From contig NZ_PSXX01000010.1 of NCBI RefSeq assembly GCF_002931055.1, positions 62,001 through 126,000 on the forward strand: a stretch of DNA of 64,000 bases. The letters run 5' to 3'. This stretch comes from Pseudoclavibacter sp. AY1H1 (lineage in GTDB: Bacteria; Actinomycetota; Actinomycetes; Actinomycetales; Microbacteriaceae). This document shows, in pieces, positions 1 to 64,000 of this stretch. A program made the position numbers and the translations under genes. The notes under the pieces are model-generated. The model did not search any database. It saw only the letters and a list, made by a program, of their open reading frames with translations, and was not told the DNA's origin. Each line of letters opens with the position of its first letter. Position 1 is the first letter of the stretch.

Positions 1-363
1 GCCAACGTGCTGTTCGGCCTCAGCCGTGCCAGCCAGGAGAGCCTCGACGTCGTGCACGTCTTCGGCGGCGGCCGGCTCGCCGGCCTCACGAAGGTCAACC
101 TGCCCGGGGCGCTCCCGTCGATCTTCGCCGCCGCCCGGGTCTCCGTGCCGGGAGCCGTGACCGGTGCGCTGCTCGCCGAATGGCTCTCGACCGGGACGGG
201 CATCGGCGGGGCGATCCTGAAGTTCAACGCGCAGGCGCAGTTCGCCGAGCTGTGGACCTCGATCGCGCTCATCACCATCATCACGCTGGTGTCGTACAAC
301 CTCGTGCAGATCGTCGAGAACATCGTCCTCGACCGCATGGGGATGGGCGTCTCCCAGCGCTGA
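1..363 (+). CDS. ABC transporter permease, C-terminal part (cut by window edge)
   Basis: This is the last 120 residues of an inner-membrane permease; the reading frame is open back to base 1. It has the look of a SsuC/ThiX/TauC-type subunit. The EAA-like cytoplasmic loop 'VVHVFGGGRLAGLTKVNLPG' lies near the start of the visible part and would dock on the ATPase. A conserved 'EWLSTGTGIGG' turn follows, then a final membrane helix near 'TSIALITIITLVSYNLV'. Such permeases import sulfonates, pyrimidine precursors or nucleobases. The convergent amidohydrolase and the apt gene beyond it make a nucleobase-like substrate plausible, but that is inference. Partner subunits must lie to the left of the window. 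Confidence 0.85.
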   Translation, partial: ANVLFGLSRASQESLDVVHVFGGGRLAGLTKVNLPGALPSIFAAARVSVPGAVTGALLAEWLSTGTGIGGAILKFNAQAQFAELWTSIALITIITLVSYNLVQIVENIVLDRMGMGVSQR

Positions 364-382
364 GCAGTCTGCGCTCGAACCT

Positions 383-410
383 CGCGGCCGGGAGCATCCT
401 CCCGGCCGCG
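383..410. terminator. Bidirectional hairpin between convergent genes
   Basis: A perfect 12-bp stem, CGCGGCCGGGAG at 383-394 paired with 399-410, has a 4-nt loop (catc). It sits in the 54-bp gap between the ABC permease and the convergent amidohydrolase gene. There is no clear U-tract on either side. Confidence 0.8.
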
Positions 411-417
411 ACGTCGT

Positions 418-1785
418 TCAGTGCGGGTGGCCGCGCAGCGGGATGATCGCCGCCGGCAGCTCGTGGAGCCTCGCCGATGCCTCCTCGGCGAGGGGGTTCG
501 TGGATGTCCCGTCGCGGTTCACGAGCTGACCGCCCACGTAGACGGCCTTGAGGTTCCGCGGGCTCATCGCGAGCACGTACGACCGCACGGGGTGCCAGAG
601 CGGCCCGACGTCGGGGGAGCGCGGGTCGACGATGACGAAGTCGGCGAACTTGCCGACCTCCAGCGAGCCGACCCGGTCGGCGACTCCCATGATCTCGGCC
701 CCGCCGAGCGTGTGGAGGCGCAGCATCAGCTCGGGCATCATCGACAGGGGATCCTTCGTGCGCGAGCGCTGCATGTAGATGCCCATGCGCATGTTCTGCC
801 ACGGGTCGCTCACGTCGGTGCAGGCCTGGTCGTCGAGGCCGACGCCGACCTTCATGCCGAGCTCGAGCATCTCCGGCACGAGCGCGACGCCGGAGGCGAG
901 TCGCCCGTTCGAGGCCGGCTGCCAGGACATGCTCGCCCCGCGAGCGGCGGCCTCGGCGATGATCTCCGGAGTGGTCTGGATGAAGTGCCCGAACATGAGG
1001 CCAAGCTCGAGGGCCCCAGCATCCCGGTACAGGGCGAACTTCGACTGCTGGTGCTCGACGGCCTCTGGCGACTCGAGGAAGTGCGCCTGGTTCGTGATGC
1101 CGAAGCGACGCATGGCCTCGGCTTCCAGGTCGGCGGCATCGGCCCGAGGCGACCACTGCACCTGGCCCATGATGGACGAGCCGAGGGCGTACGCCGGGTC
1201 CATGGCCCTCGTGTGGGCGACCTCCGCCTGGAGCCGGTCGAAGATCTCGTCGTCGCTGCCGACGGTCGCATCCATCCCCGAGGCGTCGACGAAGCGGATG
1301 CCGGAATCGAGCGTGCCGTCCGCCTGGCGGTAGTGGTACTCGAGGGGGCGCATGCCCGCGGTTCCCGTTCGCTTCCCGTCGACCATCGACTCCCACGCCT
1401 GCAGCGGGTCGGTGAAGTTGTATGCGGTCGTGACGCCGTTGGAAAGGAAGTCGAGCGAGCCGTGCAGGGTCGACCAGTACAGCTGCTCCGGCGTCATGTG
1501 GGCGGTCGTGCCGAGCATGGAGTCGCACCAGCCGTACAGGGTGTCGGCGACGCCGAGGCCCCTGAGGCCGCTCGTGAAGAGATGCGAGTGGCTCGACACG
1601 AAGCCGGGGGCGACGAATCTGCCGGCCACGTCGATCGTCTCGTCGGCGGTGACGGACGGCGTCCCGCTCCCGATCGCGGCGATGCGGCCGTCTTCGACGA
1701 GCATCCATCCGTCTTCGATGTAACCGGCATCCGTGGAGCCCGTTGGGATCGTGATGAGGCGCGCGTGGGTGACAAGAAGGGACAT
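418..1785 (-). CDS. Metal-dependent amidohydrolase (ATZ/TRZ/chlorohydrolase type)
   Basis: A 455-residue cytoplasmic TIM-barrel hydrolase of the amidohydrolase superfamily that acts on C-N (or C-Cl) bonds of ring compounds. Metal ligands are visible: the HxH pair in 'SSHSHLF' (H66, H68), H235 followed by E238 in 'QAHFLES', H267 in 'MFGHF', and the late aspartate in 'VGVGLDDQ'. A typical C-terminal composite-sheet segment follows ('GSLEVGKFADFVIVD'). The ATG at 1785 was chosen because TAGCGT lies 7 nt upstream; a GTG at 1824 would add 13 unconserved residues. With the SsuC-type permease and apt as neighbours, a purine or pyrimidine deaminase role is possible. The substrate cannot be read from the sequence. 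Confidence 0.85.
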   Translation of the reverse strand: MSLLVTHARLITIPTGSTDAGYIEDGWMLVEDGRIAAIGSGTPSVTADETIDVAGRFVAPGFVSSHSHLFTSGLRGLGVADTLYGWCDSMLGTTAHMTPEQLYWSTLHGSLDFLSNGVTTAYNFTDPLQAWESMVDGKRTGTAGMRPLEYHYRQADGTLDSGIRFVDASGMDATVGSDDEIFDRLQAEVAHTRAMDPAYALGSSIMGQVQWSPRADAADLEAEAMRRFGITNQAHFLESPEAVEHQQSKFALYRDAGALELGLMFGHFIQTTPEIIAEAAARGASMSWQPASNGRLASGVALVPEMLELGMKVGVGLDDQACTDVSDPWQNMRMGIYMQRSRTKDPLSMMPELMLRLHTLGGAEIMGVADRVGSLEVGKFADFVIVDPRSPDVGPLWHPVRSYVLAMSPRNLKAVYVGGQLVNRDGTSTNPLAEEASARLHELPAAIIPLRGHPH

Positions 1786-1792
1786 GCTCGCA

Positions 1793-1798
1793 ACGCTA
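1793..1798 (-). promoter_or_regulatory. Leaderless -10 element (TAGCGT) of the amidohydrolase gene
   Basis: TAGCGT ends 7 nt before the ATG at 1785 and there is no Shine-Dalgarno sequence. The same hexamer and spacing recur in front of several other genes in this window. Confidence 0.55.
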
Positions 1799-1855
1799 GC
1801 CAGCCCATGTTTCGGGCCTGTCACGACTCGGAGGCGCCCCGGGGCGAGTTGCGTT

Positions 1856-2371
1856 TCAGACCTCGAAGAGGCTGTGCACGGGGCCGGCGACCTGCTGCCC
1901 GTCGAGGTCGACGAGCTCCATGAGTACGGCCGTGCCCATCAGCGTGTAGCCGAGCTGCTCGAGGAGCTCCTGGCCCGCACGGAGGGTGCCGCCCGTTGCG
2001 AGGATGTCGTCGACGAGCAGGACGCGGGTGCCGGCCGGCAGGTCCTGTGCCGCCTCCAGGCTGTCCGACCCGTATTCGAGGTCGTACGTGATCGACGCCG
2101 CTGGGCGGGGCAGCTTCCCGGCCTTGCGGATGGGGATGAGGCCGACGCCCGCGGCGTTGGCGATGGCGCCTGCGAGCAGGAACCCTCGCGCCTCGACGCC
2201 CGCGACGACATCGAAGGTGCCGGCGAAGGGCTCGATCACGGCGTCGACGGCGGTGCGCAGGGCGGCGCCGTCGGCGAAGAGCGGGGTGATGTCACGGAAC
2301 TGGATGCCCGCTTCGGGGAAATCCGGGATGGTCGCGATGAGCGACTCGGCGCGCGCGAGCTCTGGGGTCAC
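1856..2371 (-). CDS. apt: Adenine phosphoribosyltransferase
   Basis: A 171-residue cytosolic purine-salvage enzyme that converts adenine and PRPP to AMP and pyrophosphate. The PRPP-binding loop is clear in 'VLLVDDILATGGT'. The N-terminal 'IPDFPEAGIQFRDITPLF' is the Apt signature, and 'GVEARGFLLAGAIA' forms another active-site loop. The GTG at 2371 was chosen because it has GGAG about 7 nt upstream and gives the usual family length. The frame stays open to 2500, but those 43 residues are Ser/Arg/Thr-rich, unlike the family, and run into the hairpin at 2463-2507. The upstream LacI gene is on the same strand 177 bp away, so apt probably has its own promoter. Confidence 0.93.
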   Translation of the reverse strand: MTPELARAESLIATIPDFPEAGIQFRDITPLFADGAALRTAVDAVIEPFAGTFDVVAGVEARGFLLAGAIANAAGVGLIPIRKAGKLPRPAASITYDLEYGSDSLEAAQDLPAGTRVLLVDDILATGGTLRAGQELLEQLGYTLMGTAVLMELVDLDGQQVAGPVHSLFEV

Positions 2372-2462
2372 GGCTCCAGGATACGTGCGATCCGCATCAG
2401 TCCGCGGCGATGACCGCGCGCAGGACCGACCGGTGGTCGTCGCCGCGCTCGGCCGCCCGGAG

Positions 2463-2507
2463 CTGAGTTGTGGTCGTTCAGCAGCGTTCTTGACGACCAC
2501 AACTCAG
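2463..2507. repeat. 15-bp perfect inverted repeat
   Basis: CTGAGTTGTGGTCGT (2463-2477) and its exact complement (2493-2507) flank a 15-nt loop, between apt and the LacI gene. The word GAGTTGTGG also builds the hairpins of the island at 14.6-15.2 kb, so the two may be relatives. Confidence 0.8.
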
Positions 2508-2548
2508 CCCTGGGCGGGGGCGGGCGCGGGGACGGGGACGGGGCGGGG

Positions 2549-3559
2549 TCAGGCGCGGGGTGCCGTCGAGGCGCGGGCGACGAGCTCGGGGGTGAAGCGG
2601 ATGTGCTCGGGGGTCGACTTCGGGTCCCGGGCCGCGGCGACGAGCAGGTCCATGGCCTTCGAGCCGATGAGGTGCGCCGGCTGGTGGATGGAGCTGAGCG
2701 AGGTCGAGGCGAAAGCCGCGAAGTCGATGTCGTCGTAGCCGATGAGCGCGATGCTCTCGGGCACCGTCGCGTGGCTGGTGCCCTGGAGGCTCTGCAGGAG
2801 CCCGAGCGCGAGCATGTCGTTGGCCGCGAAGACCGCGTCGGGGAGATCGGCGCCGTCGCGCTCGGCGAGGAGCAGCCCCGCCCGCCTGCCCTCGGACATG
2901 GAGAGCGCATCCGTCGTCAGTACCTCGAGCGTCGCGCCCGGGACCTCGCGCACCGCGTCGCGGGCGCCCTCGAAGCGGTCGGTGACCTGCTGGATCTCCA
3001 TCGGCCCGCCGAGGAACGCGACGCGGCGGTGCCCTGTCTCGAGGAGATGCTCGACGGCGATGCGGCCGCCGGTGCGGTCGTCCACGGCGACGGACGGGTA
3101 GCGTTCGTCGGCGCTCTCGCGGTCGACGAGCACGACGGGGGTTCCGCGCTTGTGGAGCCGCTCGAGCTGGGGCATGTTGGCGGCCATGGGGGTGACGAGC
3201 ACGCCGAAGACCCGCTGCTCCTCGAAGAGGCCGAGGTGGGTGCGCTCGCGTTCCTCCTGCTCGTCGCTGTTGGCGACGAGGACGGAGAAGCCGAGCTCGG
3301 CGGCGCGCTCTTCGGCGCCTCGCGCGACCTCGGTGAAGAACGGGTTGCGGAGGTCGAGGACGATGAGGCCGACGGTGCGGCTCTCGCCTGCGCGCAGCTG
3401 CCTGGCGGCGTCGTTGCGCACGAAGCCGAGCTCCTCGATGGCCGACTGCACCTTGTCGACGGTGGCCTTCGAGACCTTCTCTGGGTGGTTCAGCACGTTC
3501 GAGACCGTGCCAACGGAGACGCCTGCGAGTGTCGCGACGTCGCGCACGCTGACTGCCAT
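2549..3559 (-). CDS. LacI-family transcriptional regulator
   Basis: A 336-residue DNA-binding repressor. Residues 4-50 form the LacI helix-turn-helix ('VRDVATLAGVSVGTVSNVLN') and hinge; the rest is a periplasmic-binding-protein-like sugar sensor ('VGLIVLDLRNPFFTEVARG'). The ATG at 3559 follows a strong AAGGAGG; the open frame to 3646 is not needed. It lies 100 bp downstream of the DUF6807, oxidoreductase and MFS genes on the same strand. LacI-type palindromes (TGAMACGWTTCA) overlap the promoters of both that operon and the divergent L-rhamnose operon. I infer that this is the regulator of both; the effector is probably rhamnose or a derived metabolite. Confidence 0.9.
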   Translation of the reverse strand: MAVSVRDVATLAGVSVGTVSNVLNHPEKVSKATVDKVQSAIEELGFVRNDAARQLRAGESRTVGLIVLDLRNPFFTEVARGAEERAAELGFSVLVANSDEQEERERTHLGLFEEQRVFGVLVTPMAANMPQLERLHKRGTPVVLVDRESADERYPSVAVDDRTGGRIAVEHLLETGHRRVAFLGGPMEIQQVTDRFEGARDAVREVPGATLEVLTTDALSMSEGRRAGLLLAERDGADLPDAVFAANDMLALGLLQSLQGTSHATVPESIALIGYDDIDFAAFASTSLSSIHQPAHLIGSKAMDLLVAAARDPKSTPEHIRFTPELVARASTAPRA

Positions 3560-3659
3560 GGGCCTCCTTCGGTGTACAGCGATGCTAGGGCACGCGGGGT
3601 CTGCGGGGCGGGTGCCTCGCTCGTGGGCGGCAACTCCGAAGGCCACGGAGGCTCGCCGC

Positions 3660-4517
3660 TCAGGCCTCGTCGAGCAGGTGGGTGATGCGTTCGGCGCGGA
3701 GCGGCGAGTCGGAGAGGAGGATGCGCCAGCGCCACGTCGCGCCCCCGCCGGGCCCCAGCCTCCACTCCTCGTGGAAGAACGGAGCCGCGCAGAGCATGGG
3801 GGTGCCGTCGTTCCGCACGAACCACGGGGTGGGGGAGACCGGGTTCGCCGGATGCGCGCCCATGACGACGGTCACGGGTCCGCTCTCGAGACCCAGCCAG
3901 GCGGCTTCCGCGCCGTGCAGGGTGGCGTCCGGGTCGGCGGGCAGCAGCGGCGACAGCGGGCGCGCGCCCGAGAAGCTGGGGTGCAGTCGCAGGAACAGTC
4001 CGCCGTAGCCGGCGTCCGGGCGGCCGGCGGTCGTGGGCGAGCCGAACGCGAGCTCGGCGTCGCGGAGGTTCGTCCAGCGGCTGCTGACATCGAGGACGCC
4101 GACGCTGCGCCCGTCGTCGTCGCGGATGCTCGCGTCGAGCATCCGCTCTTCCCGCAGGAACGCGGAGCCGTCGGCCTCGCGCCACGTGAGCCGCGTGCCG
4201 TCGGCCGGCTGCGTCTCGTCGACCGTCTGCGAGCCGTTGTTGTCGAGCTGCACGTAGCCTCGACCATCCACCCAGGTCACGCCGCCCCACAGGTTGACGT
4301 CGTGAGCGGCGTCGTCGATGCGGATGTTCGCGACGGTCACGGAGAGGCCCCAGTGCCAGGTGTGGTCGGCGGGCCGGAAGTCGCTCACGACGGCGCCCGC
4401 GGGGGTGCGCAGCGGATGCACGTAGGGGCGGGGCGACTCGATCGGCAGCGCGCTCGGGTCGCGGTGCACGACCGTGCCGAGGCCGAAGGGCAGCTCTTCG
4501 CGGGAGGGGGAGCTCAT
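3660..4517 (-). CDS. DUF6807 (PmoA-like) family protein
   Basis: A 285-residue protein whose recognisable core is 'HPLRTPAGAVVSDFRPADHTWHWGL' in its first third (split here only by description), followed by alternating beta-rich sequence with many Trp and Asp residues. The family is often labelled PmoA, but it has nothing to do with methane oxidation; members sit beside Gfo/Idh/MocA oxidoreductases in sugar clusters and their activity is not established. Its ATG overlaps the stop of the oxidoreductase gene by 4 bp (4514-4517), so the two are translationally coupled. I infer a role in modifying or hydrolysing the same carbohydrate. No signal peptide is seen. Confidence 0.75.
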   Translation of the reverse strand: MSSPSREELPFGLGTVVHRDPSALPIESPRPYVHPLRTPAGAVVSDFRPADHTWHWGLSVTVANIRIDDAAHDVNLWGGVTWVDGRGYVQLDNNGSQTVDETQPADGTRLTWREADGSAFLREERMLDASIRDDDGRSVGVLDVSSRWTNLRDAELAFGSPTTAGRPDAGYGGLFLRLHPSFSGARPLSPLLPADPDATLHGAEAAWLGLESGPVTVVMGAHPANPVSPTPWFVRNDGTPMLCAAPFFHEEWRLGPGGGATWRWRILLSDSPLRAERITHLLDEA

Positions 4518-5581
4518 GACCGGCGCTCGTCGCGCACTCGCGCGGACATCTGTCCGCGCAGCTCGCCCGACTCCATGACCTCACGGAGGGCGACGGCGGC
4601 CGAGCGCTCGCTCGACGCGTAGAGGGCGGCCACGATCTCCATGGACCTGGCGGGCGCGGAGGCGATGTCCGGCAGCGCGGCACCTGCCGCGAGGGCGGGG
4701 TAGACGGCGTCGATGTAGGCGTCGTGCCCGCTCGGCCGCTCGGCCGCGGGGAACGCCCAGCTGCTCGGCGCATCCGCCCCCGGGCGTGGGGTGATGCGCC
4801 AGTTGGCGTGCCCGTGGCCGTAGAGGTGCTCGAGCTCGACCGTCGCGAGCTCGGTGTCGATGCGGATGGAGCTCGCCTGCCTGGGTGAGACGGCGCTGGT
4901 CATCGCCGTCGCGACGACGCCGGACTCGAAGCGCAGCACCGCCGTCGAGACGTCCTCCGTCTCGATGTCGCGCGCGAGGCGCCAGGTCTGGCCGTGCACC
5001 TCATCCACCTCGCCGAGGAGATAGGCGAGCAGGTCGAGCTGGTGGATGCCGTGGCCGAGGGTCGTCCCGCCGCCTTCGTTCGCCCACGTGCCTCGCCAGG
5101 GCGCGGCGAAGTACGTGTCGTCCCTGAACCAGAAGGTGTCGCAGCGGGCGAGGAGCGGGCGCCCGAGGTGGCCGTCGTCGAGGAGGCGCTTGACGTGCGC
5201 CGTCGCGGTGCCGGTGCGCTGCTGGAAGACCACGGCGAGGTGCCTGCCCGCGGCCTCGCCGGCTGCGACCATCCGGTCGACGTCGCGGAGGGTGAGCGCC
5301 GGCGGCTTCTCGACGACGACGTGAGCTCCGCGCGCGAAGGCGTCTTCTGCCTGGGCCGCGTGGCCTGCCGGCGGGGTGCAGAGGTGCACGACGTCGAGGT
5401 GCCCGTCTGGCAGCGAGGTCGCGGAGCGCGGGATGCCGTACTTCTGGGCGAAGGCGGCTGCCCGGTCCGCGTCGACGTCCACGGCGACCACGACCTCCGC
5501 GTCATCCCTGGCGGCGATCGCCTCGGCGTGCAGTCGAGCGACGTCGCCGGTGCCCACGATGGCTGCGCGCATTCTCGTCAT
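4514..5581 (-). CDS. Gfo/Idh/MocA-family NAD(P)-dependent oxidoreductase
   Basis: A 355-residue cytosolic sugar dehydrogenase. The N-terminal Rossmann fold starts 'MRAAIVGTGDVARLHAEAI' and 'VEKPPALTLRDVDRM' contains the conserved EKP of the family. The C-terminal alpha/beta domain carries 'GHGIHQLDLLAYLLGEV', the segment that holds the catalytic lysine/histidine region. The start at 5581 has GAGG a few bases upstream; ATG at 5572 is the alternative. It lies between an MFS carrier and DUF6807, so it probably oxidises the imported sugar or sugar derivative. The exact substrate is unknown. Confidence 0.88.
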   Translation of the reverse strand: MTRMRAAIVGTGDVARLHAEAIAARDDAEVVVAVDVDADRAAAFAQKYGIPRSATSLPDGHLDVVHLCTPPAGHAAQAEDAFARGAHVVVEKPPALTLRDVDRMVAAGEAAGRHLAVVFQQRTGTATAHVKRLLDDGHLGRPLLARCDTFWFRDDTYFAAPWRGTWANEGGGTTLGHGIHQLDLLAYLLGEVDEVHGQTWRLARDIETEDVSTAVLRFESGVVATAMTSAVSPRQASSIRIDTELATVELEHLYGHGHANWRITPRPGADAPSSWAFPAAERPSGHDAYIDAVYPALAAGAALPDIASAPARSMEIVAALYASSERSAAVALREVMESGELRGQMSARVRDERRS

Positions 5582-5648
5582 GGTGTCCTCGTTCCGTCGT
5601 GATGCAGTCTCGCCGATGCCGGCGCGTGCGGTGTCCTCGATGCCGGTC

Positions 5649-5676
5649 GAGGCCGCCCCCGCGCGGGGACGGCCTC
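5649..5676. terminator. Imperfect GC-rich palindrome between MFS and oxidoreductase genes
   Basis: GAGGCCGCCCCCGC and GCGGGGACGGCCTC pair with one mismatch and essentially no loop. It lies in the 118-bp gap inside the minus-strand operon and could attenuate expression downstream of the transporter gene. No U-tract is present. Confidence 0.45.
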
Positions 5677-5699
5677 GGTCAACGCCCCTTCGGGTCGGT

Positions 5700-7040
5700 T
5701 CAGTCGTGGTTCTCGATGTCCTTGCCGCGCGTCTCCGGAGTGAACAGCGTCGCGAGGGCTGAGACGGTGGCGATGGCGAGGGTGAGCCCGCCGACGACCA
5801 GCGGCACGTTGTCCGAGCCTGGAGGGGCCACGAACGTGAAGATCGAGGGCAGGAAGGCGACGATCATGAGGCCGACGTTCTGCGAGATCGCGAAGCCGGT
5901 CACTCGGGTCTGCGTCGGGAACAGCTCCTGGAAGAACGTCGCGAAGGTGGCGTTCCACATCTGGAAGAGCACGCCCATCATGAGGATCGCGAGCACGATC
6001 GTGAGCACGAGGTTGCCGGACTGGATGGCGGTGAGGTAGCCGATCGCGACGAGCCCGGATCCGAACGAGCCGACGATCATGAGCGTGCGGCGCCCGATCT
6101 TGTCGGAGAGCATGCCGAAGACGGGGATGACGATGACGGCCGCCACGTTGGCGATGAGCGGCACCCACAGGAACGTGGAGGCGGGCATCGCGACGCCGTA
6201 GGCCTCCTGCGTCGCGAAGCTCGTTCCGAAGACGAGGGTCGTGACGCCGGCGACGTTGGCGAGGGTCATGAGGATGGCGCGGAAGACCGTCCAGCCGTTG
6301 TTCTTGAAGAGCTCGATGACGGGCGCCTGGCGGTTCTGGGCCTGCTGGACCGCGAGCGAGCGGGTGTAGGCCGGCGGCTCTTCGACGTGCTTGCGGATGA
6401 GGAAGCCGGCGAGGACGACGACGGCACTCAGCATGAACGGGATGCGCCAGCCCCACTCGATGAAGGCTTCGTCCGTGAGGACCGCGGTGAGGGGGATGAA
6501 CACGGCGGTCGCGATGATCGAGCCGGCCTGGGTGCCCTGCAGGCCGAAGCTCGCGAAGAACCCTCGTCTGCCTGCTGGGGCGTGCTCGACGATCATGGCG
6601 CTCGCACCGCCGAGTTCTCCGGCGACGGCGAAGCCCTGGATGAGGCGCAGGAACACCAGGATCAGGGGCGCCCAGAGGCCGATCTGGTCGTAGGTGGGGA
6701 GGAACCCGACGGCGAGCGTCGAGAGGCCCATGAGGAGCATCGCGATGACGAGCACGTTCTTGCGGCCGTGCTTGTCTCCCCAGTTGCCGAGCACGATGGC
6801 GCCGATGGGGCGCGCGACGTAGCCGACGGCGTAGGTCGCGAGCGAGGAGATGAGGGCGACGGTGGGGTCGCCGGTCGGGAAGAAGACGACGGGGAAGACC
6901 AGCGCCGCCGCCTGCGAGTAGAGCGTGAAGTCGTAGTACTCGAGGACGCTGCCGATCCATCCGCTGAGCGCGGCCTTGCGGGGCGTCTTGCCCTCGTTCT
7001 CCTGTGACACCGCACCAGTGTCACTCTGTGTTCTCGTCAT
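5700..7040 (-). CDS. MFS transporter, metabolite:H+ symporter (MHS) type
   Basis: A 446-residue inner-membrane carrier with about 12 hydrophobic segments. The first helix, 'SGWIGSVLEYYDFTLYSQAA', and the loop 2-3 motif 'GNWGDKHGRKNVLV' are typical of the MHS branch (ShiA, KgtP, ProP), whose members import organic acids, osmolytes or related metabolites with protons. A second motif copy, 'GMLSDKIGRRTLMI', lies between helices 8 and 9. The ATG at 7040 has GAGGA upstream. It is the first gene of the operon with the oxidoreductase, DUF6807 and LacI genes. Its promoter carries LacI-type operators shared with the rhamnose operon, so uptake of a rhamnose-related compound is plausible but unproven. 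Confidence 0.88.
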   Translation of the reverse strand: MTRTQSDTGAVSQENEGKTPRKAALSGWIGSVLEYYDFTLYSQAAALVFPVVFFPTGDPTVALISSLATYAVGYVARPIGAIVLGNWGDKHGRKNVLVIAMLLMGLSTLAVGFLPTYDQIGLWAPLILVFLRLIQGFAVAGELGGASAMIVEHAPAGRRGFFASFGLQGTQAGSIIATAVFIPLTAVLTDEAFIEWGWRIPFMLSAVVVLAGFLIRKHVEEPPAYTRSLAVQQAQNRQAPVIELFKNNGWTVFRAILMTLANVAGVTTLVFGTSFATQEAYGVAMPASTFLWVPLIANVAAVIVIPVFGMLSDKIGRRTLMIVGSFGSGLVAIGYLTAIQSGNLVLTIVLAILMMGVLFQMWNATFATFFQELFPTQTRVTGFAISQNVGLMIVAFLPSIFTFVAPPGSDNVPLVVGGLTLAIATVSALATLFTPETRGKDIENHD

Positions 7041-7088
7041 TGAAAATCCTCGTCATCTTTGACCGTGGTCGATATCCCGCTCGGAGCG

Positions 7089-7102
7089 GGTAAGCGCTTT
7101 CC
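7089..7102. promoter_or_regulatory. LacI-type operator (GGTAAGCGCTTTCC)
   Basis: A near-perfect palindrome around AAGCGCTT, the classic central motif of LacI/CcpA-like operators. It lies about 50 bp upstream of the MFS start and downstream of the likely -10 region, so binding would block transcription. Confidence 0.6.
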
Positions 7103-7118
7103 ACTTTGCCACTCGCTC

Positions 7119-7132
7119 TGAAACGTGTCAAG
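7119..7132 (-). promoter_or_regulatory. -35 box embedded in a LacI-type operator, MFS operon promoter
   Basis: Read on the minus strand this is TTGACACGTTTCA: a consensus -35 (TTGACA) fused to the palindrome TGACACGTTTCA. A weak -10 (CAAAGT) follows about 18 nt later. The rhamnose promoter at 8344 has the same arrangement, TTGACACGATTCA. Confidence 0.65.
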
Positions 7133-7151
7133 CGAGATCGCGACGAGGGTC

Positions 7152-8207
7152 TCAACCCGCCGACTGCGCCCGCGAGCGCTCCACCCAGCGCCAGGCCAGG
7201 GCGGCCGCGATCACGACGGCGACGCCGACGCCCGTCTCCAGGATCCTGGCCAAGAGCAGGGTGAGATCGGGCTGCGGGTGCGCGAAGTCGAGCATGACCA
7301 GCGCCAGTGGGGTGACGAAGACGAGGGCGAGTCCGTAGTTGCGCACGACGAACAGCTCCGCGCACATCTGCAGCACGCAGATGATGGCGATCGTCACGAG
7401 CGGAGGCAGGTCGACGGCCATGATCAGCCACGCGACGCCCACTCCGGCGATGGTCCCCGTGAGGCGGTGGCCGGCCCGTACCAGCTGCTCGTCGGGGCCC
7501 GAGGTCGCGAGCGCGGCGGCGGCCGCGACCATGGCCCAGTAGGGGTAGTCGAGCCCGAGAGATGTGGGGATGAGCCCCGCGACGCCGACGACGAGGCCGG
7601 CCCCCACTGCCGCGCTGATGCGCAGTCTCTCGGGTCTGGTCGGGGCGGCGGATGCTCGTGCCCGGCGCTCGAACTCGCGGGCGGCTGGGCGGGCCAGGCC
7701 CGAGATGCAGACGATCAGGGCGAAGGCCGCCGACGCGGCGGCCGTGCCGGCCGCGAGGAGCGCATCCGCCTCGCCTCCCGGGATGGAGGCCGTCGCGGAG
7801 AGCGCGAAGACGGGAAAGAGCGCGCCAGTCGGCTTCCATCCGAACCGCTGGGCGGCGCCCGTGATGACCGCCGCGTAGGCGGCGGTCGCCGGGAGGACGA
7901 GCCACTCGCGCTGCTCGGAGAGGCTCACTGCGGCGCCGACGCTGACAGCGCCGACCATGCCGACGGCCACGCCGCTCTGCAGGCGAGCGCGGATCACGTG
8001 CGAGTGGCTGCGCCCGTAGAACGAGACGAAGGCGCCGAAGGTCGAGTAGAGCGCGAGCTCGACGTGCCCGATGCTCCACAGGATCAGGAGTGGGGCGCCC
8101 ACGGAGATGCCGGCGCGGATCGCGACACGGTGGGCGCCGTTGTGGGGGCCGAGGTCGAAGAGGCGGCGGGGGTGTGGCAGCTCGGCCATCGGGTGGGTTC
8201 GTGTCAT
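7152..8207 (-). CDS. FUSC-family membrane protein
   Basis: A 351-residue integral membrane protein with two blocks of hydrophobic helices (about residues 28-165 and 200-335) separated by an Arg-rich cytoplasmic linker ('REFERRARASAAPTRPERLR'). The C-terminal block carries 'GHRLTGTIAGVGVAWLI', the hallmark of the FUSC/aromatic acid exporter (AaeB-like) group. These proteins are thought to form efflux channels, but the substrate here is unknown. The gene is divergent from the rhamnose operon and follows the same strand as the MFS operon. A LacI-like palindrome (8242-8255) sits in its leader. Confidence 0.8.
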   Translation of the reverse strand: MTRTHPMAELPHPRRLFDLGPHNGAHRVAIRAGISVGAPLLILWSIGHVELALYSTFGAFVSFYGRSHSHVIRARLQSGVAVGMVGAVSVGAAVSLSEQREWLVLPATAAYAAVITGAAQRFGWKPTGALFPVFALSATASIPGGEADALLAAGTAAASAAFALIVCISGLARPAAREFERRARASAAPTRPERLRISAAVGAGLVVGVAGLIPTSLGLDYPYWAMVAAAAALATSGPDEQLVRAGHRLTGTIAGVGVAWLIMAVDLPPLVTIAIICVLQMCAELFVVRNYGLALVFVTPLALVMLDFAHPQPDLTLLLARILETGVGVAVVIAAALAWRWVERSRAQSAG

Positions 8208-8241
8208 GTGCGTGCGATGGTCCCTGCTCGTGCGGTGTCCT

Positions 8242-8255
8242 GGAATGCGCTTTCC
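8242..8255. promoter_or_regulatory. LacI-like palindrome in the FUSC gene leader
   Basis: GGAATGCGCTTTCC is a 14-bp quasi-palindrome resembling GGAAAGCGCTTTCC. On the minus strand it directly follows a possible -10 (TACCCT at 8263-8258), so it would lie over the transcription start of the FUSC gene. Confidence 0.45.
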
Positions 8256-8343
8256 GAGGGTAGTGGATGCGGGTTTCGCCCGTGTTCACGCGGATGTCCC
8301 GCCCGGCTCACCCCGGTGGGCGGACGTGAACCGCCGCGCGTGC

Positions 8344-8393
8344 TTGACACGATTCACTCCGGCTCGTAATCTGAGATCACTGAAACGATTCAA
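8344..8393 (+). promoter_or_regulatory. Rhamnose operon promoter with two LacI-type operators
   Basis: TTGACA (8344-8349), a 17-bp spacer and TAATCT (8367-8372) make a near-consensus promoter, rare in such GC-rich DNA. The palindrome TGACACGATTCA (8345-8356) covers the -35, and TGAAACGATTCA (8381-8392) lies over the expected start site. A repressor bound to both would occlude RNA polymerase. Confidence 0.8.
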
Positions 8394-8516
8394 TACGGTT
8401 CGGCGCGAACAGGCATCCCCGCTCGCCCACATACCGTGAATCGAGTTCCCGAAGCCGTGGACGACGTCGTTCGGCCCGGGAGCGCATCCGCAACCGACCA
8501 ACGAAGGCGACGAACC

Positions 8517-9683
8517 GTGAGCATCCTCTCCGCAGACCAGCTTGCAGCGCTCGAAGGACAGGGCATCGAGCTCCCGTCCTGGGCGTTCGGCAACTCAGGC
8601 ACCCGATTCAAGGTGTTCCAGACGGCAGGCACGCCGCGCGACCCGTTCGAGAAGATCTCCGACGCAGCCCAGGTCAACACGTACACCGCGCTCGCCCCGA
8701 GCGTGGCCCTGCACATCCCGTGGGACGTCGTCGACGACTTCGGCGCGCTCCGCAAGCACGCCGAAGACCTCGGTGTCGAGCTCGGCACGATCAACTCCAA
8801 CACGTTCCAGGACGACGACTACAAGTTCGGCGCCCTCACGCACGAGGACGCAGCGGTGCGCCGCAAGGCCATCGACCACCACCTCCGCTGCATCGACGTC
8901 ATGGACGAGACCGGATCGCGCGACCTGAAGATCTGGCTCGCCGAGGGCTCCAACTACCCCGGCCAGGCCGACCTGCGCGGCCGTCAGGACCGCCTGCACG
9001 ACTCGCTGCAGGAGATCTACGCCCGCATCGGCGACGACCAGCGCCTCGTGCTCGAGTACAAGTTCTTCGAACCGGCGTTCTACCACACCGACGTTCCGGA
9101 CTGGGGCACGAGCTACGTGCAGGTCGCGGCCCTCGGCGAGAAGGCCATGGTCTGCCTCGACACCGGCCACCACGCGCCCGGCACCAACATCGAGTTCATC
9201 GTCATGCAGCTGCTGCGCCTCGGACGCCTCGGCTCCTTCGACTTCAACTCGCGCTTCTACGCCGACGACGACCTCATCGTCGGCTCGGCCGACCCGTTCC
9301 AGCTGTTCCGCATCCTCGCCGAGGTCATCCGCGGCGGTGGGCTCAACAACCCCGACGTGGCCTTCATGCTCGACCAGTGCCACAACGTGGAGTCGAAGAT
9401 CCAGGGCCAGATGCGCTCCGTCCTCAACGTGCAGGAGATGACGGCCCGCGCGCTGCTCATCGACAAGGACGCCCTCACGGCGGCGCAGAAGGCCGGCGAC
9501 GTGCTCGTCGCACACGAGATCTACATGGACGCGTTCTCGACCGACGTGCGCCCCGCCCTCGCCGAGTGGCGCGAGTCGCGCGGCCTGCCCGCGAACCCGC
9601 TCGCCGCGTTCCGTGCATCCGGGTACGAGCAGCAGGTCGCCGAGGAGCGCGTCGGCGGCGTCCAGGCCAGCTGGGGCGCGTAA
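8517..9683 (+). CDS. rhaI: L-rhamnose isomerase (RhaI type)
   Basis: A 388-residue cytosolic isomerase that converts L-rhamnose to L-rhamnulose, the first catabolic step. It belongs to the RhaI/xylose-isomerase-like TIM-barrel group, not E. coli RhaA. Likely metal and substrate residues are visible in 'VLEYKFFEPAFYHTDV', 'VCLDTGHHAPGTNIE' and 'GSFDFNSRFYADDD'. The GTG at 8517 gives the N-terminus 'VSILSADQLAALEGQGI', matching family length, with GAAGG upstream; the longer frame from 8436 lies in the leader. It is first in the operon and 42 bp from the aldolase/dehydrogenase gene. Confidence 0.92.
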   Translation: MSILSADQLAALEGQGIELPSWAFGNSGTRFKVFQTAGTPRDPFEKISDAAQVNTYTALAPSVALHIPWDVVDDFGALRKHAEDLGVELGTINSNTFQDDDYKFGALTHEDAAVRRKAIDHHLRCIDVMDETGSRDLKIWLAEGSNYPGQADLRGRQDRLHDSLQEIYARIGDDQRLVLEYKFFEPAFYHTDVPDWGTSYVQVAALGEKAMVCLDTGHHAPGTNIEFIVMQLLRLGRLGSFDFNSRFYADDDLIVGSADPFQLFRILAEVIRGGGLNNPDVAFMLDQCHNVESKIQGQMRSVLNVQEMTARALLIDKDALTAAQKAGDVLVAHEIYMDAFSTDVRPALAEWRESRGLPANPLAAFRASGYEQQVAEERVGGVQASWGA

Positions 9684-9725
9684 GCGTCACCCCTCACCGA
9701 CCTCACGAGCTTCGAAGGAACTGAC

Positions 9726-11762
9726 ATGACGAACCCAGCAGCAGCCGATCTCATCTCGCGCAGCAACCGCCTCGGCGAAGACCCGAAGAACACGAACTAC
9801 GCGGGTGGGAACACCTCCGCGAAGGGCACCGAGACCGACCCCGTGACGGGCGAGCCCGTCGAGCTGCTCTGGGTGAAGGGCTCCGGGGGAGACCTCGGAA
9901 CGCTCACCGAGCAGGGCCTCGCCGTGCTCCGCCTCGACCGCTTCCGCGCGCTCACGAACGTCTACCCGGGCGTCGAGCGCGAGGACGAGATGGTCGCGGC
10001 CTTCGACTTCTGCCTGCACGGCAAGGGAGGCGCGGCCCCGTCGATCGACACGGCCATGCACGGCCTCGTGGATGCGGCGCACGTCGACCACCTGCACCCC
10101 GACTCGGGCATCGCGATCGCGACAGCGGCCGATGGCGAGGAGCTGACGGCGAAGATCTTCGGCGACAAGGTGGTCTGGGTGCCCTGGCGCCGCCCCGGCT
10201 TCCAGCTCGGCCTCGACATCGCCAACATCAAGGACGAGAACCCGCAGGCCATCGGCTGCATCCTCGGCGGGCACGGCATCACCGCGTGGGGCGACACCTC
10301 CGAGGAGTCGGAGCGCAACTCGCTCTGGATCATCGAGACCGCATCGGCGTACATCGATGCAGATGGCAAGGCCGACCCCTTCGGCGGCGTCGTGAGCGGC
10401 TTCGAGGCGCTCCCCGCCGACGAGCGCCGTGCACGCGCGGCGGCCCTCGCGCCGTCGATCCGCGCCGTCGCCTCGCACGACGCCCCCATGATCGGTCACT
10501 TCACCGACGATGAGCGCGTGCTCGACTTCCTCGCGAGCGAGAAGCTCACCGAGCTCGCCGCCCTCGGCACGAGCTGCCCCGACCACTTCCTGCGCACCAA
10601 GGTCAAGCCGCTCGTGCTCGACCTGCCGACCACGGCATCCGTCGAGGAGCAGCGCGCTCGCCTCGAGGAGCTGCACGCGGCGTACCGCGCCGACTACAAG
10701 GCCTACTACGACAAGTTCGCGACGGCCGAGTCGCCCGCCATCCGTGGCGCCGACCCGCTCATCGTGCTCGTCCCCGGCGTCGGCATGTTCTCCTACGGCA
10801 AGAACAAGCAGACCGCGCGCGTCGCCGGTGAGTTCTACTTGAACGCGATCAACGTGATGCGCGGCGCCGAGGCGCTCTCGAGCTACTCCCCGATCTCCGA
10901 CGAGGAGAAGTTCCGCATCGAGTACTGGGCGCTCGAGGAGGCGAAGCTGCAGCGCATGCCGAAGCCGAAGACGCACCAGGGCCGCATCGCCTTCGTCACG
11001 GGCGCCGCATCCGGTATCGGCAAGGCCATTGCGACCCGCCTCGCAGCCGAAGGCGCGTGCGTCGTCGTCGCCGACCTCGACCTCGAGAAGGCGCAGGCCG
11101 CCGCCGCCGAGCTCGGCGGCACCGACGTCGCGATCGGCGTCGCAGCGAACGTCGCGGACGCCGCCGGCGTGCAGGCCGCCATCGACGCGACCCTCCTCGC
11201 GTTCGGCGGCATCGACCTCGTCGTCAACAACGCCGGCCTCTCCCTCTCGAAGCCGCTCCTCGAGACGACCGAGAAGGACTGGGACCTGCAGCACGACGTC
11301 ATGGCGAAGGGCTCCTTCCTCGTGTCGAAGGCCGCCGCCAAGGCGCTCATCGAGCAGAAGCTCGGTGGCGACGTCATCTACATCTCCTCGAAGAACTCCG
11401 TCTTCGCGGGCCCGAACAACATCGCGTACTCGGCGACGAAGGCCGACCAGGCCCACCAGGTCCGCCTCCTCGCGGTCGAGCTCGGCGAGCACGGCATCCG
11501 CGTCAACGGCATCAACCCCGACGGCGTCGTCCGCGGCTCCGGCATCTTCGCGGCAGGCTGGGGCGCCAACCGCGCCGCGACCTACGGCGTGAAGGAAGAG
11601 GACCTCGGCCAGTACTACGCGAACCGCACCATCCTCAAGCGCGAGGTCGTGCCGGAGAACGTCGCCGACGCGGTGTACGTGCTCACGGGGCCAGAGCTCA
11701 CACGCACGACCGGTCTGCACATCCCCGTCGACTCGGGCGTCGCGGCGGCCTTCCTGCGATGA
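9726..11762 (+). CDS. rhaEW: Bifunctional L-rhamnulose-1-phosphate aldolase / L-lactaldehyde dehydrogenase
   Basis: A 678-residue fusion. Residues 1 to about 400 are a class II (zinc) aldolase domain, with a 'NTNYAGGNTSAKG' phosphate loop and a His-rich 'HVDHLHPDSG' metal site, splitting L-rhamnulose-1-phosphate to DHAP and L-lactaldehyde. From about residue 415 comes a short-chain dehydrogenase with 'VTGAASGIGKAIA' (NAD site) and the catalytic 'AYSATKADQ' (YxxxK), oxidising lactaldehyde to lactate. This matches the RhaEW/YuxG class. The ATG at 9726 has GAAGGA upstream. The stop overlaps the rhaB start by 4 bp. Fusion lets the reactive aldehyde be consumed at once. Confidence 0.92.
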   Translation: MTNPAAADLISRSNRLGEDPKNTNYAGGNTSAKGTETDPVTGEPVELLWVKGSGGDLGTLTEQGLAVLRLDRFRALTNVYPGVEREDEMVAAFDFCLHGKGGAAPSIDTAMHGLVDAAHVDHLHPDSGIAIATAADGEELTAKIFGDKVVWVPWRRPGFQLGLDIANIKDENPQAIGCILGGHGITAWGDTSEESERNSLWIIETASAYIDADGKADPFGGVVSGFEALPADERRARAAALAPSIRAVASHDAPMIGHFTDDERVLDFLASEKLTELAALGTSCPDHFLRTKVKPLVLDLPTTASVEEQRARLEELHAAYRADYKAYYDKFATAESPAIRGADPLIVLVPGVGMFSYGKNKQTARVAGEFYLNAINVMRGAEALSSYSPISDEEKFRIEYWALEEAKLQRMPKPKTHQGRIAFVTGAASGIGKAIATRLAAEGACVVVADLDLEKAQAAAAELGGTDVAIGVAANVADAAGVQAAIDATLLAFGGIDLVVNNAGLSLSKPLLETTEKDWDLQHDVMAKGSFLVSKAAAKALIEQKLGGDVIYISSKNSVFAGPNNIAYSATKADQAHQVRLLAVELGEHGIRVNGINPDGVVRGSGIFAAGWGANRAATYGVKEEDLGQYYANRTILKREVVPENVADAVYVLTGPELTRTTGLHIPVDSGVAAAFLR

Positions 11763-13240
11763 CCGAGTCTGCTGCGCAGGGATCGAGCGCCGCAGGCCGG
11801 GGCGGGGCGGATGCGCCCCGCACGGTCGCGGCGGTCGATCTCGGAGCCACGAGCGGTCGCGTCATCACGGGCACGATCACGGACGGCGTGCTCACGATGC
11901 GCCACGAGGCGCGCTTCCCGAACAACCCCGTCCGCACACGCGACGGGCTGCACTGGAACCTCCTCGGCCTCTACCAGCATGTCCTCGACGGGCTGGCCGC
12001 GGCTGAGCGTGACGCGCCTGGCCAGATCGCGAGCATCGGCATCGACTCGTGGGCGGTCGACTACGCGCTGCTGCGCGAGGGGCGCGTCCTCGGGGTCCCG
12101 TACGCGTACCGCGACGAGCGGACCGCCCGGGGCGTCGAAGCCGTGCACGCCATCACCTCCGCCGAGGAGCTCTACCGCCGCAACGGCCTCCAGCACCTGC
12201 CCTTCAACACGGTCTTCCAGCTCGCGACCGACGGTGAGCTGCTGGGCCTCGCCGACCAGCTGCTGCTCCTGCCCGACCTACTCGCCTACTGGCTGACGGG
12301 CGCGCAGGTCGCCGAGCGCACCAACGCCTCGACGACGGGTCTGCTTTGCGCCGACACGCGTGAGTGGGATGCGGAGCTCGCCGAGCGCGTGGGGGTTCCC
12401 GCCCGCATCCTGCCGCACCTCGTCGACCCTGGTGCCGTGCTCGGCTCGCTCGAGGGCGAGGCGGCGCGCATCGTCGGGCGTGACATCGACGTCGTCGCGG
12501 TCGGCTCCCATGACACGGCCTCCGCGATCGTCGCCATCCCCAACGAGGGGCGCGACTTCGCGTACATCTCGTGCGGCACGTGGGGTCTCGTGGGCCTCGA
12601 GCTCGACGAGGCGGTCGTCACCGACGCCGCCCGCGAGGCGAACTTCACGAACGAGGGCGGCGTCGACGGCCGCGTGCGCTTCCTGCACAACGTCATGGGC
12701 CTCTGGCTGCTGTCGGAATCGCAGCGGCACTGGGAGCCGGCGGCGACGGATGCGCAGCGCTCGAGCACCCTCCAGCAGCTGCTCGCCGACGCCGCCCAGG
12801 TGGGCGGCGACGTGCCGATCTTCGACGTCAACGACCCCGTCTTCATGGCGCCAGGCGACATCCCAGGGCGCATCGCCGAGTGGCTCACCCAGCGCGGCCT
12901 CGAGGCGCCGACGACACCAGCCGGCATCGTCCGCTCGATCGTGGAGAGCCTCGCGCAGGCCTTCGCCGAGGCCGTCACGACAGCCGCGGCCCTCGCCGAG
13001 CATCCGGTGAGCGTCATCCACATCGTCGGCGGCGGATCGCAGAACGCGCTTCTCTGCCAGGCGACGGCCGACCGATCCGGGATGCCCGTGCTCGCGGGCC
13101 CCGTCGAGGCGACCGCGATGGGTAACCTGCTTGTGCAGGCGCGCGCGCACGGCTGGATCCCCGACAGTCTCTCTGAGATCCGCTCCATCGTCGCCAGATC
13201 GACGCAGATCATCCGCTACGACCCGAAGATCACCCGATAG
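11759..13240 (+). CDS. rhaB: Rhamnulokinase
   Basis: A 493-residue FGGY-family kinase that phosphorylates L-rhamnulose at C1 with ATP. The N-terminal phosphate loop is '[14 protein letters not shown]' after a short Ala/Gly-rich extension; '[11 protein letters not shown]' carries the catalytic aspartate, and '[20 protein letters not shown]' is the C-terminal adenosine motif. The ATG at 11759 overlaps the aldolase stop (ATGA), giving translational coupling; the frame is open far upstream, but only as a shadow of the previous gene. The product feeds the fused aldolase encoded just upstream. Confidence 0.93.
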
Positions 13241-13259
13241 AAGCAAAGGCAGCTGCCCC

Positions 13260-14519
13260 ATGGTGAAACGTCAAGCCCCCAAGCCCCTCGAGCTGCTCGA
13301 GCTCATGCAGTTCAAGAAACCCGACCTCAACGGCCGTCGCCGCCGCCTCAACTCGGCGCTCACGATCGAGGACCTGCGGCGCATCGCGAAGCGGCGCACC
13401 CCGAAGGCGGCGTTCGACTACACCGACGGCGCCGCCGAGGGCGAGCTGTCGCTGCGCCGCGCGCGCACCGCGTTCCGGGATGTGGAGTTCAACCCGTCCG
13501 TGCTGCGCGACGTCGCGAACGTCGACACGTCGAGCACTGTGCTCGGCGGGCCGATGGCGATGCCGTTCGCGATCGCCCCGACCGGGTTCACGCGCCTCAT
13601 GCAGACCGAGGGCGAGACCGCCGGTGCCGGCGCCGCCGCCGCCGCGGGCATCCCCTTCACCCTGTCGACGCTCGGCACGACGACGATCGAAGAGGTCGCG
13701 AAGGTCAACCCGAACGGCCGCAACTGGTTCCAGCTGTACGTCATGAAGGACCGCTCGATCTCCTACGGCCTCGTGGAGCGCGCCGCGAAGGCGGGCTTCG
13801 ACACGCTGCACTTCACGGTCGACACCCCCGTCGCCGGCGCCCGCCTGCGCGACAAGCGCAACGGCTTCTCGATCCCGCCGCAGCTGACCGTCGGCACGAT
13901 CATCAACGCCATCCCGCGCCCCTGGTGGTGGATCGACTTCCTCACGACCCCGAAGCTCGAGTTCGCGTCGCTCGCGACGACGGGCGGCACGGTCGGCGAG
14001 CTGCTCGACTCGGCGATGGACCCGACGATCAACTTCGAGGACCTCAAGGTCATCCGCGAGATGTGGCCGGGCAAGATCGTCATCAAGGGCGTCCAGAACC
14101 TGGAGGACTCCAAGACGTTCGCCGACCTCGGCGTCGACGGCATCGTCCTCTCCAACCACGGCGGGCGGCAGCTGGATCGGGCTCCGATCCCCTTCCACCT
14201 GCTCCCCGCCGTTGCACGCGAGGTCGGCAAAGATCTCGAGATCGGCGTCGACACGGGCATCATGAACGGCGCCGACATCGTCGCGTCCGTGGCACTCGGC
14301 GCGAACTTCACGATGATCGGCCGCGCCTACCTGTACGGCCTCATGGCCGGCGGGCGCGAGGGCGTCGACCGCACCATCGCGATCCTCTCCGACGAGATCA
14401 TCCGCACCATGAAGCTGCTCGGTGCGCACTCCCTCGAGGAGCTGAACCCGTCGCACGTCACGCAGCTGAAGCGCTACGTGCCGACGACGTTCATCGAAGC
14501 GGCCCCCGACCGCGTGTAG
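13260..14519 (+). CDS. lldD: FMN-dependent L-lactate dehydrogenase
   Basis: A 419-residue alpha-hydroxyacid dehydrogenase with the FMN barrel. Typical segments are '[13 protein letters not shown]' near the N-terminus, '[18 protein letters not shown]', 'WFQLYVMKD', and the active-site His/Arg loop '[16 protein letters not shown]'; '[14 protein letters not shown]' binds the FMN phosphate. It oxidises L-lactate to pyruvate and passes electrons to quinone or oxygen. As the fourth gene of the rhamnose operon, 19 bp after rhaB, it completes the route rhamnose to DHAP plus pyruvate. ATG at 13260 was chosen after AAAGG. Confidence 0.92.
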
Positions 14520-14587
14520 CCCGCGCGAGTCCGCCCGGTCAGGCCTCGCGTGCTCGCGCCCGCGAGGGCTGAGGCTGGCGGGGTCTC

Positions 14588-14619
14588 GCGCGGCCGGCGG
14601 ATGCGCCCGCCGGCCGCGC
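14588..14619. terminator. Strong GC hairpin after the rhamnose operon
   Basis: GCGCGGCCGGCG (14588-14599) pairs perfectly with 14608-14619 around an 8-nt loop, 69 bp after the lldD stop. It is the first structure after the operon and a likely transcript end. Confidence 0.75.
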
Positions 14620-14628
14620 GCATCCACG

Positions 14629-15180
14629 CGGCAGAGTTGTGGCCTGGTGTCGTTCCCTCTCCGTGGAACAGCACTAGGCCACAACTGTCTGCGGCAGCGT
14701 CAGCCCACCACTCCGCGCGACACTGTCAGCCCACCACTCCGCGCGACACTGTCGGCCCACGACTTCGCGCGACAGCCTCGGCCCACTCCTCCGCGGCAGA
14801 GTTGTGGCCTGATGCCGTTCCCTCTCCGTGGAACAGCGTCAGCCCACAACTGTCCGCGACTCCACGAGCCCACTTCTCCGCGCGACACTGCCGGCCCACG
14901 ACTTTGCGCGGCAGTGCCAGCCCACCACTACGCGGCAGAGTTGTGGCCTGATGTCGTTCCCTCTCCGTGGAACAGCACCAGGCCACAACTGTCTGCGACA
15001 GCGTCGGCCCGCCACCGCGCGGCAGCACCAGCCCACCACTCACCGGCAGAGTTGTGGCCTGATGTCGTTCCCTCTCCGTGGAACAGCACCAGGCCACAAC
15101 GGTCCGCGGCAGCGTCCGCCCGCCACCGCGCGGCAGCGTCACCCCACAACCTTGCGCGACAGCGTCAGCCCACAACTGTC
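14629..15180. repeat. Palindrome island 1: four long hairpins plus decayed half-copies
   Basis: Four copies of a ~65-bp unit start near 14629, 14793, 14932 and 15043. Each begins CGCGGCAGAGTTGTGGCCTG, has a GTTCC..GGAAC inner stem around CTCTCCGT, and returns with CAGGCCACAACTGTC. Between and after them are about ten shorter units of the form CAGCCCACNACT flanked by CGCGCGRCA, which look like copies of the right arm only. Nothing here codes convincingly; frames through it are repetitive Thr/Pro/Arg sequence. The island separates the rhamnose operon from the convergent HAD gene. Confidence 0.85.
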
Positions 15181-15254
15181 TGGGGTGCAGGCCTTGCCTG
15201 TGGAGCCCCTCGCGCGGGCCCTTGGGTGCTCTGCCGGTGCCCCGAGCGGTGGCC

Positions 15255-15399
15255 GTGATGGGTTTCGGTGACCGTGATGGGAATTAACCCATCACCAGTC
15301 GCGAAAACCCATCACGAGGCCGCGCGAAAACCCATCACGGTCACGAAAACCCATCACGAGCCCGAGCGAAAACCCATCACGGTCGCCGAAACCCATCAC
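15255..15399. repeat. Short tandem repeat block (GAAAACCCATCAC)
   Basis: Two GTGATGGG words (15255 and 15275) face six CCCATCAC words at 15288, 15308, 15331, 15350, 15373 and 15392, spaced 19-23 bp and mostly preceded by CGAAA. The facing copies around GGAATTAACC form a hairpin; the remainder is a direct-repeat tail. It directly follows palindrome island 1 and ends 40 bp before the HAD gene stop. Confidence 0.8.
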
Positions 15400-15438
15400 G
15401 GTCGCATCCCGGGGCGCGGGAACAACTGGTCCGGAGCG

Positions 15439-16302
15439 CTACGCCTGCGCGTCGAGGAGCGCGCTCACGACGGTGACGACGCCCTGCTCCTGGTTGGAGG
15501 GGGCGAGGTACTTTGCGAGTTCCTTGACCTCGGGATGCGCGCCAACCATCGCGTAGGAGCGCTCGGCCTCGGCGAACATCTCGACGTCGTTGAAGAAGTC
15601 GCCGAAGACCGCTGTCTGCGCCGCAGTCACTCCGAGGCGCTCCTGCAGCTGTCGCACAGCGAGGCCCTTGTTGGCCTCAGGCGGCATGATGTCCATCCAG
15701 TGGTGGCCCGACACGACGACCCGGTGGGACTCGCGCAGCTCGTCCACCTCGGCGGCCGCCCCGGTCTCGACCTCGGCGAAGTCGTAGACGGCGATCTTCA
15801 CGTACTCATCATCGGTGTCGAGCATGTCGTCGACGACCGTGAGCGCCTCGTAGTAGTTGCGGGCTTCTGCGATGAACACGTCGTCGCCGCGCTCGATGTA
15901 CGCCGACTTCTTGCCGCACAGCACGATCCCGAGGTCGTGACCTCTCTCGATGAGGCCGCGCAGCAGCGCGATCGCCTGCCGGATGAACGACTCATCGAGC
16001 GTCAGCGAGCTGACCTCCTGGCCGTCGCGGACCACGAACGTGCCGTTCTCGGCGATGAACGACATGCCGTCGGAGTCGCGTTCGAAGAGCTTCGCGAGGG
16101 TCGCGTACTGTCGGCCGCTCGCGGGGGTGAACTCGACGCCGGCCTCGCGCATCCGCTGCAGGAGAGCCCAGAACGCGTCGGGAACCGTGTGGTCGTCGAG
16201 CAGCAGCGTGCCGTCCATGTCGGCGACGACGAGGCGCACGTCGTTGCCCTCGAGCGAGGACTCGTAGTGGCGGTCGGCGGTCTCGAGAACGGTATCTGCC
16301 AT
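15439..16302 (-). CDS. HAD-superfamily sugar phosphatase (Cof/YidA type)
   Basis: A 287-residue cytosolic hydrolase. Motif I is 'VADMDGTLLLDD' (nucleophile D28, acid D30), the C2B cap is in the middle third, and motif IV is 'AVFGDFFNDVEMF'. The family dephosphorylates sugar phosphates and similar metabolites with broad specificity. 'TPASGRQYATLAKLFE' is the motif II region. The ATG at 16302 has TAGGCT 7 nt upstream and no Shine-Dalgarno, so it is probably leaderless. The substrate is unknown. Confidence 0.88.
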   Translation of the reverse strand: MADTVLETADRHYESSLEGNDVRLVVADMDGTLLLDDHTVPDAFWALLQRMREAGVEFTPASGRQYATLAKLFERDSDGMSFIAENGTFVVRDGQEVSSLTLDESFIRQAIALLRGLIERGHDLGIVLCGKKSAYIERGDDVFIAEARNYYEALTVVDDMLDTDDEYVKIAVYDFAEVETGAAAEVDELRESHRVVVSGHHWMDIMPPEANKGLAVRQLQERLGVTAAQTAVFGDFFNDVEMFAEAERSYAMVGAHPEVKELAKYLAPSNQEQGVVTVVSALLDAQA

Positions 16303-16309
16303 GCGCCCC

Positions 16310-16315
16310 AGCCTA
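16310..16315 (-). promoter_or_regulatory. Leaderless -10 element (TAGGCT) of the HAD phosphatase gene
   Basis: TAGGCT ends 7 nt before the ATG at 16302, with no ribosome-binding site between. Confidence 0.5.
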
Positions 16316-16525
16316 CGAGAGCTTGCGCAGCGCTGATCCCTTGTGCGCGGCCCTCGCCCCAGACTTCTCCGACTCGATGATGTACGCCGGCTCGTCCTCT
16401 GAGGCGGTGAACTTCTGCTTGTCGAACTGGAAGTCCTTCGTCTTCTTCTCGACGACCTCGCCCTGCGTGCGGCCCTGCGGGGTGTTCCAGCTCACGCGGT
16501 CGCCCTTGCTCAGATCTGCGGTCAC
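16313..16525 (-). CDS. Small DUF2945 (TUDOR-like) protein
   Basis: A 70-residue protein, 'VTADLSKGDRVSWNTPQGRT' at its start, then 'GEVVEKKTKDFQF' and 'YIIESEKSGARAAHKGSAL'. This is the DUF2945/hypervirulence-associated TUDOR pattern: a small SH3-like barrel with a conserved GxVxW strand and a C-terminal HK(P/G)SAL. Its biochemical role is unknown. The GTG at 16525 follows AGGAGGAGAG, a strong ribosome site, and overlaps the upstream small membrane gene by 4 bp (GTGA), so the two are coupled. Its 3' end nearly touches the HAD promoter. Confidence 0.8.
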   Translation of the reverse strand: MTADLSKGDRVSWNTPQGRTQGEVVEKKTKDFQFDKQKFTASEDEPAYIIESEKSGARAAHKGSALRKLS

Positions 16526-16716
16526 GGTCTCTCCTCCTGCTCGGCGGTCTCGGGGTGAGGCTCGGGCTTCGGCCTCCGGAAGGCGATGACCGTGAACACC
16601 ACGCCGAGGGCGAACCAGACGATCCAGATGCTGCCGTCGTTCGCGAGATCGGCGAGGGCGATGACGTAGAAGGCGACCGCCACCCACAGGTACGTGTTCA
16701 GCATCAGCTTCCTCAT
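16522..16716 (-). CDS. Small two-helix membrane protein
   Basis: A 64-residue protein with two hydrophobic stretches, about residues 9-25 ('LWVAVAFYVIALADLA') and 29-46 ('IWIVWFALGVVFTVIAF'), then a charged Pro/Glu tail. It is not assigned to a function. It forms a two-gene unit with the DUF2945 protein, overlapping by 4 bp. No clear Shine-Dalgarno precedes the ATG at 16716. Confidence 0.65.
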   Translation of the reverse strand: MRKLMLNTYLWVAVAFYVIALADLANDGSIWIVWFALGVVFTVIAFRRPKPEPHPETAEQEERP

Positions 16717-16785
16717 GCGCAGAGCATGCCCGGCCGTCCTGGGCGGAGGGTGGAGGTGCGACGCGCATGCCGCACCTCCACCCGG

Positions 16786-18231
16786 TCAGTCCCGCTCGTC
16801 GAGCGGATGCGGGATGGTCGGGATCGGGGCGGTCAGCGGACGCCCCTCCCGCTGCAGCTTCCGCTTCCGCAGCTGCCACAGGACGGAGAGGATGATGAAC
16901 CAGACCGGGGCCGCGAGGAACGGCAGCCGGGTGTCGTCGCCGTACAGCAGCGTGCCGGCGATGAAGACGAAGAAGGCGAGCACGAGCCAGGGTGCGACGC
17001 GCGCCATCGGCATCTTGAACTTCGACGCTCGGTGCTTCTCGGGGAAGCGGCGCAGGTACACGATGTAGCTGACCACGATGGAGCCCCAGGTGAAGAGGAT
17101 GAGGGTCGCGCACATCGAGGAGACGAACGTGAAGGCGGCGATGACCTCGTCGCCCGCGAAGAGCAGCGGGATGGCGGAGAACAGGAAGACGCAGGTGAAG
17201 AAGACGGCCTTCGTCGGCACGCCCTGGCTGCTGGTCATCGCGAACGCCTTCGGGGCGTGGCCGTCCTTCGAGAGCCCGAACAGCATCCGCGTGCCCGAGT
17301 ACAGGCCGGAGTTGGCGCTCGACGCGGCCGAGCTGAGCACCACCAGCTGGATCGCGAACGCGGCGAGGCCGAACCCGGCGATCGCGAGCGTCGACACGAA
17401 CGGGCTCTTGCCCGGCTCGATCTTGTCCCACGGCGTGACGCTCATGATGACGATGAGGGCGCCCACGTAGAAGATGAGAATGCGAGCGACGATCGAGTTG
17501 ATGGCCTTCGGCAGGGTCTTGCGCGGGTTCTCGGTCTCTGCGGCGGCCGTGCCGACGAGCTCGACGCCGATGAACGAGAAGATGCCCATCTGGAAGCCGA
17601 GCACGAACCCGCTCGCGCCCATGGGGAACATCCCGCCGTGCTCCCAGAGGTTCGCGAGCGTGGCGGTGTCACCGTCTGGGCTCTGGAACCGGGTGAGGAT
17701 GAGCACGATGCCCACGGCGATGAGGCCGAGGATGGCGACGATCTTGATGATCGCGAACCAGAACTCGGTCTCCCCGAACCACTTCACGGGCTGGAGGTTC
17801 AGGACGGTGAGCACGACGACCGCGATGAGCGCGGGCAGCCAGTTCGGGATGTCGGCGTTGAACCACTGCACGTAGGCGGTGATGGCGACGATGTCGGCGA
17901 CGCACGCGATCACCCACGAGAACCAGTAGTTCCAGGACACGAAGAAGCCCGCCCACGGCCCGAGCATGTCCTTCGCGATGTCGCCGAAGGTCTTGTAGTG
18001 CAGGTTCGAGAGCAGCAGCTCGCCGAGGGCGCGCATGATGAAGAAGACGAAGAACCCGATCACCATGTAGACGAAGATGATCGACGGCCCGGAGACGCTG
18101 ATGAGCTTGCCGGAGCCGAGGAACAGCCCCGTTCCGATGGCGCCGCCGATGGCGATGAGCTGCAGGTGGCGGTTCTTGAGGCCGCGCTGCATCTCGCCTT
18201 GAGGCGGATGTGCGGTGGTTGTCGTGGACAT
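16786..18231 (-). CDS. Amino-acid permease (APC superfamily, AAT/CycA-like)
   Basis: A 481-residue inner-membrane carrier with about 12 helices. The N-terminal 'GLKNRHLQLIAIGGAIGTGL' is the amino-acid transporter family signature and 'GIFSFIGVELVGTAAAETEN' is the conserved helix 6 and loop. 'SSAASSANSGLYSGTRMLFG' resembles D-serine/D-alanine/glycine and aromatic amino-acid permeases. It lies 78 bp downstream of the PLP decarboxylase on the same strand, so it may bring in the amino acid or exchange it for the amine product. Regulation probably comes through the divergent LysR gene. Confidence 0.88.
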   Translation of the reverse strand: MSTTTTAHPPQGEMQRGLKNRHLQLIAIGGAIGTGLFLGSGKLISVSGPSIIFVYMVIGFFVFFIMRALGELLLSNLHYKTFGDIAKDMLGPWAGFFVSWNYWFSWVIACVADIVAITAYVQWFNADIPNWLPALIAVVVLTVLNLQPVKWFGETEFWFAIIKIVAILGLIAVGIVLILTRFQSPDGDTATLANLWEHGGMFPMGASGFVLGFQMGIFSFIGVELVGTAAAETENPRKTLPKAINSIVARILIFYVGALIVIMSVTPWDKIEPGKSPFVSTLAIAGFGLAAFAIQLVVLSSAASSANSGLYSGTRMLFGLSKDGHAPKAFAMTSSQGVPTKAVFFTCVFLFSAIPLLFAGDEVIAAFTFVSSMCATLILFTWGSIVVSYIVYLRRFPEKHRASKFKMPMARVAPWLVLAFFVFIAGTLLYGDDTRLPFLAAPVWFIILSVLWQLRKRKLQREGRPLTAPIPTIPHPLDERD

Positions 18232-18309
18232 GACACTCCCTTGTGCTGATGTCGTGGTGCTGAGGTTGGGCGCCGCGTGCGCGCTGGTGGTTGTGGGCAG
18301 AACTGGGGG

Positions 18310-19857
18310 TCAGGCGACGACGCGGAACGTGGAGAGCTCTGGGTCGTTCGCGCCGCGCACGTAGCCGGACGGCGCTGCGCCCGTGTGCCGCAGGAAGTCG
18401 ACGACCTCCTGGCTGAGCACCTCGCCTGGCAGCACGTTGGGCACACCTGGCGGGTAGGCAGCGAGTGAGTCGGCGGAGATGCGGCCGACCGCCTCCGTGT
18501 GCGGCACCGTCTCGACGGGGCTGAAGAACGCGTCCGAGAGGCCCATCGCGCGCTCGCAGCTCGCGGGGAGCGAGACGGGGCGGATCGGCTCGACCTCCGC
18601 CTCGGGGAGCGCCTGCAGTGCGCCCCACAGGCGCTCGACGTCCACCCGAGCCGTCGCGCCGACCAGCACCAGCAACGCGGAGGGGGTCGACAGCTCGCAG
18701 TAGACACGATGGTCGCGGAGCAGCTGGTAGTGCGCATCCGTGCCCGTGATGCCGGCACCTCGAGTGTCGATGGCGATCTTGAAGGGGTCGTTCGCGATGG
18801 CATCGGGGCTGGCGAGGATGTCGGGAGTCGCGTCGCGGTACCTGCGGTCGTCGTGCACGAGTCGGCGGATGCGCTGCGCGGATGCGAGGGCCTCTTCGAC
18901 CGCGTCTGGCCGCGTCACGAGATGCCTCCTCGCCTCGTCGAGCGAGGCGAGCAACAGGGCGCTGCAGCTCGTCGACTGGTAGGAGCGGACGACCCGGTCG
19001 ACGAGCGACTCCAGGTGCCGGGCGTGGGGCCCGTGGCCGAGTTGCAGCATGGCCGACTGCGTGAGCGAGCCCGCGCCCTTGTGGGTGCTGGAGATGACGA
19101 GGTCTGCGCCGAGGCGTGCCGCGTTCGTGGGGAGCGCCGGGTGCATCCCGAAGTGCGAACCCCACGCCTCGTCGACGATGAGCGGCACCCCGTGCCCGTG
19201 GGCGACTGCCGCGATCGCCGCGACATCGGCCACCGCCCCGAAGTAGCTCGGCGAGACGATGTAGACGGCAGCGGACCGGGGATGCTCGGCGAGGGTCGCC
19301 GCGACCTGCTCCGCAGTCACCCCGTGCGCGGCACCCAGGCCGGAGTCGACGGCGCCGTGCACGAAGTGCGGGGTCAGGTTGGCGTGCGTGATGCCGTCGA
19401 TGACGCTCGAGTGCACGCTGCGCTGCACGGCGAACTCGGTGCCGAGGCCACGCACGACGGTCGTCGCGACGTGGTTGCCGCCGGAGGCTCCGTTGGTCGT
19501 GAACCAGACGCGGCTCGCTCCCCACGCATCGGCGGCGAGGTCCTGCGCCCGCATGAGCGGGGTGACTCGGCCCGGCGTCGTGAGGCGCCACGTGTCCTGG
19601 TCGACGCCGCTGAACAGCATCGGGAAGTCGAGGCTCAGCGCGTCGGCACCGACGATGCTCGCGACGCCGGGCGCATTCACCGCCTTCGCGTGATGTGCCG
19701 GCACGTGCATCCGCTGCCAGTCGTGGGTGGCGAGGGAGCGGAGAGCGTCGGCGTACGGGGTCTCGAACTGCGCTCGCGGGATGCGGTGCCCGGCGGGGGT
19801 CGTGATGCCGTCGACCTGAGCTGCGCTGCTCGGGACGGGTGCGTGGAGGATGGACAT
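18310..19857 (-). CDS. PLP-dependent Orn/Lys/Arg decarboxylase-like enzyme
   Basis: A 515-residue fold-type I PLP enzyme of the prokaryotic-type ornithine/lysine/arginine decarboxylase family. 'GVPLIVDEAWGSHFGMHP' supplies the ring-nitrogen aspartate (D229) and 'ISSTHKGAGSLTQSAML' the Schiff-base lysine (K260). 'WFTTNGASGGNHVA' binds the cofactor phosphate. It would decarboxylate a basic amino acid to a diamine or polyamine precursor. It is shorter than the E. coli inducible enzymes and lacks their N-terminal wing domain. Neighbours fit: an amino-acid permease downstream, a divergent LysR, and an SSAT-type acetyltransferase beyond. Substrate choice is not resolved. Confidence 0.85.
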   Translation of the reverse strand: MSILHAPVPSSAAQVDGITTPAGHRIPRAQFETPYADALRSLATHDWQRMHVPAHHAKAVNAPGVASIVGADALSLDFPMLFSGVDQDTWRLTTPGRVTPLMRAQDLAADAWGASRVWFTTNGASGGNHVATTVVRGLGTEFAVQRSVHSSVIDGITHANLTPHFVHGAVDSGLGAAHGVTAEQVAATLAEHPRSAAVYIVSPSYFGAVADVAAIAAVAHGHGVPLIVDEAWGSHFGMHPALPTNAARLGADLVISSTHKGAGSLTQSAMLQLGHGPHARHLESLVDRVVRSYQSTSCSALLLASLDEARRHLVTRPDAVEEALASAQRIRRLVHDDRRYRDATPDILASPDAIANDPFKIAIDTRGAGITGTDAHYQLLRDHRVYCELSTPSALLVLVGATARVDVERLWGALQALPEAEVEPIRPVSLPASCERAMGLSDAFFSPVETVPHTEAVGRISADSLAAYPPGVPNVLPGEVLSQEVVDFLRHTGAAPSGYVRGANDPELSTFRVVA

Positions 19858-19877
19858 GCGTTCAGGTTAGGAACGAA

Positions 19878-19913
19878 CTGACGACGGCGATATAGCAGGA
19901 TCCTGCCGTCAGT
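19878..19913. promoter_or_regulatory. LysR-type operator in the divergent promoter
   Basis: CTGACGACGGC (from 19878) and GCCGTCAG (to 19913) flank the perfect 12-bp palindrome GCAGGATCCTGC at 19895-19906. The whole 75-bp gap between decarboxylase and regulator is short, so one site could control both directions. Confidence 0.6.
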
Positions 19914-19932
19914 GACATACGGTCTAGGGGTG

Positions 19933-20838
19933 ATGAACCTCCAGCAGTTCCGCGTGCTCCTCGCCGTCCAGGAGCACGGAAGCCTCACGGGGGCTGCGAA
20001 GGCGCTGCAGTACGGGGTGCCGACGGTGACGCACCATCTGCGCAGCCTCGAGTCGCACCTCGGCGCCCGCCTCGTCGACCGCGGGCGGCGGGGCACGTCG
20101 CTGACCCCGCTCGGAGTGTCGTTCGCCGCCGAGATCGAGCAGGCGATCGCGCGTGTCGACCGGGCCGAGCAGCTGGTCGCCGATCAGCGCGACGCGGGCG
20201 TCGTCACCCTGCGCGTGGGCACGTTCGCCTCGATGGGCTCACGCCTGCTGCCCTCGGCGATCGCCAGCCTGCAGAAGCGCACGTCGGTGCGGGTCGAGGT
20301 GGTCGAAGGGGAGCCGACGGAGATCGTGCGGATGCTCAGGAGCGGCGAGGTGCACGCGGGGCTCATCTTCGACGTGTCCGTCGAGCCCGCCTTCGCCGTC
20401 CCGGACCTCATGCTGCAGCGTCTCCTCACCGAGCCATACGGCGTGATGGTCGCGCGCGACAGCGAATGGGCGAGCCGCGACAGCATCGACTTCGCCGACC
20501 TGCGGGAGGTGCCGTGGGTCTTCAGCCGCAGCAACGACGAGGCCTCAGACCGCGTGCTGCGCCGCGTCGGCCAATCGCTCGGCTACCCGGTGCGTGAGCT
20601 CATGCGCACGGACGACCTCTACATGATCCACGGCCTCGTCGCCGAGGGGCTCGGCTTCGCCCTCTCGACGGACGCCGCCATCGACCACGACTTCGACGTC
20701 GTGCTTCGGCCCGCCGTGCAGGATCTGGGGGAGCGGCACGTGTCGTACGTCACCCGACGGGGCGCCGTGCCACCCGCCGCCGCCTGGCTCGGCGAGATCC
20801 TGCTCAGCCGCCCAGCGCCTGCAGCGGATCGCCCGTGA
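19933..20838 (+). CDS. LysR-family regulator (ArgP/LysG-like arrangement)
   Basis: A 301-residue regulator: residues 1-60 form the winged helix-turn-helix ('QEHGSLTGAAKALQYGVPTV'), followed by the two-lobed effector domain beginning near 'VVTLRVGTFASMGSRLLPSA'. It is divergent from the decarboxylase gene across a 75-bp region holding a palindrome, the standard LysR layout, so activation of the decarboxylase-permease unit is inferred. The ATG at 19933 was chosen over 19912, which would lie in the operator; no Shine-Dalgarno is evident. The 3' end overlaps the convergent acetyltransferase gene by 35 bp. Confidence 0.9.
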   Translation: MNLQQFRVLLAVQEHGSLTGAAKALQYGVPTVTHHLRSLESHLGARLVDRGRRGTSLTPLGVSFAAEIEQAIARVDRAEQLVADQRDAGVVTLRVGTFASMGSRLLPSAIASLQKRTSVRVEVVEGEPTEIVRMLRSGEVHAGLIFDVSVEPAFAVPDLMLQRLLTEPYGVMVARDSEWASRDSIDFADLREVPWVFSRSNDEASDRVLRRVGQSLGYPVRELMRTDDLYMIHGLVAEGLGFALSTDAAIDHDFDVVLRPAVQDLGERHVSYVTRRGAVPPAAAWLGEILLSRPAPAADRP

Positions 20839-21310
20839 GCCGGAACGTGTCCCACTCGTCCATGGGGAACGCGCCGAGGCTCCTGTAGAAGCCGATGGAC
20901 GGCTCGTTCCACTTGAGGACCGACCACTCGAGGCGCCGGTAGCCCTTCGCGACGCACTCCTGCGCGAGCGAGCGGAGGAGTGCCCTCCCGAGGCCGCTGC
21001 CCCGCGTAGCCTCGCGCACGTAGAGATCTTCGAGCCAGATGCCGTGCTCGCCCTCCCACGTCGAGTAGCTCAGGAACCAGAGCGCCATGCCGTCGAGGCG
21101 AGGGGCACCGGGCTGGCTTGTGCTCGCTCCCGCCGCCTCGGCGACGGTCGCGAACACCGCAGGCCGCTCGCCGAAGAAGCTCCTGTGCAGCTGCGCCTCG
21201 GTCGTCTTCACCGCATCCGGTTCGCGCTCGTACACGGCGAGGCCGCGGATGAGGTCGAGGATCTGCGGGACATCGGAGGGAACGGCGGGGCGGATGATCG
21301 GCTCGGTCAC
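20804..21310 (-). CDS. SSAT-type GNAT acetyltransferase (polyamine/thialysine group)
   Basis: A 168-residue acetyl-CoA-dependent N-acetyltransferase. It follows the spermidine/spermine N1-acetyltransferase pattern closely: 'DVPQILDLIRGLAVYEREP' at the N-terminus, 'WLEDLYVREATRGSGLGRAL' (acetyl-CoA pyrophosphate loop) and 'LKWNEPSIGFYRSLGA' containing the WNxPSIxFY signature. Such enzymes acetylate diamines, polyamines or thialysine. The position next to a basic amino-acid decarboxylase locus fits. The GTG at 21310 has TAGCGT 6 nt upstream (leaderless). The gene ends inside the last 35 bp of the convergent LysR gene. Confidence 0.85.
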   Translation of the reverse strand: MTEPIIRPAVPSDVPQILDLIRGLAVYEREPDAVKTTEAQLHRSFFGERPAVFATVAEAAGASTSQPGAPRLDGMALWFLSYSTWEGEHGIWLEDLYVREATRGSGLGRALLRSLAQECVAKGYRRLEWSVLKWNEPSIGFYRSLGAFPMDEWDTFRLTGDPLQALGG

Positions 21311-21316
21311 GGCACG

Positions 21317-21322
21317 ACGCTA
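21317..21322 (-). promoter_or_regulatory. Leaderless -10 element (TAGCGT) of the SSAT-like gene
   Basis: TAGCGT ends 6 nt before the GTG at 21310; no Shine-Dalgarno sequence is present. Confidence 0.55.
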
Positions 21323-21338
21323 ACAGCCGACCCCGGCC

Positions 21339-22364
21339 TCAGGCCCAGCGCACCCAGTTCGCGCCGGCGCCGGTCTCGACCTGCTGCAACTCGGCGAGGT
21401 GGTCGCCGCGCACTTCGTAGAGCGACACCTGCGCCCCACCCTCGCCTGCGGCGACGAGGAAGCGGCCGTCGGGGCTGAGCGCGAACCCGCGGGGATGCTG
21501 CTGGGTGACGGTGAACGACCGCGCATCCTCGAGGGAGCCGTCCTCGGCGACCTCGAGCGGCGCGAGGGTGCTCGTCGTGCGCTCCGAGGTCCACAGGAAC
21601 CGCTCATCCGCGCCCCAGTGCACGTCGGCACCCCAGATCGAGCGGGGCTCCAGCGGATTCGCGCCGAGGGTTCCGCGCTGCAGGCCCTGCAGCGCGTCCG
21701 CGTAGCTCGCCGAATCGAGGAGCGAGAGCACACCGGTGCTCGTGTCGCGTTCGAAGCGCAGCACCTCGCCGCTGAACTCGGTGATCACGTAGGCCTGCGT
21801 CTGGGCACCGTTGAGCACGATGTGGCGCGGGCCGCTGCCGGTCGGCGCGGTCGCACCCACCGGGTGGAGCGCCTCGAGCTCGAGGTCATCGGTGATGGCG
21901 TACTGCCCGACGAGATCGTCGCCGAGCGACACGAAGTACGCGAAACGGCCGTCCTTGCTCGCCACGACGGAGTGCAGGTGCAGATGCTCCACGATCGTCG
22001 TCGGCTCGCCGACCGTGCCCTCGTCGATCGGCGCGATGAGGCCGTAGCTGGCGGAGTAGGCCGCGCCGAGCAGCGCGGATCCGTCCCGTGTGAGCGCGAC
22101 GTAGTTCAGACCGCCGCGGGGCGTCTCGCGACGCGAGATCGGGGTGAGCTCGCCCGCCTCGCGGTCGAGGCGCAACGTGACGATCGCCGCGGGGCTGCCC
22201 TTCACCGCGGCGTAGACGAGGTCGCGGCTGGCGTCGACGACGAAGTTCGAGCATCCCTGCAGATCCGTTGCGACCGAGGTCCGCTCGAGGGCGGCGCCGT
22301 CGAAGCGGAAGACCGAGATCGAGCCTTCGCCTGCGTTCGCGACGAGGATGAGTGGTGTGGTCAT
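21339..22364 (-). CDS. Lactonase family beta-propeller protein (6-phosphogluconolactonase/YbhE type)
   Basis: A 341-residue seven-bladed propeller with regularly spaced blade motifs such as 'GCSNFVVDASRDLVYAAVKG', 'SGPRHIVLNGAQTQAYVITE' and 'HPRGFALSPDGRFLVAAGEG'. The family hydrolyses sugar lactones. The ATG at 22364 overlaps the stop of the upstream oxidoreductase gene (ATGA), although the frame stays open to 22934. Sugar oxidation by the oxidoreductase would give a lactone, which this enzyme would open; the coupling supports that pairing. No signal peptide is seen, so it is cytosolic. Confidence 0.85.
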   Translation of the reverse strand: MTTPLILVANAGEGSISVFRFDGAALERTSVATDLQGCSNFVVDASRDLVYAAVKGSPAAIVTLRLDREAGELTPISRRETPRGGLNYVALTRDGSALLGAAYSASYGLIAPIDEGTVGEPTTIVEHLHLHSVVASKDGRFAYFVSLGDDLVGQYAITDDLELEALHPVGATAPTGSGPRHIVLNGAQTQAYVITEFSGEVLRFERDTSTGVLSLLDSASYADALQGLQRGTLGANPLEPRSIWGADVHWGADERFLWTSERTTSTLAPLEVAEDGSLEDARSFTVTQQHPRGFALSPDGRFLVAAGEGGAQVSLYEVRGDHLAELQQVETGAGANWVRWA

Positions 22365-23326
22365 GCGAGCCCCTCTCGGGCGATGGTCAGGACGGAGAGC
22401 ACGTCGGCGCTGTGGTCGAGGCGCCGGTCGCGTTCGTTGGTGTCGTGTTCGCGGATGATGCGCTCGAACTCGCGGAACTCCTCCACCATGCGGTGCGGGT
22501 ACTTCGTGAGGTCGATCTGCTCGGCCTCGCCGCCGCGGGTCGCGTAGCTCAGCGATGGCAGGACGTTCGGGGAGCCGTCGGCCACGATCCACCCGTCCTC
22601 TCCCTGGATCTTGCTGCGGATGGGGCCATCCGAGTCCTTCGCGCACACGCAGACCGCCGTGGTCTCGCCGTAGTCGAGGATCAGGACGCCGGACGTGTCG
22701 ACGCCGCGCTGCACGTTCGCGGTGTAGCTGACCCGCTTCGGCCGGCCGAGCAACCCCACGACGAAGTGGATGGCGTAGATGCCGAGGTCCATGAGCGCAC
22801 CGCCGCCCTGCGCGGGGTCGAACGCCGGCAGCACTGTGCCCTCGCGGAAGGCGTCGTAGCGGGACGAGTACTGGGAGTAGTCCGACTGGACGACCTTGAT
22901 CCTGCCGACGAGGTCGAGATGCTCCTTGATCCACCGGTAGTTCGCGAGGTACTGCGTCGTGATCGCCTCGATCAGGATCAGGTCACGCGCCGTCGCGAGT
23001 CTGCGCAGCTCCTGCAGCTCCCGTTCTTGGAGCACGAACGGCTTCTCGCAGATGACGTGCTTCCCCGCCTCGAGCGCCTTGCGCGACACCTCGAAGTGCA
23101 GCGAGTTCGGGACGGCGACCCAGACCGTGTCGACGCTCGGGTCGGCGAGGCACTCGTCGAGGTCGGTGAAGACGCGCTCGATGCCGAACCGCTCCTGCAG
23201 CTCCTCCAGGTGCTGGAGACGCGGCGGGCGACCGTAGATCGCCGCCAGCTCCAGCCCGGGTACGTTCACGACGTGCGGCAGGAAGTCTGCGACGATCTGG
23301 CCGGCACCGATGACGGCGAGCCTCAT
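22361..23326 (-). CDS. Gfo/Idh/MocA-family oxidoreductase
   Basis: A 321-residue NAD(P)-dependent dehydrogenase. 'MRLAVIGAGQIVADFLPHVV' is the Rossmann loop; 'VICEKPFVLQERELQEL' holds the conserved EKP; 'GGGALMDLGIYAIHFVVGLL' is the active-site helix. The substrate is presumably a sugar or cyclitol. The gene is co-translated with the lactonase and ends at the ATGA overlap. The next 120 bp upstream (23327-23447) separate it from an unrelated regulator on the same strand and must hold its promoter. Confidence 0.87.
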   Translation of the reverse strand: MRLAVIGAGQIVADFLPHVVNVPGLELAAIYGRPPRLQHLEELQERFGIERVFTDLDECLADPSVDTVWVAVPNSLHFEVSRKALEAGKHVICEKPFVLQERELQELRRLATARDLILIEAITTQYLANYRWIKEHLDLVGRIKVVQSDYSQYSSRYDAFREGTVLPAFDPAQGGGALMDLGIYAIHFVVGLLGRPKRVSYTANVQRGVDTSGVLILDYGETTAVCVCAKDSDGPIRSKIQGEDGWIVADGSPNVLPSLSYATRGGEAEQIDLTKYPHRMVEEFREFERIIREHDTNERDRRLDHSADVLSVLTIAREGLA

Positions 23327-23447
23327 CGGATCGACCTCGACTGCGTGACGGCGCCTGCCTGCTTGGGGGAGCTCGAGAAATGCACGCGATCGATCGTAGT
23401 CGGAGCTCGACGGACCCGGCAGGTAGCCCTCGACCTGCGCGACGCTG

Positions 23448-24362
23448 CTAGGCGTCAGCGCGGTCAGCCTGCGCGATGCTCCGCGCCGTTCCTTCGCGGG
23501 CGATGGCCGCGATGTTCTCCGTGGCGGCCCAGGACGAGAGCAGACGCAGGCCTTCCTCGGAAGAGCTGCCTGGCACGGGGGTGTAGACCGTCATGGTGTG
23601 GCCGGGGTCGTCTTCGAGGTCCATTGCGTGGTACACCAGCTCGAGCGCGCCGACCGCCGAGTGTCGGAAGTGCTTCGCGCCGGAGTAATGTCGGCGGACA
23701 TCGTGGGCTGCCCATCGGATGCGGAACTCGTCGCTGCGCACAGACAGCTCTCCGACCAGGTCCGTGAGCTGCTTGTCGAACGGCGAACGGCCGGCCTCTC
23801 GCCGGAGGATCTCGACGTTGACGTTGGCTGCCCGCTCCCAGTCAGGGTAGAAGTCGCGCGCACGAGGGTCGAGGAAGATGAATCGGGAGTGGTTCGCGGG
23901 CCGCGCAGTGCCCCGGTACATCTCCGAATAGAGCGCGAAGCCGAGCTCGTTCGCGGCCACGATATCCATGCGGCTGTTCCCGATGATCGCGGCACCGCCC
24001 GTGATCGAGTCGAGCAGATGCTGCGCGGTCGGGCGCAGCCCGGACGCCCGCGGCTTGGGAGAGCGGACCTTCGCGCCCAGGTTGGCCGTCCGAGCGAGAT
24101 CCCTCAGATGGTCGTGCTCCGCCTGGGTGAGCTGCAGCGCCCGAGCCACAGCATCGAGCACGTTCTCAGAGACACCCGTCAGGTTGCCCCGGTCCACGCG
24201 GGTGTAGTACTCCACGCTCACCCCCGCGAGCCGTGCCACCTCATCCCGTCGGAGGCCGGTCACACGCCGTCGGGTCGTGCCCGGATCGATCCCCGCCTGC
24301 TCTGGGGTCAGCCTGCCTCTGCGGGAGCTGATGAATGCTCGCACTTCGCCCCGGTTGTCCAT
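23448..24362 (-). CDS. HTH regulator with MmyB-like ligand-binding domain
   Basis: A 304-residue regulator. Residues 8-80 form an XRE-type helix-turn-helix ('GLRRDEVARLAGVSVEYYTR'); from about residue 110 comes the MmyB-like (PAS-fold) sensor with 'ADLGFALYSEMYRG'-like sequence, here 'NELGFALYSEMYRGTARP', and 'FDKQLTDLVGELSVRSDEF'. Such proteins in actinobacteria sense small hydrophobic ligands and control neighbouring export or redox genes. It is divergent from the lipoprotein-MFS-GNAT operon, with a 12-bp palindrome in the shared 140-bp gap. I infer that it represses that operon. Confidence 0.85.
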   Translation of the reverse strand: MDNRGEVRAFISSRRGRLTPEQAGIDPGTTRRRVTGLRRDEVARLAGVSVEYYTRVDRGNLTGVSENVLDAVARALQLTQAEHDHLRDLARTANLGAKVRSPKPRASGLRPTAQHLLDSITGGAAIIGNSRMDIVAANELGFALYSEMYRGTARPANHSRFIFLDPRARDFYPDWERAANVNVEILRREAGRSPFDKQLTDLVGELSVRSDEFRIRWAAHDVRRHYSGAKHFRHSAVGALELVYHAMDLEDDPGHTMTVYTPVPGSSSEEGLRLLSSWAATENIAAIAREGTARSIAQADRADA

Positions 24363-24437
24363 GGATCCACGGTACGACCAGTGTCCGCCTTCTGGGGTGC
24401 CTCTGCTGGAACCCCTTTAGCGGGACTCTCCCTCCCA

Positions 24438-24449
24438 CCTCACGTGAGG
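24438..24449. promoter_or_regulatory. Candidate operator CCTCACGTGAGG
   Basis: A perfect 12-bp palindrome lies in the 140-bp divergent gap between the MmyB-type regulator and the lipoprotein gene, 2 bp before a possible -35 (TTGACT at 24452-24457). No convincing -10 is seen. Confidence 0.55.
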
Positions 24450-24502
24450 CGTTGACTGCTGGACGACACAGGGACGACGACCGCTCCCTCGGAGAGGACA
24501 AC

Positions 24503-25057
24503 ATGAGCAGCATCGCAATCGACTGCGCAGGGAAGGTGCGCGCTGCCGCCGCGGGCCTGCTCGCGGCAGGACTCCTGCTGGCGGGCTGCACGGGTGTGGA
24601 TGCCTCCGGAGAGAGCGCGAGCGAGGCGGCACCGCACGCTACTGGCGCCACGAGCTCGACACCACCATCGGCGGCGAGCGAAACGGAGGGCGAAGACCTG
24701 ATGCCCACCACGACGAACATCACGATCAGCATGGGGGACGTCACCGTCCGCGGCGTGCTGAACCAGTCCGCGACCTCCGCCGATCTCCTCACGCAGCTGC
24801 CCCTCGAGCTGTCGTTCGAGGACTTCGGCGGTCAGGAGAAGATCGCGACCCTCCCCAGGGCGCTCTCCCTCGAGGGCATGCCGTCCGGAAGCGCCGCCGA
24901 AGCGGGGACGATCGGCTACTACGCACCCAATGAGGGGCTCGTCCTCTACTACGACTCCGTCGGTCACTTCCCCGGGATCATCCCGATCGGCACGTTCGAA
25001 GACGTCGAGGCAGTGCGTGCTGCTGTGCCTGCGACTGGAACGGTGTCCGCCGAATGA
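24503..25057 (+). CDS. Lipoprotein with cyclophilin-like domain
   Basis: A 184-residue exported lipoprotein. The signal peptide ends in the lipobox 'LLLAGC', followed by a Ser/Thr/Ala linker to about residue 68, and a C-terminal domain starting 'TNITISMGDVTVRGVLNQSA'. The latter, with 'LPLELSFEDFGGQEKIATLP' and 'GTIGYYAPNEGLVLYYDSVG', fits the cyclophilin-like (PF18050-type) fold seen in small secreted proteins of unknown role. The ATG at 24503 follows GGAGAGG. The stop overlaps the MFS start (ATGA). It may act with the transporter at the cell surface. Confidence 0.8.
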   Translation: MSSIAIDCAGKVRAAAAGLLAAGLLLAGCTGVDASGESASEAAPHATGATSSTPPSAASETEGEDLMPTTTNITISMGDVTVRGVLNQSATSADLLTQLPLELSFEDFGGQEKIATLPRALSLEGMPSGSAAEAGTIGYYAPNEGLVLYYDSVGHFPGIIPIGTFEDVEAVRAAVPATGTVSAE

Positions 25058-26289
25058 CCTCACCCTCATCGCGCACATCCGAAGCGCCGGCGTCCACTGG
25101 AGGCGCGAGGGCTCCGCAGCTGCGCCTCGCACCGCTCATCGTCCTCGCACTCATGGGATTCATCCTGGTCGCGATGGAGACCATGCCCGCCGGTCTTCTG
25201 CCGGAGATCGCCGACGGGCTGAAAGCCGCGGAGGGCACCGTGGGGCTCTTCGTCAGCGCCTACGCACTTGGCACGGTCATCGTCACGATTCCCGCCATCT
25301 CGCTAACGCGCCGCCTCCGTCGAAAGCCCCTGCTGCTCGTCAGCATCGCGGGGTTGGTTGCGGCCAACACCGTGACCGCGTTCTCGTCTGACATCGCGCT
25401 GTCACTCGTCACGAGGTTCATCGCCGGGGCATTCTCTGGAGTGATCTGGGGGATGCTCGCGCCCTACGCCGTGCGAATCAGTCCGCCCTCGCGGCTGGGG
25501 GCCGCGATCGCGATCGTCGCGATCGGCGCGCCCCTCGGGTTCGCGTTCGGGACGCCACTTGGGGCTTGGATCGGAGCCGTGTCCGACTGGAGATGGTCGT
25601 TCGCCGGTCTCTCCGCGCTCGCAGCACTGGTCGCCATAGCGGTTGTCCTTGTCGTCCCGGACGCGCCAGGCCGTCCCGCGCTCGCGGGCCTGCCCATGGC
25701 GCGGGTGCTCCGCCTGCGAGGGGTCCCCGTCGTGCTCGCGGTGATCTTCGTCTGGATGCTCGCGCACAGCACGATCTACACGTACGTCGCGCCCTACCTC
25801 CGTGAGACGGGCACCGCGATAACCCCGGACCTGATGCTGCTCGCCTACGGGATCGCTTCTCTACTCGGCGTGGCGGTGACCGGCCTGCTCCTCGATAGGT
25901 ATCCGAGCCTGCTGCTCCACCTCAGCGTGCTGGCCTTCATCGTCGCTGCGGTCGTGCTGCTGGCAGGGCAGGGCTCGCCCGTCGCGCTCCTGGCGGCGGC
26001 GGCGCTGTGGGGTGTGAGCTTCGGAGGGGCTTCGCCGCAGCTGCAGAACGCGCTCACGCGAGCCGGGGGCGAGAATTCGGACGTCGCGAACTCATTCCTT
26101 CCCGTCGCGTTCAATCTCGCGATCTTCGGCGCCGGCATTCTCGGCGCAGGGCTCCTCGAAGTCTTCGATGGCCTTGTCCTGCCCGCTGCCATGATGCTGC
26201 TCGGGGCGGTGGCGTTGCTGCTGACCTTCGTCGGCCGGCGGTCGGCATTCCGGCAGAGGGAGACGGGATCAGGTGATGGGAAAGCATGA
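25054..26289 (+). CDS. MFS transporter, DHA1/AraJ-like efflux type
   Basis: A 411-residue inner-membrane carrier with about 12 helices. 'GFILVAMETMPAGLLPEIAD' is the first-helix signature of the DHA1/AraJ-like group and 'SLTRRLRRKPLLLVSI' is the loop 2-3 basic motif; 'FIAGAFSGVIWGMLAPYAVR' lies in helices 4-5. Members export sugars, antibiotics or other small compounds. It is translationally coupled on both sides (ATGA with the lipoprotein gene and ATGA with the GNAT gene), so the three products act together. Control by the divergent MmyB-type regulator is likely. Confidence 0.87.
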   Translation: MTSPSSRTSEAPASTGGARAPQLRLAPLIVLALMGFILVAMETMPAGLLPEIADGLKAAEGTVGLFVSAYALGTVIVTIPAISLTRRLRRKPLLLVSIAGLVAANTVTAFSSDIALSLVTRFIAGAFSGVIWGMLAPYAVRISPPSRLGAAIAIVAIGAPLGFAFGTPLGAWIGAVSDWRWSFAGLSALAALVAIAVVLVVPDAPGRPALAGLPMARVLRLRGVPVVLAVIFVWMLAHSTIYTYVAPYLRETGTAITPDLMLLAYGIASLLGVAVTGLLLDRYPSLLLHLSVLAFIVAAVVLLAGQGSPVALLAAAALWGVSFGGASPQLQNALTRAGGENSDVANSFLPVAFNLAIFGAGILGAGLLEVFDGLVLPAAMMLLGAVALLLTFVGRRSAFRQRETGSGDGKA

Positions 26290-26939
26290 GCTTCCGCGCT
26301 TTCCTGAGGGCGAGCGTGGGGCGACTCCGGGGGAAAGGCATCGGCGAAGCGGTCTCCGCTCCGACGCTCGAGACTCGACGTCTCCTTCTGCGCGCCCACA
26401 CTCTGGCGAGCGCTGAGGAGTGGTTCCTCCTCCACGAGGAAGCGCGAGTTCGCGAGTTCCTGAACTGGCCACCGAGGAGTCGCGGCCAGGCACTGCGCCA
26501 CCTCCGTGTCCGCACGCAGTCCACGAGGCTCTGCAGGGCCGAGGACTTCATGGCGCTGGCCGTCGAACTCGAGGGGCGGCTCATCGGTGATATCTCCCTG
26601 CAGCTGCGGGCCGTTGCCAGCGAAGTGCGCAGCGTCGAGATCGGGTGGGTGCTGCATCCCGATGCTCAGGGCAATGGATACGCGCGGGAGGCGGCGGAGG
26701 CCGTCATCCAGTTCGCATTCGAGGCTGTGCATGCCCGGATGGTCCTCGCGGTCGTGCATTCGCGCAACACCGGATCGCTCAGGCTCGCGGAGCGTCTGGG
26801 ATTCCACGAGCTGAGCCGCCGCGAGAGCGAACGGCTGCTCGTCTTGACCCGAGATGACTTCGCCTTGGCCGACCGCGGTGCCGAGCGGGATCCGGACATG
26901 GCGCTTCCTCGACCGGCGAGTGGGGGCAGGCTCTGCTGA
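26286..26939 (+). CDS. GNAT-family N-acetyltransferase (RimJ/RimL-like)
   Basis: A 217-residue acetyltransferase. The core starts at 'TLETRRLLLRAHTLASAEEW' and contains 'VEIGWVLHPDAQGNGYAREA', the acetyl-CoA binding motif A, then 'VHSRNTGSLRLAERLGF', motif B. This is the Acetyltransf_3 pattern used on protein N-termini or on drug amines. The roughly 25-residue basic N-terminal extension and the Arg/Pro-rich C-terminal tail lie outside the core. Its start overlaps the MFS stop by 4 bp, so acetylation plus export of the same compound is a reasonable hypothesis. Confidence 0.83.
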   Translation: MSFRAFLRASVGRLRGKGIGEAVSAPTLETRRLLLRAHTLASAEEWFLLHEEARVREFLNWPPRSRGQALRHLRVRTQSTRLCRAEDFMALAVELEGRLIGDISLQLRAVASEVRSVEIGWVLHPDAQGNGYAREAAEAVIQFAFEAVHARMVLAVVHSRNTGSLRLAERLGFHELSRRESERLLVLTRDDFALADRGAERDPDMALPRPASGGRLC

Positions 26940-27174
26940 GCTGCTCACATCGTCCGGGTGATCCTGTTTCTCCTCCGGGTCAATAGCACTCTCTGCTCCA
27001 AGACCCGGCGAGATCGCCAAGGAAACGCCCAGCTCGGCGCCGCTTCGCCCGCTGATTCGGGGGAGGGGAGTTCTCCCCGTCCCATCTCGGAGCGCGAATC
27101 CACCAGCCCGCCCCAATCCGCGGGACTACGCTCGCCGACACCCCGGACCAGCCGGGCCTGTCGAAGGAGTCAAC

Positions 27175-27399
27175 ATGCGTCGCATCGTCTCGACCGTCAC
27201 CGCAGCCCTCTTCGCCGTCGGCATCGCCGTCTCAGCACCCGCGATAGCAAGCGCCGGCACCACGCAGTCGTACTGGACCGGCGGATCGCTCGCCGACTGC
27301 CAGGCCGTGCAGCGCACCTACATCAGCTCGTGGACCAAGATCACCGAGGCCTGCCACCGCAACGGCAACGGCTACTCGTTCACCTGGACCTCGCTCTAA
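27175..27399 (+). CDS. Small secreted protein, function unknown
   Basis: A 74-residue preprotein. Residues 1-27 form a classical Sec signal ('TVTAALFAVGIAVSAPAIAS', likely cleavage after Ala-Ser-Ala). The mature part of about 47 residues is rich in Ser, Thr, Trp and Tyr and has two cysteines (C42 and C59) that could form one disulfide. A strong GAAGGAG lies 6 nt before the ATG. I do not recognise a family; a small bacteriocin, an inhibitor or an envelope protein are possible. It is bordered by non-coding DNA on both sides and is probably transcribed alone. Confidence 0.7.
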   Translation: MRRIVSTVTAALFAVGIAVSAPAIASAGTTQSYWTGGSLADCQAVQRTYISSWTKITEACHRNGNGYSFTWTSL

Positions 27400-27432
27400 G
27401 GCGTCTCCGGCGAGGTCGTGGATGCTCCGTTC

Positions 27433-27489
27433 GGCCTGATTGGTTCGTCCTGATAGCTCTGTCCTGACCGGTTTGGCCTGATTGGTTCG
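27433..27489. repeat. Short direct repeat after the secreted-protein gene
   Basis: GGCCTGATTGGTTCG occurs at 27433-27447 and 27475-27489 within a run of CCTGA-type words. This is local duplication with no coding potential. Confidence 0.7.
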
Positions 27490-27566
27490 CCCTGGTCGGC
27501 TTCTCCTGACCGCGCCTTCTGCGCGCGTCGCCTGCGCACCGCCGGGCAACGCATCTGCGGCAAGAA

Positions 27567-28390
27567 GGTCACTTTCGCCCCACCCGGGCTCCCGGAGCGG
27601 GCAGAAAGTGGCCTACTCGGCGGCGGCGGATACGTGGCGCGGCGTCGCGCGGTTCAAGCGGGCTCATGCGGCTCAGCCGGGCTCAAGCGGATCCGGCAAG
27701 CTCACGCGGCTCAAGCGGGTCACTGTCGCCCCACCCGGGCCCCGCAACGGGATGAAAGTGGCCTACTCGGCGCCGGCAGCGGCAGCGGTGTAAGGGGCGG
27801 CGCCGCGGCGTCGCGCAGGTAGAGCGGGCTCACGCGGTTCAGATGGGCCACTTTCGCCCCACCTGGGCTCCCGAGATGGGCTGAAAGTGGCCTTCTTGGC
27901 AGCGGCAGCGGCAGCGGCAGCGGCAGCGGCAGCGGCAGCGCGGCGCCCGCGGCGCTGCGCGGTTCAGCGGGCTCGCGCAGGCCAGGCGGGCTCATGCGGT
28001 TCAGGCGGGTCACTTTCGCCCCACTCGGGCTGCCGGGATGGGCTGAAAGTGGCCTACTTGGCGGCGGCGGCAGCGGCGTCGCGCGGGCCAGGCGGGCCAC
28101 TTTCGCCCCAGTTGGGCTGCCGGGATGGGCTGAAAGTGGCCTTCTTGGCGGCGGTAGCGCGGCGCCCGCGGCGCTGCGCGGTTCGGCGGGCTCGCGCAGG
28201 CCAGGCGGGCTCATCCGGTCCAGATGGGCCACTTTCGTCCCACTTGGGCTCCCGGGATGGGCTGAAGGTGGCCTACTTGGAGGCGGCGGCGGGGGTGGCA
28301 GCGCGGCGTCGCGCGGTTCAGGCGAGCTCGCGCGGCTCAAGCGGGTCACTTTCGCCCCACCTGGGCCCCCGCGACGGGCTGAAAGCGCCC
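27567..28390. repeat. Palindrome island 2: seven ~47-bp hairpins
   Basis: Seven imperfect palindromes occur at 27567-27613, 27718-27763, 27846-27892, 28008-28054, 28095-28141, 28227-28273 and 28344-28390. Each reads GGYCACTTTCGCCCCA, then a GGGCTCCCG-type centre, then GGGCTGAAAGTGGCC. They are followed by a CTACTTGG/CTTCTTGG tail and separated by 40-105 bp of GGCTCATGCGGTTCAGG-like sequence. A GGCAGC hexanucleotide run (about 27898-27940) sits after copy 3. The island lies between the secreted-protein gene and the convergent exonuclease gene and ends 20 bp from the latter's stop. Confidence 0.88.
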
Positions 28391-28410
28391 TACTCGGCGG
28401 CAGGGGCGGA

Positions 28411-29907
28411 TCACGCGACGCTCAGCGTGACGGCGCGCTTCTCCGGATCAGCCGAGTCGACGCGGACTCTCACGGCGGCGCCCAGCTCCAGGGCCGCGGC
28501 GCCGCCGACGACCCTCGCCCGCACTGCGGGGTCGCGCAACAGCACGGTCGCCTTCGCCTGACCCGCATCGGCGGCCCCGGTGGGCGACGAATCGACGACG
28601 ATCCCGTCGAGCTCCTCGCCGACACGGGGCGCGAGCAGGACCGCCTCGAGCAGATCGACCGCCGCCCGCTCGTACGCGTTCGCACGGCGTGAGCCCTCGG
28701 CCATCTCGCCGGGCAGTGCCTCGAGCGCATCCACGACCCACGACGGCACGGGTTCTCCGGCGCAGAACGCCAGCGCGATCTCGGTGCCGTAGCGGTCGAC
28801 GAGGCGCCGCAGCGGGGCGGTCACGTGCGCGTACTCGGCGGCGATGGCGCTGTGGGATGCGGCGCTCGGCACGTCCGGATGCTCGGGCGTGCCGAAGGCC
28901 GCGTACCCGGCTCCGCGGAACAGGCGGGTGGCTTCGGTCGCGAACGCCGCGTACTCGGGCCGGGCCACGTCGATGGTCCGGACGAACTGGGCGTACGAGA
29001 CGTCCGGTGCCCAGTCGAAGCCGAGGGAGGCGGCGACGCGACGCAGGCGCTCGACGTCCTCGTCGCGGGCGGGATCCAAGGTGCGCCAGATGCCCACTCC
29101 CGCGCGCCGCTGCAGGGTCGCGGCTGCGATTCCCGTGAGCAGCGACAGCTGCGCGTTGAACTCCTCGCAGGCGAGCGGCTCACGCAGCACGAGCCGGTAG
29201 CGCTTGTCGTCGTCGCTGCGCTCGATCTCCTGGTCGGGCACCTCGAGCGTCGCGCCGCCGCGCGCGAACTGGGCGTCGATGCGCAGCCGGCCGATCTCCG
29301 CCAGCAGCCCGAGCAGCTCGTCGGCGGTTCCGGCGTCGAGCCGTGCCTGAACCGAGGGGTAGTCGAGTTGCGCCCGGGAACGCACCATGGATCGACGCAC
29401 CTCGATGTCATCGAGCAGCGCGCCCGAGCTGTCGAGACGCATCCGCCACACGACGGCGGGCCGATCGACCCCGGGGAGCAGGCTCGCGGCGCCCTCGCTG
29501 AGCACGGCCGGGTGCAGGCCGAATCGGCCGTCCGGCCCGTAGACGGTGAGGGCGCGGCGGTGCGTCTCCGCGTCCAGCGCCCCACCGGGCTCGACGAAGG
29601 ATGCGACGTCCGCGACCGCGTAGAACACCTCGAAACCGTCAGCGTCCTCGCCGGTGGCCTCGACGCGGCGAAGGAAGAACGCCTGGTCGAGGTCACGCGA
29701 GCCGACAGGGTCGAGGGTCACGAACGGCAGCTCGCGGAGATCGTGTCGCCCGGAGTCCGAGCCGAACTCGTGGGCTGCGGCTACCTCGGCCTCGGCTCGC
29801 GCGTCGGCTGGGTAGTCGGCCGGGATCTCGAGCTCGGTGCGGAGCCGCTCCAGATACGGGCCGAGCACCTCCGCGGCCGCACCGGCCTGCACAGCACGCG
29901 TGCTCAT
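28411..29907 (-). CDS. RNB-domain exoribonuclease (RNase II/R family, short form)
   Basis: A 498-residue 3'-5' exoribonuclease. The catalytic aspartate cluster is in 'FVTLDPVGSRDLDQAFFLRR'; 'VASFVEPGGALDAETHRRA' and 'YAHVTAPLRRLVDRYG' are the other RNB blocks. Compared with RNase II or R (over 640 residues) it lacks N-terminal cold-shock domains and has only a short S1-like beta tail ('ALELGAAVRVRVDSADPEKR'). This shortened form is common in actinobacteria; the substrate preference is not known. The ATG at 29907 has no strong Shine-Dalgarno. Its 3' end abuts palindrome island 2. Confidence 0.88.
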   Translation of the reverse strand: MSTRAVQAGAAAEVLGPYLERLRTELEIPADYPADARAEAEVAAAHEFGSDSGRHDLRELPFVTLDPVGSRDLDQAFFLRRVEATGEDADGFEVFYAVADVASFVEPGGALDAETHRRALTVYGPDGRFGLHPAVLSEGAASLLPGVDRPAVVWRMRLDSSGALLDDIEVRRSMVRSRAQLDYPSVQARLDAGTADELLGLLAEIGRLRIDAQFARGGATLEVPDQEIERSDDDKRYRLVLREPLACEEFNAQLSLLTGIAAATLQRRAGVGIWRTLDPARDEDVERLRRVAASLGFDWAPDVSYAQFVRTIDVARPEYAAFATEATRLFRGAGYAAFGTPEHPDVPSAASHSAIAAEYAHVTAPLRRLVDRYGTEIALAFCAGEPVPSWVVDALEALPGEMAEGSRRANAYERAAVDLLEAVLLAPRVGEELDGIVVDSSPTGAADAGQAKATVLLRDPAVRARVVGGAAALELGAAVRVRVDSADPEKRAVTLSVA

Positions 29908-29968
29908 CGGCGGGGGACGGATGCAGGTTCGACGGTGAACTTCATGGCGTCACGCTACCCGCACCAGA

Positions 29969-30577
29969 TCAGGGGGCGCCGATGCCGTCAGTGCCGTAGG
30001 TCATCGTCCACGCCGTCTGCACGTTGTCGGCGACGGCTTTCGCCGACTCGACCTCGATGGTGTGGCTGGTCTCCGTGAGCAGGTACTGTCCGCCGGTGTC
30101 GACCGTGATCCCGGAATTCGTGTCCGACTGCAGGTAGCCGCGGATGCCGACGGAGCCCTCCATGTAGCCCGAGTAGGTGACGCGCAGCTTGGTGCCCTCC
30201 TGCGCGTAGCTCCATTGTCCGGTCGTCTCCGGGTCGGTGGTGATCGGGCCGAACGCGGAGAGGGTGGCGATCACCGTATCCGTCTCGCGGGAGGGGGAGA
30301 TGAGGATCGACACGGTGCCCGTGTAGTCGACGCCGGAGGTCTCGATGAAGGCGATGACCGCCTCCGTGCTCTGGCCGACTGCCAGCTCGGTGTCGAAGGG
30401 CGTGAAGTTGCCTTCGATCGTGGAGAGGGCCGTGGATGCGGCGGCGAGGGGAGTTGCCAGGGCGGCGGCGAAGACAGGGGTGGTCCAGGCCGCGGTCGAG
30501 AGCAGTGCTCGGCGGGACGGGCGGCCAGGCGCAGGCCGTTCTGCGGTCGTGTGGCTCGAGGGGAGGAAGGAAGGCAT
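29969..30577 (-). CDS. Secreted protein with Tat-like signal peptide
   Basis: A 202-residue exported protein. The signal region 'RPSRRALLSTAAWTTPVFAA' has a twin arginine and a long hydrophobic core, with likely cleavage near 'ATPLAAAS'. The mature domain is beta-rich with Thr/Ser/Asp repeats ('VGQSTEAVIAFIETSGVDYT'), like adhesin or Ig-like surface modules. No anchor is seen. The ATG at 30577 has CGGAG upstream; the frame extends to 30865 but would begin inside the divergent promoter. A 169-bp gap separates it from the divergent low-complexity protein gene. Confidence 0.7.
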   Translation of the reverse strand: MPSFLPSSHTTAERPAPGRPSRRALLSTAAWTTPVFAAALATPLAAASTALSTIEGNFTPFDTELAVGQSTEAVIAFIETSGVDYTGTVSILISPSRETDTVIATLSAFGPITTDPETTGQWSYAQEGTKLRVTYSGYMEGSVGIRGYLQSDTNSGITVDTGGQYLLTETSHTIEVESAKAVADNVQTAWTMTYGTDGIGAP

Positions 30578-30746
30578 GATGCTCCGGTCTGCGGCGTGGG
30601 GGCGCCGCTCTGCGAACGATACGGCCTGCGGGCGTCGGGCAGAAGAGGTCGGTTGTCGGACTCTGCCGGATGCTGCCGAAGACGCTCTGAGCGGACGCGC
30701 ACGCGCTCCATACGTTCTCCATAGATCAATAGGTGACGATAAGCGC

Positions 30747-31805
30747 ATGGTTGACTTCAACAAGATCCTCGGCGCGGCCTCGAAGGCCCTCGGCAACTCC
30801 GGCAATTCCGGGGGCAACCGGGGCGGCAAGAGCGGCTCCGGGGACTGGAAGGACATGGTCCGCAAGGTCGCCGATCAGGTGACGGGGGATGGGCAGCAGC
30901 CACGCGGCCAGCAGGGCTACCCCGCCCGGGACGCCGCGCAGCAGCGTGACCAGCACCAGCAGCGCGACCAGTACCAGCAGTCTGACCAGTACACCGGCCG
31001 CGACTCCGGCCCACGGTACGGGCAGCAGCCGCCGAGCGCTCCGAGCTATGGCTCGCGCCCGGCCTCTAATCCGAGCTCAGGGACTGCCGCGGACAAGGCG
31101 GCCATTGCGAAGTACGACTACCTCCTCAAGACCGCGGCGCCTGACCAGCTCGAGCAGGCGCACCGTGAGGCGTTCCAGCGACTCACGCCGGAGCAGCGCG
31201 ACCAGGTGCGTGAGCGCCTGAGCGCGGAGTCCGGTCCGTACGACCGCCCGCAGTCGAGCTCCCCTGACGACCTGGCACGGGCGGCGACGCGCGGCGAGGT
31301 GCAGCGACCCGGGTTCATGGCGAAGGTGCTCGGGGCGGGCAAGCGCATCGCGGGCTCCCGCGGTGGCTCCAACTTCACGCCCGGCTCGAGTCGTGGCGGG
31401 TCCGCTCGCTTCGGCCGTGGCGCGGGCGTCGCCGGTGCAGCTGCGGCGGGTGTCGGGGCTGGTGCGCTCGGCGGCATCGCGCTCGGCGTCGTCGGCGGTG
31501 CCGTCGCCAGCTCCGTCGCGCTTCCGCTGATCGGCGACGCGATGGCATCCGGAATCGACTTCGACGGCATCGCCGCGTCCGGGATCGAGGGCTTCGAGGG
31601 GCTCACGGCCGACCTCGGCGAGTTCGGCGGGATCGGTGAGGCCGTCTCGGGGCTCGGCGACCAGGTCAGCGGATTCGGCGACCAGTTCGCGGGCGCCGGC
31701 GACCAGCTCACGGGCGCGGGCGACCAGTTCCTCGGCGGCGTCGAGGAGCAGGCAGGCAACTTCGGCTTCGACATCCCCGGCCTCGGAGACCTGTTCGGCA
31801 AGTGA
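30747..31805 (+). CDS. Low-complexity Gly/Gln-rich protein with glycine-zipper segment
   Basis: A 352-residue protein that I do not recognise as a characterised family. Residues 1-16 are conserved-looking ('MVDFNKILGAASKALGN'), 15-105 are Gln/Arg/Gly/Tyr-rich and disordered ('QQRDQHQQRDQYQQSDQY'), and 118-160 form a helical region ('LEQAHREAFQRLTPEQRDQV'). A glycine-zipper-like hydrophobic stretch ('AGAAAAGVGAGALGGIALG') follows at about 230-260, and then five G-x-G-D-Q repeats ('GLGDQVSGFGDQFAGAGDQL'). The ATG at 30747 was chosen at the start of the conserved segment; no clear Shine-Dalgarno is seen. It may be a membrane- or envelope-associated protein. Confidence 0.65.
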   Translation: MVDFNKILGAASKALGNSGNSGGNRGGKSGSGDWKDMVRKVADQVTGDGQQPRGQQGYPARDAAQQRDQHQQRDQYQQSDQYTGRDSGPRYGQQPPSAPSYGSRPASNPSSGTAADKAAIAKYDYLLKTAAPDQLEQAHREAFQRLTPEQRDQVRERLSAESGPYDRPQSSSPDDLARAATRGEVQRPGFMAKVLGAGKRIAGSRGGSNFTPGSSRGGSARFGRGAGVAGAAAAGVGAGALGGIALGVVGGAVASSVALPLIGDAMASGIDFDGIAASGIEGFEGLTADLGEFGGIGEAVSGLGDQVSGFGDQFAGAGDQLTGAGDQFLGGVEEQAGNFGFDIPGLGDLFGK

Positions 31806-31856
31806 TGCACGCCTTGGCGCACCCGGGAGAAGGGCCGGCGCTGGGAGCCTGATCCG

Positions 31857-32609
31857 TCAGAGCTGCTCGCCGATGACGCGAGCTGCCTGGATGACGCGGG
31901 ACCTGAACCTCGCGAGCCCGTCCTCGCTGATCGTCTCTTCCGTCGTCACGAGATTCACGACGCCGATGACGGTGCCGCGCGAGTCCGTGATGGCGGCGGT
32001 GAGGCTCACCGTTCCCGGGTAGCGCTCTGAATGGCTCTCGTAGGTGCCCGTCGCCGCGGCTTCGGCGAGCTCAGATCGAAGCGAGTCGGCGGTCTGATGC
32101 CGTCCGCTGGCGAGTGCGAGCCCCGAGTAGTCCTTCAGGAACTCGTCGAGTTCTTCCGGTGCGACGGCCGCGAGCAGCACCTTGCCGCCACCGACGTCGA
32201 GGTCGAGGCGCTGCCCGATCGGGAACCGGTAGCGGAGCGACTCGGGTGGCTCGACGCGCGCGACGAGGATGCGCGACCAGCCCGAGCGCACGTAGACGGA
32301 CGACGTGAATCCGGTCGTTTCGGTGAGGTTCTGCAGCACCGGATGCGAGACGGAGGCGAGCCGATCCTGGAGCATGAACGCGTGCGCGTGCGCGAGGACG
32401 ACGGGACCGAGCGTGTAGCCGGCCTCGGTCGAGTTGAGGTACCCGCGCCGCGCGAGGGTCGTGGTGATGCGCTGCGTGGTCGTGATGTGCAGGCCGGTGG
32501 CCTTGGAGATCTGCGTCAGCTTCAGCGGCGTCCGTGATGCCTCGACGCACTCGATGACGTCGAGCGCTCGTTCGAGCGTCCGGCCTTGATTGACGCGCTC
32601 AACGCTCAC
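31857..32609 (-). CDS. IclR-family transcriptional regulator
   Basis: A 250-residue regulator. Residues 8-70 form the winged helix-turn-helix ('LTQISKATGLHITTTQRITT'), then the GAF-like effector domain with 'VGGGKVLLAAVAPEELDEFL' and 'VSLTAAITDSRGTVIGVVNL'. IclR proteins typically sense aromatic or C4-type acids. It is divergent from the dehydrogenase-RraA fusion gene, with an inverted repeat (32732-32753) next to that gene's start. I infer control of the fusion gene and the TRAP-like permease genes. The start is GTG at 32609. Confidence 0.9.
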   Translation of the reverse strand: MSVERVNQGRTLERALDVIECVEASRTPLKLTQISKATGLHITTTQRITTTLARRGYLNSTEAGYTLGPVVLAHAHAFMLQDRLASVSHPVLQNLTETTGFTSSVYVRSGWSRILVARVEPPESLRYRFPIGQRLDLDVGGGKVLLAAVAPEELDEFLKDYSGLALASGRHQTADSLRSELAEAAATGTYESHSERYPGTVSLTAAITDSRGTVIGVVNLVTTEETISEDGLARFRSRVIQAARVIGEQL

Positions 32610-32731
32610 TGCGTTTTCCCCTCCGTGCCAGGTGATTCCTCAACGTACCACCGGGTGCAACGAGACCCTGCTTGGTCCCGTCCCTGGCCGCGAACGTGGA
32701 CGCCTGCTATCGTTACGCGAAATCAACTTGC

Positions 32732-32753
32732 GCAGAGTGATAGAAAACTCTGC
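32732..32753. promoter_or_regulatory. Candidate IclR operator (GCAGAGT-N8-ACTCTGC)
   Basis: A perfect 7-bp inverted repeat with an 8-nt AT-rich spacer (gatagaaa) lies 21 bp before the fusion gene start, downstream of a possible -10 (TATCGT, 32708-32713). Confidence 0.6.
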
Positions 32754-32774
32754 CTGATGACAACGGAGTCGATC

Positions 32775-34130
32775 ATGAGAATCGCTGTCCTCGGCCTCGG
32801 TGAAGCCGGAAGCATGTACGCGAAGGCGTTCGTCGAAGCCTCCTGGGAGGTCGTCGGCTTCGACCCCAGGAGCGTCGAGATCCCCGGAATGACCAGCGCC
32901 ACCTCGATCGCCGAGGCGGTCGCCGGCGCCGACGCGGTGCTCGGCCTCACCACGGCGGCCCACGCCGCAGGGGCAGCGCGAGACGCGGCACCGCACCTCG
33001 AGCCGACCGCGGTGTTCCTCGACCTCAACGCCGGATCCCCGCAGCTGAAGCGGGCCGTCGCCGACGAGATCGGCGAACGCGCCAAGGTCGTCGACGGGGC
33101 CGTGATCGGCTCGGTGAAGAAGTTCGGCGCGCAGGTGCGCGTCATCCTCTCCGGCCCCGACGCGGACTCGGCCGCCGACGTACTGCGCTCCATCGGCGCC
33201 ACTGCGGACGTCGTCAGTGACACCATCGGGGACGCATCCGGCCGCAAGCTCCTGCGCAGCGTGTACATGAAGGGACTCGGCGCGCTCATCAGCGAGGCCA
33301 TGTCCGCCGGCCGTGCTGCTGGCGAGGAAGCGTGGATGCGCGCCCAGATCGTCGAGACCCTGGTCGACGGAGAGGCCGCCGTCACGCGTCTCGACGAGGG
33401 CACGCGCATCCACGCAGACCGGCGAAGCCACGAGCTCGGCGACAGCCTGGAGCTGCTGAGCGCGCTTCCGGGGAACTGGCCCGTCACCGAAGGCGCCAGG
33501 CGCCGACACGTCGACCTCGCCTTCGAGGCGAAGCCCGACTTCGCGGCGGAACTCGAGTCGGTGCCGACGGCGGCGCTCGGCGATGGCGGGGACCGGCTCG
33601 GATTCGCGCACTCGAGCATCAAGCCCATCTGGCCCTCCGGCCCGATCGCCGGACGCGCACGCACCGTGCTCGTCAACCCAGGCGACAACCGGGCCCTGCA
33701 CGAGGCGCTCAAGGTGGTCCGGCCCGGCGAGGTGCTCGTCATCGCGGGTGGCGGGTACGCCGAGCGTGCGCTGCTCGGCGAGCTCATCGCGGAGCGCGCG
33801 GTCAACGCGGGGGTGCGCGGCATCATCGTCGACGGCGCAGTGCGCGACGTCTCCGCCATCGCCGAGATCGGACTACCCGTCTGGGCTGTCGCAGTCTCCC
33901 CGGCGGGCCCCTACAAGTCCGGCCCCGGGCGGGTCGGCGAGACCATCTCGCTCGGAGGCGCCATCTGCTCGACCGGCGACTACGTGGTCGCCGACGAGGA
34001 TGGCGTGCTCGTCCTCCCGATCGACCGCGCGGTTGCCGCGCTCAGGGCAGGCCGGGCGGTGCTCGCCGATGAGGCGGGCCGCCGTGTCGAGATCCTGCGC
34101 CAGCGCGCCGAAGCGAATCCCAGCGCCTGA
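32775..34130 (+). CDS. Fusion of 6PGDH-like/DUF1932 dehydrogenase with RraA-type aldolase/decarboxylase
   Basis: A 451-residue protein with two enzyme halves. Residues 1-155 are an NAD-binding Rossmann domain ('MRIAVLGLGEAGSMYAKAF') of the 6-phosphogluconate/hydroxyisobutyrate dehydrogenase type. Residues 160-240 match DUF1932 ('LLRSVYMKGLGALISEAMSA'). From about 265 comes an RraA-like domain: 'NPGDNRALHEAL', 'LLGELIAERAVNAGVRGIIV' and 'DGAVRDVSAI', with the Mg-binding GELxA and RD motifs intact. RraA-like enzymes cleave 4-hydroxy-4-methyl- or 4-carboxy-4-hydroxy-2-oxo acids or decarboxylate oxaloacetate. I infer oxidation of a hydroxy-diacid followed by cleavage or decarboxylation of the product. 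The ATG at 32775 follows GGAG. Confidence 0.85.
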   Translation: MRIAVLGLGEAGSMYAKAFVEASWEVVGFDPRSVEIPGMTSATSIAEAVAGADAVLGLTTAAHAAGAARDAAPHLEPTAVFLDLNAGSPQLKRAVADEIGERAKVVDGAVIGSVKKFGAQVRVILSGPDADSAADVLRSIGATADVVSDTIGDASGRKLLRSVYMKGLGALISEAMSAGRAAGEEAWMRAQIVETLVDGEAAVTRLDEGTRIHADRRSHELGDSLELLSALPGNWPVTEGARRRHVDLAFEAKPDFAAELESVPTAALGDGGDRLGFAHSSIKPIWPSGPIAGRARTVLVNPGDNRALHEALKVVRPGEVLVIAGGGYAERALLGELIAERAVNAGVRGIIVDGAVRDVSAIAEIGLPVWAVAVSPAGPYKSGPGRVGETISLGGAICSTGDYVVADEDGVLVLPIDRAVAALRAGRAVLADEAGRRVEILRQRAEANPSA

Positions 34131-34167
34131 TCCGGCGCACCAGACCATAGACAGCAAAGGAGCTGCC

Positions 34168-34233
34168 ATGAGCATCACCGACCAGGGGCACCCGCCCCGC
34201 CGACGTAGGGGAGGGTCATGCCTGTCGCACTGA
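34168..34233 (+). CDS. 21-residue leader ORF overlapping the TRAP-like permease start
   Basis: This short frame starts with ATG after a strong AAAGGAG. It encodes a basic peptide ('GHPPRRRRGGSCLSH' at its end), and its stop codon lies 16 nt inside the permease gene, which starts at 34218 in another frame after GGGGAGG. It could couple translation of the permease to the leader or sense ribosome stalling at the four arginines. It could also be a chance ORF. Confidence 0.4.
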   Translation: MSITDQGHPPRRRRGGSCLSH

Positions 34234-35567
34234 TCGCCCTCGTCGCCTTCATCGCGACGATCGTCACCTGGAACGTCGTCGTCAAGCGCAACATGGCGGA
34301 AGCCATGATCCTCGGCTTCCTCGTCACGCTCGCCTTCGCCGGGTTCAACGCCCCCGAGTACGCCGTGACCGCCGTCGTCGAAGCATCCGAGAACCAGGTC
34401 CTCTACGCCGCCGTCGCGTTCGTCTTCATGACGCACTTCGTCGAGCGCACCGGCGTCATCGATCGCCTCATCGCCATCCTCTCCTCGCTCTTCGGCAAGC
34501 TGCCGGGCGGCCCCGCGATCGTCGACACGCTCGCATCCGGTGCCATGGGAGCCGTCGCGGGCGGCTCCAACACGGGCAACGCGGCCTCCTCCGGAGCGAT
34601 CACCGGTCCGTGGATGGTGCGCACCGGATGGAAGCGCTCGCGCGCCGCGACCGTCATCGCCGGCAACGCGGGCCTCGGCACCGCGCTTCCTCCGAGCGCG
34701 TCCATGGTCATCATGATCGGATTCGCCGGCACGCTCGTGACGACCAGCGAGGTCTACCTGGCGCTGCTCGTCGCCGGCATCTACCAGTTCGTGTTCCGGA
34801 TGGGCCTCATCGGCTGGTTCGTGAAGCGCGACAAGATCACGGCAGCCTCGGGACCCGAGATCCTGCCGTGGCGCAGCGCGATGAAGCGCGGCGGAACGTC
34901 GACCCTCATCTTCCTTGGCGCGATCATCCCGATCGCGATCTCGGTCGGGCCCCTCGCCGACGCCCTCAAGGCGTCGCCGGTGCTCTCCGAAGCCATGGGA
35001 TCGATCTCGCTCATCGTGTGGATCCCCGTCCTCATCATGTTCTTCGCCGCGCTCGTCGCCTGGAAGGACCTGCCGCGCTCGCCGCGCGGATGGTGGGAGC
35101 TCATCACGAGCGGGGCGCCGAAGTTCTACACGATCGTCGCGCTCCTCTTCTTCGCCGTCGTCGCGAGCGAGGTGCTCGCCGAGCTCGGCCTCGCGGAGGA
35201 CGTCGACAACCTGCTGAGCGGCGTCGACATCCCGCTGTGGCTGCTCGTGACGTTCATCGGGCTGCTGATCGTGCTGGTCGCGGGCCCGCTGTCGTCGACG
35301 GCAACCCTCACCGCCGTCGGTCAGGTGTCGCTGTTCACGCTCATCGCCGCGGGCATCGACCCGCTGCTCGCCGTCATCGCGATCCTCGTGTTCGCCTCGA
35401 CGGAGGGCGCCTCCCCGCCCGCCTCCGGCGCCATCTTCGTCGCGAGCGGCCTCACGGGAGCCAAACCGGAGTCCACGTTCGTGCCGCTCATCATCTACTA
35501 CGTCGTGCCGTTCTTCGCGCTCGGCGTCCTGATCGCGCTCGGGATCGTCCCGGTCCCCGGCGGATAG
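34218..35567 (+). CDS. TRAP-type transporter large (DctM-like) permease
   Basis: A 449-residue inner-membrane protein with about 12 helices. The half-repeat signatures 'GAVAGGSNTGNAASSGAITG' with 'AGNAGLGTALPPSASMVIMI' and, later, 'GPLSSTATLTAVGQVSLFTL' with 'ASTEGASPPASGAIFVASGL' match TRAP large permeases. These carry C4-dicarboxylates and other acids using a sodium gradient. It lies 87 bp after the fusion enzyme and 12 bp before a small membrane gene. No DctP-type binding protein gene is present in the window, which is unusual. The GTG/ATG choice is clear: ATG at 34218 after GGGGAGG. Confidence 0.83.
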   Translation: MPVALIALVAFIATIVTWNVVVKRNMAEAMILGFLVTLAFAGFNAPEYAVTAVVEASENQVLYAAVAFVFMTHFVERTGVIDRLIAILSSLFGKLPGGPAIVDTLASGAMGAVAGGSNTGNAASSGAITGPWMVRTGWKRSRAATVIAGNAGLGTALPPSASMVIMIGFAGTLVTTSEVYLALLVAGIYQFVFRMGLIGWFVKRDKITAASGPEILPWRSAMKRGGTSTLIFLGAIIPIAISVGPLADALKASPVLSEAMGSISLIVWIPVLIMFFAALVAWKDLPRSPRGWWELITSGAPKFYTIVALLFFAVVASEVLAELGLAEDVDNLLSGVDIPLWLLVTFIGLLIVLVAGPLSSTATLTAVGQVSLFTLIAAGIDPLLAVIAILVFASTEGASPPASGAIFVASGLTGAKPESTFVPLIIYYVVPFFALGVLIALGIVPVPGG

Positions 35568-35579
35568 GAGTCTGAAATC

Positions 35580-35843
35580 ATGCGCACCTCACTGCACCGC
35601 ATCCTGCATCCGCTCTTCGGCATCGCGATGATCGTCTTCCTGCTGCTGGCGTTCGTGCTCGTCTTCGCCCAGGTCATCGGGCTCATCTTCGCGCAGCCCT
35701 GGCTCATCGAGGGAGCCTCGGAGACGCTCCTCCATCCGGCCATCATCTCGGCCATCGTCGTCGGCCTCATCGGCTACGCCCTCTTCAACTGCCTCCCGAA
35801 GGTGGAGAAGAAGGCCGAGCTGGAGGATGAGGACGAAGACTGA
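35580..35843 (+). CDS. Small membrane partner of the TRAP-like permease
   Basis: An 87-residue protein with two hydrophobic helices, about 13-38 ('GIAMIVFLLLAFVLVFAQVI') and 52-70 ('PAIISAIVVGLIGYALFNCL'), and an acidic tail ending in 'EDEDED'. It stands where the DctQ small subunit usually is, but is half the usual size (DctQ has four helices). I infer a reduced small subunit; homology is not evident by eye. GAG precedes the ATG weakly. It is the last gene of the unit. Confidence 0.6.
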   Translation: MRTSLHRILHPLFGIAMIVFLLLAFVLVFAQVIGLIFAQPWLIEGASETLLHPAIISAIVVGLIGYALFNCLPKVEKKAELEDEDED

Positions 35844-35910
35844 CCGGGTCGATCTCGACGCCCGCACCCCGGATCGCCGCGAGCGATCTCGGCGTGCGGG
35901 CGTCTCCCGT

Positions 35911-35916
35911 TAGGCT
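35911..35916 (+). promoter_or_regulatory. Leaderless -10 element (TAGGCT) of the DUF4870 gene
   Basis: TAGGCT ends 6 nt before the ATG at 35923. The segment between (cgcgtg) is too short for a ribosome site. Confidence 0.5.
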
Positions 35917-35922
35917 CGCGTG

Positions 35923-37008
35923 ATGGCGAACCGCAGCTATCTCTACGTTGTCGACGAGGTTCCGGGGCAGGGGGCTCCGCTCACTCGTGTCTCCGGGCTG
36001 TCGGAGTGGAACTGGGATGTGCCGCTCGTGCACGAGCTGCTCGTCTCGGGGTCTGGTCGGCTGGTGCCGTCGACGATCTGGGATGCGCCGGCGGCAGCGA
36101 TCCTCGGCGACTACGACCAGGGCGTCGCCAACCTCGAGCGCCTCTTCGCTCGGCTCCCGCAGGACCAGGAGACGCAGCGGCAGATCGCCGAGGCGCGCAG
36201 CGTGCTGCGCGACCCCGCGAACCGTGGACGCTACCTGCTGCTCGAGGTCGCGGAGATCCACGTGCTCAGCGCCACGGACGACGAGAACCCGCACCCCGAG
36301 ATGCTCCGGGAGGCGCAGGGGATGGTCTGCGACACCGAGCAGCACGTGGACGCGCTCATCCGCACAGCACTCGAGCTGCCGCCGGAGCGGCTGCAGGAGC
36401 TGACGGGCTCCGGGGCGTGGGCGAGCAACCTCTACTTCGAGCCGTCCGGAGAGCCGCAGCCGCCCGCCCAGGCGGCACCGGTCCAGGCGGCGCCGAATAT
36501 CCCTGCGACGAGCCTGCCCTCCCAGAGCGCCCCGCCGACGAGCCCGAACGCACCGCAGTTCGCCCCGCCCACCGGTGCGTCGGCTTCGCCGGTCTTCCTG
36601 ACGCGGCCGCTGGCGAACGGCGCGACACAGTGGAGCCTCGGGCTGATCGCGGTCATCCCGTTCCCGTTCGTGACCGCCATCACGGCAGGCATCGTGATGA
36701 TCGCGGCCGGCCGGTCGCGCGCGCCCGCCACCGAGGCAGGCGAGCGAAACCGCACCAACGCCGCCAACTGGGGGCTCACCTACCTGCTCTCCTCGATCAT
36801 CCTCATCGCCCTGCACATCGCGTTCCTCTTCGTCCTCGACGACAACTACTCTGGGTCGTTCTTCCCCATCGGCATCCCCATCACGCTCTGGTTCGCCGTC
36901 TCCGTGACGCACATCGTGTTCTCGATCGTGGGCAGCGTGAAGGCCTCGCGCGGCGTGGTGTTCGCCCCCATCGCGCTGCCGTTCTTCAGTCCGCGCCTGC
37001 GGGGCTGA
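35923..37008 (+). CDS. Membrane protein: unknown N-terminal domain plus DUF4870
   Basis: A 361-residue protein. Residues 1-165 form a soluble domain ('NRSYLYVVDEVPGQGAPLTR') that resembles a DUF7822-type module of unknown role. Residues 170-225 are a Pro/Ala/Gln linker ('PQPPAQAAPVQAAPNIPATS'). The C-terminal part is a DUF4870 three- or four-helix membrane domain ('RTNAANWGLTYLLSSIILIA'). The soluble N-terminus is presumably cytosolic, with the domain anchored at the membrane. ATG at 35923 follows TAGGCT with 6 nt spacing. Its stop codon falls within the left arm of the inverted repeat at 37005-37084. Confidence 0.7.
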   Translation: MANRSYLYVVDEVPGQGAPLTRVSGLSEWNWDVPLVHELLVSGSGRLVPSTIWDAPAAAILGDYDQGVANLERLFARLPQDQETQRQIAEARSVLRDPANRGRYLLLEVAEIHVLSATDDENPHPEMLREAQGMVCDTEQHVDALIRTALELPPERLQELTGSGAWASNLYFEPSGEPQPPAQAAPVQAAPNIPATSLPSQSAPPTSPNAPQFAPPTGASASPVFLTRPLANGATQWSLGLIAVIPFPFVTAITAGIVMIAAGRSRAPATEAGERNRTNAANWGLTYLLSSIILIALHIAFLFVLDDNYSGSFFPIGIPITLWFAVSVTHIVFSIVGSVKASRGVVFAPIALPFFSPRLRG

Positions 37009-37084
37009 CCATCTTCAGTGCAGACTCGTCGCCTCTGGACGTCACTGGCGATTCAGGGGCCGATTCTGCACTCATGTTGGACAG
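37005..37084. repeat. Inverted repeat, family F copy 1
   Basis: CTGACCATCTTCAGTGCAGA (37005-37024) and TCTGCACTCATGTTGGACAG (37065-37084) pair at 16 of 20 positions around a 40-nt centre. The left arm contains the TGA stop of the upstream gene. A close relative lies at 48873-48952. Confidence 0.75.
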
Positions 37085-37153
37085 GGGCCGCCGCGCCCGC
37101 CGCGTCTGATCTGCACCCTGCCAGTACAGGGGCGGATGGGCGACAATGGCGGG

Positions 37154-37945
37154 GTGCCAACGCCGCAGCGGACAAACCCCGAAGCCGGGGTGCCGTCGCG
37201 CCTGCGCAACGCGGTGTTTCGGTCCGTCGCCGACCAGGGCAAGGCCGCGCTCGTCGAGCGTCGCTTGAGCGTCGCCATCAACCGCGGCGTTCTGCAAGCA
37301 GGGGAGCGCCTGCCCCCAGAGAGCGAGCTCGCCAAGTCGCTCGGGGTCTCGCCGGTCACCGTTCGCGAAGCGCTGGTCCTCCTGCGGCAACGCGGCCTCG
37401 TCACGACGAAACGAGGACGCGGAGGCGGCAGCTTCGTCACCGCGGGCGCCGACCCTGCCTCACACGCCGCCGCCGAGCTCGCATCCATCTCCCGCACGGC
37501 GCTGCGTGACCTCGCCGCCCATTACTTCGCCGTCACCGCTGGCTGCCTCGAACTCGCAGCCTCCAGGGCTGCGCCGAGCGAGGTCGACGCGATCCGCGCC
37601 CGGCTCACGGCGTTCGGCGACGCCGCGATCTCCGGGCGGCAGGCTCAGCCGACGCCCGCGCTGTGGCGACACGTCGCCGACGACATCGTCGTCGAACTGT
37701 GCGCACTCGGGCAGTCGGTGCGGCTCACCAAGGAGCAGATGCGCGTGCAATCCGAGCTCTCCCCGCTGCTCGGGCTGCTCGCTGGGGACGACGCCGAGCG
37801 GGAGGCGCAGCGAGGCGAGATACTTGGACTCGTCGATGATGTCGCTCGGGGGGACACCGCTGGCGCGCGCGAGACTCTGCGCGCGACGGTGAGCGACGTC
37901 GTCGAACGGCTCGAGGCAAAGCGCAGGTCGCTGCTCGAGCGGTAG
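37154..37945 (+). CDS. GntR-family regulator (FadR-like)
   Basis: A 263-residue regulator. Residues 30-95 are the GntR winged helix ('LAKSLGVSPVTVREALVLLR', then 'VTTKRGRGGGSFVT'). The C-terminal FCD-type helical domain begins near 'LRDLAAHYFAVTAGCLELAA'. It precedes an unknown gene and a soluble Cache-domain gene on the same strand and may control them or an unlinked transporter. The GTG at 37154 was preferred because GACAAT lies 6 nt upstream, as in other leaderless genes here; ATG at 37136 is the alternative. Confidence 0.85.
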   Translation: MPTPQRTNPEAGVPSRLRNAVFRSVADQGKAALVERRLSVAINRGVLQAGERLPPESELAKSLGVSPVTVREALVLLRQRGLVTTKRGRGGGSFVTAGADPASHAAAELASISRTALRDLAAHYFAVTAGCLELAASRAAPSEVDAIRARLTAFGDAAISGRQAQPTPALWRHVADDIVVELCALGQSVRLTKEQMRVQSELSPLLGLLAGDDAEREAQRGEILGLVDDVARGDTAGARETLRATVSDVVERLEAKRRSLLER

Positions 37946-38006
37946 GCGCGCCGGCGCCGTGATGGTGCCGGGTGCCGGGGAACGACTATGGCTGGGGGGC
38001 CAACGT

Positions 38007-38510
38007 ATGCCGATCAACGACAACGAGGTGAGGATCGCCGCACTCGCGGGGCTGCCGAACTGGTCTTGGAGCGACTTCACGGAGAACGTGATGCAGACCA
38101 CCAACCTCATGAGGCTGGAGCCGAACGGGTGGCTGGCGCTCATCGCCTACCTCGCCGGCCCCAGCTGGGTGTATCAGGAGCCGGCGCGGTACGACCCCGT
38201 CATCGAGACGGACGGCGGTGGCCAGCGTGTCGGCGGGCCAGCCGACGGCACCTTCTCAAGTGAGGAGGACATCAGCGGGATCCACGACGACATGGTCCAG
38301 TACCTCGCAGATGCTGGGGTGCCGGCGCCCCCGCGGGCGGTGCAGTGGATGCTGTGCCTCCCCGACGGGGTCACAGAACGAGACCTCGAGGGAGTGTGCC
38401 TCCGTGCGGCGCGGGACGTCGCACCCGACGACCACCGAAGGAACGCGCTCGAGGTGCACGCGGCGCTGCGGGTGCTGTTGAATGGTCGCATGTCGCCGCT
38501 CGCCTGGTGA
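38007..38510 (+). CDS. Conserved-looking protein of unknown function
   Basis: A 167-residue soluble protein with no recognised domain. It has a Trp-rich N-terminal half ('LAGLPNWSWSDFTENVMQTT', 'WLALIAYLAGPSWVYQEPAR') and a helical C-terminal half ('ALEVHAALRVLLNGRMSPLA'). Coding is supported by codon use (strong G/C at third positions) and by the lack of a better overlapping frame. ATG at 38007 lies after a G-run (GGGGGG). It follows the GntR gene by 61 bp and precedes the Cache-domain gene by about 97 bp. Confidence 0.6.
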   Translation: MPINDNEVRIAALAGLPNWSWSDFTENVMQTTNLMRLEPNGWLALIAYLAGPSWVYQEPARYDPVIETDGGGQRVGGPADGTFSSEEDISGIHDDMVQYLADAGVPAPPRAVQWMLCLPDGVTERDLEGVCLRAARDVAPDDHRRNALEVHAALRVLLNGRMSPLAW

Positions 38511-38607
38511 CGCGGAACGGGCTCTCGCCGATCTTCGCCGGTCGACCCAGTGAAAGCGGCCCTCCGCTGTGTACCATCGGCCAACACCGAGGCAGAGGAG
38601 CCGCTCT

Positions 38608-39303
38608 ATGACGATCGACGCCACCGCGGTTCGACGCGGCCCAGCTGCGCTCCTCGACGACTACTTCCGATCGACACTCGACGTGCTCGAAACGCTCAGC
38701 CGCGACCTCGGTGCCGTGCTCGGCGACCTCGAGTCGCGGGGCGAACTCAGCGACCGTCGCCTCGACGAGCTGGTCGAGCCGCTCGCGCTCGCGGTCTTCA
38801 CTCGTACCTGGCCGGCCGCGTTCGGGGCCGGATTCGTCGCATCTCTCGACCTTCGCGGCCCGTCCCGCGGCCACCTGTCCTGGTGGCAGGGCCCGATGCG
38901 CTCGCAGCTGCGGCTCGCAGCGCAGACGCCAAGCCGAGAGCACATCGACTACAGCGGATTCGAATGGTTCCGCGTGCCCCGGGAGACCGGCGAGGGTCAT
39001 GTCGCGGGCCCGCACGTCGACTACCTGTGCAGCGACGAGTACACGCTCACCGTCAGCATGCCCGTCTGGAACGGGCGGCGATTCCTCGGCGTCGTCGCCA
39101 TGGACCTCCTCGTCGACGACGTCGAACGAGAGCTGCTCCCGGCGCTGCGTGAGTTCGGCGACGTGAGCGTCGTGAACGCAGCCCAGCGCGTGCTCGCATC
39201 CACCGAATCGCGGCTCGCGCCGGGAGATTCGGTGCGCGACCTCGACGGCTACGGGAGCACCGACTGCGCGATCGCCGGACTCCGCGTGCTCACCCGGGTC
39301 TAG
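38608..39303 (+). CDS. Soluble Cache (PDC-type) sensor-domain protein
   Basis: A 231-residue protein with no signal peptide or membrane helix. A helical N-terminal part (residues 1-75) is followed by a Cache/PDC domain: 'EWFRVPRETGEGHVAGPHVD', then 'PVWNGRRFLGVVAMDL', the characteristic final strands. Cache domains usually sense amino acids or other small ligands outside the cell as part of chemoreceptors or kinases. A free cytosolic one beside a GntR regulator is noteworthy and may act as an effector-binding partner. The ATG at 38608 follows GAGGAG. Confidence 0.78.
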   Translation: MTIDATAVRRGPAALLDDYFRSTLDVLETLSRDLGAVLGDLESRGELSDRRLDELVEPLALAVFTRTWPAAFGAGFVASLDLRGPSRGHLSWWQGPMRSQLRLAAQTPSREHIDYSGFEWFRVPRETGEGHVAGPHVDYLCSDEYTLTVSMPVWNGRRFLGVVAMDLLVDDVERELLPALREFGDVSVVNAAQRVLASTESRLAPGDSVRDLDGYGSTDCAIAGLRVLTRV

Positions 39304-39361
39304 GCCTCGACGCGCGGGACCTCGGGGCCGGTCGGAGTCCCGAGTCCGGGTTCAGTCGATC

Positions 39362-39541
39362 TCAGTCGATCTCGGGCGGAGCTGGCGGCTGCAGCCGCTG
39401 CTGCGCATCCGGGGTGCGCAGGTACTTGCGAAGGGCTTTGATGGCGAGGATCAGTGCCCAGATGGTGAGGACCAGGATCGCAAGGATGACCGCGAAGTAG
39501 GCGACCATCACGACGGTGTGCATTGGGTTGAGTCCGATCAT
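39362..39541 (-). CDS. Small single-helix membrane protein
   Basis: A 59-residue protein with one membrane helix ('MVAYFAVILAILVLTIWALI') followed by a basic segment and a Pro-rich tail ('QQRLQPPAPPEID'). Function is unknown. The ATG at 39541 has TACCGT 6 nt upstream, consistent with leaderless initiation; the frame extends to 39682 but that part is low-quality and overlaps the divergent VOC gene start. No partner gene is obvious. Confidence 0.55.
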   Translation of the reverse strand: MIGLNPMHTVVMVAYFAVILAILVLTIWALILAIKALRKYLRTPDAQQRLQPPAPPEID

Positions 39542-39663
39542 CGATCGACGGTACGTCGCGAGACTGGGCGTCGGGTCAGTGGAAGCGGGCGGCGGATGCG
39601 GGTCACGCCGTAGCTCGGCGACACGACGGGAACATGGCTGCATCGACGTGCGACGATGCGGAC

Positions 39664-40110
39664 ATGAGTGCTCTCGCCCCATCCGAGTATCTGCCCGACC
39701 TCGTACCCGAGCTGCTCGTCACCGACGTCCGAATCAGCCTTGCGTTCTGGGTCGATGGATGCGGTTTCGAGGTGAAGTATGACCGACCCGAGGAGGGGTT
39801 CGCGTATCTGACCCGTGGCAACGCTCATCTCATGCTCGAACAGCGCGGCGTCGGCCGGAACTGGGTAACCGGGCCGCTCGAGCCGCCGCTCGGGAGGGGC
39901 ATCAACTTCCAGATCTCCGTGGCCGATGCTGACGAGGTCGCGGCGGCTGTCCTCGCGACCGGTCGGGAGCTCTTCATGCCGCCGGAAACGAAGTGGTACC
40001 GGGTGGGTGGGGACGAAGTCGGGGTCCGCCAATTCCTTGTGACGGACCCCGACGGGTACTTGATCCGCTTCCAGGCGAGCCTGGGGCGGGGAGCTGCCGC
40101 TAGCTCGTGA
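39664..40110 (+). CDS. VOC-family protein (bleomycin-resistance/glyoxalase fold)
   Basis: A 148-residue protein. The first beta-alpha-beta module begins 'DLVPELLVTDVRISLAFWVD' and the second ends with 'VRQFLVTDPDGYLIRFQASL', with the conserved DPDGYLIRF strand. It has the length and pattern of single-chain bleomycin-binding proteins ('HLMLEQRG'). Such dimers sequester glycopeptides or act as dioxygenases or isomerases; which one cannot be told. The ATG at 39664 is preferred over 39634. Its 3' end overlaps the convergent membrane protein gene by 11 bp. Confidence 0.83.
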   Translation: MSALAPSEYLPDLVPELLVTDVRISLAFWVDGCGFEVKYDRPEEGFAYLTRGNAHLMLEQRGVGRNWVTGPLEPPLGRGINFQISVADADEVAAAVLATGRELFMPPETKWYRVGGDEVGVRQFLVTDPDGYLIRFQASLGRGAAASS

Positions 40111-40483
40111 CGGCTGACGTCTGGCGGCTGCGGCGGGCGGCGATGAACGAGCGCACGCCGGCGGTGATGAGGGCGACGAGCAGGACCAGCATGACGGTGC
40201 TGCTGATGACCGCGCCGGGGCGCTCGGCGGTGCCGGCGAAGAGGTCTCCCAGCTGGGCGACGTTCATGAGCGACCCGAGCGCGCCGAGGAGCGCGACGGC
40301 GAGCGCGCCGTGGATGGCGTGCTTGCGGAGCTTCGGGTTGCGGGCGATGAGGCCGGCGATGACGAGCAGGAGGCCGACGGCGGCCGGGATGAGGGCCGTG
40401 AGGCTGCCGGTGTCGCTGACGAAGTAGGCGACCGCGCCCGTCACGACGAGGGCGGCACCGATGAGGATGGTGAGGAGAGGCAT
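40100..40483 (-). CDS. Small four-helix membrane protein
   Basis: A 127-residue integral membrane protein with four hydrophobic segments, about 2-20, 30-48, 58-75 and 90-110 ('VISSTVMLVLLVALITAGVR'). The N-terminal 'LTILIGAALVVTGAVAYFVS' and the short basic C-terminus are typical of unnamed actinobacterial proteins. Function is unknown. It is convergent with the VOC gene. The region 40484-40658 upstream holds its promoter and no other gene. Confidence 0.65.
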   Translation of the reverse strand: MPLLTILIGAALVVTGAVAYFVSDTGSLTALIPAAVGLLLVIAGLIARNPKLRKHAIHGALAVALLGALGSLMNVAQLGDLFAGTAERPGAVISSTVMLVLLVALITAGVRSFIAARRSRQTSAVTS

Positions 40484-40658
40484 GCGGGATGGGATCCAAT
40501 CTCGCGGTAGGCCAGCAGCGTCCTCGGCGGACCGCTTCGCGCGGGCTCAGCCCTGGCGCGCGACGGCCGGCGACGGAAGCGTCGCTGGTCGTTGGTGTCT
40601 GGTGGCCCCAACTTTACCAGCTGGTCGGTTCCGGTCTCCGGTCGCTCGGTGCGCCGGT

Positions 40659-40916
40659 TCAGCTGCGGACTGCGCCCTCGATGGCGTCGCGCCCGGCCTC
40701 GCGCGTGGCGAAGGCGCCGAGGAAGGTGCCCTGCCCGTCGTGTGCGCGAAACTCTCCGTGCACGAGCTCCACGAACCCGGCGAAGTCGTCGCCGGAGGCC
40801 GTCTCCCGCATCGCGACCCAGAGTCCGTTCGCGGGGGAGAGCCAGCGGAGCTGTCGAGGAGCGGAATCGACGACCGCTCGGGTCGTGGACTCGCGGGGGA
40901 TCTCGAGCAGGCTCAT
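40659..40916 (-). CDS. Small protein of unknown function behind a DtxR-like box
   Basis: An 85-residue soluble protein ('RQLRWLSPANGLWVAMRETA', 'GDDFAGFVELVHGEFRAHDG') ending in a short helix ('AGRDAIEGAVRS'). No family is recognised. The ATG at 40916 follows AAGGA. An AT-rich palindrome resembling an iron box lies upstream (40952-40972), which suggests metal-dependent expression. It stands alone between convergent neighbours. Confidence 0.6.
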   Translation of the reverse strand: MSLLEIPRESTTRAVVDSAPRQLRWLSPANGLWVAMRETASGDDFAGFVELVHGEFRAHDGQGTFLGAFATREAGRDAIEGAVRS

Positions 40917-40951
40917 GGGGTTCCTTGGTTCAAGAGTGGATGATCGAATAG

Positions 40952-40972
40952 TTAGGTTAGCTAGCTAATCCT
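40952..40972. promoter_or_regulatory. Palindrome resembling a DtxR/IdeR iron box
   Basis: The sequence TTAGGTTAGCTAGCTAATCC contains the perfect palindrome TTAGCTAGCTAA (40957-40968) and a full left half-site TTAGGTTAG of the IdeR consensus. The right half is shifted by the central CTA, so the match is partial. It lies 36 bp before the small gene ending at 40659. Confidence 0.4.
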
Positions 40973-41013
40973 GAGAGTCGCCACAGGGTTCGCTGGACGC
41001 GGTGCTGCTCGGG

Positions 41014-41814
41014 TCAGCCCAGTGCATCCGGAGACTCGGGGAGCGTCTGGCCGCCGTCGACGACGATCGTCTGACCCGTGATGTACCCCGCCTCGCGGCT
41101 CGCGAGAAACGCCGCGGCGTAGCCGATCTCCTCGGCTCGGCCCAGTCTCCGCAGCGGGACGGCGGAGGTCATCGACGCGAGGTAGTCCGCGCCCATCTCG
41201 TCGAGCCCCGCGGATTCGACGTTGCCCGGCAGCACCGCGTTCACGGTGATGGCGTGCTTCGCGAGCTCGATCGCGGCGGTGCGCATGAAGCCCAGCTGCG
41301 CGGCCTTGGAGGCCCCGTAGTGCGACCAGCCCGGGTAGCCGGTCGTCGGGCCCGTGATGGATGAGGTCAGCACGACACGACCGCGGCCTGATTCCTGCAG
41401 GGCGGGCAGGCAGGCCTGCACGGCGTAGATGGTGCCCTTCACGTTCGTGTCGAGCACCTCGTCGAGCTGTGCCGGCGTCATCGTCGCGAGGTCCGCCTGC
41501 GGGAAGATCCCCGCGTTGGCGCAGAGCACGTCGATGCCGCCGAACGCCGCCGCGGTCGACGCCGCAAGCGCGCGGCACGACTCGGGGTCGGTGACGTCGA
41601 CCGTGAACCCCGAGATCTGAGCTCGAGTGTCCGCGTCGGCGACGAGCGAGAGCGCGGCGACGGCCGTATCCACCCCCGCCTGCGAGCGACCAGCGACGGC
41701 GACCCGTGCGCCCGCCTGCGCGAACACGCTGGCGATGCCGAAGCCGATGCCCTTCGTGCCGCCGGTGACGACGACGCGAGTGTCGGAGAGGTCGAACAAG
41801 GGAGCAGCTGGCAT
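41014..41814 (-). CDS. Short-chain dehydrogenase/reductase (FabG-like)
   Basis: A 266-residue classical SDR. 'VVVTGGTKGIGFGIASVFAQ' is the NAD(P) loop (TGxxxGIG), 'LCANAGIFPQADLA' the NAG motif, Ser in 'VVLTSSITGPTTG', and 'HYGASKAAQLGF' the YxxxK pair. The C-terminal 'EAGYITGQTIVVDGGQTLP' is standard. The ATG at 41814 follows GAAAGG. A GlnR-like site lies upstream (41904-41919), so nitrogen control is possible. The substrate is unknown. Confidence 0.88.
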   Translation of the reverse strand: MPAAPLFDLSDTRVVVTGGTKGIGFGIASVFAQAGARVAVAGRSQAGVDTAVAALSLVADADTRAQISGFTVDVTDPESCRALAASTAAAFGGIDVLCANAGIFPQADLATMTPAQLDEVLDTNVKGTIYAVQACLPALQESGRGRVVLTSSITGPTTGYPGWSHYGASKAAQLGFMRTAAIELAKHAITVNAVLPGNVESAGLDEMGADYLASMTSAVPLRRLGRAEEIGYAAAFLASREAGYITGQTIVVDGGQTLPESPDALG

Positions 41815-41903
41815 GGTGCGCCTTTCGCGAATGGGGTGGATGCGCCCATTCCATCGCCCCGGAAGGGCGCGATGCCCCTCCGGAAACCTGCCTGCGACCG
41901 CTC

Positions 41904-41919
41904 TTAACGCAGTGTTTAC
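41904..41919. promoter_or_regulatory. GlnR-like site (TTAAC-N6-TTTAC)
   Basis: TTAAC GCAGTG TTTAC lies between the aldo/keto reductase 3' end and the SDR gene start. The related site before glnT (43507) is GTAAC CCAGTG TTTAC; the two share CAGTGTTTAC. Confidence 0.45.
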
Positions 41920-41952
41920 GCCCGCCGCTCGATCACCGCCAGGGGCGTCGGG

Positions 41953-42921
41953 TCACCACCAGAATGGAGGCTGGGTCACGTACGGCGCCTCGAGTCGCGC
42001 GACCTCGTCCTCGGTGAGCGTCAGCTCGAGGGCCGCGACGGCGTCATCGAGGTGCTTCGCCTTGGTCGCCCCGACGATGGGCGCTGCGACCGTCGGGTTG
42101 CGCAGCACCCACGCCAGTGCGACTCGTGCCATCGGGACCTCGCGCTCGGTCGCGATCTGCTCGACGACGTCGATGATGGGGCCGTCGGCATCGGCATCGA
42201 ACGCCTTCGCGACCGAGTCGAGCTCGGCGCGTGCCGTCAATTCGCCGCGCGGCCGGGTCAGGCGCCCCTTGCCGTTCGGCGAGTACGGGACGAGGCCGAC
42301 GCCCATGTCGGCGCACATGGGGATCATCTCCCGCTCCTCCTCGCGCTTCAGCAGGTTGTACTGGTCCTGCATGGCGACGAACGGGGTCCATCCGCCTACC
42401 ACGGCGGCCTGCTGCAGCTTCGCGAACTGCCACGCGTGCATCGACGATGCGCCGAGATAGCGCACCTTGCCGGCACGCACGAGGTCGTCGAGCGCCTGCA
42501 TGGTCTCCTCGACGGGGGTGCTGTCGTCGAAGCGGTGGATGTAGAGCACATCGATGTGGTCGGTGCCGAGTCGCTCGAGGGACGCGTTCGCCTGTTCGAG
42601 GACCGCCGTGCGGGACAGGCCGGAGCCGCCGGGGCCGTCGTGCATCTTGCCGGAGAGCTTCGTCGCGAGCACGATCTCCTCCCGACGGCTGAAGCGACGC
42701 ATCGCGCGCCCGATGATCTCCTCGCTCGTGCCCTGCTGGTACACGTTCGCCGTGTCCCAGAAGGTGATGCCGAGCTCGACCGCCTGGCGGAGCAGCGGTG
42801 CTGCCGCGTCGTCGTCGAGGGTCCAGCTGTGCAGGCCGCGCTCCGGGTCGCCGAAGCTCATGCAGCCGAGTGCGAGGCGGCTGACGCGGAGGCCGGTGCG
42901 GCCGAGGTTCGTGTACTCCAT
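41953..42921 (-). CDS. Aldo/keto reductase
   Basis: A 322-residue NADPH-dependent TIM-barrel reductase. Catalytic residues are visible: Asp and Tyr in 'FWDTANVYQQGTSEEIIGRA', Lys in 'IVLATKLSG' and His in 'LYIHRFDDSTP'. The C-terminal cofactor segment is 'LRNPTVAAPIVGATKAKHLD'. It resembles the general stress/YajO-like AKR group that reduces aldehydes. It is 138 bp upstream of the SDR on the same strand. The start ATG at 42921 lacks a strong Shine-Dalgarno. Confidence 0.88.
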   Translation of the reverse strand: MEYTNLGRTGLRVSRLALGCMSFGDPERGLHSWTLDDDAAAPLLRQAVELGITFWDTANVYQQGTSEEIIGRAMRRFSRREEIVLATKLSGKMHDGPGGSGLSRTAVLEQANASLERLGTDHIDVLYIHRFDDSTPVEETMQALDDLVRAGKVRYLGASSMHAWQFAKLQQAAVVGGWTPFVAMQDQYNLLKREEEREMIPMCADMGVGLVPYSPNGKGRLTRPRGELTARAELDSVAKAFDADADGPIIDVVEQIATEREVPMARVALAWVLRNPTVAAPIVGATKAKHLDDAVAALELTLTEDEVARLEAPYVTQPPFWW

Positions 42922-42959
42922 GCCAGGAGCGTATGTCGCACCACCGACACCAGGGAGGC

Positions 42960-43075
42960 CCTGGCAGTGCCCCCTGCGCCGCGCCCTGCCCTGCGCTGTC
43001 CTGCGCCGCGTCCTGCCCTGCGCTGCGCCCTGCCCTGCCCTGCGCTGCGCCCTGGCCTGGCCTGTCGGCTGCAGA
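42960..43075. repeat. Low-complexity CCTGCGCTG/CCCTG run
   Basis: About 115 bp built from CCTGCGC, CCTGCCCTG and CTGCGCC words, upstream of palindrome island 3. The strand bias is strong (C- and T-rich on the + strand) and no gene is supported. Confidence 0.75.
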
Positions 43076-43082
43076 CCTTGGG

Positions 43083-43480
43083 CTAGGGCACCAGGAGGCG
43101 CCAGCTGGGGTGCGCAAGTGCGAGGTCTGCGGATGCGTGGGGGCTGCGGATGCGGCTTCGCTGCACCTGGGGGTTGTGCACGCCTTTCTGGGCGCAGGGG
43201 TGCGCAGGCGCGAGGTCTGCGGGTGGGGCTTCGCCAGACCTGGGGCTAGGGCACCAGGAGGCGCCAGCTGGGGTGCGCAAGTGCGAGGTCTGCGCAAGTG
43301 CGAGGTCTGCGGATGCGTGGGGGCTGCGGATGCGGCTTCGCTGCACCTGGGGGTTGTGCACGCCTTTCCGGGCGCGGGGGTGCGCAGGCGCGAGGTCTGC
43401 GGGTGGGGCTTCGCCAGACCTGGGGGTTGTGCACGCGTTTCGGCGCGCAGGGGTGCGCAGGCGCGACGTCTGTGGATGCG
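43083..43480. repeat. Repeat island 3: tandem 163-bp unit with hairpin words
   Basis: A ~163-bp unit starting CTAGGGCACCAGGAGGCGCC at 43083 is repeated almost identically from 43246. The second copy carries an extra 17-bp duplication (GCGCAAGTGCGAGGTCT). A partial third copy runs to about 43480. Within units, GCGAGGTCTGCGG faces CTTCGCCAGACCTGGGG, making a hairpin. It lies before the glnT promoter. Confidence 0.85.
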
Positions 43481-43506
43481 GATGGGCGGCCCTCACCCCG
43501 TTTCCC

Positions 43507-43544
43507 GTAACCCAGTGTTTACAGGGGCGAACGCTGCGGAAACA
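43507..43544 (+). promoter_or_regulatory. GlnR-like binding region before glnT
   Basis: Four pentamers with 6-nt spacing are seen: GTAAC (43507), TTTAC (43518), GAACG (43529) and AAACA (43540). This is the gTnAC-N6-GaAAC layout of actinobacterial GlnR, with imperfect second pair. A -10 candidate TACTAT (43555-43560) follows. Confidence 0.6.
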
Positions 43545-43612
43545 TCCATCTGTCTACTATTGGCGAACAAGGTTTCATGTCAGGTAACATCAACACCATG
43601 CGGGAGACGACC

Positions 43613-45034
43613 ATGACACAACTAGCCCCCAAGCTGGTCGAAGGAGAGCTCGCGGCAGGCGACCGCATCACGCTCCGCGACCTCGCCCAGGCGCACGGCG
43701 TGCAGTTCATCCTCGCCACGTTCGTCGACCTCAACGGCAAGCCGTGCGCGAAGCTCGTGCCGACCTCGGCCGCCGACGAGCTCGAGGCGGGCGCCCTCGG
43801 GTTCGCGGGTTTCGCCGCCGGCCTCATCGGCCAGGAGCAGCACGACCCCGACCTCATCGCGATCCCCGACCTCGACTCGTTCACCCCTCTGCCGTTCGTC
43901 CGCGAGGGCCTCGCGCTCGTGCACTGCGACCCGCACGTCAACGGGGAGCCGTGGCCGTACGCGCCCCGCAACATCCTGAAGCGCGCCATCGCCGAGCTCG
44001 CCACGCGCGGCATGACCGCCAAGGTCGGCGCCGAAGTCGAGTACTTCCTCGTCGACCGCGCCGAAGACGGCACCCTCGCCCCCGCCGACAAGCGCGACAA
44101 CGGCCCTCGCCCCTGCTACGACGCCCGCGGCGTGACTCGCATGTACGACCACCTCGCCTCCGTCTCGACCGCCATCAACTCGCTCGGCTGGGGCAACTAC
44201 GCCAACGACCACGAAGACGGCGCCGGCCAGTTCGAGCAGAACTTCGACTACGCCGACGCGCTCACGACCGCCGACCGCGTCATCACGCTCCGCTACATCC
44301 TCAACGTGCTCGCCGAAGAGCGCGGCATGACGGCGACGTTCATGCCGAAGCCCTTCACGAACCGCACGGGCACGGGCCTGCACCTCCACCTGTCGCTGTG
44401 GAGCGAGCAGGACGAGCCGCTCTTCCCGGCGGACCCGAGCGCGAGCGGCACCGCCGCATCCACCGGCGACGCCGCGAGCGAGTCGGCACCGGATGCGCGG
44501 GGCCTCGGCCTCTCGCCCGTCGCGTACGGCTTCGTGGCAGGGCTCCTCGAGCACGCGCCCGCCCTGCAGGCGTTCCTCGCTCCCTCGGTGAACTCGTACA
44601 AGCGGATCGGCACGGCCACGTCCAGCTCGGGCGCGACCTGGTCGCCGCGAAAGGCGTCGTACGGTGGCAACGACCGCACGCACATGGTGCGGGTTCCTGA
44701 CAACAAGCGCGTCGAGCTCCGCTCGGGGGACGGTGCAGCGAACCCCTACCTGGCGGTCGCGACCTCGATCATGGCCGGCCTCGATGGCATCGACAACAGC
44801 ATCGACCCAGGCAACCCCTCCGGCCCAGGCCAGGCACCCGAAGGCGCGGCCGTGCTGCCCGCGACGCTCCTCCACGCCGTCGAGGCGCTGCGCCGCGATC
44901 CCGTGATCCTCGCCAGCCTCAGCGGTGACGAGGCCACCGGCCGCTACTTCGCCGACGCGAAGGAGACCGAGTTCCTCACCTGGCACGCGCAGGTCAGCGA
45001 CTGGGAACTCGACACCTACCTCACCGCCTTCTGA
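43613..45034 (+). CDS. glnT: Type III glutamine synthetase-like ligase (GlnT; possible gamma-glutamylmethylamide synthetase)
   Basis: A 473-residue cytosolic ATP-dependent ligase of the glutamine synthetase fold. 'GMTAKVGAEVEYFLVD' and 'EDGAGQFEQNFDY' give metal-binding glutamates; 'GTGLHLHLSLWSEQ' is the catalytic His-containing strand and 'APSVNSYKRIGTATSSSG' the ATP-side loop. The start at 43613 has GGGAG 8 nt upstream; two earlier ATGs (43577, 43598) are in frame. It heads the glnT-glxB-glxC-glxD operon, whose members are homologous to both a GlnT/glutamate synthase set and the GMAS/N-methylglutamate synthase (mgsABC) set for methylamine use. The sequence alone does not decide between them. 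Confidence 0.87.
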   Translation: MTQLAPKLVEGELAAGDRITLRDLAQAHGVQFILATFVDLNGKPCAKLVPTSAADELEAGALGFAGFAAGLIGQEQHDPDLIAIPDLDSFTPLPFVREGLALVHCDPHVNGEPWPYAPRNILKRAIAELATRGMTAKVGAEVEYFLVDRAEDGTLAPADKRDNGPRPCYDARGVTRMYDHLASVSTAINSLGWGNYANDHEDGAGQFEQNFDYADALTTADRVITLRYILNVLAEERGMTATFMPKPFTNRTGTGLHLHLSLWSEQDEPLFPADPSASGTAASTGDAASESAPDARGLGLSPVAYGFVAGLLEHAPALQAFLAPSVNSYKRIGTATSSSGATWSPRKASYGGNDRTHMVRVPDNKRVELRSGDGAANPYLAVATSIMAGLDGIDNSIDPGNPSGPGQAPEGAAVLPATLLHAVEALRRDPVILASLSGDEATGRYFADAKETEFLTWHAQVSDWELDTYLTAF

Positions 45035-45084
45035 CCCACCCGCATCCAGAGACCAGACAAGACCACCCCGAAAGGACCACGCCC

Positions 45085-45993
45085 GTGTGTGGAATCGCCG
45101 CGCTGCAGTTGCGCAACCCCCAGCTCAGGCCGCAGATGGGCGACCTGCTCCAGACCATGCTCTGCGAGATGGTCGACCGTGGACCCGACTCCGCGGGCCT
45201 CGCCGTGTACGACAACCCCGACCTCACGGGCAGCGCCGCGTCGACGCTCAGCCTCCTCGGCGGCACGCAGCTGCTCACCGTGGAGGAGCTCACCGCCGAA
45301 CTCGAGCGCACCCTCCCAGCCGGGGCGGCGCCGAAGGTGTCCGTCGTGGGTGACACGACGCTCGTGAGCGGCGAGCTGTCGACGAGCATCCTCGCGGATG
45401 CGGTCAGCGCGGCCCTCCCCGCCGCCACGATCATCGGCCGCGGCGGCCACCTCGCCGTCATGAAGAGCGTCGGCAATCCCATGGACGTCGCCTCCAACCA
45501 CGGCCTCGAGTCCATGTCGGGGAGCCAGGGCGTCTCGCACACCCGCATGGCCACCGAATCGGCCGTGACCGCGGGCGGCACGCACCCCTTCGCCGTCGCC
45601 GACGACCTCTGCCTCGTGCACAACGGATCCTTCTCGAACCACGCCTCCATCCGTCGCGAGCTGAAGCGCACGGGCGTGCAGTTCGACTCCGAGAACGACA
45701 CCGAGGTCGGTGCGCGCTACATCGCCTCCCGCCTCGAGCAGGGCGACACCCTCGAGGAGGCGCTCATCAACCTCGGCGACGTCTTCGACGGCTTCTACAC
45801 GCTTGTCGTCACGACCGCCGACAGCATGGCCATCGTGCGCGACCCCATCGCCTGCAAGCCCGCCATCGTGGCCGTCACCGACGACTACGTGGCCATGGCC
45901 TCCGAGTACCGCGCCCTCGCGCAGCTCCCCGGCATCGAGTCCGCCGACATCTTCGAACCAGTCCCCGGAAAGGTCTACACGTGGTCACTCTAG
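45085..45993 (+). CDS. glxB: Class II glutamine amidotransferase (GlxB/MgsA type)
   Basis: A 302-residue Ntn-type amidotransferase subunit. The N-terminal 'MCGIAALQL' supplies the Cys2 nucleophile exposed after Met removal, and 'EMVDRGPDSAGLAVYD' and 'LCLVHNGSFSNHASIRREL' are the glutaminase motifs. It would release ammonia (or transfer the amide group) to the FMN synthase subunit. GTG at 45085 follows GAAAGGA. Its end overlaps the glxC start by 13 bp, so the subunits are translated in step. Confidence 0.88.
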   Translation: MCGIAALQLRNPQLRPQMGDLLQTMLCEMVDRGPDSAGLAVYDNPDLTGSAASTLSLLGGTQLLTVEELTAELERTLPAGAAPKVSVVGDTTLVSGELSTSILADAVSAALPAATIIGRGGHLAVMKSVGNPMDVASNHGLESMSGSQGVSHTRMATESAVTAGGTHPFAVADDLCLVHNGSFSNHASIRRELKRTGVQFDSENDTEVGARYIASRLEQGDTLEEALINLGDVFDGFYTLVVTTADSMAIVRDPIACKPAIVAVTDDYVAMASEYRALAQLPGIESADIFEPVPGKVYTWSL

Positions 45994-46763
45994 ACAGCAC
46001 CCAGTACGCGGCAGCCCCAGCGGCCGCACCCGCAGCTCCTCGCGCCGCTGCTCCCGCGGCGGCCCCCTCGTCGTCCGCCACGGCTGCGGCCAGTCCCACC
46101 ACGATCGACCTCGCCGGCCAGGATGTGCGAGTCGTGAACGCAGCCGTCCAGGCGGCGGAAGACGGAACCAGGTGGAGCATCCAGCACCCCGCCGGCAAGC
46201 ACAACGTGGCCGTCGGCATCAGCTCGGCCATCGACGTCACGATCGACGGGCACGTCGGCTACTACGCCGCCGGAATGCACCAGCGGGGCGCCGTCACCAT
46301 CAACGGCAACGCCGGAGTCGGGCTCGCCGAGAACATCATGAGCGGCACCGTGCACGTCACGGGCGACGCCTCCCAGTCCGCCGCCGCGACCGGCCACGGC
46401 GGCCTCGTCGTCATCGACGGCAACGCCGGAGCCCGCTGCGGCATCTCCATGAAGGGCGTCGACATCGTCGTGGGTGGCAGCATCGGGCACATGTCGGCGT
46501 TCATGGCGCAGGCCGGACGCCTCGTCGTGTGCGGCGACGCCGGGGAGGCGCTCGGCGACTCCATCTACGAGACCCGCATCTACGTGCAGGGTGCCGTCGA
46601 ATCGCTCGGCGCCGACTGCATCGAGAAGCCCATGCGCGAGGAGCACCTCGCCGAGCTCGCCGAGCTGCTCGTCGCAGCCGGCCGCGACGACGACCCGGCC
46701 GCGTTCAAGCGCTACGGCTCGGCCCGCAAGCTCTACCACTTCAACGTCGACAACGCCTACTAG
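45981..46763 (+). CDS. glxC: GltB-C-terminal-like beta-helix subunit (GlxC/MgsB type)
   Basis: A 260-residue subunit made of the right-handed beta-helix that ends large glutamate synthases. 'GHVGYYAAGMHQRGAVTING' and 'MSGTVHVTGDASQSAAATGH' show the recurring G-x-[VI]-x-[VI]-x-G turns. An Ala/Pro-rich N-terminal tail (residues 8-40) precedes it. The helix probably holds the ammonia channel between the amidotransferase and the FMN subunit. GTG at 45981 overlaps glxB. The stop is 21 bp before glxD. Confidence 0.85.
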   Translation: MVTLDSTQYAAAPAAAPAAPRAAAPAAAPSSSATAAASPTTIDLAGQDVRVVNAAVQAAEDGTRWSIQHPAGKHNVAVGISSAIDVTIDGHVGYYAAGMHQRGAVTINGNAGVGLAENIMSGTVHVTGDASQSAAATGHGGLVVIDGNAGARCGISMKGVDIVVGGSIGHMSAFMAQAGRLVVCGDAGEALGDSIYETRIYVQGAVESLGADCIEKPMREEHLAELAELLVAAGRDDDPAAFKRYGSARKLYHFNVDNAY

Positions 46764-46784
46764 GCCGAGCAGGAAGCGCCACTC

Positions 46785-48155
46785 ATGACTCTCATCGACC
46801 AGCCCACGTCCACCGTCGGCGCACCGCAGTCACCCGCTCGCCTCGCCGAGCTCGGCCTCCGCGAGTCCGCGACGTTCGACCGCGCGACGATCTCCGACAT
46901 CCAGCGCGCCGCCCGCACGGGCATCTACGACATCCGCGGGTGGGGCGCGAAGCGGCAGCTGCCGCACTTCGACGACCTGCTGTTCCTCGGCGCATCCATG
47001 TCGCGCTACCCGCTCGAGGGGTACCGCGAGCGCTGCGGCACCGACGTCGTGCTCGGCGACCGCTTCGCCTCGAAGCCCCTGCACCTCGACATTCCGGTCA
47101 CGATCGCCGGGATGAGCTTCGGCGCTCTCTCCGCGAACGCCAAGGAGGCCCTCGGGCGCGGCGCCTCCGAGGTCGGCACCTCGACGACGACGGGCGACGG
47201 CGGCATGACGCCGGAGGAGCGTGGACAGTCGAAGCACCTCGTCTACCAGTACCTGCCCTCCCGGTACGGCATGAACCCCGACGATCTGCGCAAGGCGGAT
47301 GCGATCGAGATCGTCCTCGGCCAGGGCGCGAAGCCGGGCGGCGGCGGCATGCTGCTCGGGCAGAAGATCACCGAGCGCGTCGCCGGGATGCGGACCCTGC
47401 CGATCGGCATCGACCAGCGATCCGCGAGCCGCCACCCCGACTGGACGGGCCCGGACGACCTGACCATCAAGATCGCCGAGCTTCGCGAGATCACCGGCTG
47501 GGAGAAGCCGATCTACGTGAAGATCGGGGCATCCCGCCCCTACTACGACACGGCGCTCGCGGTGAAGGCCGGTGCCGACGTGGTGGTGCTCGACGGCATG
47601 CAGGGAGGCACGGCTGCGACGCAGCAGGTGTTCATCGAGAACGTCGGCATTCCGACGCTCGCCGCGATCCCGCAGGCCGTCGCGGCGCTCCAGGAGCTCG
47701 GCATGCACCGCAAGGTGCAGCTCATCGTGTCCGGCGGCATCCGCACGGGAGCCGACGTCGCGAAGGCCATGGCGCTCGGCGCCGACGCCGTCGCGATCGG
47801 CACGGCCGCGCTCATCGCGCTCGGCGACAACGACCCCCGCTACCAGCAGGAGTACGCCGACATCGGCTCGGCCGCCGGCTTCTACGACGACTTCCAGGAC
47901 GGGCGCGACCCGGCCGGCATCTCGACGCAGGACCCGGAGCTCGCCTCCCGCCTCAACCCCGTCGAGGGAGGGCGTCGCCTCGCGAACTACCTGCGCGTGC
48001 TCACCATGGAGGCGCAGACCATCGCCCGCGCGTGCGGCAAGTCGCACATCCGCAACCTCGAGCCGGAGGACCTCGTCGCGCTGACCGTCGAGTCGGCCGC
48101 GATGGCGAACGTGCCGCTCGCCGGCACGAGCTGGATCCCCGGCAAGCAGTACTAG
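46785..48155 (+). CDS. glxD: FMN-binding glutamate synthase-family subunit (GlxD/MgsC type)
   Basis: A 456-residue FMN barrel with 'ITIAGMSFGALSANAKEALG' shortened here as 'GMSFGALSANAKEALGRG', 'TSTTTGDGGMTPEER', 'VVLDGMQGGTAATQQ' and 'SGGIRTGADVAKAMALGADA'. It would condense 2-oxoglutarate with ammonia or methylamine to form glutamate or N-methylglutamate. The 3Fe-4S cysteine cluster of ordinary GltB is absent: after 'GTAALIALGDNDPRY' no Cys triplet follows. This is typical of the GlxD branch as I know it. It ends the operon at a long hairpin. Confidence 0.87.
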   Translation: MTLIDQPTSTVGAPQSPARLAELGLRESATFDRATISDIQRAARTGIYDIRGWGAKRQLPHFDDLLFLGASMSRYPLEGYRERCGTDVVLGDRFASKPLHLDIPVTIAGMSFGALSANAKEALGRGASEVGTSTTTGDGGMTPEERGQSKHLVYQYLPSRYGMNPDDLRKADAIEIVLGQGAKPGGGGMLLGQKITERVAGMRTLPIGIDQRSASRHPDWTGPDDLTIKIAELREITGWEKPIYVKIGASRPYYDTALAVKAGADVVVLDGMQGGTAATQQVFIENVGIPTLAAIPQAVAALQELGMHRKVQLIVSGGIRTGADVAKAMALGADAVAIGTAALIALGDNDPRYQQEYADIGSAAGFYDDFQDGRDPAGISTQDPELASRLNPVEGGRRLANYLRVLTMEAQTIARACGKSHIRNLEPEDLVALTVESAAMANVPLAGTSWIPGKQY

Positions 48156-48187
48156 GGCGACGGCCGGTCTGCGGCCACCGACGCCGC

Positions 48188-48268
48188 CTGACCGACTTCC
48201 GTGACGAGACCCCCACCTCCCGGCTTTGAAGCCCCGGAGCTGGGGGTCTTGTCACGGAGGCTGGTCAG
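48188..48268. terminator. Long bidirectional hairpin after glxD
   Basis: An 81-bp inverted repeat: TCCGTGAC (48198-48205) and AGACCCCCA (48207-48215) pair with TGGGGGTCT (48241-48249) and GTCACGGA (48251-48258), with outer CTGACC (48188) and GGTCAG (48263). It separates convergent glxD and the kinase gene and covers the kinase stop codon. Confidence 0.8.
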
Positions 48269-48807
48269 AGCTCGAGGCAGGCCGCCTCGAGCCCCGCGAG
48301 GCGCTCCGCTCGGTCGCCCGTGAGCTCCACGACGCGTGGGCTGCTGAGCTCCGGCTCGGCGGCGAGGTCCAGGAGCGCGTCGTTCATGGCATCCCGGAGT
48401 TCGAGGTCCTCGTCATCGCTCACCGAGATCTGGTCGCGGTAAGCGAGGGGGAGCAGTACCAGGAGATCCACCCGCTCGGCCGCGTGCCGGGTGAGCGCTG
48501 CACCGCGCCCGATCGCCGCGCGCGAGCGCCCGGGCCTGCCGAGCGCCTCGAGCGCGTGCAGGTAGGCGAGGAAATCGAGCGGGCCGCGCTCCGCGATGAC
48601 GTCGGAGCCGCCCGGCAGCTCGGCAAGCCGGTGGGCGGCGATGTCGAGCTGGCGGCTGAACAGGCCAGCGTCGAGGTCGTCGAAGCGGTCGTCGAGGAGC
48701 TCCTCGAAGGGGTCGGGGAGGACGCGGTACTCCGGATGCGCGGCCACGACGTCGCCGATGAGCGTGCTCTTGCCGCTTGCGTGGGTTCCCGACACGACGA
48801 TCCGCAT
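48265..48807 (-). CDS. AAA-type P-loop kinase/ATPase (nucleoside/adenylate-kinase-like)
   Basis: A 180-residue cytosolic nucleotide-binding protein with Walker A 'SGTHASGKSTLIGDVV' near the N-terminus and 'DVIAERGPLDFLAYLHALE' resembling the NAD/nicotinamide riboside-type kinase centre (ERGPLD). The remainder contains 'ELRDAMNDALLDLAAEPELS'. This is the small AAA family of predicted kinases with no assigned substrate. ATG at 48807 has TAGGCT 8 nt upstream. The stop lies in the right arm of the glxD hairpin. Confidence 0.78.
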   Translation of the reverse strand: MRIVVSGTHASGKSTLIGDVVAAHPEYRVLPDPFEELLDDRFDDLDAGLFSRQLDIAAHRLAELPGGSDVIAERGPLDFLAYLHALEALGRPGRSRAAIGRGAALTRHAAERVDLLVLLPLAYRDQISVSDDEDLELRDAMNDALLDLAAEPELSSPRVVELTGDRAERLAGLEAACLEL

Positions 48808-48815
48808 GGCAGGCG

Positions 48816-48821
48816 AGCCTA
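48816..48821 (-). promoter_or_regulatory. Leaderless -10 element (TAGGCT) of the kinase gene
   Basis: TAGGCT ends 8 nt before the ATG at 48807. Confidence 0.45.
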
Positions 48822-48872
48822 GGTGGTGCGCGGCTTCACCGCCAGGGGGCGGGTCCGCGAGCTCGCGCTCGG

Positions 48873-48952
48873 CTGGCCAACATCAGTGCGAAGACAGCGC
48901 GTTGCCGGTGTCCGGCGGCGATTGGGCGCGAAATCGCGCTCATGTTGGTCAG
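48873..48952. repeat. Inverted repeat, family F copy 2
   Basis: CTGGCCAACATCAGTGCGA (48873-48891) pairs with TCGCGCTCATGTTGGTCAG (48934-48952) at 16 of 19 positions. Arms, total length (80 bp) and centre size closely match the copy at 37005-37084, but the centre sequences differ. Confidence 0.75.
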
Positions 48953-49128
48953 GCGGGCCGGCGCGCTGCCCGAGTCGGACGTGCGGGTTTGGTCGCGGAA
49001 GTCGGCCAGCGACTGATCAACCCGCCCTGCCCCCGTATGGTGGTCGGCGGTGGAGCTTCGGGCCTGACTCTCTGGCCTGGCTCCGCCGGGTGCATCCACT
49101 TCGCAACGTCGCAGAAAGCAGGACCGCA

Positions 49129-50373
49129 GTGACCTCCAACTGGGCCGGGAACATCACCTTCGAGGCGGAGCAGATCGCCACCCCCACGAGCACGGCCGAG
49201 GTCAGCGAGGTGGTGCGGGCCGCGGTGGCCGGCGGGCACTCGGTGCGCGCGCTCGGCAGTGGGCACTCGTTCAACCGCATAGCGGACACGGGCGGCGTGC
49301 AGGTCTCGACGCGCGGCCTGCGCAGCCCGCTCCGCATCGACGAGGACCGGCGGTGGGTGTCCATCGGAGCGGGCACCCGCTACGGCGAGCTCGCGATCGA
49401 CCTCGCCGAACACGGCCTGGCGCTCGCGAACCTCGCCTCCCTCCCGCACATCTCCATCGCCGGCGCGGTCGCCACGGGAACGCACGGCTCCGGCAACACC
49501 AACCGGAGCCTCGCGGCAGCCGTCGCCGCCATCGAGTTCGTCGCCGGCGATGGGGATGTCGTCGTGCTCGAGCGGGGAGACGAGGGGTTCGACGGGGCCG
49601 TCGTGTCGCTTGGCGCTCTCGGCGTCGTCACGCGCATCCGCCTCGACGTCGTGCCCCACTTCGAGGTGCGGCAGCGCGTCTTCGAGAACCTGCCGTTCGC
49701 GGCGCTGCTCGAGAACTTCGACGAGATCACGGGCGCCGGGTACAGCGTGAGCGCCTTCACGACGTGGGCGGAGCCCGAGCTCATCGACCAGGTGTGGGTG
49801 AAACAGCTCGCGAGCGAGGTGGCACCTGGCGACTTCTTCGGCGCAACACCCGCCACCGAGGCGATGCACCCCATCCGCGGCGTCTCCGCCGTGGCCTGCA
49901 GCGAGCAGTTCGGCGTCGCCGGCCCCTGGTACGAGCGCCTGCCGCACTTCAAGCTCGAGTTCCAGCCCTCCAACGGCGCCGAGCTGCAGAGCGAGTACCT
50001 CATCCCACGGCTTCGGGCACAGGATGCGCTGCTCGCGCTCGCGGGCATCGCCGACCGCATCCGCCCCCACCTGCTGGTCAACGAGGTGCGGACGGTCGCG
50101 CGCGACTCGCTGTGGCTGAGCCCCATGCACGGCAACGACGTCGTCGGCCTGCACTTCACGTGGAAGCAGGACCCGGAGGTCGCCGAGCTGCTGCCGCTGC
50201 TCGACGAGATCTTCGCGCCGCTCGGCGGGCGCCCCCACTGGGGCAAGGTGTTCGATGAGCGCGTGAAGGCCTCGGAACTGTACCCGCGCTTCGCCGACTT
50301 CCGGAAGCTCGTCGAACGCTACGACCCCAGCGGCGTCTTCGCGAACGACTTCACGCGGCGCGTGCTGCGGTAG
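49129..50373 (+). CDS. aldO: Alditol (xylitol/sorbitol) oxidase
   Basis: A 414-residue flavoprotein of the vanillyl-alcohol oxidase group, strongly like Streptomyces AldO. It shares 'NWAGNITFEAEQIATP', 'ASLPHISIAGAVATGTHGSG', 'CSEQFGVAGPWYERLPHFKL' and 'RPHWGKVFDERV'. The covalent FAD attachment histidine is H46 in 'GSGHSFNRIADT', the same position as in AldO. It oxidises the C1 hydroxyl of polyols with O2 to give an aldose and hydrogen peroxide. GTG at 49129 was chosen by alignment with AldO; the frame is open to 48823. No polyol transporter or catalase lies next to it. Confidence 0.88.
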   Translation: MTSNWAGNITFEAEQIATPTSTAEVSEVVRAAVAGGHSVRALGSGHSFNRIADTGGVQVSTRGLRSPLRIDEDRRWVSIGAGTRYGELAIDLAEHGLALANLASLPHISIAGAVATGTHGSGNTNRSLAAAVAAIEFVAGDGDVVVLERGDEGFDGAVVSLGALGVVTRIRLDVVPHFEVRQRVFENLPFAALLENFDEITGAGYSVSAFTTWAEPELIDQVWVKQLASEVAPGDFFGATPATEAMHPIRGVSAVACSEQFGVAGPWYERLPHFKLEFQPSNGAELQSEYLIPRLRAQDALLALAGIADRIRPHLLVNEVRTVARDSLWLSPMHGNDVVGLHFTWKQDPEVAELLPLLDEIFAPLGGRPHWGKVFDERVKASELYPRFADFRKLVERYDPSGVFANDFTRRVLR

Positions 50374-50402
50374 GTGGCGCCGCCAACTCGCGTGATCAAA
50401 CG

Positions 50403-50453
50403 CGACTTCCGGGGCCCTTGCTGGCGGATGCGCGTGATCGGTCCCGGAAGTCG
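50403..50453. repeat. Inverted repeat with CGACTTCCGGG arms
   Basis: CGACTTCCGGG (50403-50413) pairs perfectly with 50443-50453. A direct repeat CGCGTGATC lies at 50390-50398 and 50431-50439. It shares the word CGACTTCCG with the glxD hairpin at 48194. It may end the aldO transcript. Confidence 0.65.
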
Positions 50454-50500
50454 GCCGGAGTCTGGGTGAGCCAGAGTCGGCGCTGACCCATCTGGCCCCC

Positions 50501-50543
50501 TTGCGTTCTCACTCGATCGTGCTAATTTACATTTGTAAATTAG
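50501..50543 (+). promoter_or_regulatory. TetR promoter with perfect palindromic operator
   Basis: TTGCGT (50501) and TAATTT (50523) with a 16-bp spacer give a promoter. CTAATTTACA-TT-TGTAAATTAG (50522-50543) is a perfect 10-bp inverted repeat over the -10, strikingly AT-rich for this genome. It is the presumed autoregulatory site. Confidence 0.8.
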
Positions 50544-50561
50544 ATCTGATCGAGGAGTGCC

Positions 50562-51236
50562 GTGACCCAGGAAGATGCGAGGTTCGTCCGTTCGCGGGCG
50601 GCGCTCGTCGCAGCCGTCGTCGAACTGCTGGATGAGGGGACGGATGCGGCGCAGCTCAGCATCACCGACATCGTTGGTCGCGCAGGAGTGAGCCGCCCCA
50701 CCTTCTACAAGCACTTCGACGACACCGCCGCCCTCATCCGCGAGGCTGCGCTGCGGCGTCTGCAGTCGGCGTTCGACCGCATCCCGAGCGTCGGCGACGA
50801 CCCCTCGTGGCCGACCTTCGTGCGGGGCACGCTGCGCGCCCTGCTCGGCGAGCTCGCCGCCGACGCGCCCTTCTACCGGGCGGCGCTCGAGAGCAGCTTC
50901 GGTCTCCTCACGGGCGACATCATCGCCTACCTCGCGACGCGCCTGCTCGAGTCGTCGCCGCTCGGCCCCGTCATCCGCCGCCGCCGCGGTCCCGACACCC
51001 CGCAGGATCGCGCCGAGTTCCTCGCGGCCGGCGCGATGTGGCACGTCACGAGGTGGCTCTTCGCCGCCGCTGAGGTCGCGACCCCGGCCGAGGCGACCAC
51101 GGCTGCCGGCACGGCAGCGGATGCACGCGCATCCATCGACGAGCTCGTCGAACGCCTCTCCTCCCTGCTTCTCGCATCCTCCGGCGCGACTGTCGCCGAG
51201 CTTGACGCCCTCCGCGTCGAGCACGCTCGCTCATAG
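50562..51236 (+). CDS. TetR-family transcriptional regulator
   Basis: A 224-residue repressor. Residues 8-60 form the helix-turn-helix ('SITDIVGRAGVSRPTFYKHF'); the rest is a helical ligand domain with no recognisable pocket motif. GTG at 50562 follows GAGGAG. The strong palindrome over its own promoter and the YhgE/Pip gene starting 14 bp after its stop indicate a two-gene autoregulated unit. TetR-YhgE pairs are common in actinobacteria and often control export of lipids or toxic compounds. Confidence 0.9.
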   Translation: MTQEDARFVRSRAALVAAVVELLDEGTDAAQLSITDIVGRAGVSRPTFYKHFDDTAALIREAALRRLQSAFDRIPSVGDDPSWPTFVRGTLRALLGELAADAPFYRAALESSFGLLTGDIIAYLATRLLESSPLGPVIRRRRGPDTPQDRAEFLAAGAMWHVTRWLFAAAEVATPAEATTAAGTAADARASIDELVERLSSLLLASSGATVAELDALRVEHARS

Positions 51237-51250
51237 GACTCCCCACGCCC

Positions 51251-53731
51251 ATGCGTTCCTTCTCCCTCCCCGACTTCGTGCGCACGCACCGGCGGACGCT
51301 CGTCGTCATCGTCGGCATCATGCTCATCCCCCTCATCTACGCGGGCTCGCTGATCTGGTCGAACGAGGACCCGACGCACCGCCTCGACCACATCAACGCC
51401 GCGATCGTGAACAGCGACCAGGCCGCGACGCCCGCAAAGACGACCGACGGCGAGCCCGCCGAGCCCGTCGACCTCGGCGCGACGCTCACCGAGAAGCTCG
51501 TCGACAGCACCGAGTCGAACAACTTCAGCTGGCACGAGATGTCGGCGGACGAGGCGCAGAGCGCGCTCGAGTCCGGCCAGGTGCTCGCCGTGCTCGACAT
51601 TCCGTCGGGCTTCTCGGCGGCAGCGGTCTCCGCGGCCGGCGATGACCCGCTCGATGCGGCGATCGCCCGCCTCTCCATCACCACCAACGACGGCGCGAAC
51701 ATCATCGTCGGCAACATCGCGTCGACGGTCGGCACCACGGTCGCCGACGAGCTCGCCGCCGAGGTCTCCGACGAGTACCTCCGCAACGTCTACGTGGGCT
51801 TCACCGACATCCACGAGAGCGTCTCGGAGGCTGCCGACGGCGCGACCGAGCTCAACGACGGCGCCGAGCAGGCGCGCACGGGGTCCGGTGAGCTGGTGGT
51901 CGGTCTCGGGCAGCTGCGTGAGGGCGGCCTCGCGCTCGCCGACGGCAGCGCGACCCTCGCCGATGGGGCGACCCAGGTGGATGCGGGGGTGCAGCAGCTC
52001 AACACCGGCCTCGTCACCGCCAACTCGGGTGCCCAGCAGCTCAGCTCCGGCGCCGCTGACGCGAACACGGGCGCGCAGCAGCTCAGCGCGGGCGCGGCCA
52101 GCGCGAACGGCGGCGCGCAGGAGCTCAGCACGGGGCTGGGCACGGCGAGCTCCGGCGCGCAGCTCCTCAGCGATGGACTCGCGGAGCTGTCCACGGCCGC
52201 CACCGACCTGCCAGGGAAGGTCACCGCCCTCACATCTGGTGCCACGGCGCTCGACACAGGGGCGACAGCTCTTGCCGGTGGAGTGGACACCGCCTTGACC
52301 GGAGCCGAGACACTCAACGGCGGGGCGTCGCAGCTGGCGTCGAGCACCAGCGAGCTCTCGGGCGACGTCGACTCGCTGCTCTCGAGCTGGGACACGCTCT
52401 CGGACGAGCAGCGCAAGGAGCAGATCACGCAGCTCTCCGAATCCGCCCAAGCCGCAAACACGCAAGCTGCGGGGCTCAGCGCCGGTATGACGGGCCTGGT
52501 CGGCGACGCGGCGGCCGGTACGGGGCTCAGCTTCCTCCAGTCGAAGTCGGCAGACCTCGCGGCCGGTGCAACCCAGCTCTCCGGATCCGTCGCGCCGCTC
52601 AGCGGCAAGGCCGACGAGCTCGTCGCGGCGATCTCGACGGCTTCGACGAAGTCCGCAGAACTCGCGGCTGGCGCTTCGCAGCTCTCATCCGGCGCGTCGA
52701 CGCTCGCGACAGGCACGCAGTCGCTCGCCGACGGCGCAGCCACGTTGGCGACGGGCACGCAGTCCCTCGCCGATGGCGCATCCACGCTCGCGACGGGAAC
52801 GCAGACGCTCTCGGCTGGTGCATCCACCCTCGCGCAGTCGACGCCGCAGCTCGCCTCCGGCGCGACGCAGCTCGAGCAGGGCGCGACGACGCTCGCCGAC
52901 GGGACGGCCGACGCGGAGTCGGGCGGCACCGAGCTGAACGACGGCATCACGCAGCTCGCGGACGGCAGCAAGACCCTCGCCGACGGCCTCGACGACGGGG
53001 TCTCCGACATCCCCAGCTACACGGATGCGCAGGCCGACCACCTCGCCGGGGTCACGTCGACGCCCGTGGAGATCACGAAGACCCGCCTCAACGAGGTGCC
53101 GGCATACGGCTACGGTCTCGCGCCGTACTTCATGACGCTCGGCCTCTGGGTCGGCGCGCTCGCCTTCTACCTGATGTTCCCGCCGCTGCGGGAGCGGCTC
53201 GTGCTCGGCCGCCAGCCGGCGATCGTCGTGGCACTGCGCAGCTTCGCACCCGGTGCGATGCTCGGCGCGGCCCAGAGCCTCCTCATGCTCACGATCGTGC
53301 GGTTCGGTCTCGGCCTCGAGCCGGCGAACATGCTCGGGCTCGTCGCGCTCGCGCTGCTCACGAGCGTCACGTTCGTCGCCGTCAACCAGGCCTTCAACGC
53401 GCTGCTCGGCCCTCCCGGGCGCTTCCTCGCGCTCATCATGATCGTGCTCCAGCTCTCTTCGGCCGGCGGCACCTACCCGGTCGAGACGGCGCCCGCGTTC
53501 TTCCAGCTGATCCACTCCTGGCTGCCGCTGAACTACGCCGTCACGGCGTTCCGCTCACTCGTGGCCGGCGGGTCGATCGGCATCGGCGAGGCGTACGGGA
53601 TGCTCACCGTCTGGCTCGTTGCCGCCCTCGCGCTCACCACCCTGTCGATCGCGCTCAAGCGGCGCCGGGAGCGGCTCAAGCCAGCGGCGGCCCCGGCGGC
53701 GGCTGTTTCGGAGCCGGTTGCGGTTCGGTAG
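51251..53731 (+). CDS. YhgE/Pip-domain membrane protein
   Basis: An 826-residue membrane protein. One N-terminal helix ('RTLVVIVGIMLIPLIYAGSL') leads into a long extracytoplasmic region. Residues about 180-590 consist of dozens of short repeats of the form L-x-x-G-A-x-x-L ('ASTLATGTQSLADGAATLAT'), predicted to form a long helical or coiled rod. The C-terminal part has about six helices of the ABC2-type ('APYFMTLGLWVGALAFYLMF', 'ALLGPPGRFLALIMIVLQLS'). Relatives include phage infection protein and type VII secretion-related proteins. The last residues ('AAVSEPVAVR') are copied in the repeat island downstream. Confidence 0.87.
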   Translation: MRSFSLPDFVRTHRRTLVVIVGIMLIPLIYAGSLIWSNEDPTHRLDHINAAIVNSDQAATPAKTTDGEPAEPVDLGATLTEKLVDSTESNNFSWHEMSADEAQSALESGQVLAVLDIPSGFSAAAVSAAGDDPLDAAIARLSITTNDGANIIVGNIASTVGTTVADELAAEVSDEYLRNVYVGFTDIHESVSEAADGATELNDGAEQARTGSGELVVGLGQLREGGLALADGSATLADGATQVDAGVQQLNTGLVTANSGAQQLSSGAADANTGAQQLSAGAASANGGAQELSTGLGTASSGAQLLSDGLAELSTAATDLPGKVTALTSGATALDTGATALAGGVDTALTGAETLNGGASQLASSTSELSGDVDSLLSSWDTLSDEQRKEQITQLSESAQAANTQAAGLSAGMTGLVGDAAAGTGLSFLQSKSADLAAGATQLSGSVAPLSGKADELVAAISTASTKSAELAAGASQLSSGASTLATGTQSLADGAATLATGTQSLADGASTLATGTQTLSAGASTLAQSTPQLASGATQLEQGATTLADGTADAESGGTELNDGITQLADGSKTLADGLDDGVSDIPSYTDAQADHLAGVTSTPVEITKTRLNEVPAYGYGLAPYFMTLGLWVGALAFYLMFPPLRERLVLGRQPAIVVALRSFAPGAMLGAAQSLLMLTIVRFGLGLEPANMLGLVALALLTSVTFVAVNQAFNALLGPPGRFLALIMIVLQLSSAGGTYPVETAPAFFQLIHSWLPLNYAVTAFRSLVAGGSIGIGEAYGMLTVWLVAALALTTLSIALKRRRERLKPAAAPAAAVSEPVAVR

Positions 53732-54457
53732 TTGTCGGCGGGCGAGCGTCTCGTCCGCTCTCCTACCGTGTTCGGGATGGTTGTAACGCTTCGGGATGGC
53801 TTGCAAGCCATCCCGAAGCGTAGAACCCACCCGGAAACTGCTCGCGGGGTTCGTGGGGCCGGTCGGGCCAGCGGGGGCCCGCAGGGATCGGTCGGGGCCG
53901 CGGGGTTCGGTCGGGCTCGCGTTGCGTGCGCTCTCCTGCCGTGTTCGGGATGGCTTTGACGCTTTGGGATGGGGTGCAAGCCATCCCGAAGCGTAGAACC
54001 CACCCGGAAACTGCTCTCGGGGTTCGTGGGGCCGGTCGGCCCAGCGGGGGCCCGCAGGGATCAGTCGGTCTCGCCGGCTTCGCGGGGCTCGTGGGGGCTC
54101 AGGCCAGCGGCGGCCCGGCCGCAGTTTCGGAACCGGTTGCGGTTCGGTAGTCGTCGGCGGGCGCGCGTCTCGTGCGCTCTCCTGCCGTGTTCGGGATGGC
54201 TTTGACGCTTTGGGATGGGGTGCAAGCCATCCCGAAGCGTGGAACCCACCCGGAAACTGCTCTCGGGGGCCGCGGGGCTCGGTCGGGTCCGCGGGGTTCG
54301 GTCGGGCGCGCGTTTCGTCCGCTTTCCTACCGTGTTCGGGATGGCTTTGACGCTTCGGGATGGAGTGCAAGCCATCCCGAGGCGTGGAACCCACCCGGAG
54401 ACTGCTCGCCGGGGCCGCGGGGCCGCGGGGGCCGCGCCGGCCCGGGGAAGCGCAGGG
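53732..54457. repeat. Palindrome island 4, includes a copy of the upstream gene's 3' end
   Basis: Four units of about 95 bp (near 53758, 53935, 54180 and 54325) contain TGTTCGGGATGG, then a palindrome, then CGTRGAACCCACCCGGARAC. The first palindrome, 53787-53820, is perfect with 17-bp arms (CGCTTCGGGATGGCTTG) and no loop; later copies have decayed left arms (near 53958, 54204, 54348). Segment 54106-54155 repeats the last ~50 bp of the YhgE gene including its stop. Open frames here are repeat artefacts. GPP34 is convergent at the other side. Confidence 0.88.
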
Positions 54458-55183
54458 CTAGCTGTTCGCTGCGTTCGCGTTGGCGGCGACGCTCGCGGCG
54501 ACGGCGGCGTTGATGGTGATCGCGTTCATGGTGCGCGAGACCGCCGAGCTCGCGGCGGCAGCTCCCCAGTCGCCGGCCTCGAGTGCCTTCGCTCGGTTGA
54601 TCACTTCGGTTTCCCACGGGAGCTCTCGGTGCAGGGTGGGCAGCGAGCCGCTCGCGGAGAGCAGCGCCGCGAGTGCGGCGGTGCGGGCGTCGGGCTCGGC
54701 GCCGTCGATGAGCACGGCTTGGACTCGGCTCATGAGTGCGGCTCGTCGGCCCGTGTCGCCCAGACTGATGGTGGTCTTGGGGATGAACCCGAACGTCTTG
54801 CCCTGCTCGCGGTGCAGGTCGCCACGGAAGATGAGGCTCTCCAGCAGCTGGCCGCGCAGCTGGGGGCCGATGGACGCGAGCATGCCCTGCACCTCGCGCC
54901 GCTTCCCGTCGGAGTACTCCCACGCGCCCCGGAGGATCTCGTCCTCCGGCGCCGTCTCACCCACGGAGAGCACCAGGGTCCCGCGCAGGCCGGCCTTCTC
55001 GATAGCGACCTGGTCGTTCAGGGCCAGCTCGGTGAGCACGGCACCGGCGAGCACGTAGAAGAGGGTGCCTTCGCCGCCGATCGTTCCGTCGTCTGGATTG
55101 AAGAGCAGCAGCAGCAGATCTTCGGCGAGCAGCGGCTTCGCTTCCTCGGGGCCGATGGTCGGGATGTGGTCGGGCTGTTCCAT
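54458..55183 (-). CDS. GPP34 (GOLPH3/VPS74-like) family protein
   Basis: A 241-residue soluble, mostly helical protein. 'KPLLAEDLLLLLFNPDDGTI' near the N-terminus and 'YVLAGAVLTELALNDQVAIE' are GOLPH3-family signatures, and 'LLESLIFRGDLHREQGKTFG' follows. Eukaryotic members bind phosphatidylinositol-4-phosphate at the Golgi; bacterial members are common in actinobacteria but their role is not established. An Ala/Asn-rich C-terminal tail ends in 'VAASVAANANAANS'. The ATG at 55183 follows AGGGGGA. The gene ends at the last copy of palindrome island 4. Confidence 0.83.
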   Translation of the reverse strand: MEQPDHIPTIGPEEAKPLLAEDLLLLLFNPDDGTIGGEGTLFYVLAGAVLTELALNDQVAIEKAGLRGTLVLSVGETAPEDEILRGAWEYSDGKRREVQGMLASIGPQLRGQLLESLIFRGDLHREQGKTFGFIPKTTISLGDTGRRAALMSRVQAVLIDGAEPDARTAALAALLSASGSLPTLHRELPWETEVINRAKALEAGDWGAAAASSAVSRTMNAITINAAVAASVAANANAANS

Positions 55184-55238
55184 GGTTCCCCCTGGCAGGT
55201 GCGCGAGTCGTCGTGCCGGCCAAGGTACCAGCCGAGGC

Positions 55239-55898
55239 TCAGCCCTCCGCGCGGTCTCCGTACGCCGTGACGGAGAGGAAACGCGCCGGGAGCTCGATGA
55301 GCTCCTCCGGGCCGTGGGGGCCCTCGCCGTCGAACTGCAGGGTGTCGCCGGGGCCCATCTCGTAGCGCGCGTCCCCGTGCCCGTAGGCCATGCGGCCCTC
55401 GAGCATGTAGAGCAGCTCGGTGCCCGGATGCTGGAAGAGGGGGAACACCTCGCTCGCCTCGGTCAGCGTCACGAGCACCGCCTCCATGCGCTTGTGCTGG
55501 CCGCGCAGGGCGCCGAGGAGCTCGTAGAGGTGGCCGGATCGGGAGCCGCGGCGCACGATCTGCGCCCCGTGGCCTGCCGGCACGTAGACGGCCTCCCTGT
55601 CGGAGTCGACGCCGCGGAAGAGGGCGGTGACGGGCACGTCGAGGCCGTGCGCGAGGCGGCCGAGGGTGGTGAGGCTGCAGGAGGTGAGGGCGTTCTCGAT
55701 CTTCGAGAGCATGGCCTTGGAGATGCCGACCTTGTCGGCCATCTCGGCGACCGACATCCCGGTCGCGAGGCGGTACGCGCGCACCTGGATGGCGATGGCA
55801 CGCTCGAGGTCGCCCGGCTGCGGTCCGACCGTGGCCGGGTCGACCTCGCGGTGCACGGAGCCCACGCCGATCTCGTCGTGGTCGTGTGCGTCGCTCAT
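55239..55898 (-). CDS. XRE-cupin transcriptional regulator
   Basis: A 219-residue regulator. Residues 38-92 form the helix-turn-helix ('KVGISKAMLSKIENA'); the C-terminal half is a cupin with 'HPGTELLYMLEGRMAYGHGD' and 'MGPGDTLQFDGEGPHGPEEL', likely binding a small ligand or metal. Such regulators control catabolic or detoxification genes. The ATG at 55898 follows CGGAGG; a longer open frame to 56552 is a shadow of the opposite gene. Its target is not evident; the membrane-protein and ferritin genes are divergent, 93 bp away. Confidence 0.87.
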   Translation of the reverse strand: MSDAHDHDEIGVGSVHREVDPATVGPQPGDLERAIAIQVRAYRLATGMSVAEMADKVGISKAMLSKIENALTSCSLTTLGRLAHGLDVPVTALFRGVDSDREAVYVPAGHGAQIVRRGSRSGHLYELLGALRGQHKRMEAVLVTLTEASEVFPLFQHPGTELLYMLEGRMAYGHGDARYEMGPGDTLQFDGEGPHGPEELIELPARFLSVTAYGDRAEG

Positions 55899-55978
55899 GC
55901 AGCCTCCGGGGTTCCGTTCAAGCCTAGCTTTCGCCGACCGGCCCGCCCGCGTCGTTTGGTGTTGGGCGCGCCTGGCTC

Positions 55979-55984
55979 TAGCGT
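55979..55984 (+). promoter_or_regulatory. Leaderless -10 element (TAGCGT) of the membrane protein gene
   Basis: TAGCGTTGCGGTC then ATG at 55992 (7-nt spacing). The 11-mer TAGCGTTGCGG recurs before the ferritin gene. Confidence 0.6.
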
Positions 55985-55991
55985 TGCGGTC

Positions 55992-56546
55992 ATGAGCGAG
56001 ACGAGCGCTGGTGCTGACCGTGGCTGGGTCGCGCGCGCCGCGATCAGGGCGGTGCTGCTCGTCATCATCGCCGGGTACCTGGCGTACATGCTGCTGGTGT
56101 TCCCGAACGCGGCTGCCGGATCCGACGTTGATCGCGACTCCGCCGAGGGTGCGCGCCTCGCCGGCACGCTCATCCCGATCGCGTACGCGAGCATCGCGGC
56201 AGCGGTGGTGCTGGGCGTGTGGCTGGCGCTCGATGTGACGAGGGCCATCGCGATGAGCCTGCGAGCGTCGCTGCTGTGGCTTGCCTCGGTCGCCGTCCTG
56301 GCTGCATCCGCCTGCGCAGCGCTGAGCGTCGCCGTCATCGTGGACAGCATCGTCGCGGGGATCGGCGTGGATGCCGACCAGACCAGGTACTGGGGGAGCA
56401 CGGGGGCGATCATCGGGGATGCCTTCGGCCTGACCTGCCTCCCCTTCGTGGCGGCGACCGGTGTCGCCCTGCTCCTGTGGACGATTCGCACCGCGACGAA
56501 ACTTGACCGCCACGCGAAACCTGCCAGGAGTAGCGTTGCGGCGTGA
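55992..56546 (+). CDS. Four-helix membrane protein of unknown function
   Basis: A 184-residue protein with four hydrophobic segments, about 17-38 ('AIRAVLLVIIAGYLAYMLLV'), 57-80, 92-118 and 140-165 ('LPFVATGVALLLW'-like end). An N-terminal soluble tail and a basic C-terminus are present. No family is recognised. It overlaps the ferritin gene start by 4 bp (GTGA), so both are made together. The start ATG at 55992 lacks a Shine-Dalgarno. Confidence 0.65.
   Translation: MSETSAGADRGWVARAAIRAVLLVIIAGYLAYMLLVFPNAAAGSDVDRDSAEGARLAGTLIPIAYASIAAAVVLGVWLALDVTRAIAMSLRASLLWLASVAVLAASACAALSVAVIVDSIVAGIGVDADQTRYWGSTGAIIGDAFGLTCLPFVAATGVALLLWTIRTATKLDRHAKPARSSVAA
56531..56536 (+). promoter_or_regulatory. 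Internal leaderless -10 element (TAGCGT) of the ferritin gene
   Basis: TAGCGTTGCGGC then GTG at 56543 (6-nt spacing). It lies inside the end of the membrane-protein gene and would allow separate ferritin transcription. Confidence 0.55.
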
Positions 56547-57076
56547 CTTCATCTACGTTCAATGACCTTCTGACCGCCCAGATCGGCAACGAGTTCTCGG
56601 CCTCGCAGCAGTACATCGCGATCGCCGTCTGGTTCGACAACCACGACCTCCCGCAGCTCGCGGCGCACTTCTACCAGCAGTCGGTCGAGGAGCGGAACCA
56701 CGCGATGATGCTCGTGCAGTACCGCCTCGACCGCGACCTCGGCGTCACGATCCCCGGCGTCGCCGCGCCGAAGACCGAGTTCGCCGATGTGGTCGAGCCC
56801 ATCGCGCTTGCGCTCGCGCAGGAGCAGGAGGTGACCTCGCAGATCGAGGCGCTGTTCCGCGCTGCGCGTGCTGACGGCGACGCGATCGGCGAGCAGGCGA
56901 TGCTCTGGTTCCTGAAGGAGCAGGTCGAGGAGGTCGCCTCCATGTCGACGCTCGTCACGATCGCGAAGCGCGCCGGCGACAACCTGTTCGACATCGAGAA
57001 CTTCATCGCCCGCGAGACCATCGGCGACAGCGGCCAGGACGCGGACGCGCCTGCGGCGGCAGGCGGCGCGCTCTAG
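56543..57076 (+). CDS. Ferritin (iron storage)
   Basis: A 177-residue four-helix ferritin. The ferroxidase ligands are visible: Glu in 'TAQIGNEFSASQQYIAIAVW', Glu-His in 'QQSVEERNHAMMLVQYRLDR', and Glu in 'LWFLKEQVEEVASMSTLVTI'. The cage stores iron as a mineral after oxidising Fe(II). GTG start at 56543 has its own TAGCGT element. The tail ('GQDADAPAAAGGAL') is Ala/Gly-rich and flexible. It is the second gene of a two-gene unit with a membrane protein of unknown role. Confidence 0.92.
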   Translation: MTSSTFNDLLTAQIGNEFSASQQYIAIAVWFDNHDLPQLAAHFYQQSVEERNHAMMLVQYRLDRDLGVTIPGVAAPKTEFADVVEPIALALAQEQEVTSQIEALFRAARADGDAIGEQAMLWFLKEQVEEVASMSTLVTIAKRAGDNLFDIENFIARETIGDSGQDADAPAAAGGAL

Positions 57077-57116
57077 CAGCCGGCTCGGCCGATCGCGCCG
57101 TCGTCAGACGGCTCGC

Positions 57117-57156
57117 CTCGGGTGGGGGACGCGCGAGGCGTGTCCCCACACCCGAG
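57117..57156. terminator. Convergent hairpin between ferritin and DeoR genes
   Basis: CTCGGGTGGGGGACGC (57117-57132) pairs with GCGTGTCCCCACACCCGAG (57138-57156) with small bulges. It can end both transcripts. Confidence 0.75.
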
Positions 57157-57172
57157 CGCCGATGTGCAGGCG

Positions 57173-57949
57173 CTACGCGACGATGACCTCATGGCCGAGG
57201 GCCCGCAGCTGCTCGATGTGCTCTGGCTGTGCGGACTCGTCGGTGACAACCGTCCAGGAGGGCGGCATGGAGAGGGACGCCTGCCCGATGGCCTTCCCCA
57301 GTTTCGCTCCGTGTGCCAGCACGTAGACCTGGGTGACGCGACGCCCGATGATCTCCTTGAGTCGCGTCTGCTCGGTCTCCATCTCGCAGAGCTGCCCGTC
57401 CGAGGAGACGGAGTCGGCGCCGAGGAAGGCGATGTCGCCCCGCACCCGTTCGAGTGTCGCTTCGGCGAGCGCGCCTACGAAGCTGCGACTGAGCTTGCGG
57501 AGGCGACCCGCCACGGCGATGACCTGCACGGGCGAGTTCTCGTCAGAGAGGTCGTTGATGACCTGGAGGTTGGGGGTCACCACGGTGAGCTCCTCGCGGT
57601 GCCGAAGATGCGGGGTCATCGCCGCGATCGTCGAGCCTGCGTCGAGGATCAGGGTCGCGCCCGCGGTGATGCGCTCGGCGGCGAGCTTCGCGATGGCCCG
57701 CTTCTCTCCTTGCGCTTCGCCCGCCCGCTCCGGCAGGGAGGACTCGCCATGCCCGTTCACGGCTATCACGCCGCCGTAGGTGCGAGCGAGGAGTCCCGCC
57801 TCGCCGAGACGGGTGAGATCGCGGCGGATGGTCGAGGGGGTCACGTCGTAGCGCGCGGCGAGATCGTCGACCGTCGATGGCCCCTCGGCTGTTGTGCGCT
57901 GCAGGATGTCCTGGCGTCGTTGCTGCGCGGACAGTCGGGGATTGCTCAT
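57173..57949 (-). CDS. DeoR-family repressor of the acid-sugar locus
   Basis: A 258-residue regulator. Residues 8-62 form the helix-turn-helix ('LAARYDVTPSTIRRDLTRLG'); the C-terminal sensor resembles a ribose-phosphate isomerase fold with 'ATLILDAGSTIAAMTPHL' and 'GDIAFLGADSVSSDGQLC'. These usually bind sugar phosphates. It is the last gene in the minus-strand group after the PdxA2-like and kinase genes; TTGCGCGAAA-type sites in the divergent promoter (60300-60460) are its likely operators. ATG at 57949 is set by the family start. Confidence 0.88.
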   Translation of the reverse strand: MSNPRLSAQQRRQDILQRTTAEGPSTVDDLAARYDVTPSTIRRDLTRLGEAGLLARTYGGVIAVNGHGESSLPERAGEAQGEKRAIAKLAAERITAGATLILDAGSTIAAMTPHLRHREELTVVTPNLQVINDLSDENSPVQVIAVAGRLRKLSRSFVGALAEATLERVRGDIAFLGADSVSSDGQLCEMETEQTRLKEIIGRRVTQVYVLAHGAKLGKAIGQASLSMPPSWTVVTDESAQPEHIEQLRALGHEVIVA

Positions 57950-57959
57950 GGTTGAGAGA

Positions 57960-58955
57960 TTACGCGTGCACGGGGGCGAGCACGATCGCCTGGCGCATCG
58001 CCTCGACCATGCTCCGCGTGTCGACGATCCCCTTGCCTGCGATGTCGAAGGCGGTGCCGTGGTCGACGGAGGTGCGCGGCACGGGGAGCCCCACGGTGAT
58101 GTTGACGCCAGCTTCGATGCCGAGCACCTTGATGGGCCCGTGTCCCTGATCGTGATACTGGGCCACGACGAGGTCGTAGTCGCCTCGTCCCGCGAGGAAG
58201 AAGAGCGTATCGGCGGGCAGTGGCCCCTCGGCGTTGATGCCATCGGCGCGGGCGGCGTCGACTGCTGGCGCGATCTTGAGTGCTTCTTCGTCGTAGCCGA
58301 AGAGGCCGTTCTCTCCTGCGTGCGGGTTGATGGCGGCGACGCCGATGCGGGGATCGGCGATGCCTGCTCCCTGCAGAGCTGCGTGGCCGCGTCGGATGGT
58401 GCGCTCGACGAGGCCGGGTTCGATCTTCGCGATGGCATCGATGAGTCCGATGTGGGTCGTGACGTGGATCACGCGCAGCTTCGGGGTGGAGAGCATCATC
58501 GATACCTCCTCGGTGTTGGTCAGCTCGGCGAGCAGTTCCGTGTGCCCGGGGTACTTGTGGCCTGCGGAGTGGAGCGCGGACTTGTTGAGCGGTGCGGTGC
58601 AGATCGCCTGGATGCTGCCCGCCGCCGCCAGCTCGCAGGCGACGCGAATGTACTGGAAGGCGGCGTCCCCGGCGATGGCGGAGAGTTCGCCGAAGGGGAG
58701 GTCCTCCGGGATGAGACCGAGGTTGATGACGTTGATGACGCCAGTCTCCGTGCGCGCGTCGTTCGGGTCGGTGATCTCGTGGAACTCCGCGTCGAGACCG
58801 AGCGCCTCGGCTCCCCGGCGGAGGCGGGCCGTGTCGCCGATGACGACGGCGCGGCAGGTCGTGGTGATCTCAGCGTCGAGCAGCGCGGCGACGGTGATCT
58901 CCGGTCCGACGCCTGCGGCGTCGCCCATGGTCACTCCGATGGTGGGAAGGCTCAT
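57960..58955 (-). CDS. pdxA2: PdxA2-type 4-phosphate dehydrogenase (D-threonate/erythronate pathway)
   Basis: A 331-residue NAD-dependent metal enzyme of the PdxA family: 'GVTMGDAAGVGPEITVAALL' at the N-terminus, 'CTAPLNKSALHSAGHKYPGH' with metal-binding His, and 'VAQYHDQGHGPIKVLG' with the second His. PdxA itself makes pyridoxal phosphate precursors; members coded beside a DUF1537 kinase oxidise 4-phospho-D-threonate or erythronate, the product decarboxylating to dihydroxyacetone phosphate. The context here supports the latter. The ATG at 58955 overlaps the kinase stop, after AGGTGG. Confidence 0.88.
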   Translation of the reverse strand: MSLPTIGVTMGDAAGVGPEITVAALLDAEITTTCRAVVIGDTARLRRGAEALGLDAEFHEITDPNDARTETGVINVINLGLIPEDLPFGELSAIAGDAAFQYIRVACELAAAGSIQAICTAPLNKSALHSAGHKYPGHTELLAELTNTEEVSMMLSTPKLRVIHVTTHIGLIDAIAKIEPGLVERTIRRGHAALQGAGIADPRIGVAAINPHAGENGLFGYDEEALKIAPAVDAARADGINAEGPLPADTLFFLAGRGDYDLVVAQYHDQGHGPIKVLGIEAGVNITVGLPVPRTSVDHGTAFDIAGKGIVDTRSMVEAMRQAIVLAPVHA

Positions 58956-60226
58956 GGGAGCCACCTTTCGTTGTAGTCGTCTGCGGCGGGGTCCGCCGTG
59001 GTCTTCGGGGTCGTGGATGCTCGCAGCTGGATTGCAGCGGCTGCGGTGAGCAGGGCGTTCGGGCCACCGAAGCTCCCTGGCTTGGTGGCGATGAGGCGTC
59101 CGTCATCGGCGCGCATCGTGATGATGCCCGGCTCTGCTCTCCCGTCGGGGTCGAGGACGGGGTTCGGGTGGGTGAGCGAGGTGATGCCGAGCTCATCGAG
59201 GAATGCACCGGCGGTCTCACCGCCGGTGAGCACGAGGTCGTGGTCGATGAGGGCGCCGGCACAGAGGCTCGCGAATGCTCTGGCGTACGCCGGACGGTCG
59301 ATGACGGCGGCACGAGGATCGGCGTGGAGCACCCAGATCCGGGACGCGGTGGCGATCGGGGCGCGGGAGTCGCGGGGATCCAAGCGGGTGACCGTGGCCC
59401 CCGCGGCGCGCAGGGCCTCCACCTGTGCAAGCGCACTGGGCTCGGGCGAGCCGACCACGACGGCGACCGGTCGGCGATCTGGAGAACGAGCAGGCGGAGC
59501 AGGCGCGTGGTGGTCGGCAAGGGCCGCCGGTATTCCGATGCTGGGTCTCGAGTCGAGTTGCGCTGCCGAGACAGCTTGGATGAGGTCGGCCGCTCCGACC
59601 GCAGCCACCGGCACGTCGAGGCGCACGATGCCGAGAGCCAGCCGCTCGAGGTCCGTGGTGGTCTCGGCGTCGACGAGGATGCACTCATGCGTCTCCGCCA
59701 GCTGGGCGAGCCGTCGGCCGAGCAGCGCCGGTGTGGGGAATCCACGCAGCTCATCGAGGTGGATCGAGAAGGTGGTGAGGTCTCCCGTGCTGTCACTGAG
59801 TCGTTCAGGTGCGCGGCTCGTCTCGCGCTGCCAGGCGGGAGTGACCGCGAGCGGCTCGCCGCCGACCAGGGGGCGTCCGGCGAGCACGGTGCGGCCGAGG
59901 CTCGGAGCGGCAGAGGTCATGACGATTGCGGCGTGCGCGGCGAGCGGCCGCAGCTCGGCGGCGATGTTCCCGCGCAGCTGGGAGTCGATCTTCTTCATGA
60001 GCAGGCCGGGGCGGTCACGCAGCGTGTGCAGCACGGTGCGGGTACGCGCTTCGGCAGCATCGGATGGCAGCGAGCGGCTGTCGGTATCGATGACGAGACG
60101 CGGCGCAGCAGAGGTGTGGGGGAGGCCTGCGGTGACGTCGCGCACGAGTGCGCTTGCGGGGCCGAGGGCACCCGCGGCCTCCACTGCGCCACTCAGATCA
60201 TCGGCGATGACAGTGAGGTGCTGCAT
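58952..60226 (-). CDS. Four-carbon acid sugar kinase (OtnK/DtnK family, DUF1537)
   Basis: A 424-residue two-domain kinase. The N-terminal domain begins 'LTVIADDLSGAVEAAGALG' (DDLTGA-like sugar-binding) with 'LLMKKIDSQLRGNIAAELRP', and the C-terminal domain holds 'LVLTGGETAGAFLDELGIT' with the GGxTA ATP loop and 'IITMRADDGRLIATKPGSFG' with the KxGxFG signature. These enzymes phosphorylate D-threonate, D-erythronate or 3-oxo-tetronates at C4. Which isomer is used here is open. It is first in the minus-strand operon with pdxA2 and deoR. ATG at 60226 lies 246 bp from the divergent transporter gene. Confidence 0.88.
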   Translation of the reverse strand: MQHLTVIADDLSGAVEAAGALGPASALVRDVTAGLPHTSAAPRLVIDTDSRSLPSDAAEARTRTVLHTLRDRPGLLMKKIDSQLRGNIAAELRPLAAHAAIVMTSAAPSLGRTVLAGRPLVGGEPLAVTPAWQRETSRAPERLSDSTGDLTTFSIHLDELRGFPTPALLGRRLAQLAETHECILVDAETTTDLERLALGIVRLDVPVAAVGAADLIQAVSAAQLDSRPSIGIPAALADHHAPAPPARSPDRRPVAVVVGSPEPSALAQVEALRAAGATVTRLDPRDSRAPIATASRIWVLHADPRAAVIDRPAYARAFASLCAGALIDHDLVLTGGETAGAFLDELGITSLTHPNPVLDPDGRAEPGIITMRADDGRLIATKPGSFGGPNALLTAAAAIQLRASTTPKTTADPAADDYNERWLP

Positions 60227-60299
60227 GGCTTGTCCTCTCTGCGGTCTGCCGTGGTTGCTGGGTCGCGGGAACCGTTGACATTGCGTGTTGTGAGCAGTC

Positions 60300-60460
60300 T
60301 TGCGCAGTTTGTGACGGTAATCAAGCCCATAGTGCGCGAACTGCGCGTATCTCTTGCGCGAAACGCGCTTGTGATGTCAGACTGTCTTCGTCGCAGCGTG
60401 GCACACCCCGCACTCGTGTGGGTCCCGTCGGCGCCGCATCCATCTGCACATTTCGCGCAA
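60300..60460. promoter_or_regulatory. DeoR-type operator cluster in the divergent region
   Basis: Related words TTGCGCAGTT (60300-60309), GTGCGCGAAC (60332-60341), TTGCGCGAAA (60354-60363) and its exact reverse complement TTTCGCGCAA (60451-60460) are spread between the kinase and NRAMP-like genes. The last overlaps the transporter's ribosome-binding region. Multiple sites suggest looping by the DeoR protein. Confidence 0.7.
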
Positions 60461-60471
60461 GGAAGCCGAAC

Positions 60472-61908
60472 ATGACTGAACAGGCCAACACTCGAATCGC
60501 TGTCGCCGGCGATCCTGCGAACAACGAAGACCCGTACCACCTCGACCCCGCTGACGCGATCGAGCCACCCACCACGTTCCGTGGGCGACTCAAGTACCTG
60601 GGTCCTGGGCTTGTCATCTCGGCGGCCGTCGTCGGCTCCGGGGAGCTCATCACGACGACGGCACTCGGTGCCAAGGCCGGCTTCATCCTGCTCTGGCTCG
60701 TCATCATCTCGACCGGGATCAAGGTCTGGGTGCAGCTCGAGCTCGCGCAGTGGACCATTCTCGCCGGCAAGCCGGCGCTCGAGGGGTACAGCAACGTGGG
60801 GCCGCGCGTCTTCGGCCGCGCGGGGTGGATCAACCTGCTCTGGGTCCTCATGGACTTCGCGAAGGTGCTCCAGCGTGGCGGCATCATCGGCGGTGCGGTC
60901 GCCTGCCTGAGTCTCGCGTTCCCGGTCATCGGGGAACCCCTCGGCCTGCCGTCCCTCATCTTCTGGACCGTGCTGAGCCTTGCTGTCGTGATCAGCCTCC
61001 TGCTGACCAACAAGTACAGCGTCGTCGAACGGCTCTCTGTCGTGGCCGTCGTGCTCTTCACGATCATCACCGTGGCGCTCGCCCTCGCGCTGCCCTTCAC
61101 CGGCTTCGCCTACAGCACTGCAGATATCGCTGGCGGCCTCACCTTCGCGCTCCCGGTCGGGGCCATCGGCTTCGCCATCGCCATGTTCGGCATCACCGGA
61201 GTCGGGGCGGACGAGATGACGACCTACACCTACTGGTGCATCGAGAAGGGATACGCACGGTACGTGGGACCGGACGACGGCAGTCCCGAGCGGGCCCGGC
61301 GCGCCCACGGCTGGATTCGTGTGATGCGCACCGACGTGCTCGTCTCGTGGATCATCTCCACGATCTGCACGATGAGCTTCTATGTCATCGGCGCGGCCAT
61401 CCTGCACCCGCAGAACCTCGTCCCCTCCGGCAACGACATGATCGTCACGCTCTCGTCGATGTACACGTCCGTCATGGGGCCAGCCGGGTACTGGATCTTC
61501 ATCGTCGGCGCGTTCATGGTGCTCTTCTCCACCTTCATCGCGTCGACGGCCAGCGTCCCGCGCCTGTGGGCGAACACCGCGTCCATCCTCGGCTTCTACG
61601 ACTGGACCAACCTGGCGACGCGCAAGCGCATCATCCGGGTCCTGACGGTCGTCTTCCCGATCATCTGGGCGCTCAGCTACCTCGTCATCCAGTCACCCGT
61701 GCTGATGGTGCAGATCGGAGGAATCGCCAGCGGCATCTTCCTCGTCGCAGTGGTCATCGCGGTCTGGCACCTGCGCAAGCACCAGGTTGCACCAGAATTC
61801 AAGTCGAACCATTTCTTCACTGTCATGCTCGGGGTCTCCTCGTTCGCGGTCGCCGCACTCGGCATCTACTCCGCCCTCGAGATCCTCGGCCTCGGAATCG
61901 GAGCCTGA
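60472..61908 (+). CDS. NRAMP-superfamily carrier lacking the metal-binding motifs
   Basis: A 478-residue inner-membrane carrier with about 11-12 helices. It has the NRAMP overall pattern ('KYLGPGLVISAAVVGSGELI' at helix 1), but the metal-site DPGN motif is replaced by GSGE and the helix 6 MPH motif by 'GITGVGADEMTTY'. Without those ligands it should not carry Mn or Fe. Located in the acid-sugar locus and divergent from the kinase, it probably imports the organic acid substrate. ATG at 60472 follows AAGGAAG, which overlaps a DeoR-type operator half-site. Confidence 0.82.
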   Translation: MTEQANTRIAVAGDPANNEDPYHLDPADAIEPPTTFRGRLKYLGPGLVISAAVVGSGELITTTALGAKAGFILLWLVIISTGIKVWVQLELAQWTILAGKPALEGYSNVGPRVFGRAGWINLLWVLMDFAKVLQRGGIIGGAVACLSLAFPVIGEPLGLPSLIFWTVLSLAVVISLLLTNKYSVVERLSVVAVVLFTIITVALALALPFTGFAYSTADIAGGLTFALPVGAIGFAIAMFGITGVGADEMTTYTYWCIEKGYARYVGPDDGSPERARRAHGWIRVMRTDVLVSWIISTICTMSFYVIGAAILHPQNLVPSGNDMIVTLSSMYTSVMGPAGYWIFIVGAFMVLFSTFIASTASVPRLWANTASILGFYDWTNLATRKRIIRVLTVVFPIIWALSYLVIQSPVLMVQIGGIASGIFLVAVVIAVWHLRKHQVAPEFKSNHFFTVMLGVSSFAVAALGIYSALEILGLGIGA

Positions 61909-62855
61909 TGCGACTGCGCGTCCTCACCCCATCGTTCGGCCGATACTCGAGCGAGCCGTCCGCGCTCGCCGTTGAGCTCGGGGTCGAGCTCGAGTACCAG
62001 ACCGACGGCCATCCGAAGGCGGCGGCCGACGTCGTCGCCGCGATCGGGGACGCACCTGCGGTGCTCGTCGGCCTCGATGAGGTCTCCGCGGAAGTGTTCG
62101 CGGCATGTCCTCAGCTGAGGGTCGTCGCGAAGCACGGCGTCGGCACCGACAATATCGATCTCGCAGCTGCTGCGGCCGCTGGGGTGGTGGTGGTCAACAC
62201 CCCAGGCGCGAATGCGGACGCTGTCGCAGATCTGACGCTGGGCCTCATGCTCGCGGGGTCGAGGCGCATCGTCGAAGCCGAGCGCAGTCTGCGCGCTGGG
62301 AACTGGGACGTCTTCCTGGGGGCTCAGCTCGGCGGGAAGCGCCTCGGTGTCCTCGGGTTCGGGCGCATCGGACGTGCCGTCGCGCATCGTGCGGTCGCGT
62401 TCGGGATGCGCGTCTCGGCCTACGACCCGTACGTTCCGGCGTCGGTGCTCGAAGAGGCGGGCGTCGAGGCGGGTTCCCTCGATGAGATCGTCGCCTCGAG
62501 CGATATCCTCACGCTGCACCTCCCCGGAGACAGCGGTCCGCTGCTGACCCGCGAACGAATCCTGCGCATGCCGCACGGTGCGGGGCTCGTCAATGCAGCC
62601 CGTGGTGGGCTGGTGGACGAGTCCGCGCTCGCGGAAGCCCTGGAATCCGGGCGGCTGGGCTTCGCGGCGCTCGATGCCCTGGAGCATGAGCCGCCGCGTG
62701 CTGACGATCCGCTGCTGGTGGCGCCGAACCTCCTTCTCACACCGCATATCGGCGCGTTCACGGATGCGGCGAACACGGCGATGGGGACGATGGCCGTCGC
62801 AGAGGTGGCGAGAGTGCTCGGCGGCGGGGAGCCACGCTTCCGCGTCGGTGGTTGA
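61908..62855 (+). CDS. D-2-hydroxyacid dehydrogenase (SerA/GhrB-like)
   Basis: A 315-residue NAD(P)-dependent dehydrogenase. 'GKRLGVLGFGRIGRAVAHRA' is the cofactor loop; catalytic residues are Arg in 'LVNAARGGLVDESAL', Glu in 'ALDALEHEPPRADD' and His in 'LLTPHIGAFTD'. It interconverts D-2-hydroxy and 2-oxo acids, e.g. glycerate, glyoxylate or an acid-sugar intermediate. The start overlaps the carrier stop (TGATG) with GGAG just upstream, so the two are coupled. A strong palindrome ends the unit. Confidence 0.87.
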   Translation: MRLRVLTPSFGRYSSEPSALAVELGVELEYQTDGHPKAAADVVAAIGDAPAVLVGLDEVSAEVFAACPQLRVVAKHGVGTDNIDLAAAAAAGVVVVNTPGANADAVADLTLGLMLAGSRRIVEAERSLRAGNWDVFLGAQLGGKRLGVLGFGRIGRAVAHRAVAFGMRVSAYDPYVPASVLEEAGVEAGSLDEIVASSDILTLHLPGDSGPLLTRERILRMPHGAGLVNAARGGLVDESALAEALESGRLGFAALDALEHEPPRADDPLLVAPNLLLTPHIGAFTDAANTAMGTMAVAEVARVLGGGEPRFRVGG

Positions 62856-62880
62856 TGCTCGCTGATCGTCCTCAGACAGC

Positions 62881-62920
62881 GAAGGCGGGGCCGCATCCAC
62901 GTGGATGCGGCCCCGCCTTC
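62881..62920. terminator. Perfect 40-bp palindromic terminator
   Basis: GAAGGCGGGGCCGCATCCAC and its exact complement abut without a loop (62881-62920). It lies between convergent genes. It lacks a U-tract, like other terminators in this window. Confidence 0.85.
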
Positions 62921-62939
62921 GTCGAGCGCCTGGTGTCGG

Positions 62940-63833
62940 TCAGCGGAGGCCGCGGGCCAGGTCAGCCTCCACGGTCTCCTTGACGGCTGCGATCGCTTCG
63001 TCCGACAGCTGGTTGAAGGGAGCACGGCAGGGGCCCAGGCCGGCACCCCGCTGGTTGGCGGCGTGCTTCACGACCGAGTTCGGGTTGCCGAGTGCGAGGC
63101 AGTTCCTGATCGGGCGGATGCTGTCCTGCGCCTTGCGGGCGTCATCGAAGCTTCCAGTCCTGAACAGGTCGTAGATGCTGGCCATGACGCTCGGGTAGAT
63201 GTTCGCGATGCCGCTGATGCCGCCCGTGCCGCCCGCCTGCAAAGCCCAGAGGTTCAGCGAGTCGTTGCCGGACATGACGGAGAACGTTGCCCGGTCGGTG
63301 CGTTCGAGGTACTGGAGGATGGTGTCGAAGTTGCCGCTAGAGTCCTTCACCGCGACGATGTTGTCGACGTGCGCCAGACGCTCGATTGTCGCGGGGGCGA
63401 CGCTCACGCCGGTGCGGGCGGGAATGTTGTAGACGATGATGGGTGCGTCAACGGCGTCGGCGACGGCCCGGAAGTGCGTCTCTAGCTCCTTCTGGGACGC
63501 GGCAGCGAAGTACGGGGCGATGATCGAGAGGCCGTCGGCGCCCGCTGCCGCGGCGTCCTTCGCGATGCTGATGGTCTCACTGGTGCTGACTGCCCCGGCG
63601 CCGACGATGACGGGCACTCGACCAGCGACTTGGTCGATGACCACCCGTGTGACGTGGGCACGCTCGGCCGGTGACTGCACGAAGAACTCGCCGTTCGTGC
63701 CGAGCGCGAAGATGCCGTGCATGCCTGCTGCAAGCTGAGTGTCGAGGTGCGCGCGCATGGCGCCCTCGTTGAAGGTCTCGTCATCGTTGAAGGCGGTGGC
63801 GACGGCGGCGAAGATGCCTGAGAACTGCGGCAA
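62940..63833 (-). CDS. DapA-family (dihydrodipicolinate synthase-like) aldolase
   Basis: A 297-residue TIM-barrel class I lyase. 'FALGTNGEFFVQSPAERAHV' is the GTxGE binding loop, 'IIVYNIPARTGVSVAPATIE' holds the catalytic Tyr, and 'NIVAVKDSSGNFDTILQYLE' the Schiff-base lysine. The position beside catabolic genes, and the departures from true DapA at the arginine site, point to a 2-oxo acid aldolase or dehydratase (such as KDG aldolase-type) rather than lysine synthesis, but this is not certain. It starts with TTG at 63833 after AGAGGAA. Confidence 0.85.
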   Translation of the reverse strand: MPQFSGIFAAVATAFNDDETFNEGAMRAHLDTQLAAGMHGIFALGTNGEFFVQSPAERAHVTRVVIDQVAGRVPVIVGAGAVSTSETISIAKDAAAAGADGLSIIAPYFAAASQKELETHFRAVADAVDAPIIVYNIPARTGVSVAPATIERLAHVDNIVAVKDSSGNFDTILQYLERTDRATFSVMSGNDSLNLWALQAGGTGGISGIANIYPSVMASIYDLFRTGSFDDARKAQDSIRPIRNCLALGNPNSVVKHAANQRGAGLGPCRAPFNQLSDEAIAAVKETVEADLARGLR

Positions 63834-63893
63834 GGTGTTCCTCTCATTGGGTCGTCGCCTGCGCGGCTACGCGGAGGCGCGATGGTCGTTGAC

Positions 63894-64000
63894 TCAGCGG
63901 TTGTAGAGCGGCATGGTGCCGCGGATGCCCGTGGTGGCCACATCGATCGCGTCGAGGATGTCGGCGGCGAGCGGGCCCTTGGCAACGGCTGCGATGTTGG
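63894..64000 (-). CDS. Truncated gene, C-terminal end only
   Basis: The reverse strand reads to a TGA at 63894 and gives the last 34 or so residues: 'NIAAVAKGPLAADILDAIDV' then 'ATTGIRGTMPLYNR'. I do not recognise the family from this tail. It lies 60 bp upstream of the DapA-family gene on the same strand, so it probably belongs to the same operon. The rest is beyond the window. Confidence 0.6.
   Translation of the reverse strand, partial: NIAAVAKGPLAADILDAIDVATTGIRGTMPLYNR

Follow-up and report, generated by a model that had tools for sequence, protein, structure and literature searches.

Both halves of the protein described here are already known as kinds of protein, as is their pairing as neighbouring genes. 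The closest described relatives of the C-terminal half are the HMG/CHA aldolases (LigK/GalC/PmdF; PDB 3NOJ), which have the same fold and gave its top PDB match both by sequence and by Foldseek. For the P. putida HMG/CHA aldolase, the accessible part of the source reports that an R123K substitution lowers HMG turnover 181-fold, and that oxaloacetate is decarboxylated by this type of enzyme too (PMC5065237). FlDet, also of the RraA family, is a dehydratase/decarboxylase according to the accessible part of its description (PMC8563752), so that the reaction of an RraA half cannot be inferred from its fold. The RNase-regulator RraA has this fold as well. RraA proteins are trimers, and proteins of the 6PGDH type are dimers. 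On the dehydrogenase side, the NAD_binding_2 Rossmann domain of the N-terminal half is also found in L-threonate dehydrogenase and other beta-hydroxyacid dehydrogenases. Another counterpart is the DUF1932 NAD(P)-dependent oxidoreductase of the LigR-regulated lig operon (at the position of SARO_RS14280); the gene at this position in N. pentaromativorans and Sphingomonas sp. R1 is homologous to the N-terminal half and has its invariant residues. According to the accessible parts of one study, ligR occurs together with both units in 113 of the 152 aromatic-metabolising genomes (PMC12710314).

The 64,000-nucleotide stretch of Pseudoclavibacter sp. AY1H1 DNA analysed here (the window) contains a gene in which these two kinds of protein are joined. 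Unlike this fusion, the lig-operon oxidoreductase is a standalone protein within a ring-cleavage operon, and the accessible portions of its source paper assign no role to it. Our search of titles and abstract openings found no description of the fusion, of its cassette or of a bridge to the orphan lig-operon gene, and a literature search for this dehydrogenase subfamily found no biochemical data.

A dehydrogenase and an RraA-type domain share one reading frame

The sequence-only reading had described one 451-residue frame joining a Rossmann dehydrogenase to an RraA-like domain, and this proved exactly right. Positions 32775-34130 of the plus strand form a single uninterrupted frame of 451 codons, from an ATG at 32775 to a TGA that ends at 34130, with both domains recognised by Pfam. 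A GGAG ends 6 bases before the ATG at 32775; this start is consistent with the homologues, and a further in-frame ATG lies at 32757. The 6PGDH/DUF1932-type dehydrogenase comes first and is followed by a complete RraA/HMG-aldolase-type domain:

32775..33509, plus strand: N-terminal half, residues 1-245, a 6PGDH/DUF1932-type dehydrogenase domain (by Pfam, PDB relatives and residue comparison)
33510..34130, plus strand: C-terminal half, residues 246-451 and the stop codon, an RraA/HMG-aldolase-type domain (by Pfam and 3NOJ)

NAD_binding_2 matched residues 2-143 (E 6e-7; 30 bits, above its cut-off of 21) and RraA-like matched residues 268-413 (E 3e-44; 151 bits, above 24.5). DUF1932 matched residues 181-244 below its threshold (18.8 bits against a cut-off of 25). 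Among four other fused homologues scanned, two exceeded this cut-off (32.8 and 45.7 bits) and two fell just short (23.9 and 23.7), and the dehydrogenase tree placed the window protein among DUF1932 proteins. The structure of the fused protein was predicted from a three-sequence alignment with a mean pLDDT of 63 and a pTM of 0.46. In Foldseek searches, the predicted C-terminal half had 3NOJ as its first match (TM 0.72 by target length), while the predicted N-terminal half matched 3QSG, 4EZB and 1I36 at TM values of only 0.35-0.37.

The fusion has a single origin

Of 394 genomes searched within the class, 10 encoded full-length fused homologues, as did 2 of the 396 in a wider draw from the phylum, with the window's own genome counted in both; two named genomes, Nocardiopsis alba (L020:6001-7350) and a Streptomyces strain, have them too. 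In a draw of 60 near relatives the fusion occurred in the window genome only. Since none of the nine other genomes of its genus has the fused gene, the fusion is sporadic within the genus. In the dehydrogenase tree (55 rows) the 12 fused proteins, namely that of the window and 11 homologues from several families, grouped together in a single clade (100/99), and they did so again in the RraA tree (99/98; 56 rows), showing that the fusion arose once. The first tree was built without L108 (two partial frames), the edge-cut piece of L042, L121 (no gene called) and L123; for the second, L100 was left out (the same gene as in L042) and L048 was included through a re-extended frame.

In the dehydrogenase tree, the sister group of the fused clade consisted of five split loci (L033, L048, L098, L100 and L101; joined at 95/88). 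The same five loci fell together with the fused proteins in one 18-row clade of the RraA tree (99/93), the detail of which was unresolved; the sequence weakly nearest to the fused proteins was L038, an RraA encoded elsewhere in the window's own genome (83/76). In all five nearest split loci the RraA gene lies upstream of the dehydrogenase gene, which is the reverse of the order in the fusion. Because of this reversal, neither a frameshift error nor simple read-through could have yielded the fused gene. The sequence-only reading had raised the prospect of a frameshift merging two genes and of separate genes in close relatives. What we found was an open frame with no internal stop, 11 further fused homologues from several families in a single clade, close homologues that are fused as well, and nearest split relatives in reverse order. 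Joining of two genes by frameshift, misassembly or read-through was rejected on these grounds, so far as sequence data allow, and we give it practically no chance.

Both halves carry conserved catalytic-type residues

The solved relatives of the N-terminal half by sequence are 1I36, 3QSG and 4EZB, all uncharacterised 6PGDH-like proteins. It has a GLGEAG loop, and D30 stands at the end of beta-2. In a comparison covering 49 of the 55 rows of the dehydrogenase tree, K158, R161, K166, H213, R216, R217 and E220 were invariant (49/49), so that the H213-x2-R216-R217-x2-E220 stretch of the window protein is common to all rows compared, and D30 was kept in 48. K158 occupies what we take to be the position of the superfamily's catalytic lysine, and the basic residues would suit a poly-carboxylate substrate. 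NAD rather than NADP is the predicted cofactor, since a near-invariant Asp ends beta-2. The protein differs from L-threonate dehydrogenase and other beta-hydroxyacid dehydrogenases: it scored 19.6 bits with the L-threonate dehydrogenase model, against a cut-off of 350, and has a C-terminal domain of the DUF1932 type.

For the C-terminal half the best PDB relative by sequence was 3NOJ (E 2e-28). The metal motif of the window protein reads E336-x20-R357-D358 and its counterpart in 3NOJ is D102-x20-R123-D124; in the alignment, R357/D358 correspond to R123/D124, E336 to D102 and K381 to K147. The motifs had been called intact from the sequence alone. The motif is indeed present, in a conservative E-x20-RD variant instead of D-x20-RD. 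This GE form occurs in all 12 fused proteins, and the E form is also found in many RraA genes of ring-cleavage-type operons.

Curated models placed the RraA half outside the named families. It scored well below the LigK equivalogs (TIGR02798, 116 versus 304.5 bits; NF006731, 128 versus 179) and below the equivalog for the RNase E regulator RraA (NF006875, 89 versus 136 bits), and the PRK06201 cut-off was not reached either. In the RraA tree, the 18-row clade containing the fused proteins was separate from a 29-row clade (98/97) with the LigK proteins of annotated lig operons. We therefore rejected a LigK identity for this half. Compared with HMG/CHA aldolase, the fused protein has E336 in place of D102, an attached dehydrogenase and a separate position in the tree; compared with the RNase-regulator RraA, it lies below the equivalog cut-off and is encoded in a catabolic cassette. 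An aldolase-like action is the inference that we favour for the RraA half. As this half lies outside the LigK clade and under every curated aldolase/RraA cut-off listed, such an activity is proposed from family resemblance.

The fused gene belongs to a conserved cassette

Four further features of the window surround the fusion:

31857..32609, minus strand: IclR-family regulator (Pfam IclR_C, E 2e-22, and HTH_IclR), transcribed away from the fusion
32610..32774, no strand: IclR/fusion intergenic region, with a half-site TGATAG at 32738-32743
34218..35567, plus strand: DctM-family permease (PF06808, E 1e-43)
35580..35843, plus strand: 87-residue hydrophobic protein, a putative small permease subunit

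The IclR regulator noticed beside the fusion in the sequence-only reading was borne out by Pfam and is kept within 8 kb in all 12 fused loci; in nine of them it adjoins the fusion and is divergent from it. A DctM-type permease likewise lies within 8 kb in 12/12 loci, each time followed by an open reading frame of 83-101 residues, and ten of these 12 small proteins, the window's included, are similar by BLAST at E 1e-3. The suspected TRAP-like pair held for its larger member. The permease scored 150 bits with PF06808 (cut-off 23.8), and 62 bits against the 268 required by the stricter NCBIfam dctM model; its 87-residue partner, with no Pfam match at E 0.01, is not a recognised DctQ. No DctP was recognised among the called neighbours, and the permease is therefore only a presumed importer.

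A cyclase-family hydrolase is present in 3 of the 12 fused loci, a near-identical pair included, and in 3 of the 5 sister split loci; PF04199 was confirmed for one of these genes. In L033, L048 and L098 the split cassette reads IclR-TctBAC-RraA-DH-DctM-small-cyclase. It has the same permease and the same cyclase family as the fused cassettes, and differs in having two genes with RraA first and an extra Tct-type tripartite transporter. A family III CoA transferase was dropped as a pathway clue, being near only two of the 12 fused loci: in L042 a CitE-like lyase accompanies it by the neighbouring split cluster, and in L045 its partner is a citrate-synthase-domain protein.

The palindrome CTATCA-N5-TGATAG, a candidate IclR operator, occurs shortly 5' of the fusion start in five of the nine IclR/fusion intergenic regions compared (L020, and L039, L040, L042 and L043 from four genomes of one family, f35); the window has one half-site only. 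A scan for consensus promoters and terminators found none. In one genome (G094; L042/L100) the fused cassette stands side by side with a paralogous split cluster containing the dehydrogenase, IclR, RraA, small protein, DctM, CitE-like lyase and family III CoA transferase genes, and this adjacency suggests two related substrates.

Most standalone dehydrogenases lie near RraA genes, usually in ring-cleavage-type operons

To compare the fusion with its split relatives, we used 31 actinobacterial loci with an unfused dehydrogenase. Of these, 27 came from searches in which only the dehydrogenase half served as query, and four from another search; G439:C17, G288, G229, G190 and three weak matches were left out. 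In 27 of the 31 loci the standalone dehydrogenase had an RraA gene no more than 8 kb away, and two of the remaining four (L102 and L118) are on contigs shorter than 7 kb. The functional link between the halves that had been proposed from the fusion is thus supported by this pairing. For 15 plasmid loci the whole fused protein served as query, and the pairing seen in 15/15 of them is biased accordingly and is not a rate.

Most of the standalone-dehydrogenase operons resemble 4-oxalomesaconate-forming ring cleavage, a connection absent from the sequence-only reading. A hydratase marker was found within 8 kb in 22/31 loci (PIG-L in 15, a LigJ-like amidohydrolase in 7). Within the same distance, 14 loci had DUF6282 and 13 a VOC dioxygenase; nine had a PrpF-type 4-oxalomesaconate tautomerase, seven a LigM-type O-demethylase and two a LigI-like gene. 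The tautomerase reference passed the 4-oxalomesaconate tautomerase model NF033377 (468 versus 440 bits), and the O-demethylase reference passed the vanillate/3-O-methylgallate O-demethylase model NF047885 (867 versus 580 bits). The labels GalB-like (PIG-L) and LigJ-like (amidohydrolase) are our tentative assignments, as the respective references had no Pfam matches other than PIG-L and Amidohydro_2, and their NCBIfam searches at E 1e-6 gave either no match or scores well short of the model cut-offs.

Annotated plasmids outside the actinobacterial set show the same. Genes annotated as protocatechuate 4,5-dioxygenase and LigK accompany the dehydrogenase of Acidovorax carolinensis, Novosphingobium pentaromativorans and Sphingomonas sp. 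R1; the latter two have an annotated 4-oxalomesaconate tautomerase as well. Its neighbours in Rhizobium daejeonense include genes for PIG-L, CHA aldolase, a Tct transporter and a tautomerase, with no annotated dioxygenase in the stretch covered. No hydratase, dioxygenase or tautomerase marker was present within 8 kb of the pairs in Priestia, Pseudomonas syringae, Rhizobium sp. Pop5, Azospirillum, Methylobacterium and Shinella; the pairing of the dehydrogenase with RraA is therefore wider than ring cleavage. In Methylobacterium an SMP-30 lactonase adjoins the pair.

These neighbourhoods bear on the kind of C-C bond reaction to be expected. 6PGDH-type enzymes act on hydroxy acids. An alternative, corresponding to the second option of the sequence-only reading, is that the dehydrogenase would turn a beta-hydroxy diacid resembling malate, tartrate or isocitrate into a beta-oxo acid for decarboxylation by the RraA half. 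In line with this, two Priestia plasmids have a citrate:proton symporter close to the split pair, and Tct-type transporters occur at four of the five sister split loci; decarboxylation is retained in our scheme because HMG/CHA aldolase decarboxylates oxaloacetate and FlDet is a dehydratase/decarboxylase, as stated in the accessible parts of both sources (PMC5065237, PMC8563752). However, the lyase step expected in the 22/31 standalone loci with a PIG-L or LigJ-like marker is aldol cleavage, and we regard oxidation followed by decarboxylation as possible though doubtful. Retro-aldol cleavage is favoured since the usual neighbour of the standalone dehydrogenase is a lyase for which aldol cleavage is expected.

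Eight loci (L112-L117, L119 and L049, the last on a Thermus plasmid) share a compact operon of VOC dioxygenase, DUF1932 dehydrogenase, DUF6282, PIG-L and RraA genes. This operon may be a protocatechuate/gallate-type meta-cleavage pathway assembled from non-homologous parts, with DUF6282 as candidate lactonase. The five genes map one-to-one onto the five steps of protocatechuate 4,5-cleavage, no LigC-like gene lies within 8 kb, and the Thermus locus is also near a 4-hydroxybenzoate 3-monooxygenase. The dehydrogenase might, then, stand in for LigC and oxidise the cyclic hemiacetal of the ring-cleavage product to a lactone, to be opened by DUF6282, a LigI-like or a cyclase-type hydrolase, with the fused form acting alike on another lactol. 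Such a role is unlikely: a LigC-like gene co-occurs with the dehydrogenase and RraA in six loci (L109, L111, L053, L122, L123 and L128), a single family contributes six of the eight loci in its favour, and searches within 8 kb of the 12 fused genes with the dioxygenase, hydratase and DUF6282 references gave no match. As a separate observation, the dehydrogenase of an otherwise complete-looking ring-cleavage-type operon in L108 (7790-8610) was called as two pieces.

A proposed function for the fused enzyme

We propose, with a probability of about one half, that the fusion is a bifunctional enzyme of catabolism, encoded in a small cassette for import and degradation: an imported hydroxy di- or tricarboxylate would be oxidised and the resulting oxo acid split by the RraA half. 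The proposal builds on the catalytic-type residues conserved in each half, on the constancy of the cassette and on the repeated pairing of this dehydrogenase with RraA, and we also counted in its favour the recurrent ring-opening or hydrolytic enzyme (cyclase, DUF6282, LigI-like or SMP-30 lactonase). In this scheme, the DctM-type permease and its small partner would import the hydroxy acid; in some lineages the substrate may arrive in a cyclised or amide form, opened by the neighbouring PF04199 hydrolase. The N-terminal domain would then oxidise the hydroxyl to an oxo group, presumably with NAD+ and as the first of the two steps. The RraA domain would split the oxo acid with the help of a divalent metal bound near E336/R357/D358. 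A retro-aldol reaction to pyruvate and a second oxo acid is the likeliest course and decarboxylation a less likely one, and the IclR regulator may sense substrate or product. A general argument for fusing the two activities is that cleavage would pull an unfavourable oxidation and that the reactive oxo acid would be used where it is made.

A more specific version would connect the fusion to the orphan gene of the lig operon. Between the ligR-type regulator and the ligJ-type amidohydrolase, both N. pentaromativorans and Sphingomonas sp. R1 have a homologue of the dehydrogenase half, and the N. pentaromativorans protein scored 75 bits for DUF1932. By gene order, rather than from its own sequence, SARO_RS14280 of Novosphingobium aromaticivorans DSM 12444 is presumably the same dehydrogenase. 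Because these relatives usually adjoin in ring-cleavage pathways in which the dehydrogenase has no known role, the fusion is a usable clue to its job. We tentatively suggest, as a reading that we think improbable, an undescribed two-step route in which the cyclase would open a 4-hydroxy-2-oxo acid in its lactone or hydroxy form, the DUF1932 domain oxidise it and RraA cleave the product. The orphan lig/gal dehydrogenase would perform the same chemistry, recovering reduced intermediates of the 4-oxalomesaconate/CHA type. On chemical grounds, candidate substrates would be reduced CHA or HMG (a 2,4-dihydroxy-4-substituted glutarate).

Reduced CHA or HMG could also arise as a side product. In that case the dehydrogenase would serve metabolite repair, re-oxidising (or reductively removing) side products of the reversible aldolase, with the fusion keeping the reactive oxo acid local. 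LigK can make parapyruvate (HMG) in vivo from excess pyruvate, as the accessible part of the source states (PMC11951559), and the dehydrogenase occurs in lig operons that already hold the other known steps. We nevertheless consider repair very unlikely for the fused protein, whose own regulator and permease in 12/12 loci point to a dedicated catabolic substrate and not to housekeeping.

A natural fusion in a cassette of importer, regulator and enzyme indicates that the dehydrogenase step adjoins that of the lyase, and it offers a minimal protein for a substrate search. Solving its reaction would fill a gap in protocatechuate/gallate-type catabolism, with relevance to lignin valorisation, and would help to define DUF1932.

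The window genome outside the cassette

LigJ-like and LigB-like queries gave no match in the window genome, in a search run without a positive control, and a PIG-L query gave a weak match only (E 1e-6); the cassette thus appears not to serve ring cleavage of this type in the window strain. Relatives of PrpF (38%) and VOC dioxygenase (35%) are encoded on another contig. In this strain the fused enzyme probably handles its own imported acid and does not finish a ring-cleavage pathway.

The same genome has a second RraA of the fused proteins' clade, 47% identical (L038; C12:135000-152000). It lies 3' of genes resembling a Tct-type transporter, and no dehydrogenase of this family was matched in that stretch. 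An RraA without this dehydrogenase fits a lyase able to work alone on an oxo acid, with the dehydrogenase serving to make one.

Upstream in the window, seven imperfect 69-nt direct repeats occupy 27561-28406, where no gene was called; six of them are 64-86% identical to the one taken as reference, and several contain an internal inverted repeat, GGCCACTTTCGCCCCA...TGAAAGTGGCC. Five repeats with a spacing of 14 nt (27415-27512) adjoin this array.
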